Source of the DNA: Ruegeria intermedia
GTDB lineage: Bacteria; Pseudomonadota; Alphaproteobacteria; Rhodobacterales; Rhodobacteraceae
Direction of reading: 5' to 3'
Length of the DNA stretch: 64,000 bases
Assembly: GCF_900129345.1 (NCBI RefSeq)
Contig: NZ_FQVK01000001.1
Span: 62,001 to 126,000, forward strand
The number at the start of each line of letters is the position of its first letter. Position 1 is the first letter of the stretch. Shown here piece by piece: positions 1 through 64,000 of this stretch. The notes beneath the pieces were generated by a model that did not search any database, was not told where the DNA came from, and saw only the letters and a program-made list of their open reading frames with translations. The translations under genes and the position numbers were made by a program.

Positions 1-844
1 GCGGCAGGTTGTCGGGAAAGGCCGGGCGCAGATCGACGCCGATCTCCAGCACCTCGGCCTCGCCGAAGGCCGGGTTCAGCGCATAGGCCGCGCTGAGCAG
101 TTCCAGCATCGAGCGCGCAGTGATCCGGCTGCTGTCCTCGGATTCGATCATCGTGGCGCCCAGCATGTAGATGCCCTCGCCTCGCGGCACCACATAGAGC
201 GGCATCCGGGGATGCAGCAGCCGCACGGGCCGGGACAGCGTCACGTCGGGGCAGCGGATCACCAGCATTTCCCCCTTCACGCCGCGCAGGTCGTGCAGGA
301 TGTCGCGCGCGTGCAGGCCCCGGCAGTCGATGGCGTTGTCCAGCCGCGACGGAGCCAGCTTGCGGTGGAATTCGACCCCCTTGTCCTGCAAGCCGCGATA
401 CAGGTCCTGCAGCGCGCGGCGGGGGTCCAGGTGGGCCTCGTCGGTGAAGAACAGGCCTTGGGAAAACCCGTGCAGATCAGGTTCTAATTCAGCGATTTTC
501 GCTTGATCGACCTGCGTGAACCCCTCGGTCCGGCGGGCAAAGCGGCGCAGGTCGGGCAGGTCGCGCGTGTTGGCCACGACCAGCGTTCCCTGCCGCGCGA
601 CCGGGGTGCGGGCCGCCCACCAGTCGATCGCCTGCTGGCCCAGCCTCAGCACAGGTTCCTCGGCGTTTTCGTATTCGCACCACGGCGCCAGCATGCCGCC
701 CGCCCACCAGGAACAGCCATGCGGACCGGGAGGCCCGGCGGGATCAAACACCTGTACCCGCGCGCCCCGCGCGACCAGTTCCGAGGCCACGGCCAGACCG
801 GCAACACCGGCGCCTATGACCGACCAGACCGTCACGCCGGCCAT
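1..844 (-). CDS. thiO: Glycine oxidase ThiO (FAD-dependent oxidoreductase), C-terminus cut off by window edge
   Basis: Reading leftward from an ATG at 844, the frame stays open to base 1, so the 3' end lies outside the window. The N-terminus has an FAD/Rossmann dinucleotide motif (VIGAGVAGLAVASEL, residues 8-22), then the GCSWWAGGMLAPWCE segment typical of ThiO/DAO-family amine oxidases. ThiO oxidises glycine to dehydroglycine for the thiazole ring of thiamine. Its start overlaps the end of thiD by 13 bp, so the two are probably translationally coupled in one riboswitch-controlled operon. Further thiazole genes (thiS, thiG) would be expected to the left, but this cannot be seen. Another DAO-family oxidase is the only serious alternative, and the thiD linkage argues for ThiO. 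Confidence 0.9.
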   Translation of the reverse strand, partial: MAGVTVWSVIGAGVAGLAVASELVARGARVQVFDPAGPPGPHGCSWWAGGMLAPWCEYENAEEPVLRLGQQAIDWWAARTPVARQGTLVVANTRDLPDLRRFARRTEGFTQVDQAKIAELEPDLHGFSQGLFFTDEAHLDPRRALQDLYRGLQDKGVEFHRKLAPSRLDNAIDCRGLHARDILHDLRGVKGEMLVIRCPDVTLSRPVRLLHPRMPLYVVPRGEGIYMLGATMIESEDSSRITARSMLELLSAAYALNPAFGEAEVLEIGVDLRPAFPDNLP

Positions 845-1635
845 ACCCGGTGGAAATGATGCACCGGCCCGTGGCCCGAGCCGACCTGCAACTCGTCCGC
901 GCGGGTGATCGCGCCTTGCAGGTAGTCATGCGCCTGCGCCACCGCATCGACAAGCGACAGCCCCTTGGCCAGACCGGCCGCGACGGCCGAGGACAGGGTG
1001 CATCCGGTGCCGTGGGTATTGCGCGTGTCCTGACGGGGCGCGGTGAATTCACCGATGATGCCGTTCCGGTCGATCAGCAGATCGTGGCAGGTATCGCCCT
1101 TGCCGTGCCCGCCTTTCATCAGGACAGCCCCAGCCCCCAGGGAGCACAGATCGTGGCCCTGCGCGACCATTTCCTCGGGCGTTTCGGCGACCAGCCGGTC
1201 CAGCAGACAGGCGGCCTCGGGCAGGTTCGGGGTCAGGACGGTGGCGCGGGGCAGCAGCACTTCGCGCAACGTCTGCACCGCCTCGCGCGCCAGCAGGGCA
1301 TCGCCCGATTTGGCGATCATCACAGGGTCCAGCACGATTGGGCCTGCAAAGCCGGACAGGCCGTCGGCGACGGTCTGGATGATCTCGGGCGTGGCCAGCA
1401 TGCCGATCTTGACCGCGCGCACGTCCAGATCGGACAGAACCGCATCGATCTGCGCGGCGATCACGTCCAGCGGAATGCCATGCACGGCGGTGACGGCCTG
1501 CGTGTTCTGCGCCGTGACGGCGGTGATGACACTGGCACCGAACACACCCAACGCCGACATCGCCTTGAGATCGGCCTGAATGCCAGCCCCTCCGCCGCTG
1601 TCGGATCCTGCGATTGTCAAAGCGATAGATGCCAT
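832..1635 (-). CDS. thiD: Hydroxymethylpyrimidine/phosphomethylpyrimidine kinase ThiD
   Basis: A 267-residue protein of normal ThiD length. It phosphorylates HMP and HMP-P for the pyrimidine half of thiamine. It begins MASIALTIAGSDSGGGAGIQ, the family N-terminal glycine-rich motif, and near the C-terminus has NTHGTGCTLSSA, the ribokinase-fold anion-hole/catalytic motif. I chose the ATG at 1635 because the next 14 bases upstream hold a purine-rich ribosome site (GGGGGTGG). An in-frame ATG at 1686 would add 17 residues unlike ThiD. The TPP riboswitch sits directly upstream, and thiO overlaps the 3' end by 13 bp. Confidence 0.95.
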   Translation of the reverse strand: MASIALTIAGSDSGGGAGIQADLKAMSALGVFGASVITAVTAQNTQAVTAVHGIPLDVIAAQIDAVLSDLDVRAVKIGMLATPEIIQTVADGLSGFAGPIVLDPVMIAKSGDALLAREAVQTLREVLLPRATVLTPNLPEAACLLDRLVAETPEEMVAQGHDLCSLGAGAVLMKGGHGKGDTCHDLLIDRNGIIGEFTAPRQDTRNTHGTGCTLSSAVAAGLAKGLSLVDAVAQAHDYLQGAITRADELQVGSGHGPVHHFHRVWPA

Positions 1636-1695
1636 GCCACCCCCATTTGTCGTCAGGGGCAATTCCGGCATGGAAAACGTCTGCATGTTTTAGAC

Positions 1696-1776
1696 CGTTC
1701 CCTCCGCCGGTATTGCCCGGATCAGGTTCGATGGGTTGACGCGCGCGCCTCTCAGCCCCGGGCAAGGGGCACCCCA
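1696..1776 (-). promoter_or_regulatory. TPP riboswitch (THI element) upstream of thiD
   Basis: On the minus strand this stretch contains in order GGGGTGCC, then CTGAGAGG, then ACCCATCGAACCTGATC, then CGGGCAATACCGG and GGAGGGA. This is the conserved order of the TPP aptamer, with the CUGAGA and ACCUGAUC pyrophosphate/pyrimidine-binding segments intact. It ends about 60 bases before the chosen thiD start. In Gram-negative bacteria such elements commonly control ribosome access. I see no U-tracted terminator between the aptamer and thiD, which fits translational control here (inference). Confidence 0.95.
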
Positions 1777-1860
1777 ACGGTTGGCGCGGACATTCTCAAG
1801 GCTGAGGCCGAGAATCAAGGGCCAATTCCGCGCAGTTTCCGACCAAACTGGACTCAGAAA

Positions 1861-1890
1861 CAAAAAAGGCCGGCGGTGTTCCGCCGGCCC
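1861..1890 (-). terminator. Rho-independent terminator after dnaJ
   Basis: On the minus strand GGCCGGCGG, a short loop and CCGCCGGCC are followed by TTTTTT. This is a strong GC stem with a T-run, placed about 23 bases after the dnaJ stop. It separates dnaJ from the thiamine operon that follows in the same direction. Confidence 0.9.
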
Positions 1891-1912
1891 CTGGCTGTCT
1901 GAAACGCCGGGA

Positions 1913-3052
1913 TCAACCCTGCATCCGCTCCCAGAAGGATCTGACGGACGAGAAAAAGCTCTTGGATTCCGGGTGGTTGTCTTCGCCCAGCTCGTCGAAC
2001 TCCTTCAGCAGTTCTTTCTGCCGCGCGGTCAGGTTGACCGGGGTCTCGACCGCAAGCTCGATGAACATGTCCCCGACACCGCCGCCCCGCAGCGCCGGCA
2101 TGCCCTTGCCGCGCAGACGCATCTGCCGGCCCGACTGGCTGCCGGCCGGAATCTGTACGCGGCCGCGGCCACCGTCGATGGTGGGCACCTCGATCGAACC
2201 GCCCAGCGCCGCCTTGGCCATGCTGACCGGGACCCGGCAATACAGGTTCGTGCCATCCCGCTCGAACAGCTTGTGCGGCGTCACCTCGACAAAGATGTAC
2301 AGATCGCCCGGAGGGCCGCCGCGCATCCCGGCCTCGCCCTCGCCAGCCAGGCGGATGCGGGTGCCGGTTTCGACACCTGCGGGAATGTTGACCGACAGCG
2401 CGCGTTCCTTCTCGACCCGGCCCGAGCCGTGGCAGGATTTGCAGGGGTTCTTGATGATCTGGCCCAGACCCGCACAGGTCGGGCAGCTGCGCTCGACGGT
2501 GAAAAAGCCCTGTTGCGCGCGGACCTTGCCCATGCCGGAACAGGTCGGGCAGGTGGTGGGCTCGACCCCGCCTTCGGCGCCGGTGCCTTCGCAGGACGAA
2601 CAGGCCACGGCGGTCGGCACGTTGATGGTTTTCTGCAGCCCCGAGTAGGCCTCTTCCAACGTCACGCGCAGATTGTAGCGGAGGTCGGACCCCCGCGCAG
2701 CCCGGCGCCCACCGCCCTGACGGCCGCCCATGAAATCGCCGAACAGATCGTCGAATACGTCGGAAAAGGCGCTGGAAAAATCGCCCGAGCCAAAACCGCC
2801 GCCCGGACGCGCACCGCCGGTGCCGTTCTCGAAGGCCGCGTGACCGAACCGGTCATAGGCGGCTTTCTTGTCGGCATCGCGCAGGATGTCATAGGCCTCG
2901 TTGGCCTCTTTGAACAGCGCCTCGGCCTCGGGGTTGTCCTTGTTGCGGTCGGGATGCAGCTCTTTCGCCTTCCGGCGAAACGCCTTCTTGATCTCTTCCG
3001 CCGAAGCGCCCTTGGATACGCCGAGCACTTCGTAATAGCAGCGTTTTGACAT
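1913..3052 (-). CDS. dnaJ: Chaperone protein DnaJ (Hsp40)
   Basis: A 379-residue type I DnaJ, the co-chaperone that stimulates DnaK ATPase and binds unfolded proteins. The J domain has the catalytic HPD at residues 33-35. It is followed by a Gly/Phe-rich linker, then four CxxCxGxG zinc-finger repeats ([32 protein letters not shown]) and the C-terminal substrate-binding domains. The start at 3052 ([11 protein letters not shown]) has an AAGGAAA ribosome site. A longer frame from 3073 would add seven non-conserved residues. It is the second gene of a dnaK-dnaJ operon, with a hairpin in the 75-bp gap. Confidence 0.98.
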
Positions 3053-3076
3053 CGGTGTTTCCTTCTGCCTCAACGT

Positions 3077-3109
3077 AAAACGGGCCGGCCCGGTATCCGG
3101 ACCGGCCCG
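3077..3109 (-). terminator. Intergenic hairpin between dnaK and dnaJ, possible attenuating terminator
   Basis: On the minus strand there are two 13-base arms, CGGGCCGGTCCGG and CCGGGCCGGCCCG, with a three-base loop and one G-T pair, followed by TTTTACG. The stem is very stable but the T-run is only four bases. It may therefore stop a fraction of dnaK transcripts, or protect the dnaK mRNA end and so lower DnaJ relative to DnaK. Function is inferred. Confidence 0.6.
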
Positions 3110-3127
3110 AACTGGCCCGGTTAGCCG

Positions 3128-5035
3128 TTAGGTGCGCTTGTCATCGTCCAGATCTTCGAACTCGGCATCGACGATGTCGTCATCGCCGGGGCCCGCATCG
3201 GCGGCGGCCGGTTCTTCGCTGGCCTCTTCAGACTGCGCCTTGTAGATCGCCTCGCCCAGCTTCATGGACGCTTCGGTCACGTTCTGGATGCCCGACTTGA
3301 TCTTGTCGGCATTGTCCGATTCCAATTCGTCCTTGAGCGCGGCCACGGCCAGTTCGATCGCCTCGATGGTCGACGGATCGACCTTGTCGCCATGCTCCTC
3401 GATCGATTTCTCGGTCGCATGGATCAGGCTTTCGGCCTGGTTCTTGGCCTCGACCAGCTCCTTGCGCTTGCGGTCGGCCTCGGCGTTTTCCTCGGCGTCC
3501 TTGACCATCTTTTCGATGTCTTCTTCCGACAGACCGCCCGAAGCCTGGATGGTGATCTTCTGCTCTTTGCCAGTGCCTTTGTCCTTGGCCGAAACCGAGA
3601 CGATGCCGTTGGCGTCGATGTCGAAGGTCACCTCGATCTGAGGCATGCCGCGCGGGGCCGGCGGGATGTCTTCAAGGTTGAACTGACCCAGCAGCTTGTT
3701 GTCGGCCGCCATTTCACGCTCACCCTGGAACACCCGGATGGTCACCGCGTTCTGGTTGTCCTCGGCGGTCGAGAAGACCTGGGACTTCTTGGTCGGGATC
3801 GTGGTGTTGCGGTCGATCAGGCGGGTGAACACGCCGCCCAGGGTTTCGATACCCAGCGACAGCGGGGTCACGTCCAGCAGAACCACGTCCTTGACGTCGC
3901 CTTGCAGAACACCAGCCTGGATGGCGGCGCCCATGGCAACCACTTCGTCGGGGTTCACGCCTTTGTGCGGCTCTTTGCCGAAGAACTTGGTCACCTCTTC
4001 GATGACCTTCGGCATCCGGGTCATACCACCGACCAGAACCACCTCGTCCACGTCGCTGGCCGAGATGCCGGCGTCTTTCAAAGCGGCCTGGCAGGGCTTC
4101 AACGACTTCTTGATCAGGTCACCGACCAGCGATTCCAGCTTGGCACGGGTCAGCTTCATGACCATGTGCAGCGGCTGGCCGTTCGAACCCATCGAGATGA
4201 ACGGCTGGTTGATCTCGGTCTGGGTGGTCGAGCTGAGCTCGATCTTGGCCTTTTCTGCGGCTTCCTTCAGACGCTGCAGCGCCATCTTGTCCTGGCTCAG
4301 ATCGACGCCGTGTTCCTTTTTGAACTCTTCGGCCAGGTAGTTGACGATGCGCATGTCAAAGTCTTCACCACCCAGGAAGGTGTCACCGTTGGTCGATTTG
4401 ACCTCGAACAGGCCGTCGTCGATTTCCAGGATGGTCACGTCGAAGGTACCACCGCCAAGGTCATAGACCGCGATGGTCTGGCTGTCTTTCTTGTCCAGGC
4501 CATAGGCCAGCGCGGCGGCGGTCGGTTCGTTGATGATCCGCAGCACTTCCAGGCCGGCGATCTTGCCGGCGTCCTTGGTGGCCTGACGCTGAGCGTCGTT
4601 GAAATAGGCCGGAACGGTGATGACGGCCTGCGTGACTTCCTCACCCAGGTAGCTTTCGGCGGTTTCCTTCATCTTGCCCAGGATGAAGGCCGAAATCTGG
4701 CTTGGGGAGTACTTTTCGCCGCGGGCTTCGACCCATGCGTCGCCGTTGCCGCCGTCGATGATGCGATAGGGCACCATCTTCTTGTCCTTTTCGACCTCGG
4801 GGTCGTCGACGCGGCGGCCGATCAGGCGCTTGACGCCGAAAATCGTGTTTTCAGGGTTGGTGACCGCCTGGCGTTTTGCCGGCTGACCGACCAGTCGCTC
4901 GTCTTCGGTGAAGGCGACGATCGAGGGCGTGGTCCGCGCCCCTTCTGCGTTTTCGATGACCTTCGGCTGCGCGCCGTCCATGATGGCCACGCACGAGTTG
5001 GTGGTCCCGAGGTCAATCCCGATTACTTTTCCCAT
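3128..5035 (-). CDS. dnaK: Chaperone protein DnaK (Hsp70)
   Basis: A 635-residue Hsp70. It starts [17 protein letters not shown] with the phosphate-1 motif, has the DLGGGTFD phosphate-2 motif and the [12 protein letters not shown] adenosine segment, and ends in an acidic tail ([15 protein letters not shown]) usual for alphaproteobacterial DnaK. The ATG at 5035 follows an AGAAAGGGA ribosome site. The longer open frame to 5176 runs through the promoter and is not coding. It is expressed with dnaJ from a heat-shock-type promoter about 110 bases upstream. Confidence 0.99.
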
Positions 5036-5144
5036 ATTTGATCCCTTTCTTTTCAAGGCGATGTCCCGAGGCCAGAACCCGTTATGGCATCCCGGCCCCG
5101 ATCTGTTGGGCGCGGCGGCACTACACCATCGCGCGTCCCGGCGT

Positions 5145-5173
5145 ATATAAGGGCGAGGCCCGAGGCCTGCAAG
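5145..5173 (-). promoter_or_regulatory. Sigma32 (RpoH)-type promoter of dnaK
   Basis: On the minus strand CTTG (5173-5170) is followed after 18 bases by CTTATAT (5151-5145). This fits the alphaproteobacterial heat-shock consensus CTTG-N17/18-CYTATNT at every defined base. It lies about 110 bases before the dnaK start. No CIRCE inverted repeat is present upstream of dnaK, so control is likely by RpoH and not HrcA. Confidence 0.75.
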
Positions 5174-5247
5174 CACTGTGAAATGCAGGTTTTCGGGAAT
5201 CTTGGGCCTTTTTTGGCAAGGATTTCGAAAGGAATGAGGTTTCTGCC

Positions 5248-5850
5248 GTGACGCGCCTGAATTTACGCGGATTCGACATCAGAAAAGGCCATCTGGACGG
5301 CGCCGCCCAGCAACGGCTGATCGACGCCTTGCGCCCGGTTCTGAAAGCCGCGCCGTTGTTTCACCCCAGCACGGCCTCGGGACGCAGGATGTCGGTGCGG
5401 ATGACCTCGGCCGGGCCGTTGGGCTGGGTGTCGGACGGCCGCGGATACCGATACCAGGGCGCGCACCCCAAAGGCATGCCCTGGCCGGACATCCCGCAGC
5501 CGATCCTGTCCATCTGGCACGAGGTGACCGGTCTGGACCGCGACCCGGACTGCTGCCTGATCAACTATTACGGCGAAGGCGCCAGGATGGGCCTGCACCA
5601 GGACAGGGACGAGGCCGATTTCTCGTGGCCGGTCGTATCGATCTCGCTGGGGGATGACGCGCTGTTCCGCATCGGCAACACCTCCCGCGGCGGCAAGACC
5701 GAATCCGTCTGGCTGAACTCGGGCGACGTGGTGATCATGGGCGGGCCGGCCCGGCTGGCCTATCACGGAATCGACCGGATCCGGTTCGGGTCGTCGCGTC
5801 TGCTGCCCAAGGGGGGCCGCATCAACCTGACCCTGCGCGTGGCGGCTTAG
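5248..5850 (+). CDS. alkB: Alpha-ketoglutarate-dependent DNA dealkylase AlkB
   Basis: A 200-residue Fe(II)/2-oxoglutarate dioxygenase that directly reverses 1-methyladenine and 3-methylcytosine damage. Iron ligands are visible as GLHQDRDE (H117, D119) and AYHGIDR (H173). The 2-oxoglutarate-binding arginines are R191 and R197 in RINLTLR. The NYYGEG nucleotide-recognition segment is at 106-111. I use the GTG at 5248, preceded by a GAGG ribosome site. A nearby ATG (5234) is out of frame and stops at once. It is divergent from dnaK, and its 3' end overlaps the next, convergent gene by 4 bp. The length is typical of a complete AlkB. Confidence 0.95.
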
Positions 5851-6668
5851 CGCCGGGCCTCCCAGCTTTTCGAGATGTGCTTGCGCGTATAGAATTCGCC
5901 CAACAGGCCGATCATCATCAGCGCGATGCCGACCCACAACGCGTATTCCCAACTGGTGTTGCGCGGAAAGTAGTTGCGAAAAATGAACCCCCGACACTGG
6001 TCGATCGCATGGAACAGCGGGTTCCAGGCAAACATCGCCAGCAAATAGCCGCCCAACGCGTTGGCCACGAACATCTTGCCGGAAAACACCATGTTCAACC
6101 GGCGGTAGACGTTGCTGAGCATCAGGGAAACCGTCGGCAGCCACGGCTTCAGCGCCATGAACACCAGCCCCACGGAACAGCCCGTGTACCAGGCCAGCAC
6201 CAGCATCGCGAAGGCACCGCCGGGGTCCTGCATCTCGATCGGGTTGACCGCCACGCTGTAGACGAACAGGATCACCAGGATCGACACGATCTGCGTGTAC
6301 AGCGCACCGAAAGCCGCCGCCAGCAGCAGCACCATCATGTTCATCGGCGAATGCAGCATCATCGGATTGTTGGTGCCCCCCAACGAGGCTATCGCGCCCA
6401 CCGCCTTGATATGGGTCATGAACAGGAAAATGCCCGACAGCAGGTACAGGATGAATTCGCCGCGGATCTTGGCCACCCGCGGCCCCATGAAGGACATGAT
6501 CAAATAGAACACGCTGGCCAGCAGCACCACCTGCACGATGTTTATCACGATGGCCAGAACGGCGTTGCTGTGCTGCGAGCGGATGTTGCGCACGACGGCG
6601 TGGAACACCAGCTCCGCCGTGGTGAAGGCGCTGCCAAGCAGGCTGCTGCTGCGCTTGTAATAGAACAC
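5847..6668 (-). CDS. ABC-2 type polysaccharide export permease (KpsM/Wzm-like)
   Basis: A 273-residue membrane protein with about six hydrophobic helices. The ABC-2 permease layout is visible: a charged N-terminal segment (RSSSLLGSAFTTAELVFHAVVR), then helices, and the conserved WNPLFHAIDQCRGFIF/YFPRNTSW stretch found in capsule and O-antigen exporters such as KpsM and Wzm. It would move a lipid-linked or finished glycan across the inner membrane. The start is a GTG at 6668. No ATP-binding partner (KpsT/Wzt) lies next to it, so the ATPase must be elsewhere. It is divergent from the cysQ-kdsB-galE-glycosyltransferase genes, which suggests that it exports their product (inference). Confidence 0.8.
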   Translation of the reverse strand: MFYYKRSSSLLGSAFTTAELVFHAVVRNIRSQHSNAVLAIVINIVQVVLLASVFYLIMSFMGPRVAKIRGEFILYLLSGIFLFMTHIKAVGAIASLGGTNNPMMLHSPMNMMVLLLAAAFGALYTQIVSILVILFVYSVAVNPIEMQDPGGAFAMLVLAWYTGCSVGLVFMALKPWLPTVSLMLSNVYRRLNMVFSGKMFVANALGGYLLAMFAWNPLFHAIDQCRGFIFRNYFPRNTSWEYALWVGIALMMIGLLGEFYTRKHISKSWEARR

Positions 6669-6715
6669 TCGAACGCTCTTTCCCGGGTTTGTTCCGACAG
6701 CCTGGCACGAATTCC

Positions 6716-6744
6716 TTGCCGTTCCGTATCCGGCACAGCATAAG
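6716..6744 (+). promoter_or_regulatory. Possible sigma70-type promoter for the cysQ glycan gene cluster
   Basis: TTGCCG (6716-6721) and CATAAG (6739-6744) are separated by 17 bases, about 45 bases before the cysQ GTG. Each hexamer matches the E. coli consensus at four of six positions, so this is only a weak prediction. Confidence 0.3.
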
Positions 6745-6790
6745 TTCGTCAGGTTTTCGGATCAACAAACCATGGAAACGGAGCATTTTT

Positions 6791-7588
6791 GTGACCTATG
6801 ACGACCTCATCCCCGTGATCAGACGCCTGGCCCTGGAAGCGGGCGACAAGATCATGGAGATCTACGATGCCGATGATTTTGACGTGAAGGTCAAATCCGA
6901 TTCCAGCCCCGTGACCGAAGCCGACGAAGCCGCCGATGCGCTGATCTCGGCCGGGCTGCGCGCCGCCTTTCCCGACATCCTGCTGGTGACCGAGGAACAG
7001 GCCGCGTCGCACAGCCAGCAGGGCGACACCTTTCTGATCGTCGATCCGCTGGACGGTACCAAGGAATTCATCAACCGGCGTGGGGATTTCACCGTGAACA
7101 TCGCGCTGGTCGAAAACGGCGTGCCCACCCGCGGCGTGGTCTATGCTCCGGCCCGCGGGCGCATGTTCTACACCCTGGCCGATGGCCGCTCGGTCGAGGA
7201 AACCGGTGCCCTGGACAAGGACGAACCGGGCACTTTGACCCCGATTTCAGTCTCTGAACCGGACAATTCGGCGCTTTTGGTGGTGGCCTCGAAATCGCAT
7301 CGCGATCAGGCCACGGATGACTACATCAACAAATACCAGGTCAAGGACAGCAAGTCGGCGGGCTCGTCGCTGAAATTCTGCCTTGTGGCCACGGGCGAGG
7401 CCGACCTCTACCCGCGTGTCGGCCGCACGATGGAGTGGGACACCGCCGCAGGCCACGCGGTGCTGGCCGGTGCCGGGGGCCATGTGGTGCGTTTCGACGA
7501 CCACCGGCCGCTGACCTACGGCAAGGAGGGCTATGCCAACCCGTTCTTCATCGCCTATGCCCCCGGCGTCGAACTCAAGGAGGCCTGA
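6791..7588 (+). CDS. cysQ: 3'(2'),5'-bisphosphate nucleotidase CysQ (PAP phosphatase)
   Basis: A 265-residue inositol-monophosphatase-fold enzyme that hydrolyses 3'-phosphoadenosine 5'-phosphate (PAP), the by-product of sulfotransferases and of sulfate assimilation. The lithium-sensitive phosphatase signatures are present: TEE (67-69), DPLDGTKEF (85-93) and EWDTAAGHA (215-223). The start is a GTG at 6791 with a GGAG ribosome site seven bases away. The longer open frame from 6689 is not supported. It overlaps the kdsB-like gene by one base (TGATG). It heads a run of sugar genes that ends in a sulfotransferase, which gives its PAP-removing role a local purpose. Confidence 0.92.
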   Translation: MTYDDLIPVIRRLALEAGDKIMEIYDADDFDVKVKSDSSPVTEADEAADALISAGLRAAFPDILLVTEEQAASHSQQGDTFLIVDPLDGTKEFINRRGDFTVNIALVENGVPTRGVVYAPARGRMFYTLADGRSVEETGALDKDEPGTLTPISVSEPDNSALLVVASKSHRDQATDDYINKYQVKDSKSAGSSLKFCLVATGEADLYPRVGRTMEWDTAAGHAVLAGAGGHVVRFDDHRPLTYGKEGYANPFFIAYAPGVELKEA

Positions 7589-8388
7589 TGTCGGTTCTGA
7601 TCGCGATCCCCGCCCGCTATGCCTCGACCCGCTATCCGGGCAAACCGCTGGTGCCGCTGACCGGCGCAACGGGAAAGCCCATGACCCTGATCGAAAGGTC
7701 CTGGCGCGCGGCCATGTCGGTCTCAGACGTCGACCGTGTGGTGGTGGCCACCGATGACGACCGCATCCGCACCGCGGCCGAGGGCTTTGGCGCCGAGGTG
7801 GTGATGACCTCGGAAAGCTGCGCCAACGGCACCGAACGCTGCGCCGAGGCGCATGACAGGCTGGGCGGTGGATACGAGATCGTGGTCAACCTGCAGGGCG
7901 ACGCCCCCCTGACCCCGCATTGGTTCATCGAGGATCTGGTCAAGGGCCTGCGCGCCGCGCCCGAGGCCGGCGTGGCCACGCCGGTGCTGCGGTGCGACGG
8001 CGAGGCGCTGAACGGGCTGCTGAACGACCGCAGGCATGGCCGGGTGGGCGGCACCACCGCCGTCTTCGCAGCCGATCACAGCGCGCTCTATTTCTCGAAG
8101 GAAGTGATCCCTTTCACCGCCGATACCTATGCCGGGTCGGACCCGACGCCGGTGTTCCACCATGTGGGCGTCTACGCCTACCGTCCCGACGCGCTGGCCG
8201 CCTATCCGGGCTGGCCGGTCGGGCCGCTGGAACGGCTCGAGGGGCTGGAACAGCTGCGGTTCATGGAAAACGGGCGCAAGGTTCTGTGTGTCGAGGTCGA
8301 GGCCAAAGGCCGCCAGTTCTGGGAGTTGAACAATCCGCAGGACGTGGCCAAGATCGAAAGCATGATGGCCGCGATGGGGTTGGAATAG
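7588..8388 (+). CDS. kdsB: 3-deoxy-manno-octulosonate cytidylyltransferase family (CMP-Kdo synthetase-like)
   Basis: A 266-residue sugar-nucleotide cytidylyltransferase, a little longer than classical KdsB (about 245-250). It begins IAIPARYASTRYPGKPL, the CTP-binding signature, and carries NLQGDAPL (101-108) in place of the usual NvQGDEPl. Family members activate Kdo with CTP for lipopolysaccharide or capsule linkers. Location among capsule-like genes suggests a KpsU-type role. It could activate a related sugar acid, since the conserved acidic residue after NLQGD is alanine here. Translation is coupled to cysQ. Confidence 0.8.
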   Translation: MSVLIAIPARYASTRYPGKPLVPLTGATGKPMTLIERSWRAAMSVSDVDRVVVATDDDRIRTAAEGFGAEVVMTSESCANGTERCAEAHDRLGGGYEIVVNLQGDAPLTPHWFIEDLVKGLRAAPEAGVATPVLRCDGEALNGLLNDRRHGRVGGTTAVFAADHSALYFSKEVIPFTADTYAGSDPTPVFHHVGVYAYRPDALAAYPGWPVGPLERLEGLEQLRFMENGRKVLCVEVEAKGRQFWELNNPQDVAKIESMMAAMGLE

Positions 8389-8461
8389 GCGCAAATTCCC
8401 CGTTCCGCGCAGGCAGCCTGGCAGCTAATCCATGACGGGCAGACATTCGGCAGGACCACGG

Positions 8462-9445
8462 ATGACCAACATACTTGTGACCGGCGGCGCCGGATATATC
8501 GGATCTCATGCCTGCAAGGCGCTGGCGCAGGCGGGCTATGTGCCCGTGACCTATGACAATCTTGTCACCGGCTGGCAGGATGCGGTGAAATTCGGCCCGT
8601 TCGAACAGGGCGATCTGCTGGACCGCGCGCGGCTGGATCAGGTCTTTGCCAAATACCAACCGGCGGCGGTGATGCATTTCGCCGCGCTCAGCCAAGTCGG
8701 CGAAGCCATGAGTGAGCCGGGTCGGTACTGGCGCAACAACGTCACCGGATCCCTGAACCTGATCGAGGCGGCCGTGGCCGCAGGCTGCCTGGATTTCGTG
8801 TTCTCGTCCACCTGCGCGACCTATGGCGACCACGACAACGTGGTGCTGGACGAAACCACGCCGCAACACCCGCTGAACGCCTATGGCGCTTCGAAACGCG
8901 CGATCGAGGACATCCTGCGCGATTTCGAAGCCGCGCACGGGCTGAACCACGTGATCTTTCGCTATTTCAACGTGGCCGGTGCCGACCCTGACGGCGACGT
9001 GGGCGAGTTTCACCGCCCCGAGACGCATCTGGTTCCGCTGCTGTTGGACGCGATCGACGGCAAGCGCGACGCGCTGACTGTCTTTGGCACCGATTACGAT
9101 ACGCCCGACGGCACCTGCATCCGCGACTATGTCCATGTCTGCGACCTGGTGGATGCGCATGTGCTGGGCCTGCGCTGGTTGGAACAGGGCAAGGGCAGCC
9201 GGGTGTTCAACCTGGGCACCGGCACCGGGTTTTCGGTCAAAGAGGTGATCGCGCAGTCGCACAGCGTGACCAATCGCGAGGTGCCCTTCAATATCGGTCC
9301 GCGCCGGCCGGGCGACTGCACCAAGCTGGTGTCAGGCTCGACCCGGGCCGAGGCCGAGCTGGGCTGGCGGCCCAAACGGTCGCGGCTGGAGGTGATGATC
9401 GGCGATGCTTGGCGTTGGCATCAGAATGGCCATTACGAGAAGTGA
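8462..9445 (+). CDS. galE: UDP-glucose 4-epimerase
   Basis: A 327-residue extended short-chain dehydrogenase that interconverts UDP-glucose and UDP-galactose (or the N-acetyl forms). The NAD motif GGAGYIGS is at residues 8-15, and the catalytic YGASK (Y141, K145) and the substrate segment IRDYVHVCDL are visible. The ATG at 8462 is chosen because the protein then starts directly with the Rossmann strand. The 73-bp gap after the kdsB-like gene has no clear terminator. It would supply galactose-type donors for the glycosyltransferases that follow. Confidence 0.93.
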   Translation: MTNILVTGGAGYIGSHACKALAQAGYVPVTYDNLVTGWQDAVKFGPFEQGDLLDRARLDQVFAKYQPAAVMHFAALSQVGEAMSEPGRYWRNNVTGSLNLIEAAVAAGCLDFVFSSTCATYGDHDNVVLDETTPQHPLNAYGASKRAIEDILRDFEAAHGLNHVIFRYFNVAGADPDGDVGEFHRPETHLVPLLLDAIDGKRDALTVFGTDYDTPDGTCIRDYVHVCDLVDAHVLGLRWLEQGKGSRVFNLGTGTGFSVKEVIAQSHSVTNREVPFNIGPRRPGDCTKLVSGSTRAEAELGWRPKRSRLEVMIGDAWRWHQNGHYEK

Positions 9446-9452
9446 TCTTGCC

Positions 9453-10496
9453 ATGGGCAAAGCTTCGACAACCGACGGAAACGCCCCGGGCTGGGTTCGC
9501 AGATACCGCCTGCGCCTGAAACGCAAGCGTCTGTTGTGGCGGTCCTTCCGCAGCCGCCACGCGTTGACGCCGGTTTCGGACAAGACCCGGCTGATCGCGC
9601 CCACCGACATTCTGGCCTTTACCACCCTGCGCAACGAGATCGAGCGCCTGCCCTGGTTCCTGCGCCACTATCGCCGGCTGGGGGTCGATCATTTCCTGAT
9701 GGTCGACAACGGCAGCGATGACGGCTCGGTCACCTATCTGCTGAACCAGCCGGACGTGTCGCTGTGGCAAACGCAGGCCAGCTATCGCCAGGCGCGGTTC
9801 GGGCTGGACTGGCTGACCTGGTTGCAGATGCGCTATGGCCATGGCCACTGGACCCTGATGGTGGATGCCGACGAGCTGCTGATCTATGCCCATCACGACA
9901 GCCGCACCCTGCATGACCTGACCCGATGGCTGGACGGAAACGGGCAGCTGGCCTTCGACGCGCTGATGCTCGACCTTTATCCCAAGGGACCGCTGGGCAG
10001 CCAGACGCACGACCCCGACACCGACCCGACCGAAACCCTGCCCTGGTTCGACCCCGGCCCCTATCGCGTGCGGCGGCAACAGCCGCTGGGCAATCTGTGG
10101 GTGCAGGGCGGGGTGCGCGACCGGGTGTTCTTTGCCGACCGGCCCGAGCGGGCGCCGACGCTGAACAAGATCCCCCTGGTGCGGTGGAACCGCCGGTTCG
10201 CCTATGTGAATTCCTGCCACTCGGCGCTGCCCCGGCATCTGAACCATGCCTATGACGGGCCGGGCGGAGAGGCGCCTTCGGGGGTGCTGCTGCACACCAA
10301 GTTCCTGCCGCAGGTCGTCGCCAAATCGCAGGAGGAAAAGCGCAGGCGCCAGCATTTTCACGATCCTGACCAATTCGGGCCATATTATGATGGCATCATC
10401 GCCGGACCCGACCTGTGGACCGCCCGTTCCGAGCGCTTTGCGGGCTGGGCGCATCTGCAAACGTTGGGGCTGATGTCTTCGGGCGGCTGGCGCTGA
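9453..10496 (+). CDS. Family 2/92-like glycosyltransferase, first of a tandem pair
   Basis: A 347-residue GT-A-type glycosyltransferase of the Glyco_tranf_2_4 kind. A basic N-terminus (RLRLKRKRLLWRSFRSR) precedes LAFTTLRNEIERLPWFLRHY, then VDNGSDDGS and the metal-binding DADEL, and further on NKIPLVRWNRRF. No signal peptide or membrane helix is evident, so it is probably cytosolic or attached to the membrane through its basic N-terminus. Start 9453 has a GAGAAG site and lies seven bases after galE. The next gene is a paralogue, roughly half identical by eye. Donor and acceptor are unknown. Confidence 0.8.
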   Translation: MGKASTTDGNAPGWVRRYRLRLKRKRLLWRSFRSRHALTPVSDKTRLIAPTDILAFTTLRNEIERLPWFLRHYRRLGVDHFLMVDNGSDDGSVTYLLNQPDVSLWQTQASYRQARFGLDWLTWLQMRYGHGHWTLMVDADELLIYAHHDSRTLHDLTRWLDGNGQLAFDALMLDLYPKGPLGSQTHDPDTDPTETLPWFDPGPYRVRRQQPLGNLWVQGGVRDRVFFADRPERAPTLNKIPLVRWNRRFAYVNSCHSALPRHLNHAYDGPGGEAPSGVLLHTKFLPQVVAKSQEEKRRRQHFHDPDQFGPYYDGIIAGPDLWTARSERFAGWAHLQTLGLMSSGGWR

Positions 10497-10645
10497 AGGG
10501 GGAAGGCCGAACCCGGAAAACCCCTGTCTGACTAACGCCATTTAAATAGATTGCCTTGCAAGGTGCGAAAGTGTCATAAAACGTCATTGCCCGGCACCAC
10601 TCTGGCCGCAGCCAGCCCCGGGCATGCTCGCGTAAGGAAAAAAGG

Positions 10646-11668
10646 TTGGGCAGTCGCGTGAGCCTTCTGGACTCTTATCGGATGAGACTGCGGCGCAAGC
10701 GCCGTCTGTTGCGTTGCGCCCGACGCCGCCGCGATCTGACACCCGTTCAGGACAAGACCCGCCAGATCCGCCCCGATGACATCCTGTTGATGAGCGTGGT
10801 GCGCAACGAAAAGATCCGCCTGCCCTGGTTCCTGTCCTACTATCGCAAGCTGGGCATCGACCACTTTCTGTTCGTGGACAATGACAGCGATGACGGCACG
10901 CTGGAATTCCTGGCGCAGCAGCCCGACGTCTCGGTCTGGCATACGGCGTCCAGCTATCGCCGGGCCACCTTCGGGATCGACTGGTCCAACCACCTGCTGC
11001 GCCGATACGCCCATGGCCATTGGGTTCTGACCGTCGACCCGGATGAGTTCTTCGTCTATCCCTTCTGCGATACGCGCCCGTTGCGCGCGCTGACCGACTG
11101 GCTGGACGGCACCGGGGTGCGCAGCTTCGGCACCATGTTGCTGGACATGTACCCCGAAGGCCCGATCCAGGACGCCCCGTATCACGAAGGTCAGGACCCG
11201 TTCGAAATCGCGCCCTGGTTCGACTCGGGCAATTATGTGATCAGCAAGAACCCCGATTACGGCAATCTCTGGATCCAGGGTGGCCCACGCGCGCGCATGT
11301 TCTTCCGGGACCGGCCGGAAAAAGCCCCGGCCCTGAACAAGATCCCGCTGGTCAGATGGGACCGGCGATATGTCTATGTCAGTTCGACCCACGCCTTGCT
11401 GCCACGTGGCCTGAACCAGGTCTATGACGAATGGGGCGGCGAAAAGGCCAGCGGTGCCCTGCTGCATGCCAAGTTGATCAACACCCTGGGCACCAAGGTG
11501 CAGGAAGAGCTGAAGCGGGGCCAGCACTATCGCGGGTCGGCGGAATACAAGGCCTATCTGGCCCAGCTGGAGAACCGGCCTGTCTTCTGGTGCAAATGGT
11601 CCGAGAAATACATCAACTGGCGCCAGCTCGAGATTCTGGGCCTGATGTCCAAGGGGAACTGGGCATGA
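10646..11668 (+). CDS. Family 2/92-like glycosyltransferase, second of a tandem pair
   Basis: A 340-residue paralogue of the preceding gene with the same layout: basic N-terminus, LMSVVRNEKIRLPWFLSYY, VDNDSDDGT, DPDEF as the metal motif, and NKIPLVRWDRRY. The start is TTG at 10646, eight bases after AAGGA. A GTG at 10658 is also possible. A 149-bp AT-richer gap separates it from its sister gene, and it overlaps the next glycosyltransferase by 4 bp (ATGA). Most sequence differences lie in the middle and C-terminal parts, consistent with a different acceptor or donor (inference). Confidence 0.8.
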   Translation: MGSRVSLLDSYRMRLRRKRRLLRCARRRRDLTPVQDKTRQIRPDDILLMSVVRNEKIRLPWFLSYYRKLGIDHFLFVDNDSDDGTLEFLAQQPDVSVWHTASSYRRATFGIDWSNHLLRRYAHGHWVLTVDPDEFFVYPFCDTRPLRALTDWLDGTGVRSFGTMLLDMYPEGPIQDAPYHEGQDPFEIAPWFDSGNYVISKNPDYGNLWIQGGPRARMFFRDRPEKAPALNKIPLVRWDRRYVYVSSTHALLPRGLNQVYDEWGGEKASGALLHAKLINTLGTKVQEELKRGQHYRGSAEYKAYLAQLENRPVFWCKWSEKYINWRQLEILGLMSKGNWA

Positions 11669-13368
11669 GCAGCAGCCTGGGCATCATCATGCTGGTCCAT
11701 ACCGCGCTGGACCGGGCCGAACAGGTGGCCCGGCACTGGACGGCGGCAGGATGTCCGGTGGTGATCCATGTCGACCGCAAGGTCGCCCGACAGGTGCATG
11801 ACGATTTCGTGTCGGCCTGCGCCGATGACCCGCTGATCGTGTTCTGTGACCGCCATGTCTGTCACTGGGGCGGCTGGGGGATCGTGGCGGCCACCCAGAC
11901 GGCCGCGGAACAGATGTTGGACCGCTTCCCGGATGTGCGTCACGTCTTTCTGTCCTCGGGCGCGTGCCTGCCGCTGCGCCCGGTGCAGGACCTGATCGAC
12001 TATCTGGCCGACCGGCCGCGCGTGGACTTCATCGAAAGCGCCACCACCGCCGATGTCAGCTGGACCGTGGGCGGGCTGGATGCCGAACGGTTCACGCTGC
12101 GGTTTCCGTTCTCGTGGCGCAAGCACCGCAAGCTGTTCGACCGGTTCGTCAAACTGCAACGCGCGGTCGGCTATCGGCGGCGCATCCCCGACGGGTTGGT
12201 GCCCCACATGGGCAGCCAGTGGTGGTGCCTGACCCGCCAGACGCTGTCGGCAATCCTGCAGGACCCGAAACGCCCGATTTACGATCGCTATTTCCGGCAT
12301 GTTTGGATTCCGGACGAAAGCTATTTCCAGACGCTGGCGCGGCTGTATTCCACCCAGATCGAAAGCCGCTCGCTGACCCTGTCGAAATTCGACTATCAGG
12401 GCCGGCCGCACATTTTCGATGACGATCACCTGCAGCTGCTGCGCCGGTCCGACTGTTTCGTCGCCCGCAAGATCTGGCCTCAGGCCGACCGGCTGTACCG
12501 GACGTTTCTGTCCGACCAGCCCGGCGCGCTGAAACCGGCCGAACCCAATCCGGGCAAGATCGACCGGGTGTTTTCCCGCGCGGTCGAGCGTCGCACCCGC
12601 GGGCGCGACGGGCTGTACATGCAAAGCCGATTTCCCCGCCACGGCAGCGAGAACGGTCTGACCGCGTTCCCCTATTCGGTGTTTCAGGGGTTTTCCGAAC
12701 TGTTCATCGATTTCGAGGACTGGCTGGCCAACACCACCGGCGCGCGGGTGCACGGCCATCTGTTCGCACCCGAGCGGGCCGAGTTCGCAGGCCGCGAAAC
12801 CCTGGTCAACGGCGCGCTCAGCGACAGCGCGACTCTGCGCGACTACAACCCGACCGCCTTTCTGTCGAACCTGATCTGGAACACCCGCGGCGAGCGGCAG
12901 TGCTTTCAGTTCGGCCCGGCCGACACGCAAAAGATCAACTGGTTCCTGGCGCGGGACAAGAACGCGCAGGTTTCGGTCGTGACCGGCGCCTGGGCGGTCC
13001 CCCTGTTCCGGTCGAACCAGAATTTCGCGGAAATCCGCGCCCAGGCCGCGCGGCTGCAGAAGATCGAAAGCGAGCAGCTCGAGGTGCTCGATTCCGTCTG
13101 GACCAAGGCACGGGTGCGGATCTGGTCGATGGCGGAATTCGTCGAATCCCCGATCGAACACCTGCAGACCGTCATCGACGAGATGGGCGTGTCGCAGCCG
13201 GGCCACCTGATCGAAGCGCCCAGGATGGTCGATCTGAGCGGGTTCGGAAAATTCCTGCAGAACCTCAAGAACCAAGGCATGCACCCCTTCCTGATGGGGG
13301 ATTTTCCGGTCGACGACGTGTTTGGCGGCCAGACCCGGCCTTATCACAAGCCCTATCTGGTGCAATGA
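11665..13368 (+). CDS. Core-2/I-branching-type glycosyltransferase with a large uncharacterised C-terminal half
   Basis: A 567-residue protein. Residues 1-290 match the core-2/I-branching beta-1,6-N-acetylglucosaminyltransferase / xylosyltransferase fold (GT14-like). Visible marks are VIHVDRK (33-39), FLSSGACLPLRP (95-106), GSQWWCLTR (183-191) and WIPDESYFQTL (214-224). Residues from about 310 to the end, starting near RGRDGLYMQSRFPRHGS, match nothing I can name. That half is soluble and aromatic-rich, with conserved-looking patches such as FIDFEDWL and FLSNLIWNTRGE. Translation is coupled to the upstream glycosyltransferase, and the sulfotransferase starts seven bases on. It probably adds a branch to the glycan, after which the sulfotransferase modifies it (inference). 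Confidence 0.8.
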   Translation: MSSSLGIIMLVHTALDRAEQVARHWTAAGCPVVIHVDRKVARQVHDDFVSACADDPLIVFCDRHVCHWGGWGIVAATQTAAEQMLDRFPDVRHVFLSSGACLPLRPVQDLIDYLADRPRVDFIESATTADVSWTVGGLDAERFTLRFPFSWRKHRKLFDRFVKLQRAVGYRRRIPDGLVPHMGSQWWCLTRQTLSAILQDPKRPIYDRYFRHVWIPDESYFQTLARLYSTQIESRSLTLSKFDYQGRPHIFDDDHLQLLRRSDCFVARKIWPQADRLYRTFLSDQPGALKPAEPNPGKIDRVFSRAVERRTRGRDGLYMQSRFPRHGSENGLTAFPYSVFQGFSELFIDFEDWLANTTGARVHGHLFAPERAEFAGRETLVNGALSDSATLRDYNPTAFLSNLIWNTRGERQCFQFGPADTQKINWFLARDKNAQVSVVTGAWAVPLFRSNQNFAEIRAQAARLQKIESEQLEVLDSVWTKARVRIWSMAEFVESPIEHLQTVIDEMGVSQPGHLIEAPRMVDLSGFGKFLQNLKNQGMHPFLMGDFPVDDVFGGQTRPYHKPYLVQ

Positions 13369-13374
13369 TCCGGA

Positions 13375-14820
13375 ATGCCCGACCCGTTTGACCATTTCAT
13401 CGTCCTGGCCGACATGCGCACCGGCTCGAACCTGCTCGAGACGCATCTGAACGCGCTGGATGGCGTGACCTGCCATGGCGAGCTGTTCAACCCGCACTTC
13501 ATCGGGTATCCCAAGGAAACCCATGTTCTGGGTTTCTCCATCGACCAGCGCGACCAAGACCCCGCAGCGGTGATCCGGGCCGTGCGCACGGCACCGGGCG
13601 GCCTGCACGGATTCCGGTTTTTCCCGTCGCACGACCCGCGCGCTCTGGCGCTGGCGCTGGACGATCCGCGCTGCGCCAAGATCGTCCTGACCCGCAACCC
13701 GCTGGACAGCTACATCTCGTTGAAGATCGCCCGCGTCACCCAGCAGTGGAAGCTGACCAACGTGAAGCAGCGGCGCGATGCGTTGGTACCCTTCGATCCG
13801 CAGGAATTCGCCGACTATCTGGACCAGCGGCAGGAGCATCGCCTTGCGGTTCTGAACCACCTGCAGCGCACCGGGCAGGTTGCCTTCCACATCGGATATG
13901 ACGACCTGTCCGATCTGGAGGTTCTGAACGGGCTGGCCGCCTGGCTGGGCGTGGCGGCACGGCTGGACCGGCTGTCCTCCGACCTCAAACCGCAGAATCC
14001 GGCGCCCGCCCTGTCCAAGGTTTCGAACCCCGAGGAACTGCAACAGGCGCTGCGCGACACCGATTGGTTCAACCTGCACCGCTCGCCGAATTTCGAACCG
14101 CGACGCGGCCCCGGCGTGCCCCGCTATGTCGCGGCCCCGGACACGCCGCTGATATACCTGCCGGTGCGCGGCGGACCCGAGCAGGCGGTGACCCGCTGGC
14201 TGGCCGCGCTGGACGGCTGCCCGCCCGACGGGCTGCTGACCCGGCGCAACCAGCAACAGGTGCGCCGTTGGATGAAGACGCGCCCGGGGCATCGCAAGTT
14301 CACCGTGCTGCGACACCCGCTGGCCCGCGCCCATGCGGTATTCTGCGACAAGATCCTGCCCACTGGGCCGGGCGGCTATGCCGCCATCCGGTCCACGCTG
14401 CGCAATCGGTTCAAACTGCCCCTTCCGGGGCAGCTGCGCGAACGGAATTATACGCTGGAACAGCATTATGCAGCCTTTGCCGCGTTTCTGGAGTTTCTGA
14501 AGCTGAACCTTGCAGGTCAGACCCCGATCCGGGTGGATGGGCTGTGGTGCAGCCAGGCGCAGGTGTTGGAGGGTATTTCCGCCTTTGCCCAACCCGACCT
14601 GATCCTGCGCGAGGACGAGATGGCAACCGCCCTGCCGGATCTGGCGCGCAGGTTTGGCCATGATGCACCGCCCGCGCCGCCCCCGTCAGAGCCGGATGCG
14701 CCCTATCGGCTGGAACAGATCTACGATGCCCGGCTCGAATCGCTGGCGGCCGATGCCTATCAGCGCGACTATGCCCAGTTCGGTTTCGGCGACTGGCAGC
14801 CGGTCATGGGCGCAGCGTGA
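13375..14820 (+). CDS. Sulfotransferase with two sulfotransferase-like domains
   Basis: A 481-residue protein. The N-terminal half resembles Stf0-type sulfotransferases: MRTGSNLL (14-21) fits the PAPS 5'-phosphosulfate loop, and LTRNPLDSYISLKIAR (105-120) fits the 3'-phosphate-binding R and S motif. The second half resembles carbohydrate sulfotransferases of the Sulfotransfer_2 group: FTVLRHPLARAH (309-320) looks like their VRDPLER motif, and the tail IYDARLESLAADAYQRDYAQFGF has their usual C-terminal pattern. Its own loop (IYLPVRGGPEQAVTRWL, 260-276) is degenerate, so it may not bind PAPS. The stop overlaps the convergent L,D-transpeptidase by 17 bp. CysQ upstream would remove the PAP it makes. 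Confidence 0.78.
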   Translation: MPDPFDHFIVLADMRTGSNLLETHLNALDGVTCHGELFNPHFIGYPKETHVLGFSIDQRDQDPAAVIRAVRTAPGGLHGFRFFPSHDPRALALALDDPRCAKIVLTRNPLDSYISLKIARVTQQWKLTNVKQRRDALVPFDPQEFADYLDQRQEHRLAVLNHLQRTGQVAFHIGYDDLSDLEVLNGLAAWLGVAARLDRLSSDLKPQNPAPALSKVSNPEELQQALRDTDWFNLHRSPNFEPRRGPGVPRYVAAPDTPLIYLPVRGGPEQAVTRWLAALDGCPPDGLLTRRNQQQVRRWMKTRPGHRKFTVLRHPLARAHAVFCDKILPTGPGGYAAIRSTLRNRFKLPLPGQLRERNYTLEQHYAAFAAFLEFLKLNLAGQTPIRVDGLWCSQAQVLEGISAFAQPDLILREDEMATALPDLARRFGHDAPPAPPPSEPDAPYRLEQIYDARLESLAADAYQRDYAQFGFGDWQPVMGAA

Positions 14821-15322
14821 TGACCGTGCCGGGCTTGACCATGGCATAGATCTCTTCGATCTCGTCGTTCTTGACGGCGATGCAGCCCGCGGTCCAGTCC
14901 GGGGTCTTTTTCGCGCGCTTGAGCTCCTTGCGCAGGTTCGGCTGGCCGTGGATGAAGATGTCGCCGCCGGGATCGACCCCCATCGCCTTGGCCTTGGCGA
15001 TATCCTGGGCGTTGGGGTACGAGATCCCCAACGACAGGTGGTACCGGCTGCGGGGATTGCGGCGGTCGATCAGATAGGTGCCCTCGGGGGTGCGGCCATC
15101 GCCGCGTTTGATCTTGGTGCCATCGGGGGCAAAGCCCAGGTCGACATCATATTCGCGCAGGATCCGTTCGTGATGCAGCAGATACATCTTGCGCGCGCCC
15201 TTGTTGACCACGATGGATGTCACCTCGGGGCCATCATAGGTCAGGAAACGGGGCCCCGAGGTACCGCAGGCCGAAAGGCTCAGCGTTGCCAACGCACCCA
15301 GTCCAAATGCTCGACGATCCAT
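14804..15322 (-). CDS. L,D-transpeptidase (YkuD) lipoprotein
   Basis: A 172-residue protein. The N-terminus MDRRAFGLGALATLSLSACG has a twin-arginine-like RRAFGLG and a lipobox ending at C19, so export and lipid attachment are likely. The YkuD catalytic segment is visible as FIHGQPN and TAGCIAVKNDE, with the nucleophilic cysteine in the usual HG-x(n)-S/T-x-GC order. Such enzymes make 3-3 peptidoglycan cross-links or attach proteins to the wall. A longer open frame to 16312 spans the sodium-channel gene and is spurious. The gap of about 56 bp to the upstream channel gene would allow co-transcription. Confidence 0.9.
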   Translation of the reverse strand: MDRRAFGLGALATLSLSACGTSGPRFLTYDGPEVTSIVVNKGARKMYLLHHERILREYDVDLGFAPDGTKIKRGDGRTPEGTYLIDRRNPRSRYHLSLGISYPNAQDIAKAKAMGVDPGGDIFIHGQPNLRKELKRAKKTPDWTAGCIAVKNDEIEEIYAMVKPGTVITLRP

Positions 15323-15378
15323 GATTTCACTGCCTGCTCGTTTTGGCGCATCATGCCAAAATCCGGCGAAAACGGAAA

Positions 15379-16188
15379 TCACTTTTTGCTGTTCATATGC
15401 TCGGTCAGGCGGCGTTCGATCGACTCCAGCCGCTCGAGCACCTCGTCCCGATAGGCGTCGGTCCTGACGCCTTCCTCGGCGTGGTGGGCATCCTGCATCG
15501 AATTCACGATCAGACCCACCAGCAGGTTCACCACCGCAAAGGTCGTGACCATGATGAAGGGCACGAAGAACAGCCAGGCATAGGGATAGACCTCCATCAC
15601 CGGGCGCACGATCCCCATCGACCAGCTTTCCAACGTCATGATCTGGAACAGGGTATAGGCCGACCGGCCCAGATCGCCGAACCAGTCGGGGAAGCTGTCG
15701 CCGAACAGCTTGGTCGAGATCACCGCGCCGATATAGAACAGGATCGCCATCAGCAGGAACACGCTGCCCATGCCCGGCAGCGCCTGGATGAACCCCTCGA
15801 CCACCCGGCGCAGGCGCGGCGCGACCGAGATCACGCGAAGAATCCGCAGGATCCGCAACGCGCGCAGAACCGAAATTCCCGCGCCGCCGGGCACCAGGGC
15901 GATGCCGACGATCACGAAATCGAACACGTTCCAGCCGTTCAGAAAGAACCGCCCCCCGCGGGCCACCAGTTTCATCACGATCTCGGCCACGAAGATGGCC
16001 AGGCACAGGCTGTCGAGCAGCACGATCACCGGCCCGAATTTCGCCATCAGGCCGTCCGAGGTTTCCATGCCCAGCAAGACCGCGTTCACCAGGATGACGC
16101 CGGTGATGAACTGCGAAAACCGTGGGCTTTCGACAAAGGCCTGCAGGCGCTGCCGGATCGTCATGCGGAGGGTCTCCTGTCGGGTCAT
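15379..16188 (-). CDS. Bacterial voltage-gated sodium channel (NavBac family)
   Basis: A 269-residue six-helix ion channel subunit that would act as a tetramer in the inner membrane. The voltage sensor S4 has arginines at every third position (R109, R112, R115, R118). The pore carries the NavBac selectivity filter TLESWS (185-190). After S6 (FAVVNLLVGLIVNSM) a cytoplasmic tail ends in a charged coiled coil (LERLESIERRLTEH), as in NaChBac and NavMs. The start at 16188 overlaps the stop of the upstream methyltransferase (ATGA), so it is translationally coupled. A start at 16164 is possible. Family members admit Na+ on depolarisation and have been linked to motility and pH behaviour in marine or alkaliphilic bacteria. 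Confidence 0.95.
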   Translation of the reverse strand: MTRQETLRMTIRQRLQAFVESPRFSQFITGVILVNAVLLGMETSDGLMAKFGPVIVLLDSLCLAIFVAEIVMKLVARGGRFFLNGWNVFDFVIVGIALVPGGAGISVLRALRILRILRVISVAPRLRRVVEGFIQALPGMGSVFLLMAILFYIGAVISTKLFGDSFPDWFGDLGRSAYTLFQIMTLESWSMGIVRPVMEVYPYAWLFFVPFIMVTTFAVVNLLVGLIVNSMQDAHHAEEGVRTDAYRDEVLERLESIERRLTEHMNSKK

Positions 16189-17414
16189 GGTTTCTCTGCC
16201 AGTTTGAAGCTGCCCACCAGTTCGCTGTGGGATGACCATCGAAATTGGTCAACCACTTGGACCCATTCAAGGGCATAGCCCGCCTGAACCAGAATTTTTG
16301 CATCCCGCGCAAAGGTCACAGGGTTGCAGGACACATAGGCAATGACCGGACGGCGGGCCTGGGCCAGCTCGGCCACCTGGGCCTCGGCGCCGGCGCGCGG
16401 CGGGTCCAGAACCACGGCGTCAAAACGGCGCAGCTCGTCCGGCATCAAGGGGCGGCGGAACAGGTCGCGCGCCTCGGTCGTGACCTGTTTCAATCCCGTG
16501 GACTTGCGCCAGCCCTGATCCAGCGCGCGGGTCATGTCAGCCGCGCCTTCAACGGCATGAACCTCGGCCCGTTGCGCCAGCGGCAAAGAGAACGTGCCGC
16601 AGCCCGCGAACAGATCAACCACTCGTTTGGCTGGGCCGACGATCTCCAAAACAGCCTGTGTCAGAGCCTGTTCTCCATCTTTCGTGGCCTGAAGGAAGGC
16701 CCCCGGCGGCGGGACCACCGTGGCCGGCCCGAACCGCTGTGTGGGAGGGTTGCGCATGGCGATCACCTCGCCGTCCCAGGCCAGTCGCGCCAGCCCGTGC
16801 TGCTCGGTCGCCTGCGCAAGGGCCAGTTCCATCGGGCCGTCCAGAGGCTTGCCCCCCTGCACCGCCACGTCCAGACCGGCTTCGGACAGGGTCAGGGTAA
16901 CCGACAACACGCCCTTGCGGCTGCCGCCCAGTTCGGCCAGCGCCTTGGCCACGGGGATGGCGGCGGTCAGCGCCGGGTCCAGAAGCTGGCAATCCGGAAT
17001 CTCGGTGATCACGTCCGAGGCGCGGCCGTGAAACCCCGCCAGCGCGCCCTTCCTGGTGCGGCGCACCGCGATGGTGGCGCGGCGACGCGACTGCGGTGGC
17101 GACGTCAGGATCGGGCGCATCTCGGCCTGCAGCCCCTGAGCGGCCAGCGCGGTACGCACCACCTCGACCTTCCAATCGGCCACGAAGGCGTCCGAGGCGT
17201 GCTGCAACTGGCAACCGCCGCAGCTTTTGTAGTGGCGGCAGGGCGGCTTGACCCGATCGTCCGACGGCGTCAGCACCTTGAAATCGGTCAGCACCGAGCC
17301 GTCCAACGCGCCGCTGACCCGCTCTCCGGGCAGCGTTCGGGGGGCATAGACCGGGCCCTCGGCGATGCCGTCGCCCTGATGCCCGAGGCGGAGAATGGTG
17401 TATTCCTGCGTCAT
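16185..17414 (-). CDS. TrmA/RumA-family RNA (uracil-5-)-methyltransferase with Fe-S cluster
   Basis: A 409-residue class I methyltransferase. The N-terminal TRAM-like part is followed by the cluster motif CRHYKSCGGCQLQH (C59, C65, C68) with a fourth cysteine in EIPDCQ. The SAM site is DLFAGCGTF and the catalytic region VLDPPRAG...YVSCNPVTFARD. It makes 5-methyluridine in 23S rRNA, and which position (RlmC or RlmD type) cannot be told from sequence alone. The 3' end overlaps the sodium-channel gene by 4 bp. This is unusual company, but the coupling is clear. Confidence 0.92.
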   Translation of the reverse strand: MTQEYTILRLGHQGDGIAEGPVYAPRTLPGERVSGALDGSVLTDFKVLTPSDDRVKPPCRHYKSCGGCQLQHASDAFVADWKVEVVRTALAAQGLQAEMRPILTSPPQSRRRATIAVRRTRKGALAGFHGRASDVITEIPDCQLLDPALTAAIPVAKALAELGGSRKGVLSVTLTLSEAGLDVAVQGGKPLDGPMELALAQATEQHGLARLAWDGEVIAMRNPPTQRFGPATVVPPPGAFLQATKDGEQALTQAVLEIVGPAKRVVDLFAGCGTFSLPLAQRAEVHAVEGAADMTRALDQGWRKSTGLKQVTTEARDLFRRPLMPDELRRFDAVVLDPPRAGAEAQVAELAQARRPVIAYVSCNPVTFARDAKILVQAGYALEWVQVVDQFRWSSHSELVGSFKLAEKP

Positions 17415-17453
17415 GGCCTGCCTGATAGCCGGGCTGATGCGCCAACAAAACCC

Positions 17454-19286
17454 TTATTCGGCGGCCTCGGTCTGGATGAACCCGCCCGACTGACGGTGCC
17501 AGAACCGCGCATACAAGCCGCCCTGCGCCAGCAGAGTGTCATGCGGCCCGCTTTCAATGATGCGCCCGTGATCCAGAACGATGATCCGGTCCATCTCGCT
17601 GAGGGTGGACAGGCGGTGGGCGATGGCCAGAACGGTCTTGCCCTCCATCACCCGGTGCAGCGCGGTCTGGATCGCGGCCTCGACCTCGGAATCCAGCGCC
17701 GAGGTGGCCTCGTCCAGCACGAGGATCGGCGCGTCCTTCAGGATCGCGCGGGCCAAAGCGATGCGCTGACGCTGGCCGCCGCTCAGCTTGACGCCGCGCT
17801 CGCCCAGATGCGCGTCATAACCCTTGCGCCCCTGCCCGTCCTGCAGATCGAGGATGAAATCATGCGCCTCTGCCTTTTTGGCGGCGGCGATCATCTGGTC
17901 TTCGGTGGCATCTGGCCGGCCGTACAGGATGTTGTCGCGGGCCGAGCGGTTGAACATCGCGGTTTCCTGCGTGACCATGCCGATCTGGCGGCGCAGGCTG
18001 TCCTGCGTGACGCGGGCGATGTCCTGCCCGTCGATCAGAATTTGCCCATTTTCCCTGTCATAGAGCCTGAGCAGCAGCGAAACCAAGGTGGATTTTCCCG
18101 CCCCCGAGGCACCGACGATTCCCAGTTTTTCGCCCGGCTGCACCGTCAGCGTCAGGTCCGAGACTCCGCCCACGTCGCGACCATAGGCAAAGCTGACATC
18201 ACAAAATTCGATCCGGCCTTCGGGCACCGTCAGCTCGGTGGCGTCCGGCGCATCCTCGACCCGGTCGGGCCGTGCCAGGGTTTTCATGCCGTTCTCGATC
18301 TCGCCCACATGGGCGTAGATCCCCATCAGGGTGAAGCTGACCCAGCCCGTCATCTGAGCGATACGGATCGAAATGGCGCCCGCCGCCACGATATCCCCGG
18401 TGGTCGCCGACCCGGCCTGCCACAGCCACAAGGTGGCGCCCAACAGCAGAACCGGCAGAAGCCCCGCCAGTGTCATCAAAATGAACCGGAAACTGGCGGA
18501 CAGCTTGCCAAAGGCCAGCGACTTGTCGCGCAGCGCAACCATCGAGTCGCGGGCGGCCTGATCCTCGAACTCTGAATGCGCAAACAGCTTGACGGTCTTG
18601 ATGTTGGTGATCGTGTCCACCACCTGCCCCGACACCATCGCCCGCGCCCCGGCCCGCGCGGCCGAACGTGTGCGGATCCGTGGCAGGTACCAGCGCACCA
18701 GCAGGAAATACACCGCCAGCCAAGCCACGAAGGGCAGCATGACCAGGGGGTGAATAGACCCTAACAAAAGCAAAGAGCCCACGAGCGAGGCCAAGGCAAA
18801 GACGATGGCGCTGATGGTCTCGGACACGACGGAGGTCAGCGCATTGGCCGTCTGCATCTGTTTCTGGGCGATGCGACCGGCAAAATCGTCGTCGAAATAG
18901 GTGACCGACTGCCCCAGCGTCCAGCGGTTCAGCTTGGCCAGCACCAGCGGCGGGATGTTGGGCATGACGATATAATTGTTCGACACCGAGGACAGCCCGA
19001 ACAGCAGCGGCCGGATCAGCATGAAGAACGCCACGGCACCCAGAATCATCCACAGGTTTCGCGCTGTCAGAAAGTTCTCGGGGCCGCTGGCGGTCGCGAC
19101 GTCGATCACCCAGCCCAGAATCCAGGCGGTTCCAGCCTCCATTGCACCTGCCAGGGCCGAAAACAGCGCAGCGGCGAACAACATGGGCCAGGCCCCTGCC
19201 AGGCACCAGCGAATGAACGCCCCCAGCCGTTGCGGCGGGGGCGTCTGGGTGGGTTCAAACGGTTTGATCAGGTCTGCGACCGTCAT
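17454..19286 (-). CDS. ABC exporter half-transporter (MsbA/LmrA type), second of a pair
   Basis: A 610-residue protein with an N-terminal six-helix transmembrane domain and a C-terminal ATPase. ATPase motifs are complete: Walker A GASGAGKST, signature LSGGQRQR, Walker B ILVLDEATSALD with the catalytic glutamate, and the switch AHRLST. The ATG at 19286 overlaps the stop of the upstream half-transporter (ATGA), so the two are likely made together and may form a heterodimer. Substrate could be lipid, drug or peptide and is not evident. Its ATPase domain is nearly the same as its partner's over about 90 residues. Confidence 0.9.
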   Translation of the reverse strand: MTVADLIKPFEPTQTPPPQRLGAFIRWCLAGAWPMLFAAALFSALAGAMEAGTAWILGWVIDVATASGPENFLTARNLWMILGAVAFFMLIRPLLFGLSSVSNNYIVMPNIPPLVLAKLNRWTLGQSVTYFDDDFAGRIAQKQMQTANALTSVVSETISAIVFALASLVGSLLLLGSIHPLVMLPFVAWLAVYFLLVRWYLPRIRTRSAARAGARAMVSGQVVDTITNIKTVKLFAHSEFEDQAARDSMVALRDKSLAFGKLSASFRFILMTLAGLLPVLLLGATLWLWQAGSATTGDIVAAGAISIRIAQMTGWVSFTLMGIYAHVGEIENGMKTLARPDRVEDAPDATELTVPEGRIEFCDVSFAYGRDVGGVSDLTLTVQPGEKLGIVGASGAGKSTLVSLLLRLYDRENGQILIDGQDIARVTQDSLRRQIGMVTQETAMFNRSARDNILYGRPDATEDQMIAAAKKAEAHDFILDLQDGQGRKGYDAHLGERGVKLSGGQRQRIALARAILKDAPILVLDEATSALDSEVEAAIQTALHRVMEGKTVLAIAHRLSTLSEMDRIIVLDHGRIIESGPHDTLLAQGGLYARFWHRQSGGFIQTEAAE

Positions 19287-21133
19287 TCTGCTGCCTCGTC
19301 CGCGGCCTCGGGGTTCATGAAGCCGCCAGATTGGCGCGCCCAGAACTGGGCGTAAAGACCGCCCTGCTCCAGAAGATCGGCATGGGTGCCTTCCTCGACG
19401 ATCCGGCCTCCGTCCATCACCAGGATGCGGTCCATCTGGGCGATGGTGCTGAGCCGGTGCGCGATGGCGATCACGGTCTTGCCCTGCATCATGCCGTACA
19501 GCGTCTCCTGGATTGCGGCTTCGACCTCGGAATCTAGGGCGGATGTGGCCTCGTCCAACAACAAGATCGGCGCGTCCTTCAGGATCACCCGCGCCAGCGT
19601 CACCCGCTGCCGCTGCCCGCCGCTCAGCTTGACGCCGCGCTCGCCCACATGGGCGTCATAGCCGGTGCGGCCCTGCGGGTCCTGCAGGTCGAGGATGAAG
19701 TCATGCGCCTCGGCCTGTTTGGCAGCGGCGATCATCTGCTCTTCGGTGGCATCGGGACGGCCATACAGGATGTTGTCGCGCACCGAGCGGTGCAGCAGCG
19801 CGCTGTCCTGCTGAACCATGCCGATATTGCGGCGCAGGCTGTCCTGGGTGACGGTTCGGATGTCCTGCCCGTCGATCAGGATCGCACCGCTTTCCACGTC
19901 GTAGAACCGCAGAAGCAGCTTGACCAAGGTCGATTTCCCGGCCCCCGAGCGCCCGATCAACCCGACCTTCTCGCCCGGCTGTATGGTCAGATTGACGTGA
20001 TCAAGCCCGCCGGTCTCGCGGCCATAGTGGTGCGACAGGTCACGGATCTCGATCCGGCCCTCGGTCAGTTGCAGCGGCTTGGCGCCCGGCGCATCCAGCA
20101 GGTCGACGGGCTGGGCGATGGTCTCCATCCCTTCGGCCACGACGCCCAGCTGCCGGAAGAAGCTGGTCAGCGCCCACATGATCCAGCCGGTCATGGCATT
20201 CAGCCGCAGCGTCAGCGCGGTGGCCGCCGCCACCACCCCGACCGAGGCACTGCCCTGCATCCACAGGTAAATGGCCCAACCGACCACACCGACGATCAGC
20301 ACGCCGTTCAGCGCGACCAGAACGGCATCCATGATGGTGAAGATGCGCATCTCGGTCTGGAAGGTGCGCCGGGTCTCTTCGATCGCTTCACGCGCATAGT
20401 CGAGCTCCTGCTGGGCATGGGCGAACATCTTCACAGAATGGATGTTGGTATAGCTGTCGACCACCCGGCCCGTCACCGTGGACCGCGCATCGGACGCGGC
20501 CTGCGACGCCGGCCCCACCCGCTGCACCGTCCAGCGCACCAGCAGCGCATAGAGCGCGAACCAGATCAGCAACGGCAGCAGCAGGCGCGGATCGGCGGCC
20601 ATCAGCAAGATCGCCGCACCGATCAGATAGGCCAGCGAGAACGAAATCGCATCGAAAACCTGGAACACGACCTCGCCCGCGGCGGGCGGGGTCTGCATGA
20701 TGCGGTTGGCGATGCGCCCGGCAAAATCATTCTCGAACCAGCCGACCGATTGGCGCAAAACGTGCTTGTGCGCCCGCCAGCGGATAAGCGTGCCGAAATT
20801 GGGCAGGATCGCATTGTTCAGCAACAGCACGTCCAGCACATGCAGGATGGGCCGCAGGAAAAGAATGAACAGCGCGACCAGAACCAGCTCGGTCCCGTGG
20901 GCCTGCCAGACTTCGGACGGCGATCCGCCCAGCAGGTCGACGACCCGGCCCATGTAATAGATCAACCCGATCTCGACCGCGGCCACGATGATCGACATCA
21001 GCGCGGCCCAGAAGAAGACGCGCCGAAAAGGGCGGGAATAATCCAGCATGAAGGGCCACAGCCGCGTCGGCGGCTTGTCTACCTCTTCATAGGCAACAAA
21101 AGGGTCTACGAGGTTTTCGAAATAGCGAAACAT
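19283..21133 (-). CDS. ABC exporter half-transporter (MsbA/LmrA type), first of a pair
   Basis: A 616-residue protein with about six membrane helices followed by an ATPase with Walker A GRSGAGKST, signature LSGGQRQR, Walker B ILLLDEATSALD and AHRLST. All catalytic residues are intact, so both ATP sites of a heterodimer would be competent. The start at 21133 (MFRYFENLVDPF) has a GGAG site seven bases upstream. The longer frame to 21277 runs through a non-coding stretch containing a palindrome and is rejected. It is translationally coupled to the downstream half-transporter. Many Rhodobacteraceae carry such pairs, and the substrate is unknown. Confidence 0.9.
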   Translation of the reverse strand: MFRYFENLVDPFVAYEEVDKPPTRLWPFMLDYSRPFRRVFFWAALMSIIVAAVEIGLIYYMGRVVDLLGGSPSEVWQAHGTELVLVALFILFLRPILHVLDVLLLNNAILPNFGTLIRWRAHKHVLRQSVGWFENDFAGRIANRIMQTPPAAGEVVFQVFDAISFSLAYLIGAAILLMAADPRLLLPLLIWFALYALLVRWTVQRVGPASQAASDARSTVTGRVVDSYTNIHSVKMFAHAQQELDYAREAIEETRRTFQTEMRIFTIMDAVLVALNGVLIVGVVGWAIYLWMQGSASVGVVAAATALTLRLNAMTGWIMWALTSFFRQLGVVAEGMETIAQPVDLLDAPGAKPLQLTEGRIEIRDLSHHYGRETGGLDHVNLTIQPGEKVGLIGRSGAGKSTLVKLLLRFYDVESGAILIDGQDIRTVTQDSLRRNIGMVQQDSALLHRSVRDNILYGRPDATEEQMIAAAKQAEAHDFILDLQDPQGRTGYDAHVGERGVKLSGGQRQRVTLARVILKDAPILLLDEATSALDSEVEAAIQETLYGMMQGKTVIAIAHRLSTIAQMDRILVMDGGRIVEEGTHADLLEQGGLYAQFWARQSGGFMNPEAADEAAE

Positions 21134-21187
21134 GGAGGTGCTCCGATTGAGCAGGAAAATTGAAAATGCGAAAGCAGATGGCGCCAA

Positions 21188-21213
21188 AACACCACCCGTA
21201 CGGGTCAGGTGTT
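21188..21213. repeat. Nested inverted repeat upstream of the ABC exporter pair
   Basis: A perfect 12-bp palindrome ACCCGTACGGGT (21194-21205) is flanked by AACACC (21188-21193) and GGTGTT (21208-21213), which also pair. It lies 55-80 bases before the exporter start. It could be a regulator's operator or an RNA hairpin. There is no T-run on either side, so it does not look like a terminator. Confidence 0.45.
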
Positions 21214-21324
21214 CCGGCTTCAGCCGAACCAGATCCCGTAATACATTCGCAGTCCTCCATCCATGTGACAGGCGCACCCTATCCGAACACCTGCGGGCTT
21301 GTCATCCCCTTTTGAGACTTCCCG

Positions 21325-22479
21325 TCAGTCTTGCAGCAGCGCGTCCCGGTCCAGCGTGAAATCCGAGGCGATCCAGTTGCTTTCCAGTTCGGCCAGTTTG
21401 GCGCCCAGCGCAGGGCCGGAGTAACGCCCGAGCAGATCGGCGGCCTTGACCGGGAATGTCGCCGCGGCCCCTTTTTCGACGGCCGCGCCCGTCTCGGCCG
21501 TCCAGGGCCGTTCCAGAAAGGCGCAGCGCAGCAGGGCCGCGTCCTGCCCGTCTGGCTGTCCCAGCCGATACCCCAATTCGGCCGCCCCGGCACCGCCCTG
21601 CGCCCCGTCGCGGATCCGGGTCAAGCGGGCCAGTTGCGCCTTGCTGAGGCGCAGGGTCCCGGCAACCTGGGGCCCTGCGATGGCTGCCAGACGGCGCAGC
21701 GCGTCGGGGGCAAGCCCGGCCTGCGATTCAAGATGGATCAGGATCGGCAGCGCCCGATCGTCGGCGCCGGGCAGCAGATGCGCCAGAACGCCGATGCTGC
21801 GCATGGCGGCCACCGACGGGGCCGGGTCGGGCGCGGCCAGCAGTTTCAGCATCTCGGCCCCGACCCGCTCGCGCGACAGCCGGTCGAGCCCGTCCAGATC
21901 GGCCGCAATCGCCGCCAGAGCATCCGGGTCCATCCCGGCCTGCGCGTCGCCATACCAGGCGTGGAAGCGGAAATACCGCAACGAGCGCAGATAGTCCTCG
22001 CGGATGCGATCTTGGGCCGTGCCGATGAACCGCACGCGCCGCGCCTGCAGGTCAGGCAGGCCGCCCAGCGGATCCAGAATGGTGCCGTCGGGGCGGGCAT
22101 AAAGCGCGTTCATCGTAAAATCGCGGCGGGCGGCGTCCTCTTCCACCTGATCCGAAAAGGCCACGACGGCGCGCCGCCCATCGGTTTCAACGTCGCGGCG
22201 AAAGGTGGTGATTTCATGCGGTATGCCGTCGCTGACAACGGTCACGGTGCCATGATCAATCCCGGTCGGAATCGCCTTCAGCCCCGCCTTTTCGGCCAGG
22301 TCCATCACCTGTTGCGGGCGGGCATCGGTGGCGATGTCGAGATCCGAGACCGGTGCCCCCAGCAGCGCATTGCGGACGCAACCCCCTACGAACAGCGCCT
22401 GCGCGCCGCCCTCGGTCAGCGCCTTGCACACGTTCTGCGTGGCCGGGTTCGTGATCCAGTCTTCGGTGATCCGCATCAT
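21325..22479 (-). CDS. cca: CCA tRNA nucleotidyltransferase / poly(A) polymerase family protein
   Basis: A 384-residue class II nucleotidyltransferase. The head has FVGGCVRNALLGAPVSDLDIATDA (conserved GG and DxD metal aspartates), then the RRDFTMNAL motif and EDYLRSLRYFRFHAW RNA-binding segment. It repairs or adds the 3' CCA of tRNA. In alphaproteobacteria this short form, without an HD domain, serves as the CCA-adding enzyme. A poly(A) polymerase role cannot be excluded. The ATG at 22479 overlaps the upstream Nudix stop by 4 bp. Confidence 0.88.
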   Translation of the reverse strand: MMRITEDWITNPATQNVCKALTEGGAQALFVGGCVRNALLGAPVSDLDIATDARPQQVMDLAEKAGLKAIPTGIDHGTVTVVSDGIPHEITTFRRDVETDGRRAVVAFSDQVEEDAARRDFTMNALYARPDGTILDPLGGLPDLQARRVRFIGTAQDRIREDYLRSLRYFRFHAWYGDAQAGMDPDALAAIAADLDGLDRLSRERVGAEMLKLLAAPDPAPSVAAMRSIGVLAHLLPGADDRALPILIHLESQAGLAPDALRRLAAIAGPQVAGTLRLSKAQLARLTRIRDGAQGGAGAAELGYRLGQPDGQDAALLRCAFLERPWTAETGAAVEKGAAATFPVKAADLLGRYSGPALGAKLAELESNWIASDFTLDRDALLQD

Positions 22480-23075
22480 TCGTTCATCCGTGCCGCCAGC
22501 CCGCGCAACATGCGGGCCGTGGCGCCCCAGATGTAGTAGGGGCCATAGGGCACCGCGAAGTAATACCGCCGTGTTCCGCGCCAGATGCGCGATTCAACCA
22601 CATAATTCGCAGGGTTCCGCACATGCGCAAGCGGAACCGAAAACACCTCGTCCACCTCGCCCGGTTCAGCCACCGGGTCAAAGCCGCGCTCCAGAACCGC
22701 CACCACCGGCGTCACGGCGAATGACGTGACGGTTTCATGCACCGGCAAGGTACCCAGAATGCGCGGCAGGTCCGGCGGCAGGCCGATCTCCTCCTGCGCT
22801 TCGCGCAGGGCGGTGGCGGTCACATCCGCGTCGGTGTCGTCCTGCTTGCCGCCCGGAAAGGCGATCTGCCCCGGATGGTGTTTCAGGGCCGAGGACCGCT
22901 TGGTCAGGATCAGGCGCGGATCACCGCGGGCCAGGTCCACGGCCACCAGAACACCTGCGGGGCGCAGCTTGCGTCCCGCAGGCAGAACCGTGCCTGGATT
23001 GAGGTCGAAGTCGCTGGACCCGTCACCCGGACGGGCCAGCGCTTCGCTCAGACGCGGGATCAGGTCAGCCGTCAT
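22476..23075 (-). CDS. Nudix hydrolase, CoA diphosphatase type (NudL-like)
   Basis: A 199-residue protein with the Nudix box GGKQDDTDADVTATALREAQEEIG and, just before it, KHHPGQIAFPGG. That combination with LTKRSSALKHHPGQIAFPGG is the UPF0035 signature of coenzyme A pyrophosphatases. It would cleave CoA or its derivatives to 4'-phosphopantetheine and 3',5'-ADP. I chose the ATG at 23075, overlapping hslO by 11 bp. The frame's earlier start at 23093 is a TTG. It sits in an hslO-nudL-cca run with overlaps at both ends. Confidence 0.88.
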   Translation of the reverse strand: MTADLIPRLSEALARPGDGSSDFDLNPGTVLPAGRKLRPAGVLVAVDLARGDPRLILTKRSSALKHHPGQIAFPGGKQDDTDADVTATALREAQEEIGLPPDLPRILGTLPVHETVTSFAVTPVVAVLERGFDPVAEPGEVDEVFSVPLAHVRNPANYVVESRIWRGTRRYYFAVPYGPYYIWGATARMLRGLAARMNE

Positions 23076-24051
23076 CCGGGTCTTCGGCCTCAAACCCGAC
23101 CGATTTCGGATCCAGCACGTAATGCGCGCCGCAGAACTGACAGTCGGCGGTGACGGTGCCTTCGTCCGTGGTCATCTTCTCGATGTCCTGGGCCGAGTAG
23201 ATCGACAGGCTTTGCCGCACGCGGTCCTCGGAGCAGGTGCAGCCGAACTGAACCGATTGGGCCTCGTACACGCGGGGCTGTTCCTCGTGGAACAGGCGCA
23301 CCAGCAGGTCGGTCGGCGCCACGGACGGCCCGATCATTTCCAGATCCTCGACCGTATCCAGCAGGATGTTCACACGGTCCCAGTTTTCGCCTTCATCGCC
23401 ATCCACCAGGTCCGACGCTGTCAGGATGTCGCCGGTGCCGTCATTCGTGGCCACGAAGGGCGAGGCCTTGGGCATGTGCTGCAGCATGATGCCGCCCGCG
23501 CGCCAGCGTTCGCCGGCACCGGGTTCGGTCGATTTTCCGAAACTAAGCGAAAACCGCGTCGGCAATTGCTCGGACTGGGCGAAATAAGACTCGGCGCAGG
23601 CCTTCAGCGATCCGCCGGTCAGCGGCGTGATCCCCTGATAGGGCTGCGTCCCCTTGCCCTGGTCGATGAGGATCGCGAAATACCCCTCGCCGACCTGATC
23701 GAACGGCGCGCCATCGGTCAGCCGGTCGCGGTCAAAGCTGGCATAGGCCCGGATCTGCGCGGGCTGGCCTTCTTCGCGCGGGGCGTAGTAGTCGGTGGCG
23801 ATCATCCGCACCGGTCCGTTCGACTGCACCTGCAGCGACAGCTTCCAGCGCAGCGCGACGGTCTGGCCGATCAGCGCGGTCAGCAGGGCCATCTCGGCCA
23901 CCAGCGCCTCGACCTGCTCGGGATAGTCGTGCTGTTTCAGGATGCCGTCCAGCACCCCGTCCAGCCGCGCCACGCGGCCACGCATATCCGAGACATCGAG
24001 TTGAAAGGGCAGGACGGTATCGTCCCACGCGATTTTCGTTCCAAAAGACAT
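23065..24051 (-). CDS. hslO: 33 kDa chaperonin Hsp33 (redox-activated holdase)
   Basis: A 328-residue protein, slightly longer than E. coli Hsp33. The C-terminal zinc-binding redox switch is intact as FGCTCSEDR (CxC) and ADCQFCGAHY (CxxC). Oxidation of these cysteines frees zinc and turns the protein into a holding chaperone. The N-terminal domain has the conserved HDYPEQVEALVAEMALLTALIG stretch. It is the first gene of a minus-strand run with a Nudix hydrolase and cca, and is divergent from another Nudix gene at 24128. Confidence 0.95.
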   Translation of the reverse strand: MSFGTKIAWDDTVLPFQLDVSDMRGRVARLDGVLDGILKQHDYPEQVEALVAEMALLTALIGQTVALRWKLSLQVQSNGPVRMIATDYYAPREEGQPAQIRAYASFDRDRLTDGAPFDQVGEGYFAILIDQGKGTQPYQGITPLTGGSLKACAESYFAQSEQLPTRFSLSFGKSTEPGAGERWRAGGIMLQHMPKASPFVATNDGTGDILTASDLVDGDEGENWDRVNILLDTVEDLEMIGPSVAPTDLLVRLFHEEQPRVYEAQSVQFGCTCSEDRVRQSLSIYSAQDIEKMTTDEGTVTADCQFCGAHYVLDPKSVGFEAEDPDDG

Positions 24052-24127
24052 GGGGTTTCCTTAAACGCCACGGGTTGGCATACCGCCACCATATAGGTCG
24101 AAGATCCAGAGTTGAAAGGGCTCTTAC

Positions 24128-24571
24128 ATGATCAGGCGGTTCGGCGAAACCCCGGAACCGGGGCGCAGATACACCCGGCGCGTGGGCGTCTACGCGCTGC
24201 TGCCCCGGGGCGGCAGCCTGCTTCTGACCTGCCAGATCGAGCCCGGCCCTGACCTGCAGCTGCCCGGCGGCGGGATCGATCCGGGCGAATCCCCGATCGC
24301 CGCCCTGCATCGCGAAGTGTTCGAGGAAACCGGCTGGTCGATTGCCGCCCCCCGCCGGATCGGCGCGTTCCGGCGCTTTACCTACATGCCCGAATACGAC
24401 CTTTGGGCCGAAAAAATCTGCCTGATCTACCGCGCCCACCCGGTGCGGCGCCAGGGCCCGCCGACCGAAGCCTTTCACGAGGCCGTCTGGATGAACGCGG
24501 GCGACGCGGTTCACATGCTGGGCAATGCCGGCGACCGCCATTTCGCCCGCTTGTATCTTTCGGGGCGCTAG
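24128..24571 (+). CDS. Nudix hydrolase of unknown substrate
   Basis: A 147-residue single-domain Nudix protein. The box GGGIDPGESPIAALHREVFEETGW fits GX5EX7REUXEEXGU exactly, so it should bind Mg2+ and cleave a nucleoside diphosphate linked to some moiety. A GAAAGGG site precedes the ATG. The C-terminal residues overlap the convergent response-regulator gene by 4 bp. The short length resembles small mutT/nudH-like enzymes, but the substrate cannot be told. Confidence 0.85.
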   Translation: MIRRFGETPEPGRRYTRRVGVYALLPRGGSLLLTCQIEPGPDLQLPGGGIDPGESPIAALHREVFEETGWSIAAPRRIGAFRRFTYMPEYDLWAEKICLIYRAHPVRRQGPPTEAFHEAVWMNAGDAVHMLGNAGDRHFARLYLSGR

Positions 24572-25839
24572 TTCCCGTTGAACTCGAAAAACACGGCCGA
24601 AACGTCATCATCCATCGTCTCGCCGGGCGGCATCGACTGGGTCAGCCGCCAGAACATGTCGTCCAGAAATTCGGGGCCGTTGTGCTGGGCCAGACACTCC
24701 CCCGCCAGCCGGCACAGCCCGTCTTCGTCAAGCAGCCCGCCGCCGGCCACCCGGCATTCGGTGAACCCGTCGGAATACAACAGCAACCGGTCGCCCGGCT
24801 GCATGTAGAAGTCGGTCTGTCGAAAAGTCGCCCCATCGATCAGGCCGATCGGCAGACCGCCGTCGCCCATGAACTGCATCGCCCCATCCGCACGGATCAA
24901 CAGCGGGTGCGGGTGGCCGGCCTGAACCATCTTCACATGGCCATACCGAAGATCGACGATCGCGTAGACCATCGTGAAATATTCCTCGATCCCGGTATCG
25001 GCCATCAGGCGGGCATTCAGCGTCTCGGCCACCTGTTCGGGGGGCAGCAGCGCATAGAACTTGTTGAACCGCTTCTCCATCGCCACGTTCTGGTCGAAAT
25101 GCTGGCTGGTCAAGTAGCCGCCCAACCGTGCCGTCATCATGGCCGAGGTGATGCCGTGCCCGGACACGTCGATGCTGTAGAACCCGATCCGGTTCGGACC
25201 GGGCGAGAACATGCCCACCAGGTCACCGCCGATATGGCCGCAGGGCTTGAGCAACAGGCTGACGCGCGAGCGGCCGAACTCCCGGGTCAGTTCGGGTACC
25301 AGCGATTCCTGTATGTGGCGGGCCTGCCTCAGATCCTTGTCGATCAGGTCATGGGCGACGCGCAGTTCCGACAGGGCCTTTTCGATCAGCCGGTTCTTTT
25401 CCGACAATTCACGCTGCATGCCCAGGATCCGCGCACCGGCCGAGATCCGCGCGCGCAACTCGTCCGCCTCGAGCGGCTTGATCAGGAAATCATCCGCCCC
25501 CGCATCCAAGCCGCGCGCCACCTCCTGCTTTTCGCTTTTGGACGTCAGAAGGATGAAATAGGTGTATGCGTCCTTTTCCAATTCGCGAAAGGCGCGGCAG
25601 AATTCCAACCCGCCCATCCCCGGCATCACCCAGTCGCTGAGTACCAGATCTGGCAGACCCTGGCGGCACAGCTCGAGCGCCTCTTCGCCGCTGTCGGCCT
25701 CGATGACGGTGAACCCCCATTTCTTGAGCGACGCCACAAGGATCCGGCGCTGAAGGCGGCTGTCATCCACCACCAGCACGTTCCGGATGGCACCAAAATC
25801 CAGATCAGCCTTGATCTCTGGTTGGCTGGGCAATCGCAC
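24568..25839 (-). CDS. Response regulator with PP2C-type serine phosphatase output (RsbU-like)
   Basis: A 423-residue protein. A receiver domain (residues 18-135) has the acidic pair D25-D26, the phosphoacceptor D69 in LVLSDWVMPGMGG and K121. A helical linker (140-185, coiled-coil-like) leads to a SpoIIE/PP2C phosphatase with metal aspartates in GGDLVG (D206), SIDVSGHG (D224), SDGFTE (D357) and ETMDDDVSA (D410-412). It would dephosphorylate an anti-sigma-factor antagonist or similar partner when phosphorylated. The start is a GTG at 25839. It is divergent from an Hpt protein, a likely phosphate donor or relay. No STAS or anti-sigma gene is adjacent. Confidence 0.92.
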   Translation of the reverse strand: MRLPSQPEIKADLDFGAIRNVLVVDDSRLQRRILVASLKKWGFTVIEADSGEEALELCRQGLPDLVLSDWVMPGMGGLEFCRAFRELEKDAYTYFILLTSKSEKQEVARGLDAGADDFLIKPLEADELRARISAGARILGMQRELSEKNRLIEKALSELRVAHDLIDKDLRQARHIQESLVPELTREFGRSRVSLLLKPCGHIGGDLVGMFSPGPNRIGFYSIDVSGHGITSAMMTARLGGYLTSQHFDQNVAMEKRFNKFYALLPPEQVAETLNARLMADTGIEEYFTMVYAIVDLRYGHVKMVQAGHPHPLLIRADGAMQFMGDGGLPIGLIDGATFRQTDFYMQPGDRLLLYSDGFTECRVAGGGLLDEDGLCRLAGECLAQHNGPEFLDDMFWRLTQSMPPGETMDDDVSAVFFEFNGN

Positions 25840-25996
25840 GCCGACCTCTGCGCTTCCTGTTCGGGGTGCAGAAACGCTAGGCGCCCAATCTTAACAATCG
25901 GTGAAAACCCGGCAACACCACGCGGCGCCGCGCTTAACCTGCTCTTTACCCGGCTCAGATAGTCAGGTCACAAACGGGTCAACGCGGAGAACGGGC

Positions 25997-26323
25997 ATGA
26001 TAAACTGGCCCAGAGTGCGCCAATTGCGCGACGAGGTCGGGCCGGACGAGTTCGATGAAGTCGTTCGCATCTTTCTGGACGAGGTCGGCGAGGTCATCGA
26101 CCGCCTGCAGGCCGATACCGAACGGCGCGAACTTGAACAGAACCTGCATTTTCTGAAGGGCAGCGCGCTGAGCCTCGGGTTCGAAACCTTCTCCAAACTG
26201 TGCCAGGATGGCGAGCGGCGGGCCGCGGCGGGCCAGGGCGCCGAGGTGGATCTGGACGCGGTCCTGGCCGCCTTCGACGAGTCGCGCAAGATGTTCCTGG
26301 CCGAACTGGCGCAGAACCTGTGA
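25997..26323 (+). CDS. Histidine phosphotransfer (Hpt) domain protein
   Basis: A 108-residue, all-helical protein with the Hpt motif NLHFLKGSALSLGFE, where H51 is the predicted phosphorylated histidine. The start at 25997 follows a GGAG site. The longer frame from 25901 lacks support. It probably passes phosphoryl groups between a remote histidine kinase and a receiver. The divergent response-regulator phosphatase 157 bp away is the obvious candidate partner (inference). The downstream ilvA gene is convergent and leaves only four bases between stops. Confidence 0.88.
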   Translation: MINWPRVRQLRDEVGPDEFDEVVRIFLDEVGEVIDRLQADTERRELEQNLHFLKGSALSLGFETFSKLCQDGERRAAAGQGAEVDLDAVLAAFDESRKMFLAELAQNL

Positions 26324-26327
26324 GCGG

Positions 26328-27554
26328 TCAGATCACGAACTGCGCCAGCGTCTCGTCGTCGGTGATGTCGGTATAGACGAAACCGGCATCGTCCAGATGG
26401 GCGAACAGGCGCAGAAAGTTTTCGGGCTTGGCGGTTTCGATCCCGATCAGGACCGAGCCGAAATTGCGCGCCGATTTCTTCATGTATTCAAACCGGGCGA
26501 TGTCATCCTCGGGGCCGAGGATGTTCAGAAATTCCTTCAGCGCTCCGGGCCGCTGCGGCAGGCGCAGGATGAAGTATTTCTTGACGCCCGAATAGCGCTG
26601 TGCGCGCTCTTTGACCTCGGGCAGACGTTCGAAATCGAAATTCCCGCCCGAGGTGACACAGACCACCGTTTTGCCGCGCACAAAGCTCTGGACATCGCCC
26701 ACCGCCTCGATCGCCAGGGCGCCGGCGGGCTCCAGCACGATGCCTTCGACGTTCAACATCTCGATCATGGTGGTGCAGATGCGGTCTTCGGGCAGGACGA
26801 TCACGTCCGACAGATGCCGGTCACGCAACAGCTGGAACGGCTTGTCCCCGATCCGGCCCACTGCCGCGCCGTCGACGAAATTGTCCACCTTGTCCAGCGC
26901 CACCGGATGGCCCGCCGCCAGCGCCGCGCGCAGACAGGCCCCGCCGGCGGGTTCGACGAACAGGCAATGTGTGCGGTCGCCGAACCACGTCGCCACGCCC
27001 GAGGACATGCCGCCCCCGCCCACCGGCAGCACCACGTGATCGGGCAGGCGGCCCAGCTGTTCCTCGATTTCGACGGCCAATGAGGCCTGCCCCTCGATCA
27101 CGTCGTCATCGTCGAAGGGCGACAGGAAATACCCACCCTGCTGCGCGCACCAGTCCTGAGCCGCGGCAAGCGTGTGATCGAAATAGTCGCCGGTCAGGTG
27201 GATCTGGATGTTGTCGCCGCCGAACATCCGGGTTTTCTGGATTTTCTGCTGCGGCGTGGTGACCGGCATGAAGATGACGCCCCGCACATCCATGTGCTTG
27301 CACATGAACGCCACGCCCTGCGTGTGGTTGCCCGCGCTGGCGCAGACGAACAGGTCCTGCCCCTGCTGCTTGCGCATGGCATTGAACGCGCCGCGGATCT
27401 TGTAGGACCGCACCGGGCTGAGGTCTTCGCGTTTCAGCCAGATATCGGCGTCGTATTTCTTTGACAGATGGGCATTGCGCTGCAACGGGGTTGCAGGAAA
27501 CACGGTGCGCATGGCCTGTTCGGCGGCGCGGGCGCGGGTCATGAAATCACTCAT
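26328..27554 (-). CDS. ilvA: Threonine ammonia-lyase (biosynthetic threonine dehydratase)
   Basis: A 408-residue PLP enzyme that makes 2-oxobutanoate from threonine, the first step to isoleucine. The PLP lysine is K52 in RSYKIRGAFN, the glycine-rich phosphate loop is VLPVGGGGMSSG, and TSGGNFD lies near the end of the catalytic domain. The C-terminal part (about 320-408) is a single ACT-like regulatory domain, as in the shorter IlvA form with one C-terminal repeat, and not the two-repeat E. coli form. The start at 27554 is ATG. A second ATG four codons in is also possible. Confidence 0.93.
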   Translation of the reverse strand: MSDFMTRARAAEQAMRTVFPATPLQRNAHLSKKYDADIWLKREDLSPVRSYKIRGAFNAMRKQQGQDLFVCASAGNHTQGVAFMCKHMDVRGVIFMPVTTPQQKIQKTRMFGGDNIQIHLTGDYFDHTLAAAQDWCAQQGGYFLSPFDDDDVIEGQASLAVEIEEQLGRLPDHVVLPVGGGGMSSGVATWFGDRTHCLFVEPAGGACLRAALAAGHPVALDKVDNFVDGAAVGRIGDKPFQLLRDRHLSDVIVLPEDRICTTMIEMLNVEGIVLEPAGALAIEAVGDVQSFVRGKTVVCVTSGGNFDFERLPEVKERAQRYSGVKKYFILRLPQRPGALKEFLNILGPEDDIARFEYMKKSARNFGSVLIGIETAKPENFLRLFAHLDDAGFVYTDITDDETLAQFVI

Positions 27555-27613
27555 GCCGCATTCCCTGCCCCATCAGGCCGACAAGGGCAAGGAATACATC
27601 GGTGTACGGGCGA

Positions 27614-28381
27614 TCAATCCAGTTCGCGTTTTTCGATGAACACGCCGTACATCGTGGTCAGGATGCTGACATTGATCATCGGCAGGATCACCATGCCGAA
27701 GAACACGGCGATCAGAACCCCCAGAACCGGAATCATCGACAGAACGCCGCCGGCCAGCTGCACCAGGAACTGGAACAGGATCGAAACCAGAACCAGAACG
27801 AGAATGGCGCCCCAGGTGCCTTGGGTGTTGCTCCACGCGTCGCCCAGCGTGATCGGACGGCCGATGGCGGCCGCAGGCAGGATGATGGACAACCGATAGA
27901 AGCAGACGGTCAGGAACACGATGTAGAGGATCGTCAGAAAGATCGAAACCGCGATCGCGCCCTCGCCCAGCATTCCGATCATCACAAGCATCGGCAGGTA
28001 TCCGATCGCAAACAGGATTACCAGCATCAGCCCGCGCCCGAAATAGGCGAGGATGCGATCGAAACGGAAGGTCGGAAGAAGCCCGCTGGGATACTCCTCG
28101 AGCAGGATGAAACGGTGCCACGCCACGGCGATCCAGCCCATGGTGACAAGCATCACGATCGCCAGAAGGATCAGGAACAGGATGAATGATGCCGGATTCA
28201 CCTCGGGCGGCAATCCCGTGGCGCCGTCGTCAAAGGCTTCGACCGGAATGCCGGACACCAGAAACAGCCCGATTATGGCGACGGTTCCGATCACGGCCGG
28301 GCCCAGAACGATTTGCAGAACCTGCGGCAGATTGCCGAACACCATCCGCAGCGAATGTGCGAAAATCTTCCATCCAAGCAT
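27614..28381 (-). CDS. Multi-pass membrane protein of unknown function
   Basis: A 255-residue, very hydrophobic protein with about six predicted membrane helices. It shows a broad pattern seen in DUF-type integral membrane proteins of Rhodobacteraceae: an N-terminal IFAHSLRMVFGNLPQVLQI amphipathic stretch, then helices, with the short charged tail FIEKRELD. I see no catalytic or transport motif. It lies 59 bp upstream of ilvA on the same strand and is divergent from argG. Function unknown. Confidence 0.75.
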   Translation of the reverse strand: MLGWKIFAHSLRMVFGNLPQVLQIVLGPAVIGTVAIIGLFLVSGIPVEAFDDGATGLPPEVNPASFILFLILLAIVMLVTMGWIAVAWHRFILLEEYPSGLLPTFRFDRILAYFGRGLMLVILFAIGYLPMLVMIGMLGEGAIAVSIFLTILYIVFLTVCFYRLSIILPAAAIGRPITLGDAWSNTQGTWGAILVLVLVSILFQFLVQLAGGVLSMIPVLGVLIAVFFGMVILPMINVSILTTMYGVFIEKRELD

Positions 28382-28516
28382 TCAAAGAACCCCTTTGACA
28401 ATCTTTGGTTGTCTCTGGTGTGCGCTTATTCGCAGCGCCCGGTCAACCCACTGCTTCTTGCCCCCACGTCGAAAACCCGCTAGGGGCCAATCGTCTTACG
28501 TTTAAGGGGAAGTCAG

Positions 28517-29743
28517 ATGTCCGCGCCCAAGAAAGTTGTTCTGGCCTATTCCGGTGGCCTTGATACCTCGATCATCCTGAAATGGCTGCAGACCGAGTAT
28601 GGCTGCGAGGTGGTGACCTTCACCGCCGACTTGGGTCAGGGCGAAGAGCTTGAGCCCGCCCGCCAGAAGGCCGAGCTGCTGGGGATCAAGCCCGAGAACA
28701 TCTATATCGAGGACATCCGCGAGGAGTTCGTCCGCGATTTCGTCTTCCCCATGTTCCGCGCCAATGCGCAGTACGAGGGGCTGTACCTGCTGGGCACCTC
28801 GATCGCACGTCCGCTGATTTCCAAGCGCCTGATCGAAATCGCCGAGGAAACCGGCGCCGACGCCGTGGCCCATGGCGCCACCGGCAAGGGCAATGACCAG
28901 GTGCGGTTCGAACTGGCGGCCTATGCGCTGAACCCCGACATCAAGGTGATCGCGCCCTGGCGCGAGTGGGACCTGACCAGCCGCACCAAGCTGCTGGAAT
29001 TTGCCGAGGCGCACCAGATCCCGATCGCCAAGGACAAGCGCGGCGAGGCGCCCTTCTCGGTGGACGCAAACCTGCTGCACACCTCGTCCGAGGGCAAGGT
29101 TCTGGAAGACCCCGCCGTTCAGGCGCCCGACTATGTCTATCAACGCACCGTCCACCCCGAGGACGCCACGAACGAGCCCGAATATATCGAGATCGGCTTT
29201 GAAAAAGGCGACCCGGTCAGCATCAACGGCGAGGCGATGAGCCCCGCCACCATCCTGACCAAGCTGAACGAATACGGGGGCAAGCACGGCATCGGCCGTC
29301 TGGATCTGGTCGAGGGCCGGTTCGTGGGCATGAAATCGCGCGGCATCTATGAAACACCGGGCGGCACCATCCTTCTGGAAGCGCATCGCGGCATCGAATC
29401 CATCACCATGGACCGCGGCGCGATGCACCTGAAGGACCAGCTGATGCCGCAATATGCCGAGCTGATCTACAACGGCTTCTGGTACAGCCCCGAGCGCGAA
29501 ATGCTGCAGGCCGCCATCGACAAATCTCAGGAACACGTCACCGGCATCGTCCGCGTGAAACTTTACAAGGGTCTGGCCTCGACCGTGGGCCGCTGGTCGG
29601 ATCACTCGCTGTATTCCGAGGCGCATGTGACTTTTGAGGAGGACGCCGGCGCCTACGACCAGAAAGACGCCGCGGGCTTCATCCAGCTGAACGCGCTGCG
29701 GCTCAAGCTGCTGGCGGCGCGCGACAAGCGGTTGTCCAAGTGA
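28517..29743 (+). CDS. argG: Argininosuccinate synthase
   Basis: A 408-residue enzyme joining citrulline and aspartate with ATP in arginine synthesis. It starts [18 protein letters not shown], the ATP-pyrophosphatase SGGxDS/T loop. Also visible are the [13 protein letters not shown] segment that contacts ATP/aspartate and the C-terminal [11 protein letters not shown] region. Length and motifs fit a complete type I enzyme. A GGGGAAG ribosome site precedes the ATG. The stop overlaps the GTG of the following DUF1810-like gene (GTGA), so they are coupled. Confidence 0.98.
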
Positions 29744-30174
29744 CCGAGGATGACGGCATAAACGACGAACTGGAAATGTTCATCGAAGCGCAGGACACGG
29801 TCTGGTCCGATGTCCTGCGCGAACTGGAACAGGGGCAGAAGACCAGCCATTGGATGTGGTTCGTCTTTCCGCAACTGGCCGAGCTGGGCCAGTCGCACAT
29901 GGCGCAGCTCTATGGAATCGAGGATCTGGACGAGGCTGCCGCCTATCTGGCCCACCCCGAATTGCGCCGCCGCCTGACCGAGGTGGCCCGGCTGATGCTG
30001 ACCCACGCAGGCAAGGACCCGGCCGAGATTCTGGGCAAGGTCGATGCCAAGAAGCTGCGGTCTTCCATGACCCTGTTCGCCGCCGTGCCCGATGCGCCTC
30101 CCGAATTCCAGGAGGTTCTGGGCGCGTTCTACGACGGTCAGCCCTGCCCGCGCACGCAGCAGGCCCTGGGCTGA
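29740..30174 (+). CDS. DUF1810-family (calpastatin-like) small protein
   Basis: A 144-residue soluble protein. The family pattern is clear: [19 protein letters not shown] (start), [17 protein letters not shown], and [27 protein letters not shown]1810 proteins are widespread and unassigned, and the name calpastatin-like has no proven meaning in bacteria. I use the GTG at 29740 because it overlaps the argG stop (GTGA). The nearby ATG is in another frame. Pairing with argG may be simple operon economy. Confidence 0.82.
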
Positions 30175-30248
30175 ACACGTAAGGTCACGCTTGCCCCGGC
30201 CCCTGCCCTCTGTCACCCCGAACGCAAGTGCGAAACAGGGAGGCAGGG

Positions 30249-30530
30249 ATGCTGCAGGAAATCGCCGAGGGAATCCAGAAAGGGCTGGCCGACAAACGCT
30301 TTGACGGCTCGTTGAAATTCGATTGCGGCGCCGATGGCGTGATCGTTCTGGCCGACAACACGGCCACAACCCAGGACCGCGAGACCGATTGCACCATCCG
30401 CATCTCGCGCGACAATCTGGGCAAACTGCTGACCGGCAAGCTGAACCCGATGACCGGGGTGATGATGGGCAAGCTCAAGATCTCGGGCGACATGGGCGTC
30501 GCGATGAAGCTGGGGCAACTGCTGGGCTAG
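30249..30530 (+). CDS. SCP2 sterol-carrier-like protein
   Basis: A 93-residue protein with the SCP-2 fold pattern: [20 protein letters not shown] followed by [19 protein letters not shown]. Such small proteins bind lipids or acyl-CoA in a hydrophobic tunnel. The physiological ligand here is unknown. The ATG at 30249 follows a strong GGGAGG site six bases away, so the slightly longer GTG start at 30228 is less likely. It stands alone between a DUF1810-like gene and msrA. Confidence 0.85.
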
Positions 30531-30625
30531 GCGATAAACTCGACTCACCACCGCGTGACAAACGGTTTCAGCCGATTGTCAGCCGCCCCGTTGCGCGGCA
30601 GCCTGAGGCGGAAAGGAGGTCCGCC

Positions 30626-31291
30626 ATGGCCCGTTGCCTCGACCAGATCAAGCTGACCCTTCTGTTTGCGCTGATTGCGCTGGCGCTGATTCTGCGCGCT
30701 CAACCGGCCCCGGCGGCCGGAACCGAGACGCTGACCGTGGCGGGCGGCTGTTTCTGGTGCGTCGAGGCTGATTTCGAATCCGTGCCCGGCGTGATCGAAG
30801 CGGTTTCGGGCTATACCGGCGGCACGACTCCGAACCCCACCTACAGCCAGGTCACGAGCGGCGGCACCGGCCATTACGAGGCGGTGCAGATCACCTTCGA
30901 CCCGGCCCGCGTTTCCCGTGAAACCCTGCTGAACCTGTTCTTCCGCTCGGTCGATCCCACCGATGCGGGCGGGCAGTTCTGTGACCGGGGCGACAGCTAT
31001 CGCACCGCGATTTTCGTCTCTAACACAGGCGAAAAAGCTTTGGCCGAACGCAGCAAAGCCGAAGCGCAGCGTGCGCTGGGGCGGGCCGTCGTGACCCCGA
31101 TCCTGCCGCTTGGGGCGTTCTATCCGGCCGAGGCCTATCATCAGGATTACTACAAGGGCAAAAAGCTGGTGTTCACCCGGTTCGGGCCGAAACGCCAGCT
31201 GAATGCCTACAAGGCCTATCGCAAGGCCTGCGGCCGCGATGCACGGGTCCGGCAGCTGTGGGGCAGCGCCGCGCCGTTTGCCGGATCTTAA
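30626..31291 (+). CDS. msrA: Peptide methionine sulfoxide reductase MsrA, exported form
   Basis: A 221-residue protein. The catalytic motif GCFWC (41-45, nucleophile C42) is followed by VSGYTGG and [20 protein letters not shown], all typical of MsrA, which reduces methionine-S-sulfoxide. An N-terminal hydrophobic segment ([24 protein letters not shown]) looks like a cleavable signal peptide, so it should act in the periplasm. The ATG at 30626 has a perfect AGGAGGT site. No MsrB domain is fused. The stop overlaps the convergent ribokinase gene. Confidence 0.93.
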
Positions 31292-32160
31292 TCCAGCGCG
31301 GCCTCGCGTACCTCTTTCAGATCGGGAATGACGTCTGCCGTACCGGGCCGCATCACCATCAGTGCGGCCGCCCGGTTGGCTTGGGTGATGGCCTGCGCCA
31401 TCGGCATCCCCCGGTCCATCCCGGCCAGGACATATCCGGTGAAGGTGTCCCCGGCCCCGGTCGTGTCCACGGCCTTGACCTTGTGGGCGGGAAACTCTGC
31501 CGCCGCCTGCCCGCGTTGATGATAGCGGGCGCCTTTTGACCCCAGCGTGACGATCACATGTTCGACCGGCAGATCGGCCGGGGCCAGCCCCGTGGCCTGT
31601 TGCAGCTGGGCCGCCTCGACCTCGTTCAGGATCAGGAAATCCAGATAGGGCAGCACCGCCTGCACCGCCGCCGCGCTGAAGGGGGCTGCGGCATAACACA
31701 CGGTCAGACCCCGCTCGCGGCCCAGCTTCGCGGCCTCGACCTGTGCGGTGGTTTCGTTCTGGAACACCAGAAGATCACCCGTGTCAGAGCCTGCCAGCGC
31801 GGCGGAAACCTGATCGGCGCCGATCGCGTGGTTGGCGCCGGGGTACAGGATGATCAGGTTTTCGCCCTGCGAATCCACCGCGATGATCGCATGGCCCGTG
31901 GGCTGATCGACCTGCGCGATGTGCCGCGTGTCGACCCCGTATTCGGTCAGCCGGTCGCGCGCCCACAGCCCGTCGGCCCCCACGGCGCCGATGTGGCGCA
32001 CATGCGCCCCGGCCCGTGCCGCGGCAACCGACATGTTCGCGCCCTTGCCGCCCAGAAACCGCTGCAAACCGCTGGCCGCAAGGGTTTCACCCGGCGCCGG
32101 CAGGTGCGGCAGCGCATAGACGATGTCGGCATTGATCGAGCCCAGGTTCCAGATTGCCAT
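31288..32160 (-). CDS. rbsK: PfkB-family sugar kinase (ribokinase-like)
   Basis: A 290-residue kinase with both PfkB signatures: the N-terminal [16 protein letters not shown] and the C-terminal [13 protein letters not shown], where the aspartate in GAGD is the catalytic base. Closest by pattern is ribokinase (D-ribose to ribose-5-phosphate), but PfkB members are easily confused and no ribose transporter lies beside it. It is four bases downstream of maeB on the same strand, so it is likely in an operon with it. Confidence 0.75.
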
Positions 32161-32164
32161 CGGA

Positions 32165-34438
32165 TCACGCCATGTCGCACGAGGCCAGGATGGCCATGTT
32201 CAGGATGTCATTCGCGGTCGAGCCGGTCGAACAGATCTGGATCGGCTTGTCGATGCCGGTCAGGATCGGGCCGATCACCGTGGCTCCGGCCATTTCCTGC
32301 ATCAGCTTGGTGGAAATCGAGGCCGAGTGCCGCGCAGGCACGATCAGGATGTTGGCCGGCCCGGTCAGGCGGCAGAAGGGATAGGCCTCTTGCTGCTGGG
32401 CGTTCAGCGCCACGTCGACGGTCATCTCACCTTCGTATTCGAAATCGACGCCGCGCGCCTCCAGCACTTGCGGAGCCTTGTACAGCTTTTCGGTCCGCTC
32501 GGAGACCGGATAGCCGAAGGTCGAGAAGCTGACGAAGGCCACCCGAGGCTCCAGCCCCATGTGGCGGGCAACCGTGGCGGCGCGTTCGGCGATGGTGGCA
32601 AGGTCGTTCTCGTCCGGCCATTCATGCACCAGCGTGTCGCCGATCAGCACGATCCGGCCCTTGTGCAGCAGCGCAGTGATCCCGGCGGCGCCGTGGGCGG
32701 CGTCGGCGTCGAACACATGGCTGATGCGGTCCAGCACATGCGCCGATTTGCGGGTGGCCCCGGTCACCAGACCGTCGCCATGCCCATGCGCCAGCATCAG
32801 GGCCGAGAACACATGCCGGTCGCGCGCGGCCAGGCGGTGGATGTCCTTGCGGTCAAAGCCTTTGCGCTGCAGGCGCTGGTACAGAAAGTCCTTGTAGGCA
32901 TCGAGATGCGTGGTGTTGGCGGCATTGACCACCTCCAATTCGCGCACCGCGTCGCCCAGACCGGCGGCTTCCAGCTTGGTCTTCACGTCGTCGGGCCGGC
33001 CCACGACCAGCGCCTTGCCGAAGCCCGAGCGCTGATACATCACCGCCGCGCGCAGAACCCGTGGATCGTCGCCCTCGGCAAAGATCATCCGGCTTTGCGC
33101 CGCGCGGGCCCGGGCGTTCAGGCCGCGCAGAATGCTGGCGGTCGGGTCCATGCGCGACTTGAGGCTCAGCTCATAGGCTTCCATGTCGATGATCGGCCGC
33201 CGGGCCGCGCCGGTGTCCATCCCCGCCTTCGCCACGGCCGGCGGAATACGATAGATCAGGCGCGGGTCAAACGGCGTGGGAATGATGTAGTCGCGCCCGA
33301 AGGTCAGCGATTTGCCATAAGCCAGCGCCACCTCGTCGGGCACATCCTCGCGCGCCAGACGGGCCAGCGCGTGGGCGCAGGCGATCTTCATCTCGTCATT
33401 GATGGCGCGGGCGTGGATGTCCAGCGCCCCACGGAACAGGTAGGGAAAGCCCAGAACGTTGTTGACCTGGTTGGGGTAGTCGCTGCGCCCGGTGGCCACG
33501 ATGGCGTCGACGCGGACCTCGTGCGCCTCTTCGGGGGTGATTTCCGGGTCGGGGTTGGCCATGGCGAAGATCACCGGATTGTCGGCCATGCTTGCGACCA
33601 TCTCCTGCGTGACCGCGCCCTTGACGGATACGCCCAGGAACACGTCGGCGCCCTTCATGGCCTCTTCCAGCGTGCGCAGCTCGGTCGCAATCGCGTGGGC
33701 CGACTTCCACTGGTTCATGCCCTCGGTCCGGCCCTGATAGATCACGCCCTTGGTGTCGCAGACGATGCAGTTCTCGTGCTTGGCGCCCATCGCCTTGAGC
33801 AGTTCGATACAGGCGATCCCCGCCGCCCCGGCCCCATTGAGAACGATCTTCACGTCCTCGATCTTCTTGCCCGAGATGTGCAGCGCGTTGATCAGCCCCG
33901 CCGCGCAGATCACCGCCGTGCCGTGCTGGTCGTCGTGAAAGACGGGAATGTCCATCTCTTCCTTCAGGCGCTGTTCGATGATGAAACATTCCGGCGCCTT
34001 GATGTCTTCCAGGTTGATGCCGCCGAAGGTCGGCCCCATCAGCTTGACCGCGCGACAGAATTCGTCGGGGTCCTCGGTGTCCAGCTCGATGTCGATCGAG
34101 TTTACGTCGGCGAACCGTTTGAACAGGACGGATTTGCCCTCCATCACCGGCTTGGACCCCAGCGCGCCCAGATTGCCCAGCCCCAGAACCGCCGTACCGT
34201 TCGAGATCACGGCCACAAGGTTGCCCTTGTTGGTATAGTCATAGGCGGTCTCGGGGTTCTCGGCGATGGCTTCGCACGGAACCGCCACGCCGGGGCTGTA
34301 GGCCAGCGACAGATCGCGCTGCGTGGTCATGGGAACGGTGGCCTGCACCTCCCACTTGCCGGGGGTGGGTTCCAGGTGAAAGGCCAGCGCCTCTTCTTTG
34401 GTGATCTTCGCTTTGGGCATTTTGACGGTCGGTTCCAT
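32165..34438 (-). CDS. maeB: NADP-type malic enzyme with C-terminal phosphotransacetylase-like domain
   Basis: A 757-residue two-domain enzyme. Residues 1-430 are malic enzyme: the catalytic FHDDQHGTA region and the dinucleotide loop VVLNGAGAAGIA are visible. Residues 430-757 are a phosphotransacetylase-like domain (GDTLVHEWPDENDLA, PILTGIDKPIQI) known as a regulatory extension in MaeB. It decarboxylates malate to pyruvate. Start ATG at 34438. An ATG seven codons in also fits. It is divergent from mutS and transcribed with the ribokinase-like gene. Confidence 0.95.
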   Translation of the reverse strand: MEPTVKMPKAKITKEEALAFHLEPTPGKWEVQATVPMTTQRDLSLAYSPGVAVPCEAIAENPETAYDYTNKGNLVAVISNGTAVLGLGNLGALGSKPVMEGKSVLFKRFADVNSIDIELDTEDPDEFCRAVKLMGPTFGGINLEDIKAPECFIIEQRLKEEMDIPVFHDDQHGTAVICAAGLINALHISGKKIEDVKIVLNGAGAAGIACIELLKAMGAKHENCIVCDTKGVIYQGRTEGMNQWKSAHAIATELRTLEEAMKGADVFLGVSVKGAVTQEMVASMADNPVIFAMANPDPEITPEEAHEVRVDAIVATGRSDYPNQVNNVLGFPYLFRGALDIHARAINDEMKIACAHALARLAREDVPDEVALAYGKSLTFGRDYIIPTPFDPRLIYRIPPAVAKAGMDTGAARRPIIDMEAYELSLKSRMDPTASILRGLNARARAAQSRMIFAEGDDPRVLRAAVMYQRSGFGKALVVGRPDDVKTKLEAAGLGDAVRELEVVNAANTTHLDAYKDFLYQRLQRKGFDRKDIHRLAARDRHVFSALMLAHGHGDGLVTGATRKSAHVLDRISHVFDADAAHGAAGITALLHKGRIVLIGDTLVHEWPDENDLATIAERAATVARHMGLEPRVAFVSFSTFGYPVSERTEKLYKAPQVLEARGVDFEYEGEMTVDVALNAQQQEAYPFCRLTGPANILIVPARHSASISTKLMQEMAGATVIGPILTGIDKPIQICSTGSTANDILNMAILASCDMA

Positions 34439-34563
34439 GACTTCGGGGCTTTTCGCCTCATACCGCAGGCGGGGGCGCGCCTCAACGACTATGCGATTTC
34501 ACCTTTCGTCGCGGTTGGGGGATTTGTAAGGTCGCGCCCGGAATACGCCAGAGGGGAGCAGCC

Positions 34564-37194
34564 TTGTCCAACGTCACGCCGATGATGGCGCAATACCTGG
34601 AAATCAAAGAGGCCAACAAAGACGCCCTGCTGTTCTATCGCATGGGCGATTTCTACGAGATGTTCTTCGAGGATGCCGTGAACGCCGCCGAGGCGCTGGA
34701 CATCGCCCTGACCAAGCGCGGCAAGCACAATGGTGAAGACATCCCCATGTGCGGCGTGCCGGTGCATTCGGCCGAGGGCTATCTGCTGACGCTGATCCGC
34801 AAGGGCTTTCGCGTCGCCGTCTGCGAACAGATGGAAAGCCCGGCCGAGGCCAAGAAAAGAGGCTCTAAATCGGTGGTAAAGCGCGATGTCGTGCGCCTTG
34901 TCACCCCCGGCACCCTGACCGAGGACGCCCTGCTCGAGGCGCGCCGCCACAATTTTCTGGCCGCCTATGCCGAGGTGCGCGACGAGGCCGCGCTGGCCTG
35001 GGCCGACATTTCGACCGGGGCGTTTCACGTGATGCCGCTGACCTCGGTGCGCCTCAGCCCCGAGCTGGCCCGGCTGGCCCCGTCCGAGCTGATTGTGGCC
35101 GATGGCGCCGAGGCCAATCTGCGCGACACGGTCCAAGACCTGGGCATCGCGCTCACCCCCATCGGGCGGGCCAGTTTCGACAGCACTGCGGCAGAAAAAC
35201 GCATCTGCGGGCTGTTTCACGTGGGCACGCTGGACGCGTTCGGCAGCTTTGGCCGGGCCGAGATCTCGGCCATGGGCGCGCTGATCGACTATCTGGAAAT
35301 CACGCAGAAGGGCAAACTGCCGCTGCTGCAGACGCCGATGAAGGAATCCGAGGATCGCGTCGTGCAGATCGACGCGGCCACCCGCCGCAACCTGGAACTG
35401 ACGCGATCTTTGTCGGGCGGACGGGCCGGATCGCTGCTGTCGGTGGTGGACCGGACGGTGACCCCGGGCGGCGCGCGCCTGTTGGAACAACGCCTGTCCA
35501 GCCCCTCGCGCAATCTGGACGTGATCCATGCCCGGCTGGATGCGGTGGATTTTGCCGCCCAGGACAGCCTGATCGCGGCCGATCTGCGCGAGGCGCTGCG
35601 CAAGACCCCCGATCTGGACCGCGCCCTGTCGCGCCTGTCGCTCGAGCGTGGCGGCCCGCGCGACTTGGCCGCCATCCGCAACGGGTTGGCGCAGGCACAG
35701 GCCATTGCCGAGATCTGCGCCGGGCAGGACCTGCCGGTGCTGCTGGCAACCGCGGTGCAGAACCTCGTGGGCTTCGACGACCTGCTCGACCTGCTGGATC
35801 AGGCGCTGGTCGCCGACCCGCCGCTGCTGGCGCGCGATGGCGGCTTCATCGCCCCCGGTTTCGACGCAGAACTGGACGAGGCCCGCACCCTGCGCGACGA
35901 GGGGCGCTCGGTCATTGCCGGGTTTCAGCAGAAATACGCGGAACATACCGGCATCGCCTCGTTGAAGATCAAGCACAACAACGTGCTGGGCTATTTCATC
36001 GAAACCACGGCCACCCATGCCGAGAAGATGCTGAACCCGCCGTTCAGCGAGACCTATATCCACCGTCAGACAACCGCCAACCAGGTGCGGTTCACCACGG
36101 TCGAACTCAGCGAGATCGAAACCCGCATCCTGAACGCCGGAAATTTGGCATTGGAGATCGAAAAGCGGCTCTATCAAAGGCTTTCTGACGAGATTCTGGC
36201 GCAGGCTGCCCACATCAACCAGGCCGCGCGAGGGCTGGCCGAGCTGGACCTGACCACCGCGCTGGCCGATCTGGCACGGGGCGAGAACTGGTGCCGCCCG
36301 CAGGTGGACGGCTCGCGCGCCTTCGATATCGTCGCCGGCCGTCATCCGGTGGTGGAACACGCGCTGCGCCAGCAATCCGGTGATGCCTTCATCGCCAATG
36401 ATTGCGACCTCAGCGCCGAGGATGGTGCGGCCATCTGGCTGCTGACCGGTCCCAACATGGCGGGTAAATCGACCTTCCTGCGCCAGAACGCGCTGATTGC
36501 CCTGCTGGCGCAGATGGGCAGTTTCGTTCCGGCCGAGCGCGCGCATATCGGGCTGGTCAGCCAGCTGTTCAGCCGCGTGGGTGCCTCGGACGATCTGGCG
36601 CGGGGCCGATCGACGTTCATGGTCGAGATGGTGGAAACCGCGGCCATCCTCAACCAGGCCGATGACCGGGCGCTGGTGATCCTCGATGAAATCGGGCGTG
36701 GCACCGCCACCTATGACGGCCTGTCCATCGCCTGGGCCACGCTGGAACATCTGCACGCCGCCAACCGCTGCCGGGCGTTGTTCGCCACCCATTACCACGA
36801 ACTGACCGCGCTGGCCGGCAAGCTGGAGGGCGTCGAAAACGCGACCGTCGCGGTCAAGGAATGGGAGGGCGAAGTGATCTTCCTGCACGAGGTCCACAAG
36901 GGCGCGGCCGATCGGTCCTATGGCGTGCAGGTCGCGCAGCTGGCCGGCCTGCCGGCTTCGGTCGTCGAGCGCGCACGCGTGGTTCTGGACCAGTTGGAGA
37001 AGACCGAGCGCGAAGGCGGCAAGCAGAAGGCCCTGATCGACGATCTGCCGCTGTTTTCTGCTGCACCACCGCCGCCGCCCGCGCCGAAAACCTCGGCAGT
37101 GGACGAGATGCTCAAGGACATCATGCCGGACGAGCTGACCCCGCGCGAGGCGCTGGACCTGATCTACAAACTGAAAGAGGCGGCCAGATCCTGA
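34564..37194 (+). CDS. mutS: DNA mismatch repair protein MutS
   Basis: An 876-residue MutS. The mismatch-reading phenylalanine segment is GDFYEMFFEDA. Walker A is GPNMAGKSTFL, followed by ARGRSTFMVEMVETA and the Walker B ALVILDEIGRGTATYDG, then the ATHYHEL switch. The start is a TTG at 34564 with an AGGGGAG site. The first ATG is only six codons on. The long antisense frame on the minus strand is a high-GC shadow. Divergent from maeB, convergent with grpE. Confidence 0.98.
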   Translation: MSNVTPMMAQYLEIKEANKDALLFYRMGDFYEMFFEDAVNAAEALDIALTKRGKHNGEDIPMCGVPVHSAEGYLLTLIRKGFRVAVCEQMESPAEAKKRGSKSVVKRDVVRLVTPGTLTEDALLEARRHNFLAAYAEVRDEAALAWADISTGAFHVMPLTSVRLSPELARLAPSELIVADGAEANLRDTVQDLGIALTPIGRASFDSTAAEKRICGLFHVGTLDAFGSFGRAEISAMGALIDYLEITQKGKLPLLQTPMKESEDRVVQIDAATRRNLELTRSLSGGRAGSLLSVVDRTVTPGGARLLEQRLSSPSRNLDVIHARLDAVDFAAQDSLIAADLREALRKTPDLDRALSRLSLERGGPRDLAAIRNGLAQAQAIAEICAGQDLPVLLATAVQNLVGFDDLLDLLDQALVADPPLLARDGGFIAPGFDAELDEARTLRDEGRSVIAGFQQKYAEHTGIASLKIKHNNVLGYFIETTATHAEKMLNPPFSETYIHRQTTANQVRFTTVELSEIETRILNAGNLALEIEKRLYQRLSDEILAQAAHINQAARGLAELDLTTALADLARGENWCRPQVDGSRAFDIVAGRHPVVEHALRQQSGDAFIANDCDLSAEDGAAIWLLTGPNMAGKSTFLRQNALIALLAQMGSFVPAERAHIGLVSQLFSRVGASDDLARGRSTFMVEMVETAAILNQADDRALVILDEIGRGTATYDGLSIAWATLEHLHAANRCRALFATHYHELTALAGKLEGVENATVAVKEWEGEVIFLHEVHKGAADRSYGVQVAQLAGLPASVVERARVVLDQLEKTEREGGKQKALIDDLPLFSAAPPPPPAPKTSAVDEMLKDIMPDELTPREALDLIYKLKEAARS

Positions 37195-37227
37195 CCGCCC
37201 CATTCAATTTTCACAACCACTGGCCCG

Positions 37228-37791
37228 TCAGCTGGCCGGGGTCGAGCTGACCCCCACCTGCGCCGGACGCAGCAGGCGGTCATGCAGCATGAATCCTTCG
37301 GCCGAGACCTGGATGATCTCGCCCGCCTTGGTGCCCGGCACCGGGGCTTCGAACATGGCTTCGTGCAGGTTCGGGTCGAACTTGTCGCCGACCTCGGGCG
37401 CGATGACCTCGATCCCGTGTTTCTTGAACACGTCCCTGAGCATGCGCATGGTCAGCTCGACGCCTTCGATCAGACCGGCGGCAACTTCGCGCTGCTCGTC
37501 GCTCGCGGCCTCGAGCGCGCGCTTCATGCTGTCATAGACAGGCAGCATGTCGCGCGCCAGCTTGGACCCGCCGTATTGTTCGGCCTCGCGGCGGGCCTTG
37601 TCACCGCGCTTGCGTGCGTTTTCCGCATCCGCCAAGGCGCGCATGAACTTGTCGCGCAGCTCGTCGCGCTCGGCCTTCAGGGCATCCAGTTCCAGCGCTT
37701 CCTCGCTGATCTCGGCCAATTCCTCGGCCAGTTCTTCCGCCTCGGCAGTTGCAATGTCGTCCAGAAATTCTTCGTTCTTCGGCTCTGCCAT
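37228..37791 (-). CDS. grpE: Nucleotide exchange factor GrpE
   Basis: A 187-residue protein: an acidic coiled-coil N-terminal part (AEELAEELAEISEEALELDAL), then FMRALADAENARKRGDK, the classic central GrpE motif, and the C-terminal beta-domain with KFDPNLHEAM and VSAEGFMLHDRLLRPAQVGV. It releases ADP from DnaK. It follows hrcA by ten bases on the same strand, forming the usual alphaproteobacterial hrcA-grpE operon separate from dnaKJ. Confidence 0.97.
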   Translation of the reverse strand: MAEPKNEEFLDDIATAEAEELAEELAEISEEALELDALKAERDELRDKFMRALADAENARKRGDKARREAEQYGGSKLARDMLPVYDSMKRALEAASDEQREVAAGLIEGVELTMRMLRDVFKKHGIEVIAPEVGDKFDPNLHEAMFEAPVPGTKAGEIIQVSAEGFMLHDRLLRPAQVGVSSTPAS

Positions 37792-37801
37792 CTTTTACCC
37801 T

Positions 37802-38866
37802 CTAGCTCCGGTCGGAAATCAGCTTGCCGACCAGCTGCGCCGTATAGTCCACGATCGGCACGATCCGCCCATAGTTCAGACGTGTCGGCCCGATCACGCC
37901 AACGGCGCCGATTATCTTTCGATCAGCGTTCATATAAGGAGACACCACCAAAGAGGAACCCGAAAGTGAGAAAAGTTTGTTCTCGGACCCTATAAAAATG
38001 CGCACGCCTTCGCCTTCCTCGGTCAATTCGAGGAATTCGGCGATGTCGCGCTTGCGCTCCAGGTCGTCGAACAGGACCCGGATCCGCTCCAGTTCTTCCT
38101 CCTGACCGGTGTCGCCCAGCAGATTCGCCCGCCCGCGCACGATCAGCCGCGCCGAGTCCGTCTCTTCGCCCTCCCAGGCCGCAAGGCCGCTTTCGACCAG
38201 CTCGCGCGCCAGCACGTCGATCTCTTGCCGGCGCGCGGCAATCTCGGTCTGGATCATGCGGTGCACATCGGACAGCGTTCGGCCCTCGATCAGGGCGTTG
38301 AGGAAATTGGCCGCCTCGCGCATCGAGCTGGGTGTCTGCCCCGGCGGCGGCGTGAACAGGCGGTTTTCCACGTGCCCGTCCGAGAACACAAGAACCACAA
38401 GCGCCCGGTCATGGCCCAGGGACACGAATTCGATATGCTTGATCCCGGCCTCGTGCTTGGGCGTCAGAACCAGAGACGCCCCGCGCGTCACGTTCGACAG
38501 CGCCGCGCCGACCCGGTCGAGCATGCCGCTGACGTCGCCGGCGTTGCTGCCCAAGGTTTCGTCCAGCTTCTTCCGGTCTTCCTCGCCCAGGTCGCTGACT
38601 TCCAGCAGCCCGTCCACGAACATGCGCAGCCCCATTTGGGTCGGCACCCGCCCGGCGCTGACATGAGGACTGTCCAACAGGCCCAGGAATTCCAGATCCT
38701 GCATCACGTTGCGCACGGTCGCGGCGCTGACCTTCTCGCTCAGCGACCGGGTCAAGGTCCGGCTTCCCACCGGCTCGCCGCTTTCGAGATAGTTCTCGAC
38801 GATCAGCCGGAACACCTCGCGCGACCGGTCGTTCATCTCGTCCAGAATTTTGCTCGCTTCACTCAT
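37802..38866 (-). CDS. hrcA: Heat-inducible transcription repressor HrcA
   Basis: A 354-residue repressor. It begins with a winged-helix region (IVENYLESGEPVGSRTL, SAATVRNVMQDLEFLGLL) and has a GAF-like core ending in IGAVGVIGPTRLNYGRIVPIVDYTA, the conserved HrcA signature. It binds CIRCE repeats in front of groESL. No CIRCE copy is visible in this window, so its target lies elsewhere. It is first gene of the hrcA-grpE unit and divergent from rph. Confidence 0.97.
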   Translation of the reverse strand: MSEASKILDEMNDRSREVFRLIVENYLESGEPVGSRTLTRSLSEKVSAATVRNVMQDLEFLGLLDSPHVSAGRVPTQMGLRMFVDGLLEVSDLGEEDRKKLDETLGSNAGDVSGMLDRVGAALSNVTRGASLVLTPKHEAGIKHIEFVSLGHDRALVVLVFSDGHVENRLFTPPPGQTPSSMREAANFLNALIEGRTLSDVHRMIQTEIAARRQEIDVLARELVESGLAAWEGEETDSARLIVRGRANLLGDTGQEEELERIRVLFDDLERKRDIAEFLELTEEGEGVRIFIGSENKLFSLSGSSLVVSPYMNADRKIIGAVGVIGPTRLNYGRIVPIVDYTAQLVGKLISDRS

Positions 38867-38890
38867 CGGCGATCCTTTTGCTGGGTGGTC

Positions 38891-38918
38891 ATTAAATAGC
38901 TGCCAACAGAAAGGTCAA
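38891..38918 (-). promoter_or_regulatory. Possible sigma70-type promoter for hrcA-grpE
   Basis: On the minus strand TTGACC (38918-38913) and TTTAAT (38896-38891) are 16 bases apart, 25-50 bases before the hrcA start. Each matches consensus at five of six bases. No sigma32 or CIRCE pattern fits as well. Confidence 0.45.
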
Positions 38919-38979
38919 TCGGGGTTGCATCGCTGCCGCGCCGGGCGGTATCCCCAAGCCAGCAGACAAAGGATATCTC

Positions 38980-39693
38980 ATGCGACCCTCTGGACGAGAT
39001 TTAAGCGAAATGCGCCCGGTTTCAATCGAGACCGGGTTCACCAAACATGCCGAAGGTTCCTGCCTGATCAAGATCGGCGACACCCATGTTCTGTGCACCG
39101 CCACGATCGAGGATCGCGTGCCGCCTTTCATCAAGGGGTCGGGCCTGGGCTGGGTCACCGCCGAATACGGCATGCTGCCCCGCGCGACCAACACCCGGAT
39201 GCGGCGCGAGGCCGCCAGCGGCAAACAGGGTGGCCGGACCGTGGAAATCCAGCGCCTGATCGGCCGGGCCCTGCGCGCCGGGGTCGACCGTGTCGCCCTG
39301 GGCGAACGCCAGATCACCGTCGATTGTGACGTGCTGCAGGCCGATGGCGGCACCCGCTGCGCCTCGATCACCGGCGGCTGGGTCGCGCTGAGGCTGGCGG
39401 TGAACAAGCTGATGAAGACCGGCGACGTGATCACGGACCCGCTGGTCGATCCGGTCGCCGCCGTGTCCTGCGGCATCTATGCCGGACAGCCGGTTCTGGA
39501 CCTCGACTATCCCGAAGACAGCGAGGCCGGCGTTGACGGCAACTTCATCATGACCGGATCCGGCAAGCTGATCGAGGTGCAGATGAGCGCCGAAGGTTCC
39601 GTCTTCAGCCGCGCGCAGATGGATCAGCTGATGGAACTGGCCGAAAAAGGCGTGTCCGAGCTGGTGGCCGCGCAAAAGGCCGCCACCGCATGA
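38980..39693 (+). CDS. rph: Ribonuclease PH
   Basis: A 237-residue phosphorolytic 3'-5' exoribonuclease for tRNA end maturation. It starts [20 protein letters not shown], and has the RNA-binding [12 protein letters not shown] and phosphate-site [20 protein letters not shown] motifs. Full length, no signal. An AAGGATAT site precedes the ATG. The stop overlaps rdgB by 4 bp (ATGA), giving the rph-rdgB-hemW gene order common in Rhodobacterales. Confidence 0.97.
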
Positions 39694-40304
39694 CCCGCCG
39701 GTTCGAAGGCGATCGGCTGCTGGTGGCCACGCACAACAAAGGCAAGCTCGAGGAGATGGCCCATCTGCTCGAGCCCTTTGGCGTGACCGTCCTGGGCGCG
39801 GCCGAGATGAACCTGCCCGAACCCGAAGAGACCGAGGACACGTTCGTCGGCAATGCGCGCATCAAGGCCCACGCCGCCGCACAGGCCACCGGCCTGCCCG
39901 CCCTGTCCGACGATTCCGGCATCACCATCGATGCGCTGGACGGTGCGCCGGGCGTGTACACCGCCGACTGGGCCGAAACCGGAAACGGTCGCGATTTCCT
40001 GATGGCCATGACCCGCGCGCATGAAGAGCTTGAGGCGCGCAACGCCCCGCATCCACGCACCGCCCAGTTCCGCTGTACGCTGGTGCTGGCCTGGCCCGAC
40101 GGCCATGACGAGGTGTTCGAGGGCGTCGCACCCGGTCATCTGGTCTGGCCGATCCGCGGCAAGGACGGGTTCGGCTATGACCCGATGTTCGTCCCCGATG
40201 GGTACGACGTTACTTTCGCCGAGATGGATCGGTGGGAAAAGAACAAGATCAGCCACCGCGCCCGCGCGGTCGAGCTGTTCGTGAAAGGCTGCTTTGGCGG
40301 ATGA
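39690..40304 (+). CDS. rdgB: XTP/dITP diphosphatase (non-canonical purine NTP pyrophosphatase) RdgB
   Basis: A 204-residue Ham1-family enzyme that removes ITP, dITP and XTP from nucleotide pools. Family marks: [14 protein letters not shown] at the start, [23 protein letters not shown] in the middle and [23 protein letters not shown] near the end. Overlaps rph at its start and hemW at its end, so it is translationally coupled on both sides. Confidence 0.96.
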
Positions 40305-41448
40305 TTGGCGCAACGGGGGCTTTGGCCTGTACGTGCATTGGCCCTTTTGCGAGGCCAAGTGCCCCTATTGCGACTTCAACAGCCATGTTTCCATAAATAT
40401 TGATCAAAAACAATGGCTTGACGCCTATCTATCCGAGCTGAAACGCTCGGCCACCGAAACCCCCGAGCGGGTTCTGAACACGATCTTCTTTGGCGGCGGC
40501 ACCCCGTCGCTGATGGCGCCCGAAACCGTCGCCGCCGTGATCGACGCCGCCCGCAGCCTTTGGCGGCCCGCCAATGACATGGAAATCACGCTCGAGGCCA
40601 ATCCCGGCTCGGTCGAGGCCGGACGGTTCGCCGGTTATCGCGATGCCGGTGTGAACCGGATCTCGATGGGCATTCAGGCAATGAATGACGAAGATCTGCG
40701 GCGGCTGGGCCGCATCCACAGCGTGGCCGAGGCCCGCGCCGCCTTCGACATCGCCCGCAGCTGTTTCGACCGGGTCAGCTTTGACCTGATCTATGCCCGC
40801 CAGTACCAGACGCTTGAGGACTGGCGCGCCGAGCTGACCGAGGCGCTGTCGATGGCGATCGACCATCTGTCGCTGTACCAGTTGACCATCGAGGCCGGCA
40901 CCGCATTCGGCGACCGCTATTCAGTCGGCAAGCTGCGTGGCCTGCCCGAGGACGACAGCGCAGCCGACATGTATCTGGCCACGCAAGAGATCTGCGAAGC
41001 CCACGGCATGCCCGCCTACGAGGTGTCGAACCACGCCGTTCCCGGGGCCGAGTCGCGGCACAACCTGATCTATTGGCGCTATGGCGATTATGTCGGCATC
41101 GGACCGGGCGCCCATGGGCGGATCACGGTAGATGGCCAACGGATCGCAACCGAAACCCATCTGGCACCGACCGCGTGGCTGAAGGCCACCGCGCGCGGAA
41201 ATGGCGAAAAGCTGCGGACCCCCCTGACCGCCGAAGAACAGGCGAACGAATACCTCATGATGTGTCTTCGATTGACAAAAGGTCTAGATATAGATCGGTA
41301 TTGTCGCTTGGCCGGGCGCTCTTTGCCGCAGACCAAACTGGACTATCTGCAAGAGATCGGGATGATCACCCAACAGGAAAACCGTCTGGCAGCCACCGCG
41401 GACGGCCGCGCCGTCCTAAATGCGGTGATCCGGGAATTGCTGGAGTAG
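40294..41448 (+). CDS. hemW: Radical SAM heme chaperone HemW
   Basis: A 384-residue radical SAM protein. The 4Fe-4S motif is HWPFCEAKCPYCDFN, with the extra cysteine in CxxxCxxC, and the GGGTPSLM segment contacts SAM. HemW was long misnamed oxygen-independent coproporphyrinogen oxidase; it binds heme and passes it to membrane enzymes. The start is a TTG at 40294 within rdgB, six bases after AAAGG. No in-frame ATG fits. The C-terminal HemW domain ends near GRAVLNAVIRELLE. Confidence 0.92.
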   Translation: MADDWRNGGFGLYVHWPFCEAKCPYCDFNSHVSINIDQKQWLDAYLSELKRSATETPERVLNTIFFGGGTPSLMAPETVAAVIDAARSLWRPANDMEITLEANPGSVEAGRFAGYRDAGVNRISMGIQAMNDEDLRRLGRIHSVAEARAAFDIARSCFDRVSFDLIYARQYQTLEDWRAELTEALSMAIDHLSLYQLTIEAGTAFGDRYSVGKLRGLPEDDSAADMYLATQEICEAHGMPAYEVSNHAVPGAESRHNLIYWRYGDYVGIGPGAHGRITVDGQRIATETHLAPTAWLKATARGNGEKLRTPLTAEEQANEYLMMCLRLTKGLDIDRYCRLAGRSLPQTKLDYLQEIGMITQQENRLAATADGRAVLNAVIRELLE

Positions 41449-41450
41449 AG

Positions 41451-41804
41451 ATGCACTATCTGTGGGCTACAATGGGATTGATCTGCGTCGCGCTGGCGAT
41501 GATCGGGGTCGTCCTGCCCCTGCTGCCCACGGTTCCGTTCCTGCTGCTGGCGGCGTTTTTCTTTGCCCGGTCCTCAACCCGGCTGCACACCTGGTTGCTG
41601 ACGCACCGGACCTTCGGCCCGCTGATTGTCGACTGGCAAAGCTCGGGCGCGATCCGGCCGGCGGCAAAAAAGGCGGCCACCCTGTCGGTTGCCGCCGTCT
41701 TTGGCCTGTCCGTTCTGGTCTCGGTTCCGGTTCATGTCCTGATCATTCAGGCCGTGACCCTGGGTGCGGTCATGATCTTTATCTGGTCACGCCCTAGCGG
41801 CTGA
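41451..41804 (+). CDS. DUF454 (YbaN-like) small inner-membrane protein
   Basis: A 117-residue protein with four hydrophobic segments. It has the DUF454 pattern: LGVVLPLLPTVPFLLLAAFFFARSSTRLHTWLL, followed by HRTFGPLIVDW and KAATL. Function of the family is unknown. The ATG at 41451 has GGAG just before it and comes two bases after the hemW stop. The end overlaps the convergent parB gene by 11 bp. Confidence 0.85.
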   Translation: MHYLWATMGLICVALAMIGVVLPLLPTVPFLLLAAFFFARSSTRLHTWLLTHRTFGPLIVDWQSSGAIRPAAKKAATLSVAAVFGLSVLVSVPVHVLIIQAVTLGAVMIFIWSRPSG

Positions 41805-42690
41805 GCTTGGCACAGAGATCATCCAGCTGATCCAGGTTTTCATAGGTCAGCACAACCTGCCCCGTCTCGGTTCCCGGCTTGTGGTTGATGACCACCTTCA
41901 TCGCCAGGATCGCCGACAGATCCTTTTCCAACGCCCGGGTATCGGCATCCTTTCCCGCATACAGGTTGCGGGAGCGCGGCGCTGCCTTGTCCGTGTCGTT
42001 CTGCTGCTGCTTTTTGACCAAGGCTTCGGTCGCCCGAACCGACAACCCCTCTTTGACCACGGTCTTTGCCAATTCAGACGGGTTTTCGGCCGTGATCAGG
42101 GCACGGGCGTGTCCGGCCGACAATTTTCCTTCGACGACAAGGGCTTGAACGTCTGCGGGCAGGGACAGCAGACGCAACAGGTTGGCAATGTGGCTGCGGC
42201 TCTTGCCCAGGGCTTCGGCCAGTTTCTCTTGCGTGTGGCCGAACCGATCCATCAACTGCTTGTAACCGGCAGCCTCTTCCACGGCGTTCAGATCGGCCCG
42301 CTGGATGTTTTCGATGATGGCGACTTCCAGCACCTCGGTGTCGTCGAACTCGCGCACGATGACCGGAATGTCATGCAGTTGCGCCATCTGCGCGGCGCGC
42401 CACCGGCGCTCACCGGCGACAATCTCGTATTGGCCCCCCCCGACGGGACGCACGATCAGGGGCTGGATGATGCCCTTTTCCTTGACCGAGGCGGCCAGTT
42501 CGTCCAACTGCTCTTGCGAAAAGGTGCGGCGCGGCTGGTTCGGATTGGCCCGCAGCTTTTCGATCGGAACTTTCATGTCCGGTCGACGCGGCGCGGCTGG
42601 TTCCTGCCCCTGCGGTTCCTGCGTGACATCCGCCATCAATGCGGACAACCCGCGCCCCAGCCCCCTTGGTTTTGCTTTCTTGGCGCTCAT
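41794..42690 (-). CDS. parB: Chromosome partitioning protein ParB (Spo0J family)
   Basis: A 298-residue parS-binding CTPase-type partition protein. It starts with the lysine-rich RGLGRGLSALMADV motif, has the CTP-binding/box region IVAGERRWRAAQMA, the helix-turn-helix (EKLAEALGKSRSHIANLLRLL) and a C-terminal dimer domain. It would load on the two parS sites 1.4 and 3.3 kb upstream. It is 20 bp downstream of parA in the usual order. Confidence 0.97.
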   Translation of the reverse strand: MSAKKAKPRGLGRGLSALMADVTQEPQGQEPAAPRRPDMKVPIEKLRANPNQPRRTFSQEQLDELAASVKEKGIIQPLIVRPVGGGQYEIVAGERRWRAAQMAQLHDIPVIVREFDDTEVLEVAIIENIQRADLNAVEEAAGYKQLMDRFGHTQEKLAEALGKSRSHIANLLRLLSLPADVQALVVEGKLSAGHARALITAENPSELAKTVVKEGLSVRATEALVKKQQQNDTDKAAPRSRNLYAGKDADTRALEKDLSAILAMKVVINHKPGTETGQVVLTYENLDQLDDLCAKLSR

Positions 42691-42710
42691 TTCGCCCTCC
42701 TGACAGCCGT

Positions 42711-43514
42711 TCAGACAGCCATTTTCTTGTTCTTCTGCATGATCTCGCGCGCCAGGTGCCGATAAGCCATGGCGCCCAAAGACCCCGAATCATACTGCAA
42801 CACCGGCATTGCAAAAGACGGTGCCTCGCTGACCCGGACGTTTCTGGGTATCTTGGTTTTAAATACCATCTCGCCCAAGTTGTCACGGGCGTCCTTTTCG
42901 ACCTGCCGGGACAATTTGTTGCGGTTGTCATACATGGTCAACACAACACCTTCGATTCTGAGATCGGGATTCGCAGTCTGACGAACCTCGCGGATCGTCA
43001 GCATCAATTGCGACAGACCTTCCAGCGCAAAGAACTCGCTCTGCAAGGGAACCAGAACCGAATGTGCCGCGACCATCGCGTTGACCGTCAGAAGGTTCAG
43101 CGATGGCGGACAGTCGATCAGGATGAAATCCAGCCCAAAAGCATCAATGGCCGGCTGACGCAGGGCGTCATGCAGAAGATAACTGCGTTTTTCATTTGAA
43201 ATCAGCTCGATATCGGCCGAGCTCAGGTCAACGGTTGCCGGAATGATGTACAGGTTCTCCAGTTCGGTCTCCTGCACAACCGCTGCCAGGGGCGCCTCAT
43301 CGAGAATCAGGTCATAGGTCGTCCAATCCCGATCCTCGACGCCCAGCCCCGTGGACGCGTTGCCTTGCGGATCCAGATCGACCACGAGAACCTTGCAGCC
43401 CGCTTCGGCCAGACCGGCTGCCAGATTGATTGCCGTCGTCGTCTTTCCCACCCCGCCTTTCTGGTTGGCCACGGCGATAATCCGAGGTCCGGCCGGGCGC
43501 GACAGATCAACCAC
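42711..43514 (-). CDS. parA: Chromosome partitioning ATPase ParA (Soj family)
   Basis: A 267-residue deviant-Walker ATPase, motif ANQKGGVGKTTTAINLAAGL, with VVDLDPQGNAS and FILIDCPPSL as switch motifs. It binds the nucleoid and ferries ParB-parS complexes. The start overlaps rsmG by 8 bp. No N-terminal helix-turn-helix is present, so it is the short chromosomal type and not the plasmid type. Confidence 0.97.
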   Translation of the reverse strand: MVDLSRPAGPRIIAVANQKGGVGKTTTAINLAAGLAEAGCKVLVVDLDPQGNASTGLGVEDRDWTTYDLILDEAPLAAVVQETELENLYIIPATVDLSSADIELISNEKRSYLLHDALRQPAIDAFGLDFILIDCPPSLNLLTVNAMVAAHSVLVPLQSEFFALEGLSQLMLTIREVRQTANPDLRIEGVVLTMYDNRNKLSRQVEKDARDNLGEMVFKTKIPRNVRVSEAPSFAMPVLQYDSGSLGAMAYRHLAREIMQKNKKMAV

Positions 43515-44130
43515 GTGAGACTCCTTTGATCTTGAGGATGACAGCCTGAGGTTCAGTCAAACTTTTAATCGGCTCGGCGTCGAATTTCCATTCCCGCTGC
43601 GCATCCTCCAGCTCTTTTTTCCAGATGGCGCCTTTTGGGAACAGTGCAACGCCGTTTTTTTGCAAATGCCTGTCACAGAAAGACAAAAGCGTCGTCAGAT
43701 CGGCCAGGGCCCGGGCCGACAGAACGTCGGCCTTCAGCGGGTCCGCCATCTCGATTCGCTTGGAGATGACCGAGCAGTTTGCACCCGTCTCGCGTATGAC
43801 CGTGCGCAGAAAAGCCGATTTTCGTTGATCGCTTTCGACAAGAGTGAACCGGGCCTGGGGCTGAATCTCAATGGACATGACAGCGCAAACGAGCCCTGGA
43901 AAGCCCCCGCCGCTTCCAAGATCCGCCCAGTGGTCAAATTCGTTCACTTGACGAAAGACCTGAACCGAATCCAGGATGTGACGCGACCAGACCTCAGCCA
44001 GTGTTTTGCGCGACACCAAGTTGATTCTGGCGTTCCATTTCTTCAACAGGTCGACATACAGGCGCAACCGATCGAATGTTTCACGTGAAACACTCAAGCT
44101 GTCCGGCGTTGCTGTGAAACTGGTGGTCAT
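43507..44130 (-). CDS. rsmG: 16S rRNA (guanine-527-N7)-methyltransferase RsmG
   Basis: A 207-residue SAM enzyme (formerly GidB). The motif [15 protein letters not shown] is the SAM loop. It methylates G527 of 16S rRNA. The parS site at 44077-44092 lies inside its 5' coding part, where it encodes VSRET. The start overlaps mnmG by 4 bp and the end overlaps parA by 8 bp. Confidence 0.97.
44077..44092. other. parS: parS centromere site inside rsmG
   Basis: A perfect TGTTTCACGTGAAACA, all 16 bases of the standard parS palindrome. It sits within the rsmG coding sequence, 1.4 kb from parB and about 5.1 kb from the predicted origin. Confidence 0.97.
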
Positions 44131-46004
44131 GCCGGGCGCGCTTTTTGATCCCGGCGGAGCTTTGCCAAAACCAAGGTCAGCGCAGCGGGCGTCACCCCTT
44201 CGATCCGGCTGGCCTGTGCGATATTGGCCGGGCGCGCATGAGACAGCTTCTGCTTCATCTCAGAGGACAGCCCGTCGAGCGCGAAATAGTCGAAATCCAT
44301 TGGGATTTCATAGGCTTCATCCCGCTTCAATGCTTCAACATCTTTCTGCTGACGCGCGATGTAGTTCGCATACAGCGCGTCACGCTCAATCTGCCGCCGG
44401 ATATCGGGCGCGACATCATCCAGACCATCGACCAAAGGCATCAGGTCTTCAAAACATACTGATGGGAAAGCAAGGATCGCCATACCGTCACGTCGATTTC
44501 CATCCTGGTTGACGTCAATTCCCACGGATTGAATTTGTTTTGGCGTGAAGGTCTGGCCGGAAAGCTTCTGCTTCACCGAGGCCAGTTTCTCCATCTTGTC
44601 TTGGAATGCCGCCCGGCGCGCTTCACCCACGCAGCCGATTTCCAAACCGACGGGTGTCAACCGTTGGTCGGCATTGTCCGCACGCAGCGACAGGCGGAAC
44701 TCGGCCCGGGACGTGAACATCCGATAGGGTTCTGCAACGCCGCGGGTGGTCAAATCATCGATCATCACGCCGATATAGCTGTTGGAACGGGTGAAATGGA
44801 CCGGCTCTCGCCCTTTGACGACCAGTGCGGCGTTCAGACCGGCAACCAGACCTTGCGCTGCCGCCTCCTCATATCCTGTGGTGCCGTTGATCTGGCCTGC
44901 AAGATATAGGCCCGGGATATCTGGCAACGACAAAGATGCCGTCAATACGCGCGGGTCGATATAGTCATATTCAATCGCATAGCCGGGTTGAAGGATTTCG
45001 GCGTTTTCCAATCCCTTGATCGTCCGGACGTATTCAACCTGTACATCCTGCGGAAGCGATGTCGAAATCCCGTTGGGATAGATCGTATGGTCATTGACAC
45101 CTTCGGGCTCGAGAAAAATCTGGTGCGAGTCCTTTTCCGCAAAGCGCACGATCTTGTCCTCGATCGACGGGCAGTAACGCGGGCCGACGCCCTCGATATG
45201 GCCGCCATACATGGCAGAGCGCTTCAGGTTTTTCTCGATGATGTCATGGGTGCGGCTGTTGGTATGAGTGATTCCGCACGCGATCTGAGGCGCTTCTACC
45301 GCCTTCGACAGGAAAGAAAACAAGGTGGGATCCGCATCCCCTTCCTGGTGCTCCAGACCGCTCCAGTCGATAGTACGTCCATCCAAACGCGGCGGGGTTC
45401 CAGTCTTCAAACGGCCCATCGGAAGGTCATAGCTGTCCAGACGTTCGGCCAACCTGACTGAAGGTCGGTCGCCCATACGTCCGCCAGGGCGCTGGACATC
45501 TCCGATATGAATCACCCCCCGAAGGAACGTGCCAGACGTCAGGATCACCGCTTTTGCGGGAATCTCCGAACCATCGCCCAGAACAACCCCGACAACACGT
45601 GGACCATCCATCCGAAAATCAACGACTTCTCCGGTCACGACGGTCAGGTTGTGACGTTTCCGCGTTTCCGACTGCATGGCCGCCCGGTACAACGCCCGGT
45701 CAGCCTGAGCGCGCGGCCCCTGAACGGCCGGCCCCTTTCGGCGGTTGAGCAGGCGAAACTGGATACCTGCCCGGTCCGCGACTCGGCCCATGACTCCATC
45801 CAAGGCATCGATCTCGCGGACCAGATGACCCTTGCCCAACCCTCCGATGGCCGGATTGCACGACATGACACCGATGTCCGTCTCGGACAGCGTGACCAGC
45901 GCCGTATTCGCGCCCAATCGCGCGGCGGCATGAGCGGCCTCGGCACCGGCGTGGCCGGCCCCGATCACCACGACATCAAACTGTGAATGTTTCACGTGAA
46001 ACAC
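44127..46004 (-). CDS. mnmG: tRNA uridine 5-carboxymethylaminomethyl modification enzyme MnmG
   Basis: A 625-residue FAD enzyme (formerly GidA) working with MnmE on wobble uridine 34. FAD motif [21 protein letters not shown], then [22 protein letters not shown], and the C-terminal region with [22 protein letters not shown]. The start codon at 46004 lies inside a parS site, so its first residues MFHVKH are dictated by parS. The end overlaps rsmG by 4 bp and the start is three bases after mnmE. Confidence 0.98.
45988..46003. other. parS: parS centromere site at the start of mnmG
   Basis: A second perfect TGTTTCACGTGAAACA. It overlaps the mnmG initiation codon by two bases and encodes FHVKH in that frame. 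It lies 1.9 kb from the first parS. Confidence 0.97.
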
Positions 46005-46007
46005 TCC

Positions 46008-47294
46008 CTATTTTCCAAGACAGAAGCTGGCAAAGATCTCGTCCAGCAGGTTCTCGACATCTACCCGGCCCACAAGCGATTCCAGCGCGCGGATGGCAGT
46101 GCGCAATTCTTCCGCTGTAATATCATACAGGTCGGGACCCGATTCCAGAACCTTCAACGTTTCGGTCAAAGCCGCAGATGCGCGTTGCATGGCGGCTCGA
46201 TGGCGTTCTCGCGTTGCAATTCCAGATGTTGCGGTTCGATCGCTCAGAACACGCGATATCTGGTCAATCAACTGATCCACACCCTGCCCGGTCTTTCCTG
46301 AAACACCGAATTCGGATTCACCGCGCAGATCGGATTTCGGCAGAACATGAATATCCCCGGGCTGAAAAGCGATTCCCAACCGATCAGGATCCTCGGTCAG
46401 AAAAACCCGCAGATCGGCCTTGTCCGCCCTGTCCCGCGCCAATGCGATACCCAGATTTTCGACGTGATCCCGGGTTTCGCGCAAGCCGGCCGTGTCCAGC
46501 AAAGTCACCGGCAGGCCGGCCAGATCCATCCGAACCTCGATCACGTCGCGCGTGGTGCCGGCATATTCCGAGGTGATCGCCGCCTCGCGCCCGGCCAGGG
46601 CATTCAAAAGCGTTGATTTACCGGCATTCGGCGGCCCGACGATCGCCACCTCGAAACCGGTCCGAATGCGCTCGGCAATTCTCACCCCCCGCGACTCGCG
46701 GTCCAGATCGCCCATCACCCCGGCAATCAACTGCCGCACCTCGGGCGTCACATCCGTGGGAACCTCCTCGTCGGCAAAATCGATCACCGCCTCGAGCAGC
46801 GAGGCCGCCCGGATCAGGTCGCGCCGCCAGCGCTCGGCCAGGTTCCCCAACTCTCCGGCCAGGATCGTCTGGGCCTGTTTGCGCTGCGCCTCGGTTTCCG
46901 CGTCGATCAGATCGGCCAGGCCTTCCACCTGGGCCAGATCCAGCTTGCCGTTCTCGAGCGCGCGCCGGGTGAATTCGCCGGGCTCGGCCATCCGCAACCC
47001 ATCCATGTCAGCCAGCGTACGCAACACCGCATTGACCGCGGCCGTACTGCCATGGATCTGAAGTTCGGCCACGTCTTCGCCGGTGAAACTGGCCGGTCCT
47101 TGAAAGGTCAACACCAGGCCATCGTCCAGGCGCGAGCCGTCAGGCGCGCGAAATTCGCGCACCCGCATCCCGCGCGCCGGCAAGTCACCACCCGACAGCT
47201 CCGCCGCGGCCCGATGCGCCAATGGCCCGGACAGACGGATGACCGCCACGCCAGCTTTGCCCTGCGCGCTGGCCAAGGCGAATATCGTATCCAT
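46008..47294 (-). CDS. mnmE: tRNA modification GTPase MnmE
   Basis: A 428-residue GTPase (TrmE) that partners MnmG. G1 motif [20 protein letters not shown], then the G2 loop TTRD, G3 DTAGLRET, and the C-terminal CxGK (FCLGK), required for activity. It ends three bases before the mnmG start. First of the mnmE-mnmG-rsmG-parA-parB unit, 31 bases after rho. Confidence 0.97.
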
Positions 47295-47325
47295 TCGAAG
47301 GCCTCGCGTCGGTTACAAGACCGTA

Positions 47326-48597
47326 TCAGGTATTCATCGAGTCGAAGAACTCGGAGTTGGTCTTGGTCTGTTTCAGCTTGGACAGCAGGAACTCGATTGC
47401 ATCCGTCGTGCCCATCGGGTTGAGGATCCGGCGCAGCACGAAGGTTTTCTGCAGATCGCCCTTGTCGACCAGCAGATCCTCTTTCCGGGTGCCGGATTTG
47501 AGGATGTCGATGGCCGGGAACACGCGTTTGTCGGCGATCTTGCGGTCCAGAACGATTTCCGAGTTGCCGGTGCCCTTGAATTCTTCGAAGATCACTTCGT
47601 CCATCCGGCTGCCGGTGTCGATCAGCGCGGTGGCGATGATGGTCAGCGAACCACCCTCTTCGATGTTCCGGGCCGCGCCGAAGAACCGCTTGGGCCGCTG
47701 CAGCGCGTTGGCGTCCACACCACCGGTCAGAACCTTGCCCGAGGACGGCACCACGGTGTTGAAGGCCCTACCAAGCCTTGTGATCGAGTCGAGAAGAATC
47801 ACAACATCTCGTTTGTGCTCGACCAAACGCTTGGCTTTTTCGATCACCATTTCCGACACGGCGACGTGGCGCGATGCGGGCTCGTCAAAGGTCGAGGACA
47901 CCACCTCGCCCTTCACCGAACGCTGCATGTCGGTCACCTCTTCGGGGCGTTCGTCGATCAGCAGGACGATCAGGTAGCATTCCGGGTGGTTGCGCTCGAT
48001 CGAATGCGCGATGTTCTGCAGGATCACCGTCTTACCGGTCCGCGGCGGCGCCACGATCAGCGACCGCTGGCCCTTGCCGATCGGCGCCACCAGGTCGATC
48101 ACCCGCGCGGACTTATCCTTGATCGTGGGATCCTCGATCTCCATCTTCAGCCGTTCGTTCGGATAAAGCGGCGTCAGGTTGTCGAACAGGATCTTGTGCC
48201 TGGCCTTTTCCGGGTCTTCGAAATTGATCTTGGTGACCTTGGTCAGCGCGAAATAGCGCTCGTTTTCTTCGGGGGCCTTGATCTCGCCCTCGACCGTGTC
48301 GCCGGTGCGCAGCGAGTGCTGGCGGATCATCTCGGGCGAGACATAGATGTCATCCGGGCCGGGCAGATAGTTCGCCTCGGGCGAGCGCAGAAAGCCGAAA
48401 CCGTCCTGCAGCACCTCGAGCACGCCGTCACCGCCCACGGTCCAGCCTTCATCCGCGCGTTCGCGCAGGATCTGGAACATCATCTCGCCCTTGCGCATGG
48501 TCGAGGCGTTTTCGATCTCGAGCTCTTCGGCCATGGCCAGAAGGTCTTTGGGGCTTTTGGCCTTCAGATCGGACAGATTCAGGGATTCGGTTGTCAT
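47326..48597 (-). CDS. rho: Transcription termination factor Rho
   Basis: A 423-residue hexameric RNA helicase. Marks: the RNP1-like [27 protein letters not shown], Walker [14 protein letters not shown], and Walker [15 protein letters not shown]. It starts at ATG 48597. A 135-bp leader separates it from hemJ, and that gap may carry the usual rho autoregulation, though no clear signal is seen. Confidence 0.98.
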
Positions 48598-48732
48598 GAT
48601 GATACGGACCTTGGCCGCAAGGGTGCGGCACAGCGTTGAATTTCAAACAGGAAGATGCGCCATCCGGACGGATGGGTTGCCCCCTACATAAGGCCGGTCG
48701 CCGCCCGAGTCAAACCGCTGCGGAAATGGCCC

Positions 48733-49182
48733 TCAGAACTTCAGAATGACCGCCAGAACGATGATGACCATCAAAACGGTCGGAACCTCGTTCATCATAC
48801 GGTACTGGCGCCCAGTGAGCGTGTTGCGGCCTTCGACGAAATCCTTGCGCCGGGCCATCAGCCAGTGATGGAACCAGGTCATGCCGATCACCGCCGCGCC
48901 CTTGACCCAGGGCCAGGCCCAGTCCCACCCGACGATGCCGGGCGTGAACACCATGATCAGGCCGCAGACCCAGGCCACGATCATTGCCGGTCGCATAATC
49001 ACACGCAGCAGTTTTTCTTCCATTTCAAAGAAGATCTCGGGCGCGCCGTCGACGGCCTGCGCCTTTTCGACGTGATAGACGAACAGGCGCGGCAGATAGA
49101 ACAGCCCCGCCATCCACGAGATCACCGCCATGATGTGCAGTGATTTCACCCAAGGGTACAGCGTGAAGAGAAGATCGGTCAT
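48733..49182 (-). CDS. hemJ: Protoporphyrinogen IX oxidase HemJ
   Basis: A 149-residue four-helix membrane protein. Family marks: VKSLHIMAVISWMAGLFYLPRLFVYH (with a conserved histidine) and RMMNEVPTVLMVIIVLAVILKF. It is the HemJ type that replaces HemG/HemY in most alphaproteobacteria. I use ATG 49182, after GGGAA, and reject the longer frame from 49263 that runs into the origin region. It is the last leftward gene before the origin. Confidence 0.93.
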   Translation of the reverse strand: MTDLLFTLYPWVKSLHIMAVISWMAGLFYLPRLFVYHVEKAQAVDGAPEIFFEMEEKLLRVIMRPAMIVAWVCGLIMVFTPGIVGWDWAWPWVKGAAVIGMTWFHHWLMARRKDFVEGRNTLTGRQYRMMNEVPTVLMVIIVLAVILKF

Positions 49183-49586
49183 CGGGTTTCCCGGCACTGG
49201 TCGGACCCTCCCTAATAAAAAAAATAGAAAAGAGAAAGGATGATGGTTTTGTAGGGTGGGCAAAATCCGTGGATTATTGTTTTGTCCGCCAGTTTTCCCC
49301 AGGTGGATGAATGAATCCCGATTTTACGTGATTCTGTTGAAACCAAATTTTTGCAAGCAAATTCAATTATTTGAAATGAGGATGTCCAAACTTTTCTGGG
49401 GATAACTCAAGGGACATCTTTTGATGAACAGGAAATCCCAAGATCCCGAGTTATCCTTGTCCCGACAGGACAGTCTTCGGGCGACTCAGGGAAGTTTCAG
49501 GCCGAAATCGCGGGCTTGCGTGTCAACCGGAAAACCATACAAACCGTTCAAGACCAATGATCCACTTGCCCACGGGGTTTTCCACA
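49183..49586. other. oriC: Predicted chromosome replication origin (oriC) region
   Basis: This 403-bp stretch is the only gene-free segment longer than 300 bases in the window and is much AT-richer than its surroundings. DnaA-box-like sites (against TTWTNCACA): TTTTCCCCA 49293-49301, TTATCCCCA on the minus strand at 49405-49397, TTTTCCACA 49578-49586, plus weaker TAATCCACG (minus, 49276-49268), TCATCCACC (minus, 49310-49302) and TTATCCTTG 49451-49459. AT-rich blocks lie at 49213-49240 and 49319-49380 and could be the unwinding element. Genes read away from it on both sides, parAB/parS lie close by, and rho-hemJ and maf-aroE-coaE-dnaQ flank it. I do not see a dnaA gene. Confidence 0.8.
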
Positions 49587-50185
49587 TGACTGTCCCCATC
49601 GTCCTTGCCTCGGGGTCCGAGATCCGCGCGCAGCTGCTGCGGAACGCCGGGGTGCCGTTTTCCGTCCAGGTCGCCCGCGTGGACGAGGATACCGCCAAAC
49701 GCGCGCTTCTGGCCGAGGGCGCGCCGCCGCGCGACATCGCCGACGCTCTGGCCGAGCTCAAGGCGCGCAAGATCAGTGACAAGACGCCCGGCGCGATGGT
49801 TCTGGGCTGTGACCAGGTTCTGGATTTCGACGGACGTCTGCTGTCCAAGTCCGAAACGCCCGAGGACGCGCTGGCGCAGTTGAAGGCGATGCGCGGCAAG
49901 CGTCACATGCTGCTGTCGGCGGCGGTGATCTATCAGGACGGCGAACCGCTCTGGCGCCATGTCGGGCAGGTGCGGTTGCGGATGCGCGCCAGTTCGGATG
50001 CCTATCTGAAGGGTTATGTCGCGCGCAACTGGGACAGCATTCGCCACGCCGTCGGGGCCTACAAGCTGGAGGAAGAAGGCGTGCGCCTGTTCACCAGCAT
50101 TGACGGCGACTATTTTAACGTCTTGGGTATGCCCCTGCTGGAGCTGCTCAACTTTCTTGCGGTCCGAGGGGTGATCGAACAATGA
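49586..50185 (+). CDS. maf: Maf-family nucleotide pyrophosphatase (YceF-like)
   Basis: A 199-residue Maf/HAM1-related protein. Marks: [18 protein letters not shown] (N-terminal SxSxxR) and [22 protein letters not shown]. It would cleave non-canonical or modified nucleotides. The ATG at 49586 is chosen because it yields the family N-terminus; the longer frame from 49421 runs through the origin. A DnaA-box-like site ends on the first base of this start. Overlaps aroE by 4 bp. Confidence 0.9.
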
Positions 50186-51015
50186 CCGACAACCGCATTC
50201 CACTGGCCGGGGTCATCGGACACCCGATTGCCCATTCCCGATCGCCTGCCCTGCACGGCTATTGGCTGAAGACCTATGGATTGCCGGGCCATTATGTGCC
50301 GATGGATGTCGCACCCGCCGATCTTGAAACGGTCCTGCGCAGCTTGCCCAAGGCCGGGTTCGTCGGGGCCAATGTCACCGTTCCGCACAAAGAGGCCGCG
50401 TTGCGCCTGGCCGATCACGTGTCGGACCGTGCTTCGGTGATCGGGGCGGCGAATACGCTGGTGTTCCGGGCCGATGGCTCGATCCACGCGGACAATACCG
50501 ACGGGTACGGGTTCATGCAGAACCTGCGCGCGGGTGCGCCGGATTGGGTGCCGCAAGACGGGCCGGCGGTGGTGTTCGGCGCGGGCGGTGCCGCGCGGGC
50601 GGTGCTGCAGGCGCTGGCCGAGGCCGGCGTGCCCGAGATCCTGTTGTCCAACCGCACGCGGTCGCGCGCCGATCACCTGAAAGAGGAATTCGGCCAGCGC
50701 ATCACCGTGGTCGATTGGGTCCAGGCCGGAAACGTGATCGAAAACGCCGAGCTGGTGGTGAACACCACGTCACTGGGCATGCAGGGTCAGCCCGAGCTGC
50801 GCGTCCCGCTGGACGGGTTGCAGCCGGGAACGGTGGTGACCGATCTGGTCTATGCACCGTTGAAGACCCGCCTTCTGGAACAGGCCGAGGCTGCCGGCTG
50901 TACGGTCGTCGATGGGCTGGGCATGTTGCTGCATCAGGCGGTGCCGGGGTTCGAGCGGTGGTTCGGCCTGCGCCCCGAGGTCACCGAAGAAACCCGCGCG
51001 GCGGTTCTGGCATGA
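50182..51015 (+). CDS. aroE: Shikimate dehydrogenase (NADP+)
   Basis: A 277-residue enzyme for the fourth step of the shikimate pathway. Marks: [20 protein letters not shown] (substrate loop), [10 protein letters not shown] with the catalytic lysine, NTDGYGF and the NADP motif [12 protein letters not shown]. Overlaps maf and coaE by 4 bp each, so it is coupled in the maf-aroE-coaE-dnaQ run that leads rightward from the origin. Confidence 0.97.
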
Positions 51016-51605
51016 GCTTCTCTCTGGGTTTGACCGGGTCCATCGGCATGGGCAAAAGCACCACCGCCGACTTGTTCGCGCAGGAAGGCTGCGCCGTGTG
51101 GGATGCCGACGCCGCGGTGCATCGGCTGTATGCGGAAGGCGGCGCGGCGGTCGCGCCGATCCGCGCGGCCTTCCCCGAGGCCATCGAGAATGGCGCGGTC
51201 AGCCGCGACGCCCTGAAACGGATCATCAGCGCCGATCCGACCGCGTTGAAACGGATCGAATCCATCGTCCACCCGCTGGTGGCCCGGGATCGCGAGGCGT
51301 TTCGACAGGCGGCCAAGGCAGACATACTTGTCTTTGACATCCCGCTGCTTTTCGAAACCGGCGGCGACGCGCAAATGGATGCGGTGGCCTGCGTTTCCAT
51401 TCCCGCAGACGAGCAGAAGCGCCGCGTCATGGCGCGGGGCACGATGACCGAGGCGCAGTTCGAGCAGATCCGCGCCAAGCAGATGCCGAATGACGAAAAA
51501 TGCGCGCGGGCGGATTTCGTGATCGTCACCGACACTCTGGACCATGCCCGCGCACAGGTGCAGGATGTGGTCAGGCAGATCAGGGCAGGATTGGCAGATG
51601 CGTGA
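51012..51605 (+). CDS. coaE: Dephospho-CoA kinase
   Basis: A 197-residue P-loop kinase that makes the last step of coenzyme A. P-loop [17 protein letters not shown], then [14 protein letters not shown], and the DIPLLFETG loop. ATG 51012 overlaps aroE by 4 bp, and the end overlaps dnaQ by 8 bp. Confidence 0.97.
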
Positions 51606-52320
51606 AATCGTACTGGATACGGAAACCACCGGATTCGACCCCGAAAGCGGCGACCGGATCGTCGAGATCGGCGCCATCGAGCTGTGGAACCACGTCGCCA
51701 CGGGCGAGACCTATCACGTCTACATCAACCCCGAACGTTCGATGCCGGCCGAGGCCTTCGGCGTGCACGGCATCGGCCCCGACCTGCTGGAGCCGCCGCA
51801 AAAGCCCGAACCCGGCCAGATCACCCTGAAGGACAAACCCGTTTTTGCCCAGATCGGGCAGGCCTTCCGCGATTTCGTCGGCGATGCGCGGCTGGTGATC
51901 CACAACGCCGCCTTCGACATGAAATTCCTCAATGCCGAGCTGGGATGGATGGGTCTGCCCCTGATCCCGATGGAGCAGGCGCTGGACACGCTGGCGATCG
52001 CGCGCAAGCGGTTTCCCGGCTCGCCCGCCTCGCTGGATGCGCTGTGCCGGCGGTTCAACATCGACAACTCGAACCGGGTTCTGCACGGCGCCTTGCTCGA
52101 CTCGGAAATCCTGGCCGAAGTCTATCTTGAGCTGATCGGCGGGCGGCAGCCCGATTTCGGCCTGTCGGCAGCCCGCTCTGACTCCAGCGGTGGCGGCGAG
52201 ACCTGGCGCCCGGGCCCGCGGCCTGCGCCCCTGCCCCCGCGGATCACCGCGGAGGAGCGCGCCGCGCATGAGGCTTTCGTGAAGAAACTGGGCGACAACG
52301 CCCTGTGGACCCGCACCTGA
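51598..52320 (+). CDS. dnaQ: DNA polymerase III epsilon subunit (proofreading exonuclease)
   Basis: A 240-residue 3'-5' exonuclease. Exo I motif [11 protein letters not shown] with catalytic D and E, Exo [17 protein letters not shown], Exo III with the [14 protein letters not shown]. The C-terminal tail (about 185-240) is proline- and serine-rich and would bind the alpha subunit. Start 51598 lies within the end of coaE (8-bp overlap). Last of the rightward origin-proximal run. Confidence 0.96.
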
Positions 52321-52345
52321 CCCGAGCCAGGCGCGGGGATCCCTA

Positions 52346-52846
52346 TCAGGCTTCGGTCTTGTTGGCCTGTTCGGCCTGGCGGCGCATCAGTTCGTTGCGG
52401 TACAGCGCGACGAAATCGATACTGTCCAGGTTCACCGGCGGGAAGCCGCCATCGCGGGTGATGTCGCTGACGATCCGGCGCAGGAACGGGAACAGCATGC
52501 GCGGGCATTCGATCAGAAGGAACGGGTGCAGCTGGTCCTCTGGCACGCCTTCCACGTGGAACAACCCGCAATAGTCGATCTCGCACAGGAACAGGACGTC
52601 CTCCATGCCCTTGGCCTTCGAGGTCAGCTTGAGCTTGATCGACACTTCGAACTGATGTTCGACCGGGCGTTTTTTTGCATCCAGGTTCACCTGAACCGAG
52701 ATTTCGGGCTGAACGTCGCCCGCAATGCCCTTCTGCGCCATCACGTTTTCAAACGACATGTCCCGGATGAACTGGCCCAGAACCCGCATTTTGACTTGCG
52801 GGTTGGCGGGGGCTTCGGTGTTGCCTGCGGCGGTGTCTTCGGTCAT
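52346..52846 (-). CDS. secB: Protein-export chaperone SecB
   Basis: A 166-residue chaperone that keeps preproteins unfolded for SecA. Marks: FIRDMSFENVMAQKG, CEIDYCGLFHVEGV, LHPFLLIECPRMLFPFLRRIVSD, and DGGFPPVNLDSIDF, all SecB-typical. ATG 52846 with GGAG seven bases upstream; the longer frame from 52885 lacks support. Convergent with dnaQ. Confidence 0.97.
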   Translation of the reverse strand: MTEDTAAGNTEAPANPQVKMRVLGQFIRDMSFENVMAQKGIAGDVQPEISVQVNLDAKKRPVEHQFEVSIKLKLTSKAKGMEDVLFLCEIDYCGLFHVEGVPEDQLHPFLLIECPRMLFPFLRRIVSDITRDGGFPPVNLDSIDFVALYRNELMRRQAEQANKTEA

Positions 52847-52900
52847 GGAACGGCTCCAAAAATGAAATTCGCCACTGCTTAGCAAGTTGGGCGCGGCACC

Positions 52901-53401
52901 TCAATGCCGGTGGGGGCCTTCCACCCATTTCGACGGGCGCGACGGGTTCGAACGGGGGCGGATCTCGGTGAATTCGCCGTCGATGATGTCGCCCGGCGCG
53001 AACGGGTCCTGCGCGGGGCCGTGCCGCGTTGCGCCGCCCATCTGGAACTGCGTGACGGTGACGCGCGACTTCAGCCAACGGAAGACGCCGGCCCTGACCG
53101 CCGGGATCAGCAGCGCAAATCCCAGCCCATCGGTAAAGAACCCCGGCGTCAGCAGCAGCACGCCCGAGACCAGGATCATCGCCCCGCTGGCCAGCGGCTC
53201 GGTCGGGTCGTCCAGTTCGGCAAAGCTGCGCTGCAGCTTCTCAAGCGCCATCCGCCCCTGGTTGCGCACCATCACGGTGCCCAGAACCGCCGTCAGCAAC
53301 ACGATCGCCAGCGTCGGCCACAGGCCGATCAGCCCGCCAACCTGGATGAACAGGGCGATTTCGACGATCGGCACCAACAAAAATGCCAAGAACAGGTACA
53401 T
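52901..53401 (-). CDS. fxsA: FxsA-family membrane protein
   Basis: A 166-residue protein with three hydrophobic segments and the FxsA start LFLAFLLVPIVEIALFIQVGGLIG, then GAMILVSGVLLLTPGFFTDGLGF. E. coli FxsA suppresses F exclusion of phage T7; its normal role is unclear. ATG 53401 follows AAAGGATAG. It is divergent from the Tim44-like gene and upstream of secB on the same strand with a 54-bp gap. Confidence 0.88.
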   Translation of the reverse strand: MYLFLAFLLVPIVEIALFIQVGGLIGLWPTLAIVLLTAVLGTVMVRNQGRMALEKLQRSFAELDDPTEPLASGAMILVSGVLLLTPGFFTDGLGFALLIPAVRAGVFRWLKSRVTVTQFQMGGATRHGPAQDPFAPGDIIDGEFTEIRPRSNPSRPSKWVEGPHRH

Positions 53402-53448
53402 TTGCGCTATCCTTTCCCATAGGCCGGGCTGTGGACTTGCCACCAACA

Positions 53449-53465
53449 GTCACCTACATAGTGAC
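53449..53465. repeat. Small inverted repeat between fxsA and the Tim44-like gene
   Basis: GTCAC (53449-53453), seven bases, GTGAC (53461-53465), in the 108-bp divergent promoter region. It could be a regulator's operator, but five-base arms are short and it may be chance. Confidence 0.25.
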
Positions 53466-53509
53466 CTGAGGCCGCGTGTACAAAGTCTCGGTGCTGAAAA
53501 GAGGACGAA

Positions 53510-54169
53510 ATGAATTCACCCCTGATCCAGCTTCTGGTGCTGGCTGGCATTGCCATCTTCCTGATCCTGCGCCTGAAAAGCGTCTTGGGCACGCGGGAAG
53601 GTTTCGAGAAACCGCCCGTGCCGCAGCAGCCTGCCCCCAGCAAGTCGCGCCGGGATTTCGAGGTGATCGACGGCGGACCCGACCGCGACATCACCGATCA
53701 TGTCCCCGAAGACAGCGAAATCGCCCAGACCCTGGCCGCGATGAAGCGGGTCGAACCCAGCTTCTCGGTCAGCGAGTTCCTGCAGGGCGCGCGTGGCGCC
53801 TACGAGATGATCGTGATGGGATTCGAGCGCGGCAACCTGGACGAAATTCAGCCCTTCCTGGCCGAAGACGTTTTTGAAACATTCGTGTCCGTCGTGGCCG
53901 AGCGCGAAGACAAGGGCCTGACCATCGAGGCCGAGTTCATCGGCGTCCGCGAGATGGCGCTGGTGGACGCGCAGTTCGACAAGGACACCAACCGGGCCGA
54001 AATCACCGTGCGCTTCGTCGGTGAACTGACCTCGGTCGTGCGCGACCGCGACGGCAACATCGTCGAGGGCAACCCCAACACGATCAAGCGCCAGAAGGAC
54101 AGCTGGACATTTGCCCGCGTCATGGGCGCGGACGATCCGAACTGGCTGCTTGTCGCCACCGACGCATGA
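53510..54169 (+). CDS. Tim44/TimA-like membrane-anchored protein
   Basis: A 219-residue protein with one N-terminal membrane segment (LIQLLVLAGIAIFLILRL) and a Tim44-like C-terminal domain (FLQGARGAYEMIVMGFERGNLDEIQPFLAEDVFE...). Tim44 is the mitochondrial import anchor for Hsp70, and the alphaproteobacterial relatives at this locus are held to be its evolutionary source. Role in the cell envelope unknown. ATG 53510 with GAGGACG. Overlaps mltA by 4 bp. Confidence 0.88.
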   Translation: MNSPLIQLLVLAGIAIFLILRLKSVLGTREGFEKPPVPQQPAPSKSRRDFEVIDGGPDRDITDHVPEDSEIAQTLAAMKRVEPSFSVSEFLQGARGAYEMIVMGFERGNLDEIQPFLAEDVFETFVSVVAEREDKGLTIEAEFIGVREMALVDAQFDKDTNRAEITVRFVGELTSVVRDRDGNIVEGNPNTIKRQKDSWTFARVMGADDPNWLLVATDA

Positions 54170-55206
54170 CGGGATGGCTCCGGTCGCTGATTGCGGCGGC
54201 GATACTGGCCGCCGCGCCCGCCGCCGGGGCCGAGACCACGCGGTCGATCCTGACCTTCGATGACCTGCACGGCTGGGCCGAAGACGATCACGCGGCGGCC
54301 CTGTCGGTATTCCTGAACACATGCGGCGATCTGGGCGGCCCTGACTGGCGGGCGCTGTGCGCCACCGCGCGCAGCCACAAGCCCGAGGCCGCGCGGGCCT
54401 TCTTCGAACTGTTCTTCCGCCCGGTTCTGATCGAGGACGGCAACCCGCCCCTGTTCACCGGCTATTTCGAACCCGAACTGGATGGCGCGCGCCATCGCAC
54501 CGACCGGTTCCGCTTTCCGGTCTATCGGATGCCGCCCGAGGCCCGCGGTGACGGCCCCTGGCTGACCCGGCAGGAACTGCTGACCGGCGACGTCATGCAG
54601 GGCCGCGGGCTCGAGATCGCCTGGGTCGATGACCCGGTCGAGCTGTTCTTTCTGCAGATTCAGGGCTCGGGTCGGATCCGCCTGCCCGACGGCACCGCGC
54701 TGCGGGTGGGGTATGGCGGCGCGAACGGGCATCCCTATCGCTCGATCGGGGTCGAGATGGTGCGGCGCGGCCTGCTGGGCGCGCACGAGGTCAGCGCCCG
54801 GATGATCCGCGCCTGGGTGCGCAAGAACCCCGAAGCCGGGGCCGAACTGCTGATGCACAACCCGTCCTACGTGTTCTTCCGCGAAGTTTCGCGCGTGGCG
54901 CCCGACCGGGGCCCTCTGGGCGCGATGAACCGGTCGATCACCGCAATGCGCAGCGTGGCGGTGGATCCGGCCTTTGTGCCGCTGGGCGCGCCGGTCTGGG
55001 TCGAGAAAGACGGGGCCGCGCCCTTGCGCCGCCTGATGATCGCGCAGGACACCGGCGCTGCGATCAAGGGTGCGCAGCGGGCCGATATCTTTTTCGGTAC
55101 GGGGGATGCTGCGGGCCAAGCGGCCGGGCGGCTGAAGGATCCGGGCCGGATGGTGGTGCTGCTGCCGATCCAGCGCGCCTATGCCATGTTGCCGGATGAA
55201 TTCTGA
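54166..55206 (+). CDS. mltA: Membrane-bound lytic murein transglycosylase A
   Basis: A 346-residue MltA-type peptidoglycan lytic transglycosylase. N-terminal signal (LIAAAILAAAPAAGAE) without a lipobox cysteine, so probably soluble in the periplasm. Marks: LFTGYFEPELDG, FFLQIQGSGRIRLPDG, NPSYVFFRE, and the C-terminal 3D domain with the aspartates in AQDTGAAIKGAQRADIFFG. Overlaps the Tim44-like gene by 4 bp and the smr gene by 1 bp. Confidence 0.95.
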   Translation: MTGWLRSLIAAAILAAAPAAGAETTRSILTFDDLHGWAEDDHAAALSVFLNTCGDLGGPDWRALCATARSHKPEAARAFFELFFRPVLIEDGNPPLFTGYFEPELDGARHRTDRFRFPVYRMPPEARGDGPWLTRQELLTGDVMQGRGLEIAWVDDPVELFFLQIQGSGRIRLPDGTALRVGYGGANGHPYRSIGVEMVRRGLLGAHEVSARMIRAWVRKNPEAGAELLMHNPSYVFFREVSRVAPDRGPLGAMNRSITAMRSVAVDPAFVPLGAPVWVEKDGAAPLRRLMIAQDTGAAIKGAQRADIFFGTGDAAGQAAGRLKDPGRMVVLLPIQRAYAMLPDEF

Positions 55207-55793
55207 TGACGCGCCGCAAACTGACCGCTGACGAGATCGAGCTGTGGCGCAAGGTGGCCCGTCAGACCGAACGGCTGCACCCCGAACTGCCGCAGTCGGT
55301 GCATCCGACCATCCTGCCCAAGCCCACGCCCAAGAAACCGCCCAAACCCCGGATCGAGCCGTTCCAGCTGGGTCAGAACCGATCCGCGCCGGCGCCGGGC
55401 CATCGCCTGAAGCCTTCGGTCGCCGAGAGCTTGCGGGCTGCGCCCGTGCAGATGGACAGCAAGGCCTTTGCCCGGATGAAGCGCGGCAAGCTGAAACCCG
55501 AGGGCAAGCTGGACCTGCACGGCATGCGGGTCGATACGGCGCATCCGGCGCTGATCCGGTTCATCCTGTCGGCGCAGGCCTCGGGCAAGCGGCTGGTTCT
55601 GGTCGTGACGGGCAAGGGCAAGCACCGCGACGCGCCCGGCCCGATTCCGACCCCGCGCGGAGTGCTGCGCAATCAGGTGCCGCAATGGCTGGCGCTGCCG
55701 CCGCTGGCGCAGGCGGTGCTGCAGGTGGCGCCGGCCCATGTCAGCCATGGAGGCGAAGGGGCCTATTACGTCTATCTGCGCCGGATCCGCTAG
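55206..55793 (+). CDS. Smr/MutS2-domain endonuclease-like protein
   Basis: A 195-residue protein with a basic, proline-rich N-terminal half and a C-terminal Smr domain: KLDLHGMRVDTAHPAL (conserved DLHG) and LVVTGKGKH(R), the TGxG motif. Smr domains cleave DNA or RNA, some acting on stalled ribosomes; the role here is unknown. The ATG at 55206 overlaps the mltA stop (TGATG). The end overlaps the convergent MFS gene. Confidence 0.88.
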   Translation: MTRRKLTADEIELWRKVARQTERLHPELPQSVHPTILPKPTPKKPPKPRIEPFQLGQNRSAPAPGHRLKPSVAESLRAAPVQMDSKAFARMKRGKLKPEGKLDLHGMRVDTAHPALIRFILSAQASGKRLVLVVTGKGKHRDAPGPIPTPRGVLRNQVPQWLALPPLAQAVLQVAPAHVSHGGEGAYYVYLRRIR

Positions 55794-57010
55794 AACAGCC
55801 GCCGCGCCCGGTGGATCCCCATCCAGACCAGCGCGCTGGCCAGTACGAAAAACCCGGCGATGCCTTGAAACTGGGTGGTCAGCGAAACGCCCATGTCGAT
55901 CAGCGCCCCGGTCAGGCCCGGCCCGATGGCCGAGCCCAGCACCATGACGGCGGCGGCCATGGCCTTGATCGCGCCGATGTGGCGGGTGCCGTAGAACTCG
56001 GCCCAGAACGCGGCTGGCAAGGTGCTGTTGGCCCCAACCGACAGCGCCAGGCAGGCCAGTGCCGGCACCGCGCCGGGGATCGTCTGCACGACGGAAAACA
56101 GGCCAAACCCGATCGCCAGCGGCAGTTGATAGAACGGCATCATCCGGGCGGTCCCCCACCTGTCCAGCGCCCAGCCCGAGGCGAACATCGCCAAAATCGA
56201 CACCTCGGTATAGATCGGAAACAGTGCCACAAGCTGCAGATGCGCCCAGCCCTTGATCTGCGCCAGATGAACCTGGTGGAAGAAAAAGGCGGTGATGAAG
56301 GCCGACGGCCCCAGCAGCGCCGGCGCCATAAACCAGAACAGCGGGGTCCGCAGGGTTTCGGACCGGGTCCAGTGACGGCCCGACATGCCGGTGGCCGAAT
56401 GCTGCTGGGCAAGGCTTTGCGGAGTGCGTTCGTTCCCGAGCATCCGCATCAACGCGGGTATGCCCAACAGCGCCACGGCGGCCGAGGCGACCCACAGCAG
56501 GCGCCAGTCGATCAGCGCCATCGCGGCCACGAACAGCATCGGCAGAACCGCCTCGCCCACGGCAAAGCCCAGTGTCGCGATCGACAGCGCCTTCCCGCGC
56601 GCGGCGGTGAACCATCGGGTCATCGCCACCATCGCGATGTGGCTGCACATGCCCTGGCCGAACAGTCGCAGCAGAAAGATCACCACCGGCAGCAGGACTA
56701 CCCAGCGGTTGACCGCCATCGCCATGGCCGCCACCGCCAGGCCGCCCAGCACCGCAGCCCCCAGCGCGCGCACGCGGTAGCGGTCGGTCAACCCACCGGC
56801 CCAGACCATGACCCCGGCCGAAACCAGAGTACCCAGCGCATAGAGGCTGCCCCAGGCGCCGTGGCTCAAGCCGAACTCGGCCCGGATCTGGCCTGCGAAG
56901 ATCGAGATGAAAAACGTCTGCCCGAAACTGGAAAGAAAGGTCAGCAGCACCCCGGCACCCAGCCATGGCGCATTCCCGGCCAGAAAATGGCGCAGCCCCC
57001 GCCCGGTCAC
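55790..57010 (-). CDS. Major facilitator superfamily (MFS) transporter
   Basis: A 406-residue, 12-helix permease. The loop 2-3 marker appears as GGLTDRYRVRALGAAVLGG, the MFS motif A variant. Substrate unknown; no drug- or sugar-specific motif is evident. Starts at GTG 57010, overlapping the stop of the upstream lipoprotein hydrolase (GTGA), so the two are coupled. Ends overlapping the convergent smr gene by 4 bp. Confidence 0.88.
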   Translation of the reverse strand: MTGRGLRHFLAGNAPWLGAGVLLTFLSSFGQTFFISIFAGQIRAEFGLSHGAWGSLYALGTLVSAGVMVWAGGLTDRYRVRALGAAVLGGLAVAAMAMAVNRWVVLLPVVIFLLRLFGQGMCSHIAMVAMTRWFTAARGKALSIATLGFAVGEAVLPMLFVAAMALIDWRLLWVASAAVALLGIPALMRMLGNERTPQSLAQQHSATGMSGRHWTRSETLRTPLFWFMAPALLGPSAFITAFFFHQVHLAQIKGWAHLQLVALFPIYTEVSILAMFASGWALDRWGTARMMPFYQLPLAIGFGLFSVVQTIPGAVPALACLALSVGANSTLPAAFWAEFYGTRHIGAIKAMAAAVMVLGSAIGPGLTGALIDMGVSLTTQFQGIAGFFVLASALVWMGIHRARRLF

Positions 57011-58104
57011 GGAGAACTGACCCGGACCTGCCCGGTTTCCGTCAACACCACTTCGGTCGCGCCATCTTCGTTGCGTGCGGACGGAGGCACCAGAAGGTCG
57101 ATTCCTCCGTTGTCTTTGCCGAAAGTCCGGCTGACGCGGCGGAGTGCGCCCAGAATCGACAGCAGCGCCGGCGAGGTCGCGGCCACGAAATGCGAGGATT
57201 CGGCATCGCGGTCGAACGCGGTCGTGTCGATGATGCTGATCGGGTATTCGGCGATCCGGTCGGTCGAACGGATATTGCCCAGCCGTTCACCCTTGGCGGT
57301 GCCGCGCAGCCGGGCCGAGATGCCCAGAACCCGGTCTTTCCTTGACACTATTACCAGGAACGGATCGGGCGGGTTCTGGATGCTGGCCATCTGCGAGCGG
57401 AACACATCGACATCCAGATCGGGCGAGATCAGGACGACGCCCTCGAGGTTGCGCCGTGACCAGCCGGGTTCGCGCAGTTCGGCCTGGCGCATCATTTCCA
57501 TGGTCAGCGCGCCGCCCATCGAATGCGCCACGATCAGTATGCGCGGAACGCCGATGGATTTTAGCGTTGCAACCGTTTCCTGCAACCCGTCGCGCGCAAA
57601 CAGCATGCTGTCCAGATCATAGGCATAGCCCGTGCCGCTGCCCCGGCTGGGCCAGGAATAGATCAGCGTCTGCCCCGGCAGCCCGATGTCATGGGCCAGC
57701 TGTGCCGCGCGAAACGCGGTTTCGGTCTGGGTGGCGTTGAAGCCGTGCACGAAAATCGTGACCTCCTGCGCGCCGTTCAGCCGCGCCTTCAGGTCCTGCG
57801 GCCCGTCGAATTCTTTCAGCCCGGCCAGCACGAACTGTTTTGCGGGATCGGGGTTGGAATAGGAAAAATCCAGCGTTCCCGGCCGGTGGTTCGGCGGGAT
57901 CGACACGGTCAGTTCCAGAAACCTCAGATCTTCGGCCCGCCGATAGCCATATCTGCCGTCCGATTCGCGCGCACGGGTCGTGGCGGCAAAGACGGTCTGC
58001 GCGGTGCCAACCTCGAGCGCCTGCGGCAGGATCACGGAAACGGACCTGTCGACACAGGCGCCCAATGTGGCGACCCAGACAAGAAGGATCAGAATGCGCA
58101 GCAC
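57007..58104 (-). CDS. DUF900-type alpha/beta hydrolase, predicted lipoprotein
   Basis: A 365-residue protein. The N-terminus MLRILILLVWVATLGACVD has a lipobox with C17. The catalytic serine lies in VAHSMGGALTMEMM (a GxSxG variant with alanine first), with the oxyanion region IFVHGFN, as in DUF900 hydrolases. It would face the periplasm on a lipid anchor. Substrate unknown. Start is GTG 58104 after GAGGCAGG. The pairing with an MFS permease suggests uptake or export of its product (inference). Confidence 0.85.
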   Translation of the reverse strand: MLRILILLVWVATLGACVDRSVSVILPQALEVGTAQTVFAATTRARESDGRYGYRRAEDLRFLELTVSIPPNHRPGTLDFSYSNPDPAKQFVLAGLKEFDGPQDLKARLNGAQEVTIFVHGFNATQTETAFRAAQLAHDIGLPGQTLIYSWPSRGSGTGYAYDLDSMLFARDGLQETVATLKSIGVPRILIVAHSMGGALTMEMMRQAELREPGWSRRNLEGVVLISPDLDVDVFRSQMASIQNPPDPFLVIVSRKDRVLGISARLRGTAKGERLGNIRSTDRIAEYPISIIDTTAFDRDAESSHFVAATSPALLSILGALRRVSRTFGKDNGGIDLLVPPSARNEDGATEVVLTETGQVRVSSP

Positions 58105-58206
58105 GGAACCTGCCTCGGAACAAACGAATGGCTAACGCATAACGGAACCAGCGGCAGGGTCCAGATGCTCGGGTGGCGACAGACCGCCGATTTTAGGTGT
58201 GATCTG

Positions 58207-59514
58207 TTACAGGACGTAACGGCTGAGATCGGCGGATTTGGTCAGTTCGCCCAGATTGTCGTTCACGAATTGCGCGTCCACGACGATCTCGGCACCGGCC
58301 TTGTCGGGGGCGGCAAAGGACAGGTCTTCGAACACGCGCTCCATCACCGTGTACAGGCGCCGCGCGCCGATATTCTCGACGCTCTGGTTCACCTCGGCGG
58401 CGATCCGGGCCAGCGCGGCGATCCCGTCCTCGGCAAAACGGACGGTCACGTCCTCGGTGCCCATCAGCGCGGTGTATTGGCGGGTCAGAGCGTTGTCGGT
58501 CTCGGTCAGGATGCGCACGAAATCCTCTTCGGTCAGCGCGCGCAGCTCGACCCGGATCGGCAGGCGGCCCTGAAGTTCGGGCAGCAGGTCCGACGGCTTG
58601 GCGATGTGGAAGGCGCCCGACGCGATGAACAGGATATGGTCGGTCTTGACCGGGCCGTGCTTGGTGGACACGGTCGTGCCCTCGATCAGCGGCAGCAAGT
58701 CGCGCTGCACGCCCTCGCGGCTGACATCGGCCCCGCGCGCATCGGCCCGGGCGCAAACCTTGTCGATCTCGTCCAGGAACACGATGCCGTTCTGCTCGAC
58801 CGCGTCCAGCGCGGTCCGGGTGACGGTTTCGTCATCCAGCAGCTTGTCGGCCTCTTCCCCGATCAGGATGTCATAGCTTTCGGCCACGGTCATGCGGCGT
58901 TTGACCGTCCGCCCGCCAAAGGCCTTGCCGAAGATGTCGCCCAGATTCATCATGCCCATCTGGCTGCCGGGCTGGCCGGGAATGTCGAACATCGGCATGG
59001 GGTTGGAATGGTCGGCGACCTCGAGCTCGATCACCGTGTCGTCCAGCTCGCCCGATTTCAGCTTTTTGCGGAACATCTCGCGGGTGCTTTCGCGGGCGTC
59101 CGAGCCGGCGATGGCCTCGATCACCCGGTCCTCGGCGGCCTGGTGCGCCTTGGCCTTGACCTCTTCGCGCATGAACTCGCGGGTCTGGACGATGGCGGCG
59201 TCGGTCAGGTCGCGGATGATCTGCTCGACATCGCGGCCGACATAGCCGACTTCGGTGAACTTGGTGGCCTCGACCTTGATGAAGGGCGCGCGGGCCAGCC
59301 TGGCCAGGCGGCGGCTGATCTCGGTCTTGCCGACGCCGGTGGGACCGATCATCAGGATGTTCTTGGGATAGACCTCGTCGCGGATGTCATCGGGCAGCTG
59401 CTTGCGCCGCCAGCGGTTGCGCAGGGCCACGGCCACGGCGCGCTTGGCATCCTTCTGGCCGATGATGAAGCGATCCAGCTCGCTGACGATTTCGCGCGGG
59501 GTCAGGTCGGTCAT
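58207..59514 (-). CDS. hslU: ATP-dependent protease ATPase subunit HslU
   Basis: A 435-residue AAA+ unfoldase. Walker [16 protein letters not shown], Walker [12 protein letters not shown], and the C-terminal tail ending RYVL that inserts into HslV. The intermediate I domain is present between the Walker motifs. It lies 69 bp after hslV on the same strand, a common hslVU operon. Confidence 0.98.
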
Positions 59515-59583
59515 GTGCTTTCAAATCCCGTTGTTTCGCGGGCAACCTAAGCATGGGGTGCGGAAACACAAGGCGGGGCCCTG

Positions 59584-60141
59584 CTATTTCGTGATCCGCT
59601 CCACGGTCAGGTTGCCGTTGGTGTAGACGCAGATATCGGCGGCGATCGCCATGGCGTCGCGGGCCACCTGTTCGGCGCTCTTGTCGCTGTCCATCATCGC
59701 CCGCGCCGCCGCCAGCGCGAAATTGCCGCCCGACCCGATCGCGGCCACGTCATGTTCAGGCTCCAGCACGTCGCCCGCCCCGGTGATGACGAACATGTCC
59801 GCCCCATCGGTGACGATCAGCATCGCTTCGAGCTTTTGCAGATACTTGTCGGTGCGCCAGTCCTTGGCCAGCTCGACCGAGGCACGGGCCAGCTGCCCCG
59901 GCGTGGCCTCCAGCTTGGCTTCCAACCGTTCCAGCAAGGTGAAGGCATCGGCGGTCGATCCGGCGAAGCCGGCGACGATCTCGAACCCGCCGGGCGACAG
60001 GCGGCGCACCTTGCGGGCGGTGCCCTTGATCACGGTCTGGCCCAGGCTGACCTGCCCGTCACCCGCAATGACGACCTCGCCGCCCTTCTTGACGCCGATG
60101 ATCGTGGTGCCATGCCATCCGGGAAAGTCGTTCTCAGCCAT
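59584..60141 (-). CDS. hslV: ATP-dependent protease peptidase subunit HslV with N-terminal propeptide
   Basis: A 185-residue threonine protease. The start [20 protein letters not shown] places the catalytic threonine at T12, after an 11-residue leader that must be removed to free it. E. coli HslV has the threonine at position 2. Also visible are [12 protein letters not shown] and [19 protein letters not shown] 60141 with GAGGC upstream; the longer frame from 60354 covers the promoter. Works with HslU. Confidence 0.96.
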
Positions 60142-60168
60142 CCAAGCCTCCGTATCCGTTGCCGACCT

Positions 60169-60197
60169 ATATGGGCCGGGCGGGCGATCCGCGCAAC
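60169..60197 (-). promoter_or_regulatory. Possible sigma32-type promoter of hslVU
   Basis: On the minus strand GTTG (60197-60194) and CCCATAT (60175-60169) are 18 bases apart, the same spacing as the dnaK promoter. Each element has one mismatch to CTTG and CYTATNT. It lies about 28 bases before the hslV start. Confidence 0.5.
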
Positions 60198-60338
60198 CCG
60201 TTCTCAAACTGCCTAAAAGATATGCAACGGGCGCATTCCGGGGTTGCCGCAGCGGCAGTTTTGAGTCGCCCCCGGCAGGACTAGATGGGGCCTGCAACCG
60301 ACACGGGGTCGGCTGTTTCAGTTGAAGGAATGCGCAAA

Positions 60339-60533
60339 ATGGCAACCACCGCAAACATCCATGCGCCGCTCGGAGCAGCTACCATCCTGCGCGTAGTGGA
60401 CGCTTTCATCCGCGTCTATGACTCGGTTGTTGAATGGAACACCAGCCGCAAGACCCGCAAGCTGCTGTCGCGCCTGAGCGACGAACAGCTGGACGATATC
60501 GGCCTGACCCGCGCCGACATCGCCAAGATCTGA
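60339..60533 (+). CDS. DUF1127-family small protein
   Basis: A 65-residue protein. The C-terminal half [23 protein letters not shown] is the DUF1127 pattern. Relatives are arginine-rich small proteins linked to RNA binding or phosphate and stress control in alphaproteobacteria. I prefer ATG 60339, nine bases after AAGGA, over ATG 60330, which AAGGA touches. Followed by its own terminator. Confidence 0.85.
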
Positions 60534-60562
60534 GCGGCACGCAAAGTTATCTCCCCAGAAAG

Positions 60563-60595
60563 GGCCGTCCGAGATTTCGGGCGGTCTTTTCTTTT
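60563..60595 (+). terminator. Rho-independent terminator after the DUF1127 gene
   Basis: GCCGTCCGA, a short loop, TCGGGCGGT, then CTTTTCTTTT, with two wobble pairs. It sits 30 bases after the stop and faces the trxA terminator. Confidence 0.8.
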
Positions 60596-60613
60596 GTCCG
60601 GGCGGCGGGCACG

Positions 60614-60642
60614 AAAAAAGGCGCCCGGTTCGGAGCGCCTTG
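60614..60642 (-). terminator. Rho-independent terminator after trxA
   Basis: On the minus strand AGGCGC, a ten-base loop, GCGCCT, then TTTTTT. Lies 23 bases after the trxA stop. Confidence 0.88.
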
Positions 60643-60664
60643 CACGATCGGGATCCGGCGGGGA

Positions 60665-60985
60665 TCAGATCGATTCTTCGATCCAGCTTTGCAGGGCGGC
60701 CTTGGGCGCGGCGCCTGCGCGGTTCGAAACCACCTGACCGTCTTTGAAGATGAACAGCGCCGGAATGCCGCGCACACCCATGGCCGCGGCCGAGTTGGGG
60801 TTGCTGTCCACGTCGACCTTGGCGATCTTGATCTTGTCGCCGTATTCGGCCGCCAGTTCTTCCAGGGCGGGGCCGATCTGCTTGCAGGGGCCGCACCACT
60901 CGGCCCAGAAATCCACCACGACGGGGACGTCCGAGTTCTTGACTTCGGCGTCAAAGGTTTCGTCGGTTACGGCTACGGTCGACAT
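60665..60985 (-). CDS. trxA: Thioredoxin
   Basis: A 106-residue thioredoxin with the active site [13 protein letters not shown] and cis-proline in [14 protein letters not shown] 60985 is chosen because it gives the standard N-terminus [10 protein letters not shown]; the frame from 61006 adds seven residues. It lies 60 bp downstream of addA and ends at a strong terminator. Confidence 0.97.
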
Positions 60986-61045
60986 ATTCTGTCTCCTGAA
61001 TGACATGCGCTTGGGAGTCGAACGTAGGTGTCCCCAAGAGGGAGG

Positions 61046-64000
61046 TCAAGATATCTGGGCACGCCCCAGGGCCTCCGTCACAAGATCGTGCGGCAGCCAC
61101 ATCAGGCGCGCCGTCCGGGTCCACAGGATCGCGGTGCGGATCTCGCGGCCGGGATAGATCTGCGACAGCGCGGCGGCATAGGCGCCCATCTGGCGCAGCA
61201 GGCCCTCGGGGCAGGTTTCGGCGCGATCGGGAACCGTAGCGTTTGATTTGAAATCAATGACTTGAACCACGTCATCCGTCACGATCAACCGGTCGATCAC
61301 CCCGTGGATCCGACGCCCGTCGAGGCTGGCCGAGACGGGCACCTCGGCCAGCGCGTCCGGCGCAAAGACGGGCGCCAGGTCCGGCGCGGTCAGCACGCCC
61401 GCCGCCTCGGCCAGAAGGTCGCGGCGGTCATCGTCCTGCATATCGGGCAGAAGCCGGGCGCAGAGCTGATCCCACCGGTCGCGCGGCGCCGGGGCCAGAT
61501 GTTCGAGCAGCAGGTGCAGGCGGGTGCCGCGCAGCTTGGCGGCCTCTTCCTCAAGCCCGGTTTCGCCCGGCAGGGCCTTGGCCCCGCCCAGATCGGACGG
61601 GCTGAGCGTCTCGGGATCGGGTATCGGCTCGGGCGCAGGCCGGTGGAACAGATCCGGCAGGCTATCCTGCACCGGTTCCGGCGTCGGGCAATGGTCCAGC
61701 GGCAGACCCTCCCAATCGCCATGCGCCAGACGGCGGATGCCGGTGCCGGGGATCTCGGTGGCCCCTGCCCGGCCCATCGCCTCTTCGACCAGCTGGTACC
61801 AGCTGGACCCGTCCTTGCCCAGATCGCCGGCAGCCGCCACGATCAGCCATTTCTCGGCCCTGGTCAGCGCAACGTACAGCAACCGCAGCCGTTCGTTTTC
61901 CTCGCGTTGGCGTGCGTCTTCGCGGGCGCGGGCGACAAGGTCGGGCGACAGGTCCGCGGGCACCTTCCACAATGGCGTTCCGTCGGCGACCATGATCTCG
62001 GTGTCACGGGGCGGCTGCCGTTTGCCGGTATCCGGCAGGATCACGATCGGCGCCTCCAGCCCTTTCGAGCCATGCACCGTCATCACCCGGATCATGTTGC
62101 CCACGCCGGTCATCTGGCGCTTGATCTCAAGGTCGTCGGTCTGCATCCAGACCAGGAACCCCGTCAGGCTGGGAATGTCCGACCGCTCATAAGCCAGCGC
62201 CTGCGACAGCAGCGCGTTGATGCCGTCTTCGGCCTCGGCGCCCAGACGACCCAACAGTTTGCGGCGGCCGTCATGGCGGGTCAGCACCCGTTCGATCAGG
62301 TCATAGGGGCGCAGAAAGTCCACCTGCCCGCGCAGATCGTTCAACACAGCCAAGGTTTCGGGAAAATCTCCGGCGCGTTGGCGCAGCGCCGCCCACAGAT
62401 ACTTTTCCTGACGGCGATGGGCGAGGTCGAACAGCATCTGCTCGGACCAGCCGAACAGCGGCGATTTCAGCACCGTGGCCAGTGACAGGTCATCCTCGGG
62501 CGTGGCCAGAAAGCTCAGCAGCGCGGCCAGGTCCTTGACCGCCAGTTCCGCGCCCACCTTCAGCCGGTCGGCCCCTGCGATCGGCAGACCCTGGGCCTTG
62601 CAGGCGCGGATGATCTCGGCGAACAGGTCCGAGCGGCGTTGAACCAGGATCAGGAAATCCCCCGGTCGCACCTTGCGGCGCACGAATGTGCCGCGCGTGG
62701 GGCCGTCTTCGGGGATGGTTTCGCCGGCGTCGATCATGGCCTTGATGCGCGCGGCGATCTGGTTGGCCAGGATCACCGTGTGATGCTGCGCCGCGGGCCG
62801 ATCGACCGGATCGGTCCAGTCGCCCTCGTCCGCGTCCTCGACCTTTTCCACCACCGGCCACAGATCGACCCGGCCCGGCAGATCGGCCTTGAAGGCGCGG
62901 TGCTGAGATTCTTTCTGAAACCCCGCCTCGGCGCGGTTTTCGAACAGGATATCGACCAGCGACAGGATGGCGCTGGAGGAACGGAACGAATATTCCAGCG
63001 TCCAATCCCACAGTTTAGAGCCTGATTCCTGCAGCTTCCGCCCGAACTCGGCCTGCATCCGGTCAAAGGCCTGCGGGTCGGCCCCCTGGAAGGAATAGAT
63101 CGACTGTTTCTTGTCGCCGACCACGAAGATCGTGCGCTCGACCCCCGTCCGCGCGCCCTCGCCGCTGGTGAATTCCTGTGCCAGTTTCTCGACCACGTCC
63201 CATTGATCGGGGCTGGTGTCCTGCGCCTCGTCCACCAGGATGTGGTCGATGCCGCCATCCAGCCGGTACAGAACCCAAGCGGCCACCGCCGGATCGTTCA
63301 GCAGCAGGCGCGCGCGCAGGATCAGGTCGTCGAAGTCTAGCCAGCCGCGCAGTTGCTTGCGGCGTTCGTATTCCGGCAGGAATGCCGCCGCGAAGCGGTG
63401 CAGTACCATGGACTTGCGCGCGGCTGCCAGCGCCAGGCGCCCTTCCCGCGCGGCCTCGACCCGCCGCATCAACGCCTCGAGCGAATCCATCTGCCCCGCC
63501 AGAACCCCCTCGCGCAGCGCCTTGGTGGGAAAACTGCCGATCTTGGCGGTAAAGGGCTCTTTGGCGGATTTGCCGGTCAGAAACACGTCTTCCAGCACCG
63601 GAAACTGACCCAAGGCGGGTTCGGTGAAGCCCGCCAGTTTCCCGGCCGCCTTGGCGTCGGTCTTGCCGCCGCCCGCCAGCGCCGGAAGGATCGACCGGAT
63701 CAGCTCGACCTCGCCGCCCAGATACACCTGCGCCAGCAGCGCGTCCTCGTCGAACCCCTCGGGAAGGCCAAAACGGGCCAGCAGGTCGGGCCAGTGCAAC
63801 GCGGGCGTGAACAGGGTGCGCTTCTGGGTGATCGCGGCGGTCAGCTTGTCAAAGCCGGTATCGGTGATGTGGCGGGCCACGTCCTCGATCAGGCGGGCCT
63901 GCGGGCCTTCGGCGAAATCCTCGACGATCTCCTCGCGCAGCATTGCCGCGGCGCGGTCCTCCATCTCGGAAAACTGCGGGCTGACCCCGGCCTCGAGCGG
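61046..64000 (-). CDS. addA: Double-strand break repair helicase-nuclease AddA (alphaproteobacterial type), N-terminus beyond window
   Basis: At least 980 residues of a UvrD-like helicase with C-terminal nuclease, still open at base 64000, so the Walker A motif lies off the right edge. Visible motifs: LDFDDLILRARLLL, ILVDEAQDTSPDQW (DEAQ box), TIFVVGDKKQSIYSFQGADP, MTVHGSKGLEAPIVILPDT, LLYVALTRAEKWLIVA, and the RecB-type nuclease GVIDRLIVTD...VQVIDFKSN with D and DxK. With AddB it resects broken ends. AddB would be expected to the right. The frame's apparent ATG at 63964 is internal. Confidence 0.95.
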   Translation of the reverse strand, partial: PLEAGVSPQFSEMEDRAAAMLREEIVEDFAEGPQARLIEDVARHITDTGFDKLTAAITQKRTLFTPALHWPDLLARFGLPEGFDEDALLAQVYLGGEVELIRSILPALAGGGKTDAKAAGKLAGFTEPALGQFPVLEDVFLTGKSAKEPFTAKIGSFPTKALREGVLAGQMDSLEALMRRVEAAREGRLALAAARKSMVLHRFAAAFLPEYERRKQLRGWLDFDDLILRARLLLNDPAVAAWVLYRLDGGIDHILVDEAQDTSPDQWDVVEKLAQEFTSGEGARTGVERTIFVVGDKKQSIYSFQGADPQAFDRMQAEFGRKLQESGSKLWDWTLEYSFRSSSAILSLVDILFENRAEAGFQKESQHRAFKADLPGRVDLWPVVEKVEDADEGDWTDPVDRPAAQHHTVILANQIAARIKAMIDAGETIPEDGPTRGTFVRRKVRPGDFLILVQRRSDLFAEIIRACKAQGLPIAGADRLKVGAELAVKDLAALLSFLATPEDDLSLATVLKSPLFGWSEQMLFDLAHRRQEKYLWAALRQRAGDFPETLAVLNDLRGQVDFLRPYDLIERVLTRHDGRRKLLGRLGAEAEDGINALLSQALAYERSDIPSLTGFLVWMQTDDLEIKRQMTGVGNMIRVMTVHGSKGLEAPIVILPDTGKRQPPRDTEIMVADGTPLWKVPADLSPDLVARAREDARQREENERLRLLYVALTRAEKWLIVAAAGDLGKDGSSWYQLVEEAMGRAGATEIPGTGIRRLAHGDWEGLPLDHCPTPEPVQDSLPDLFHRPAPEPIPDPETLSPSDLGGAKALPGETGLEEEAAKLRGTRLHLLLEHLAPAPRDRWDQLCARLLPDMQDDDRRDLLAEAAGVLTAPDLAPVFAPDALAEVPVSASLDGRRIHGVIDRLIVTDDVVQVIDFKSNATVPDRAETCPEGLLRQMGAYAAALSQIYPGREIRTAILWTRTARLMWLPHDLVTEALGRAQIS

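Follow-up and report, generated by a model that had tools for sequence, protein, structure and literature searches.

What does the gene cluster at the permease and cysQ of Ruegeria intermedia make, and is it a capsule, a modified lipopolysaccharide (LPS) or an accidental neighbourhood of genes? The cluster lies in the window, a 64,000-nucleotide stretch of contig NZ_FQVK01000001.1 (assembly GCF_900129345.1, positions 62,001 to 126,000). It had been proposed in the first-pass annotation as a candidate locus for a sulfated, branched cell-surface glycan, and all eight genes of that proposal, including the divergent permease, were present at 5847-14820 (Table 1). Taking the evidence below together, the locus is probably (roughly 60%) the glycan-specific module of a dispersed pathway for an ABC-transporter-dependent, Kdo-linked, sulfated capsule-type polysaccharide.

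Gene content and organization of the locus

Table 1. Features of the locus, with positions in the window.
Feature	Position	Strand	Basis or remark
KpsM/VexB-type ABC-2 permease	5847-6668	-	weak NCBIfam VexB/KpsM similarity; divergent from cysQ
Cis2_sRNA (RF02645)	5952-6104	+	Rfam; antisense within permease gene
Intergenic region, permease/cysQ	6669-6790
cysQ, 3'(2'),5'-bisphosphate nucleotidase (removes PAP)	6791-7588	+	TIGR01331
kdsB, CMP-Kdo synthetase	7585-8388	+	NF003950
galE, UDP-glucose 4-epimerase	8462-9445	+	TIGR01179
gtA, PF13704 glycosyltransferase	9405 (or ATG 9453)-10496	+	PF13704; exchangeable slot
gtB, PF13704 glycosyltransferase, gtA paralogue	10646-11668	+	PF13704
Branching glycosyltransferase, GT14-type PF02485 + C-terminal PF19349 (DUF5927)	11665-13368	+	Pfam
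Two-domain sulfotransferase	13375-14820	+	N-terminal PAPS motifs + fold; C-terminal half degenerate

The products of cysQ, kdsB and galE scored 271.6, 352.8 and 418 bits against TIGR01331, the subfamily model NF003950 and TIGR01179, above the respective cut-offs of 228.8, 234 and 262. The kdsB product was slightly under the cut-off of the equivalog TIGR00466 (147.6 against 155.2 bits). No second close copy of cysQ was found in the genome, where the four matches ranking after it were 27-31% identical, and kdsB gave a single match. The two enzymes had been counted as part of the glycan set; they are present, but as sole genomic copies they are shared with housekeeping and are not dedicated to the glycan of the locus. 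The gtA and gtB products matched PF13704 with 111.8 and 121.5 bits, respectively, and were 51% identical in alignment. An assignment as GT92-like galactosyltransferases found no firm support, the match of gtA to PF01697 being no better than E 0.026 and under cut-off. The gtA/gtB alignment searched against solved structures returned GmaR alone, at E 0.17.

Several gene pairs had been described as overlapping. This held for cysQ/kdsB and gtB/branching gene, each with a 4-bp ATGA overlap, but the branching gene and the sulfotransferase gene are 6 bp apart, and the galE/gtA overlap depends on the use of start 9405. With wider spacings of 73 bp between kdsB and galE and of 149 bp between gtA and gtB, the seven genes may belong to one transcript or to more than one. 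A promoter scan of the locus found zero sigma-70-like sites (1.9 in shuffles), and terminator-like sites were at shuffle level (7 against 7.4). The same gene order was seen again in the named relatives and in sequence stretches of 20 other genera, so the arrangement is beyond chance.

The sulfotransferase

The sulfotransferase is 481 residues long, with an N-terminal domain at approximately residues 4-243. None of the Pfam models exceeded its curated cut-off (Sulfotransfer_3, 14.5 against 27 bits; Sulfotransfer_2, 16.2 against 22 bits), so the assignment as a PAPS sulfotransferase rests on the fold, the motifs and a NodH match. R15-T16-G17-S18-N19, E36, R107 and S115 were invariant in all 17 aligned sequences. 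Thus both the 5'-phosphosulfate loop motif (MRTGSN) and the 3'-phosphate motif (R107/S115) are present and invariant (17/17), the latter being defined by an arginine followed by a serine eight residues on. In the C-terminal half R313-H314-P315 was invariant, yet there was no serine matching the 3'-phosphate motif.

The predicted structure had a pLDDT of 78.8. In a Foldseek search, all 10 matches with E ≤ 0.001 were sulfotransferases, aligned with the N-terminal half (residues 4-243); their query-normalised TM-scores were low (0.24-0.31) because a single domain of the two aligns. Among the VIA structure matches listed, 50 of 50 were PAPS sulfotransferases, and the best had a Z of 12.2 over residues 4-240. 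By profile, the N-terminal half resembles the NodH-type LPS sulfotransferase of PDB entry 9vki (E 1e-9), which is a single domain of 264 residues, unlike the longer locus protein with its second, degenerate half. The two-domain description given earlier was borne out: judged by the model and the alignment, the N-terminal domain is a PAPS-sulfotransferase fold with invariant cofactor motifs, and it is predicted to sulfate a sugar.

The putative branching enzyme and DUF5927

The enzyme annotated as core-2/I-branching-type was confirmed as GT14-type by Pfam, with 58 bits to PF02485 (cut-off 23.4) and 523 bits to PF19349. Mean column identity was 82% over 13 sequences, and the motifs GSQWWCL and IPDESY were invariant in all 13. 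Both motifs align with xylosyltransferase 1 in a weak match (E 0.0022; domain 0.043), and the glutamate of IPDESY is the putative counterpart of the catalytic acidic residue of GT14. Family GT14 also takes in chain-initiating xylosyltransferases. The predicted structure was poor (pLDDT 46).

The C-terminal DUF5927 is a domain without known function, and in a class-level sample of 385 genomes it was restricted to Rhodobacteraceae, to which all five matches belonged. The gene was single copy in each of 37 Ruegeria genomes examined. DUF5927 as a second sulfotransferase domain was considered and rejected, with a profile-profile probability of 1.8%, itself a weak measure given a shallow alignment of the branching enzyme (Neff 1.6). 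If the enzyme adds branches to a sulfated surface polymer, as the gene set suggests, this family-restricted domain would gain a role.

Conservation across Rhodobacteraceae

DUF5927 was found in 246 of 295 sampled Rhodobacteraceae genomes, divergent members with E-values between 1e-16 and 1e-30 among them. DUF5927 and the sulfotransferase occurred together in 244 of the 295, only one of the two in 2 and 4 genomes (6 discordant) and neither in 45, counts whose statistics ignore shared ancestry. gtB adjoined the branching gene in all 78 named loci with room, and the sulfotransferase gene directly followed the branching gene in 77/79. The triad of gtB, branching gene and sulfotransferase gene was complete in all 20 other genera sampled. 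Conservation in relatives, which had been proposed as a check, was therefore observed. As to the question whether cysQ, the branching enzyme and the sulfotransferase always travel together, they do not: the sulfotransferase was absent from 2 of 79 loci, both in Roseobacter genomes.

The flanks of the triad were less uniform. Among the 72 loci with room, 60 had galE and 60 had kdsB, galU was found at the locus in many relatives, and gtA, present in 49 of 70 named loci, was replaced by a GT2+GT4 pair in the other 21. Such variable presence of galE, galU and kdsB, together with the single-copy state of cysQ and kdsB, would be expected if housekeeping genes merely stood beside an unrelated glycosyltransferase-sulfotransferase set. 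We consider this very improbable. Among named loci with room, 70 of 72 combined the triad with cysQ and the adjacent, divergent permease, as did 17 of the 20 stretches of other genera, and cysQ overlaps kdsB by 4 bp.

The position of the locus was fixed beside dnaK/alkB in most of the family. Capsule loci usually vary from strain to strain, and the strict conservation found here differs from that pattern and counts against the capsule reading. A sulfotransferase-bearing glycan locus with one order across genera suggests a common surface polymer in a large, largely marine family. More tentatively, and with somewhat less than even confidence, we propose that a single ancestral surface glycan, branched and sulfated, is common to most Rhodobacteraceae, that its genes keep one place in the chromosome with near-housekeeping conservation, and that one exchangeable transferase slot gives two chemotypes with the same sulfated branch. 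If this is true, the polymer would be family-defining, phages and gene transfer agents might share it as a receptor or meet it as a barrier, sulfate assimilation would be tied to the surface of bacteria that abound in the sea, the polymer would be a source of organic sulfate esters in the sea, and the two chemotypes would be predictable from gene content alone.

Export and Kdo-linker genes elsewhere in the genome

The permease matched the NCBIfam models VexB (43 bits, E 4e-11) and KpsM (30 bits, E 3e-7), both far under cut-off, and had no Pfam match above cut-off, ABC2_membrane appearing at E 1.9 only. It is half a transporter, and the candidate ATPase is on another contig. No ATPase gene was found beside the permease in the alkB-permease gaps of five relatives' loci inspected. 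Candidates for kpsT, kpsE, kdsA and phosphomannomutase are together on contig C3, and candidates for kpsS, an export protein and kpsC are together on contig C22. The earlier suggestion of export by the locus permease thus has plausible capsule-export partners in the genome, but not as a complete transporter at the locus.

PF05159 (KpsC/KpsS family) was above cut-off on C22, as was PF02563 for the export-protein candidate. The KpsS candidate was under the cut-off of the NF050054 equivalog (223 against 600), and the capsule-export candidates were under those of TIGR01010 (175 against 437.5) and VexC (97.5 against 313); the permease, KpsT, KpsE and KpsS were all under NCBIfam equivalog cut-offs. 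In the present assembly the kpsC frame is interrupted by an in-frame TAG, so that either linker synthesis in this strain may be broken or the assembly is wrong. The locus itself has no PAPS-synthesis genes; an APS kinase is encoded on contig C17.

PF05159 was found in 245 of 246 genomes with DUF5927, the lone exception being 62% complete, and in 24 of 49 genomes without it, from which it follows that other capsules make use of the Kdo genes as well. These 24 genomes are also what would be expected if the product of the triad were a primer or adaptor, short, conserved and sulfated, that extends the Kdo linker and to which strain-specific capsules from elsewhere are attached. The fixed triad and the upstream slot switching between gtA and GT2+GT4 agree with such a primer, but a variable capsule cluster was not traced in the strain's own genome, and we regard this explanation as improbable.

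A sulfated LPS is another reading. The enzymes would then decorate the core or O-chain, the permease would belong to an O-antigen-type exporter and KdsB would supply CMP-Kdo for LPS. No CMP-Kdo synthetase other than KdsB was found in the genome, the solved protein closest to the sulfotransferase bears the name of an LPS sulfotransferase, NodH, and the small number of transferases and their high conservation fit a core oligosaccharide. However, the permease is nearest to the capsule permeases VexB and KpsM, relatives of KpsE, KpsS and KpsC are in the genome, with PF05159 tracking the locus, and kdsB is gone from 12 of 72 loci that retain the triad. We therefore consider sulfated LPS unlikely, although the least improbable of the rival readings.

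Proposed pathway

In the capsule-type pathway that we favour, CysQ, KdsB, GalE and, in many relatives, also GalU would supply donors and handle the by-product PAP. The chain would be assembled by gtA and gtB, or by gtB with GT2 and GT4 in place of gtA, and the GT14-type enzyme would add branches. The sulfotransferase would transfer sulfate from PAPS to sugar in the cytoplasm. KpsS and KpsC from C22 are the putative Kdo transferases making a lipid-linked Kdo primer; the permease may pair with KpsT and KpsE from C3, and the export protein would also come from C22. We infer that the separate loci act as a single pathway; its sugars and linkages, the branch, the sulfate on the glycan and the nature of the product as a surface polymer are likewise predictions. 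The locus had been said not to be a standard capsule operon. This was right as to the order of the genes, but their products suit a capsule pathway that is ABC-dependent and Kdo-linked and whose genes are dispersed.

Comparison with known systems

Sulfated ABC-transporter capsules are already known elsewhere. In the available part of the report on Cobetia marina KMM 1449, the sulfated capsule is shown chemically, and kpsETMD, kpsSC, PAPS genes, CysQ and a sulfotransferase are described (PMC11766843). Counterparts of kpsSC, the PAPS genes, CysQ, the sulfotransferase and the glycosyltransferases, and candidates for kpsETMD-type ABC export, are present in the R. intermedia genome too. By these descriptions, the Cobetia genes form a single large region of approximately 70 genes, compared among Cobetia strains, whereas the present locus is a compact module, fixed next to dnaK/alkB in most of the family, with a GT14-DUF5927 enzyme, no genes for PAPS synthesis and with export and Kdo genes elsewhere (PMC11766843). 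In Vibrio sp. KMM 8419 a sulfated capsule likewise depends on an ABC transporter, and KpsS, sulfotransferases and PAPS genes are encoded with it, but, as far as the accessible text describes it, in a large strain-variable cluster with second cysC/cysN/cysD copies and no family-wide fixed locus (PMC11641403). The E. coli group 2/3 capsule system KpsMTED-CS, as outlined in the part of the source at hand, has the same functional parts as predicted here; in the present genome these are spread over three loci, score under equivalog cut-offs and are joined by a sulfotransferase and a branching enzyme (PMC12220298).

The capsule that serves as gene transfer agent receptor in R. capsulatus (rcc01081-01086) is likewise a polysaccharide of the cell surface, from the same broader group of bacteria. 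In the excerpted description its cluster includes lspL1 and wza/wzb/wzc functions and is absent from strain 37b4 (PMC10218006). It was rejected as the same system because its gene set differs (lspL1), and, judged by that description, its polymer appears to be separate from the present one (PMC10218006). Among the matches listed from the open-licence PMC literature, neither the locus nor a sulfated Rhodobacteraceae capsule was described, and the locus tags SPO0041-SPO0046 gave plant-topic matches only.

A small RNA within the permease gene

The score of the Cis2_sRNA match (50.0 bits, E 6e-9) equalled the gathering score of 50, but the match was absent from the 20-kb gathering-threshold run. 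An Rfam scan of four further loci (L156, L148, L149 and L150) gave one tRNA and nothing else. Cis2_sRNA was found in the loci of two relatives with 59.3 bits (L063) and 57.9 bits (L083), and in R. pomeroyi cis2 is antisense to the permease gene SPO0040.

Gene content and layout

The first-pass annotation had assigned eight genes to the locus, and all of them were present at their positions in the 3.86 Mb genome (86 contigs): a permease gene on the minus strand, then cysQ, kdsB, galE, gtA, gtB, the gene of the branching enzyme (GT14-type PF02485 with a C-terminal DUF5927 domain, PF19349) and a sulfotransferase gene. The overlaps claimed for several gene pairs were confirmed for cysQ–kdsB (4 bp) and gtB–branching gene (4 bp), and the sulfotransferase gene started 6 bp past the end of the branching gene. 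Gaps of 73 bp (kdsB–galE) and 149 bp (gtA–gtB) interrupted the seven-gene set, and promoter and terminator scans of the locus were uninformative on operon limits. Elsewhere in the window, a TPP riboswitch was located just upstream of an ORF that we take to resemble thiD.

Coordinates of the features discussed (window positions unless a contig is named)
Feature	Position	Strand	Remark
Window	contig 1, 62001–126000
Locus	5847–14820
Cis2_sRNA match (RF02645)	5952–6104	+	inside the permease gene
TPP riboswitch (RF00059)	1682–1786	-
ORF downstream of riboswitch	832–1686
In-frame TAG in kpsC frame	contig 22, L148:14838–14840	-	this assembly; either a true loss or a sequencing error

Conservation and distribution

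Gene order was compared in the named loci, which are the best 80 among 577 stretches that were confirmed and are biased to close relatives; denominators are the loci with room for the gene in question. The sulfotransferase gene lay immediately 3' of the branching gene in 77/79 and a PF13704 gene (the gtA/gtB family) immediately 5' of it in 78/78, while cysQ was found in 71/72, the permease gene divergent from cysQ in 70/72, and galE and kdsB in 60/72 each. The nearest of these 80 was that of Silicibacter lacuscaerulensis ITI-1157, with 90% identity across the branching enzyme. The expectation that cysQ, the branching enzyme and the sulfotransferase always travel together held in nearly all of these loci and failed in two of the 79, L116 and L124, which lacked the sulfotransferase, had near-identical branching sequences and carried presumably ptsN- and hpf-like genes after the branching gene. 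They are natural candidates for an unsulfated version of the glycan. Both come from closely related Roseobacter genomes.

A second sample, meant to offset the close-relative bias, comprised 20 stretches from 20 other genera of the family, drawn from the lower-scoring part of the DUF5927 matches listed (20 of 246 matching genomes). The gtB–branching gene–sulfotransferase triad was intact in all 20, galU was present in 18, and the permease gene and cysQ in 17 (absent from L165, L170 and L178). The site is old, since dnaK lay within the same stretch in many of these loci. That genes keeping this order are chance neighbours is highly improbable.

DUF5927 occurred once in each of the 37 genus genomes examined (own genome included), in 246 of 295 family genomes, nearly every one a different genus (220/260 among those of good quality), in 0/24 genomes of the class outside this family, and in 5/385 genomes of a class sample, all five from Rhodobacteraceae (of its 380 genomes without a match, 20 were individually listed). 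Thirteen DUF5927 enzymes shared 68–84% identity with the window protein, and the columns of their alignment averaged 82% identity. By profile search the sulfotransferase was found in 248/295 family genomes, some matches being weak (G274, E 2e-4; G231, 3e-10; G236, 1.5e-12). Both proteins occurred in 244 genomes and neither in 45, negatives not listed being assigned by elimination; G117 and G296 had DUF5927 only, and G193, G208, G236 and G274 the sulfotransferase only (Fisher p 7e-46, ignoring shared ancestry). The proposed search of other Rhodobacteraceae for the same gene set therefore found it conserved.

Sulfotransferase and glycosyltransferases

MRTGSN, E36, R107 and S115 were invariant across 17 aligned sulfotransferase sequences; MRTGSN presumably forms the 5'-phosphosulfate loop, and R107 and S115 presumably belong to the 3'-phosphate motif. 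The AlphaFold model (pLDDT 78.8, pTM 0.50) matched only sulfotransferases in Foldseek at E ≤ 0.001 (10/10), including tyrosylprotein sulfotransferases, Stf0, heparan 3-O-sulfotransferase and one bacterial enzyme, with query TM-scores of 0.24–0.31 because only one domain aligns. All 50 VIA-align rows listed were sulfotransferases (Z 12.2 to 10.5), nearly all restricted to about residues 4–244. The nearest solved protein by profile was the LPS sulfotransferase NodH (9vki, E 1e-9). No Pfam sulfotransferase family scored above its cut-off for the protein, and its C-terminal half, with weak Sulfotransfer_2 similarity (E 0.012), looks degenerate.

The branching enzyme passed PF02485 with 58 bits, and its profile aligned weakly with xylosyltransferase 1 (E 0.0022) across the invariant GSQWWCL and IPDESY. 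Profile comparison, based on a shallow alignment of the DUF5927 enzyme, found no relation between DUF5927 and the sulfotransferase, and the structure model of the DUF5927 enzyme was poor. GtA and GtB were 51% identical and shared an invariant acidic motif. Of the initial reading as a sulfated, branched glycan, the conserved gene set and the sulfotransferase fold and motifs were supported; the branching role is putative, because GT14 holds chain-initiating enzymes besides branching ones. A conserved sulfated primer as the product is improbable.

Two architectures of the upstream slot

The 70 named loci with sufficient upstream sequence (from the best 80 of 577) showed three gene sets: gtA without galU (20/70), galU with gtA (29/70), and GT2, galU and GT4 (21/70). 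In these 70, gtA and the GT2–GT4 pair were never together and never both absent. Among the 20 other-genus stretches, nine had GT2 and GT4, eight had gtA and three had neither; of these three, L165 and L170 also lacked the remaining upstream part, which L163 retained. A rapid tree was built from the branching protein, which is itself encoded within the locus; on it, loss of galU from the locus was one change marking a Ruegeria-side clade (support 98). The slot exchange took at least four changes on that tree, in which many deeper forks are open and well-supported branches force one change only. The alternatives upstream of gtB suggest two possible chemotypes.

Export, Kdo anchor and sulfate supply

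A strict capsule/O-antigen-type ABC signature pattern matched once genome-wide (control 0), within a kpsT–kpsE–kdsA–phosphomannomutase cluster on contig 3. KdsA passed its equivalog models, while KpsE (best model TIGR01010) and KpsT (VexC) scored below cut-off. Contig 22 carried kpsS, the gene of a PF02563 export protein and kpsC next to one another, the kpsC frame containing an in-frame TAG in this assembly. APS kinase and KdsB had one match each in the genome and CysQ one close match, so single KdsB and CysQ copies would also have to serve LPS and sulfate assimilation. Sulfated LPS as the product of the locus is unlikely. PF05159 (KpsC/KpsS family) was found in 269/295 family genomes, some matches being weak (e.g. 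G328, E 7e-7): in 245/246 with DUF5927, the exception being the 62% complete G272, and in 24/49 without it (p 1e-21, ignoring shared ancestry). We consider a sulfated capsule-type glycan the most likely product (probability about 0.6).

Sulfated capsules proven by chemistry have been described in Cobetia (PMC11766843) and Vibrio (PMC11641403), both with PAPS genes, sulfotransferases and ABC export and the former also with KpsSC and CysQ; the KpsC/KpsS linker is likewise described (PMC12220298), so this kind of capsule is already known. The novel features in the present case are the fixed locus shared across the family, its GT14–DUF5927 enzyme, the sulfotransferase of two domains, the exchangeable slot and the dispersal of the pathway genes. 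Literature searches found no report of the locus among the matches listed.

A candidate antisense RNA in the permease gene

The Cis2_sRNA match scored 50.0 bits against a gathering score of 50 and was not reported by the 20-kb Rfam gathering run; scores were 59.3 bits in L063 (S. lacuscaerulensis) and 57.9 bits in L083, another named locus. Because the model overlies coding sequence, its conservation may in part reflect that of the protein. In R. pomeroyi, cis2 is a 153-nt RNA antisense to the ABC permease gene SPO0040, validated by RT-qPCR, and did not differ significantly between limitation for carbon and for nitrogen (PMC4809877). Judging from the Rfam match, SPO0040 is probably the counterpart of the window permease. 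Table 1 of the same source lists cis36, antisense to the sulfate adenylyltransferase SPO0900, and cis37, antisense to the phosphomannomutase/glucomutase SPO0946 (PMC4809877). SPO0900 and SPO0946 are possible steps of the same glycan pathway.
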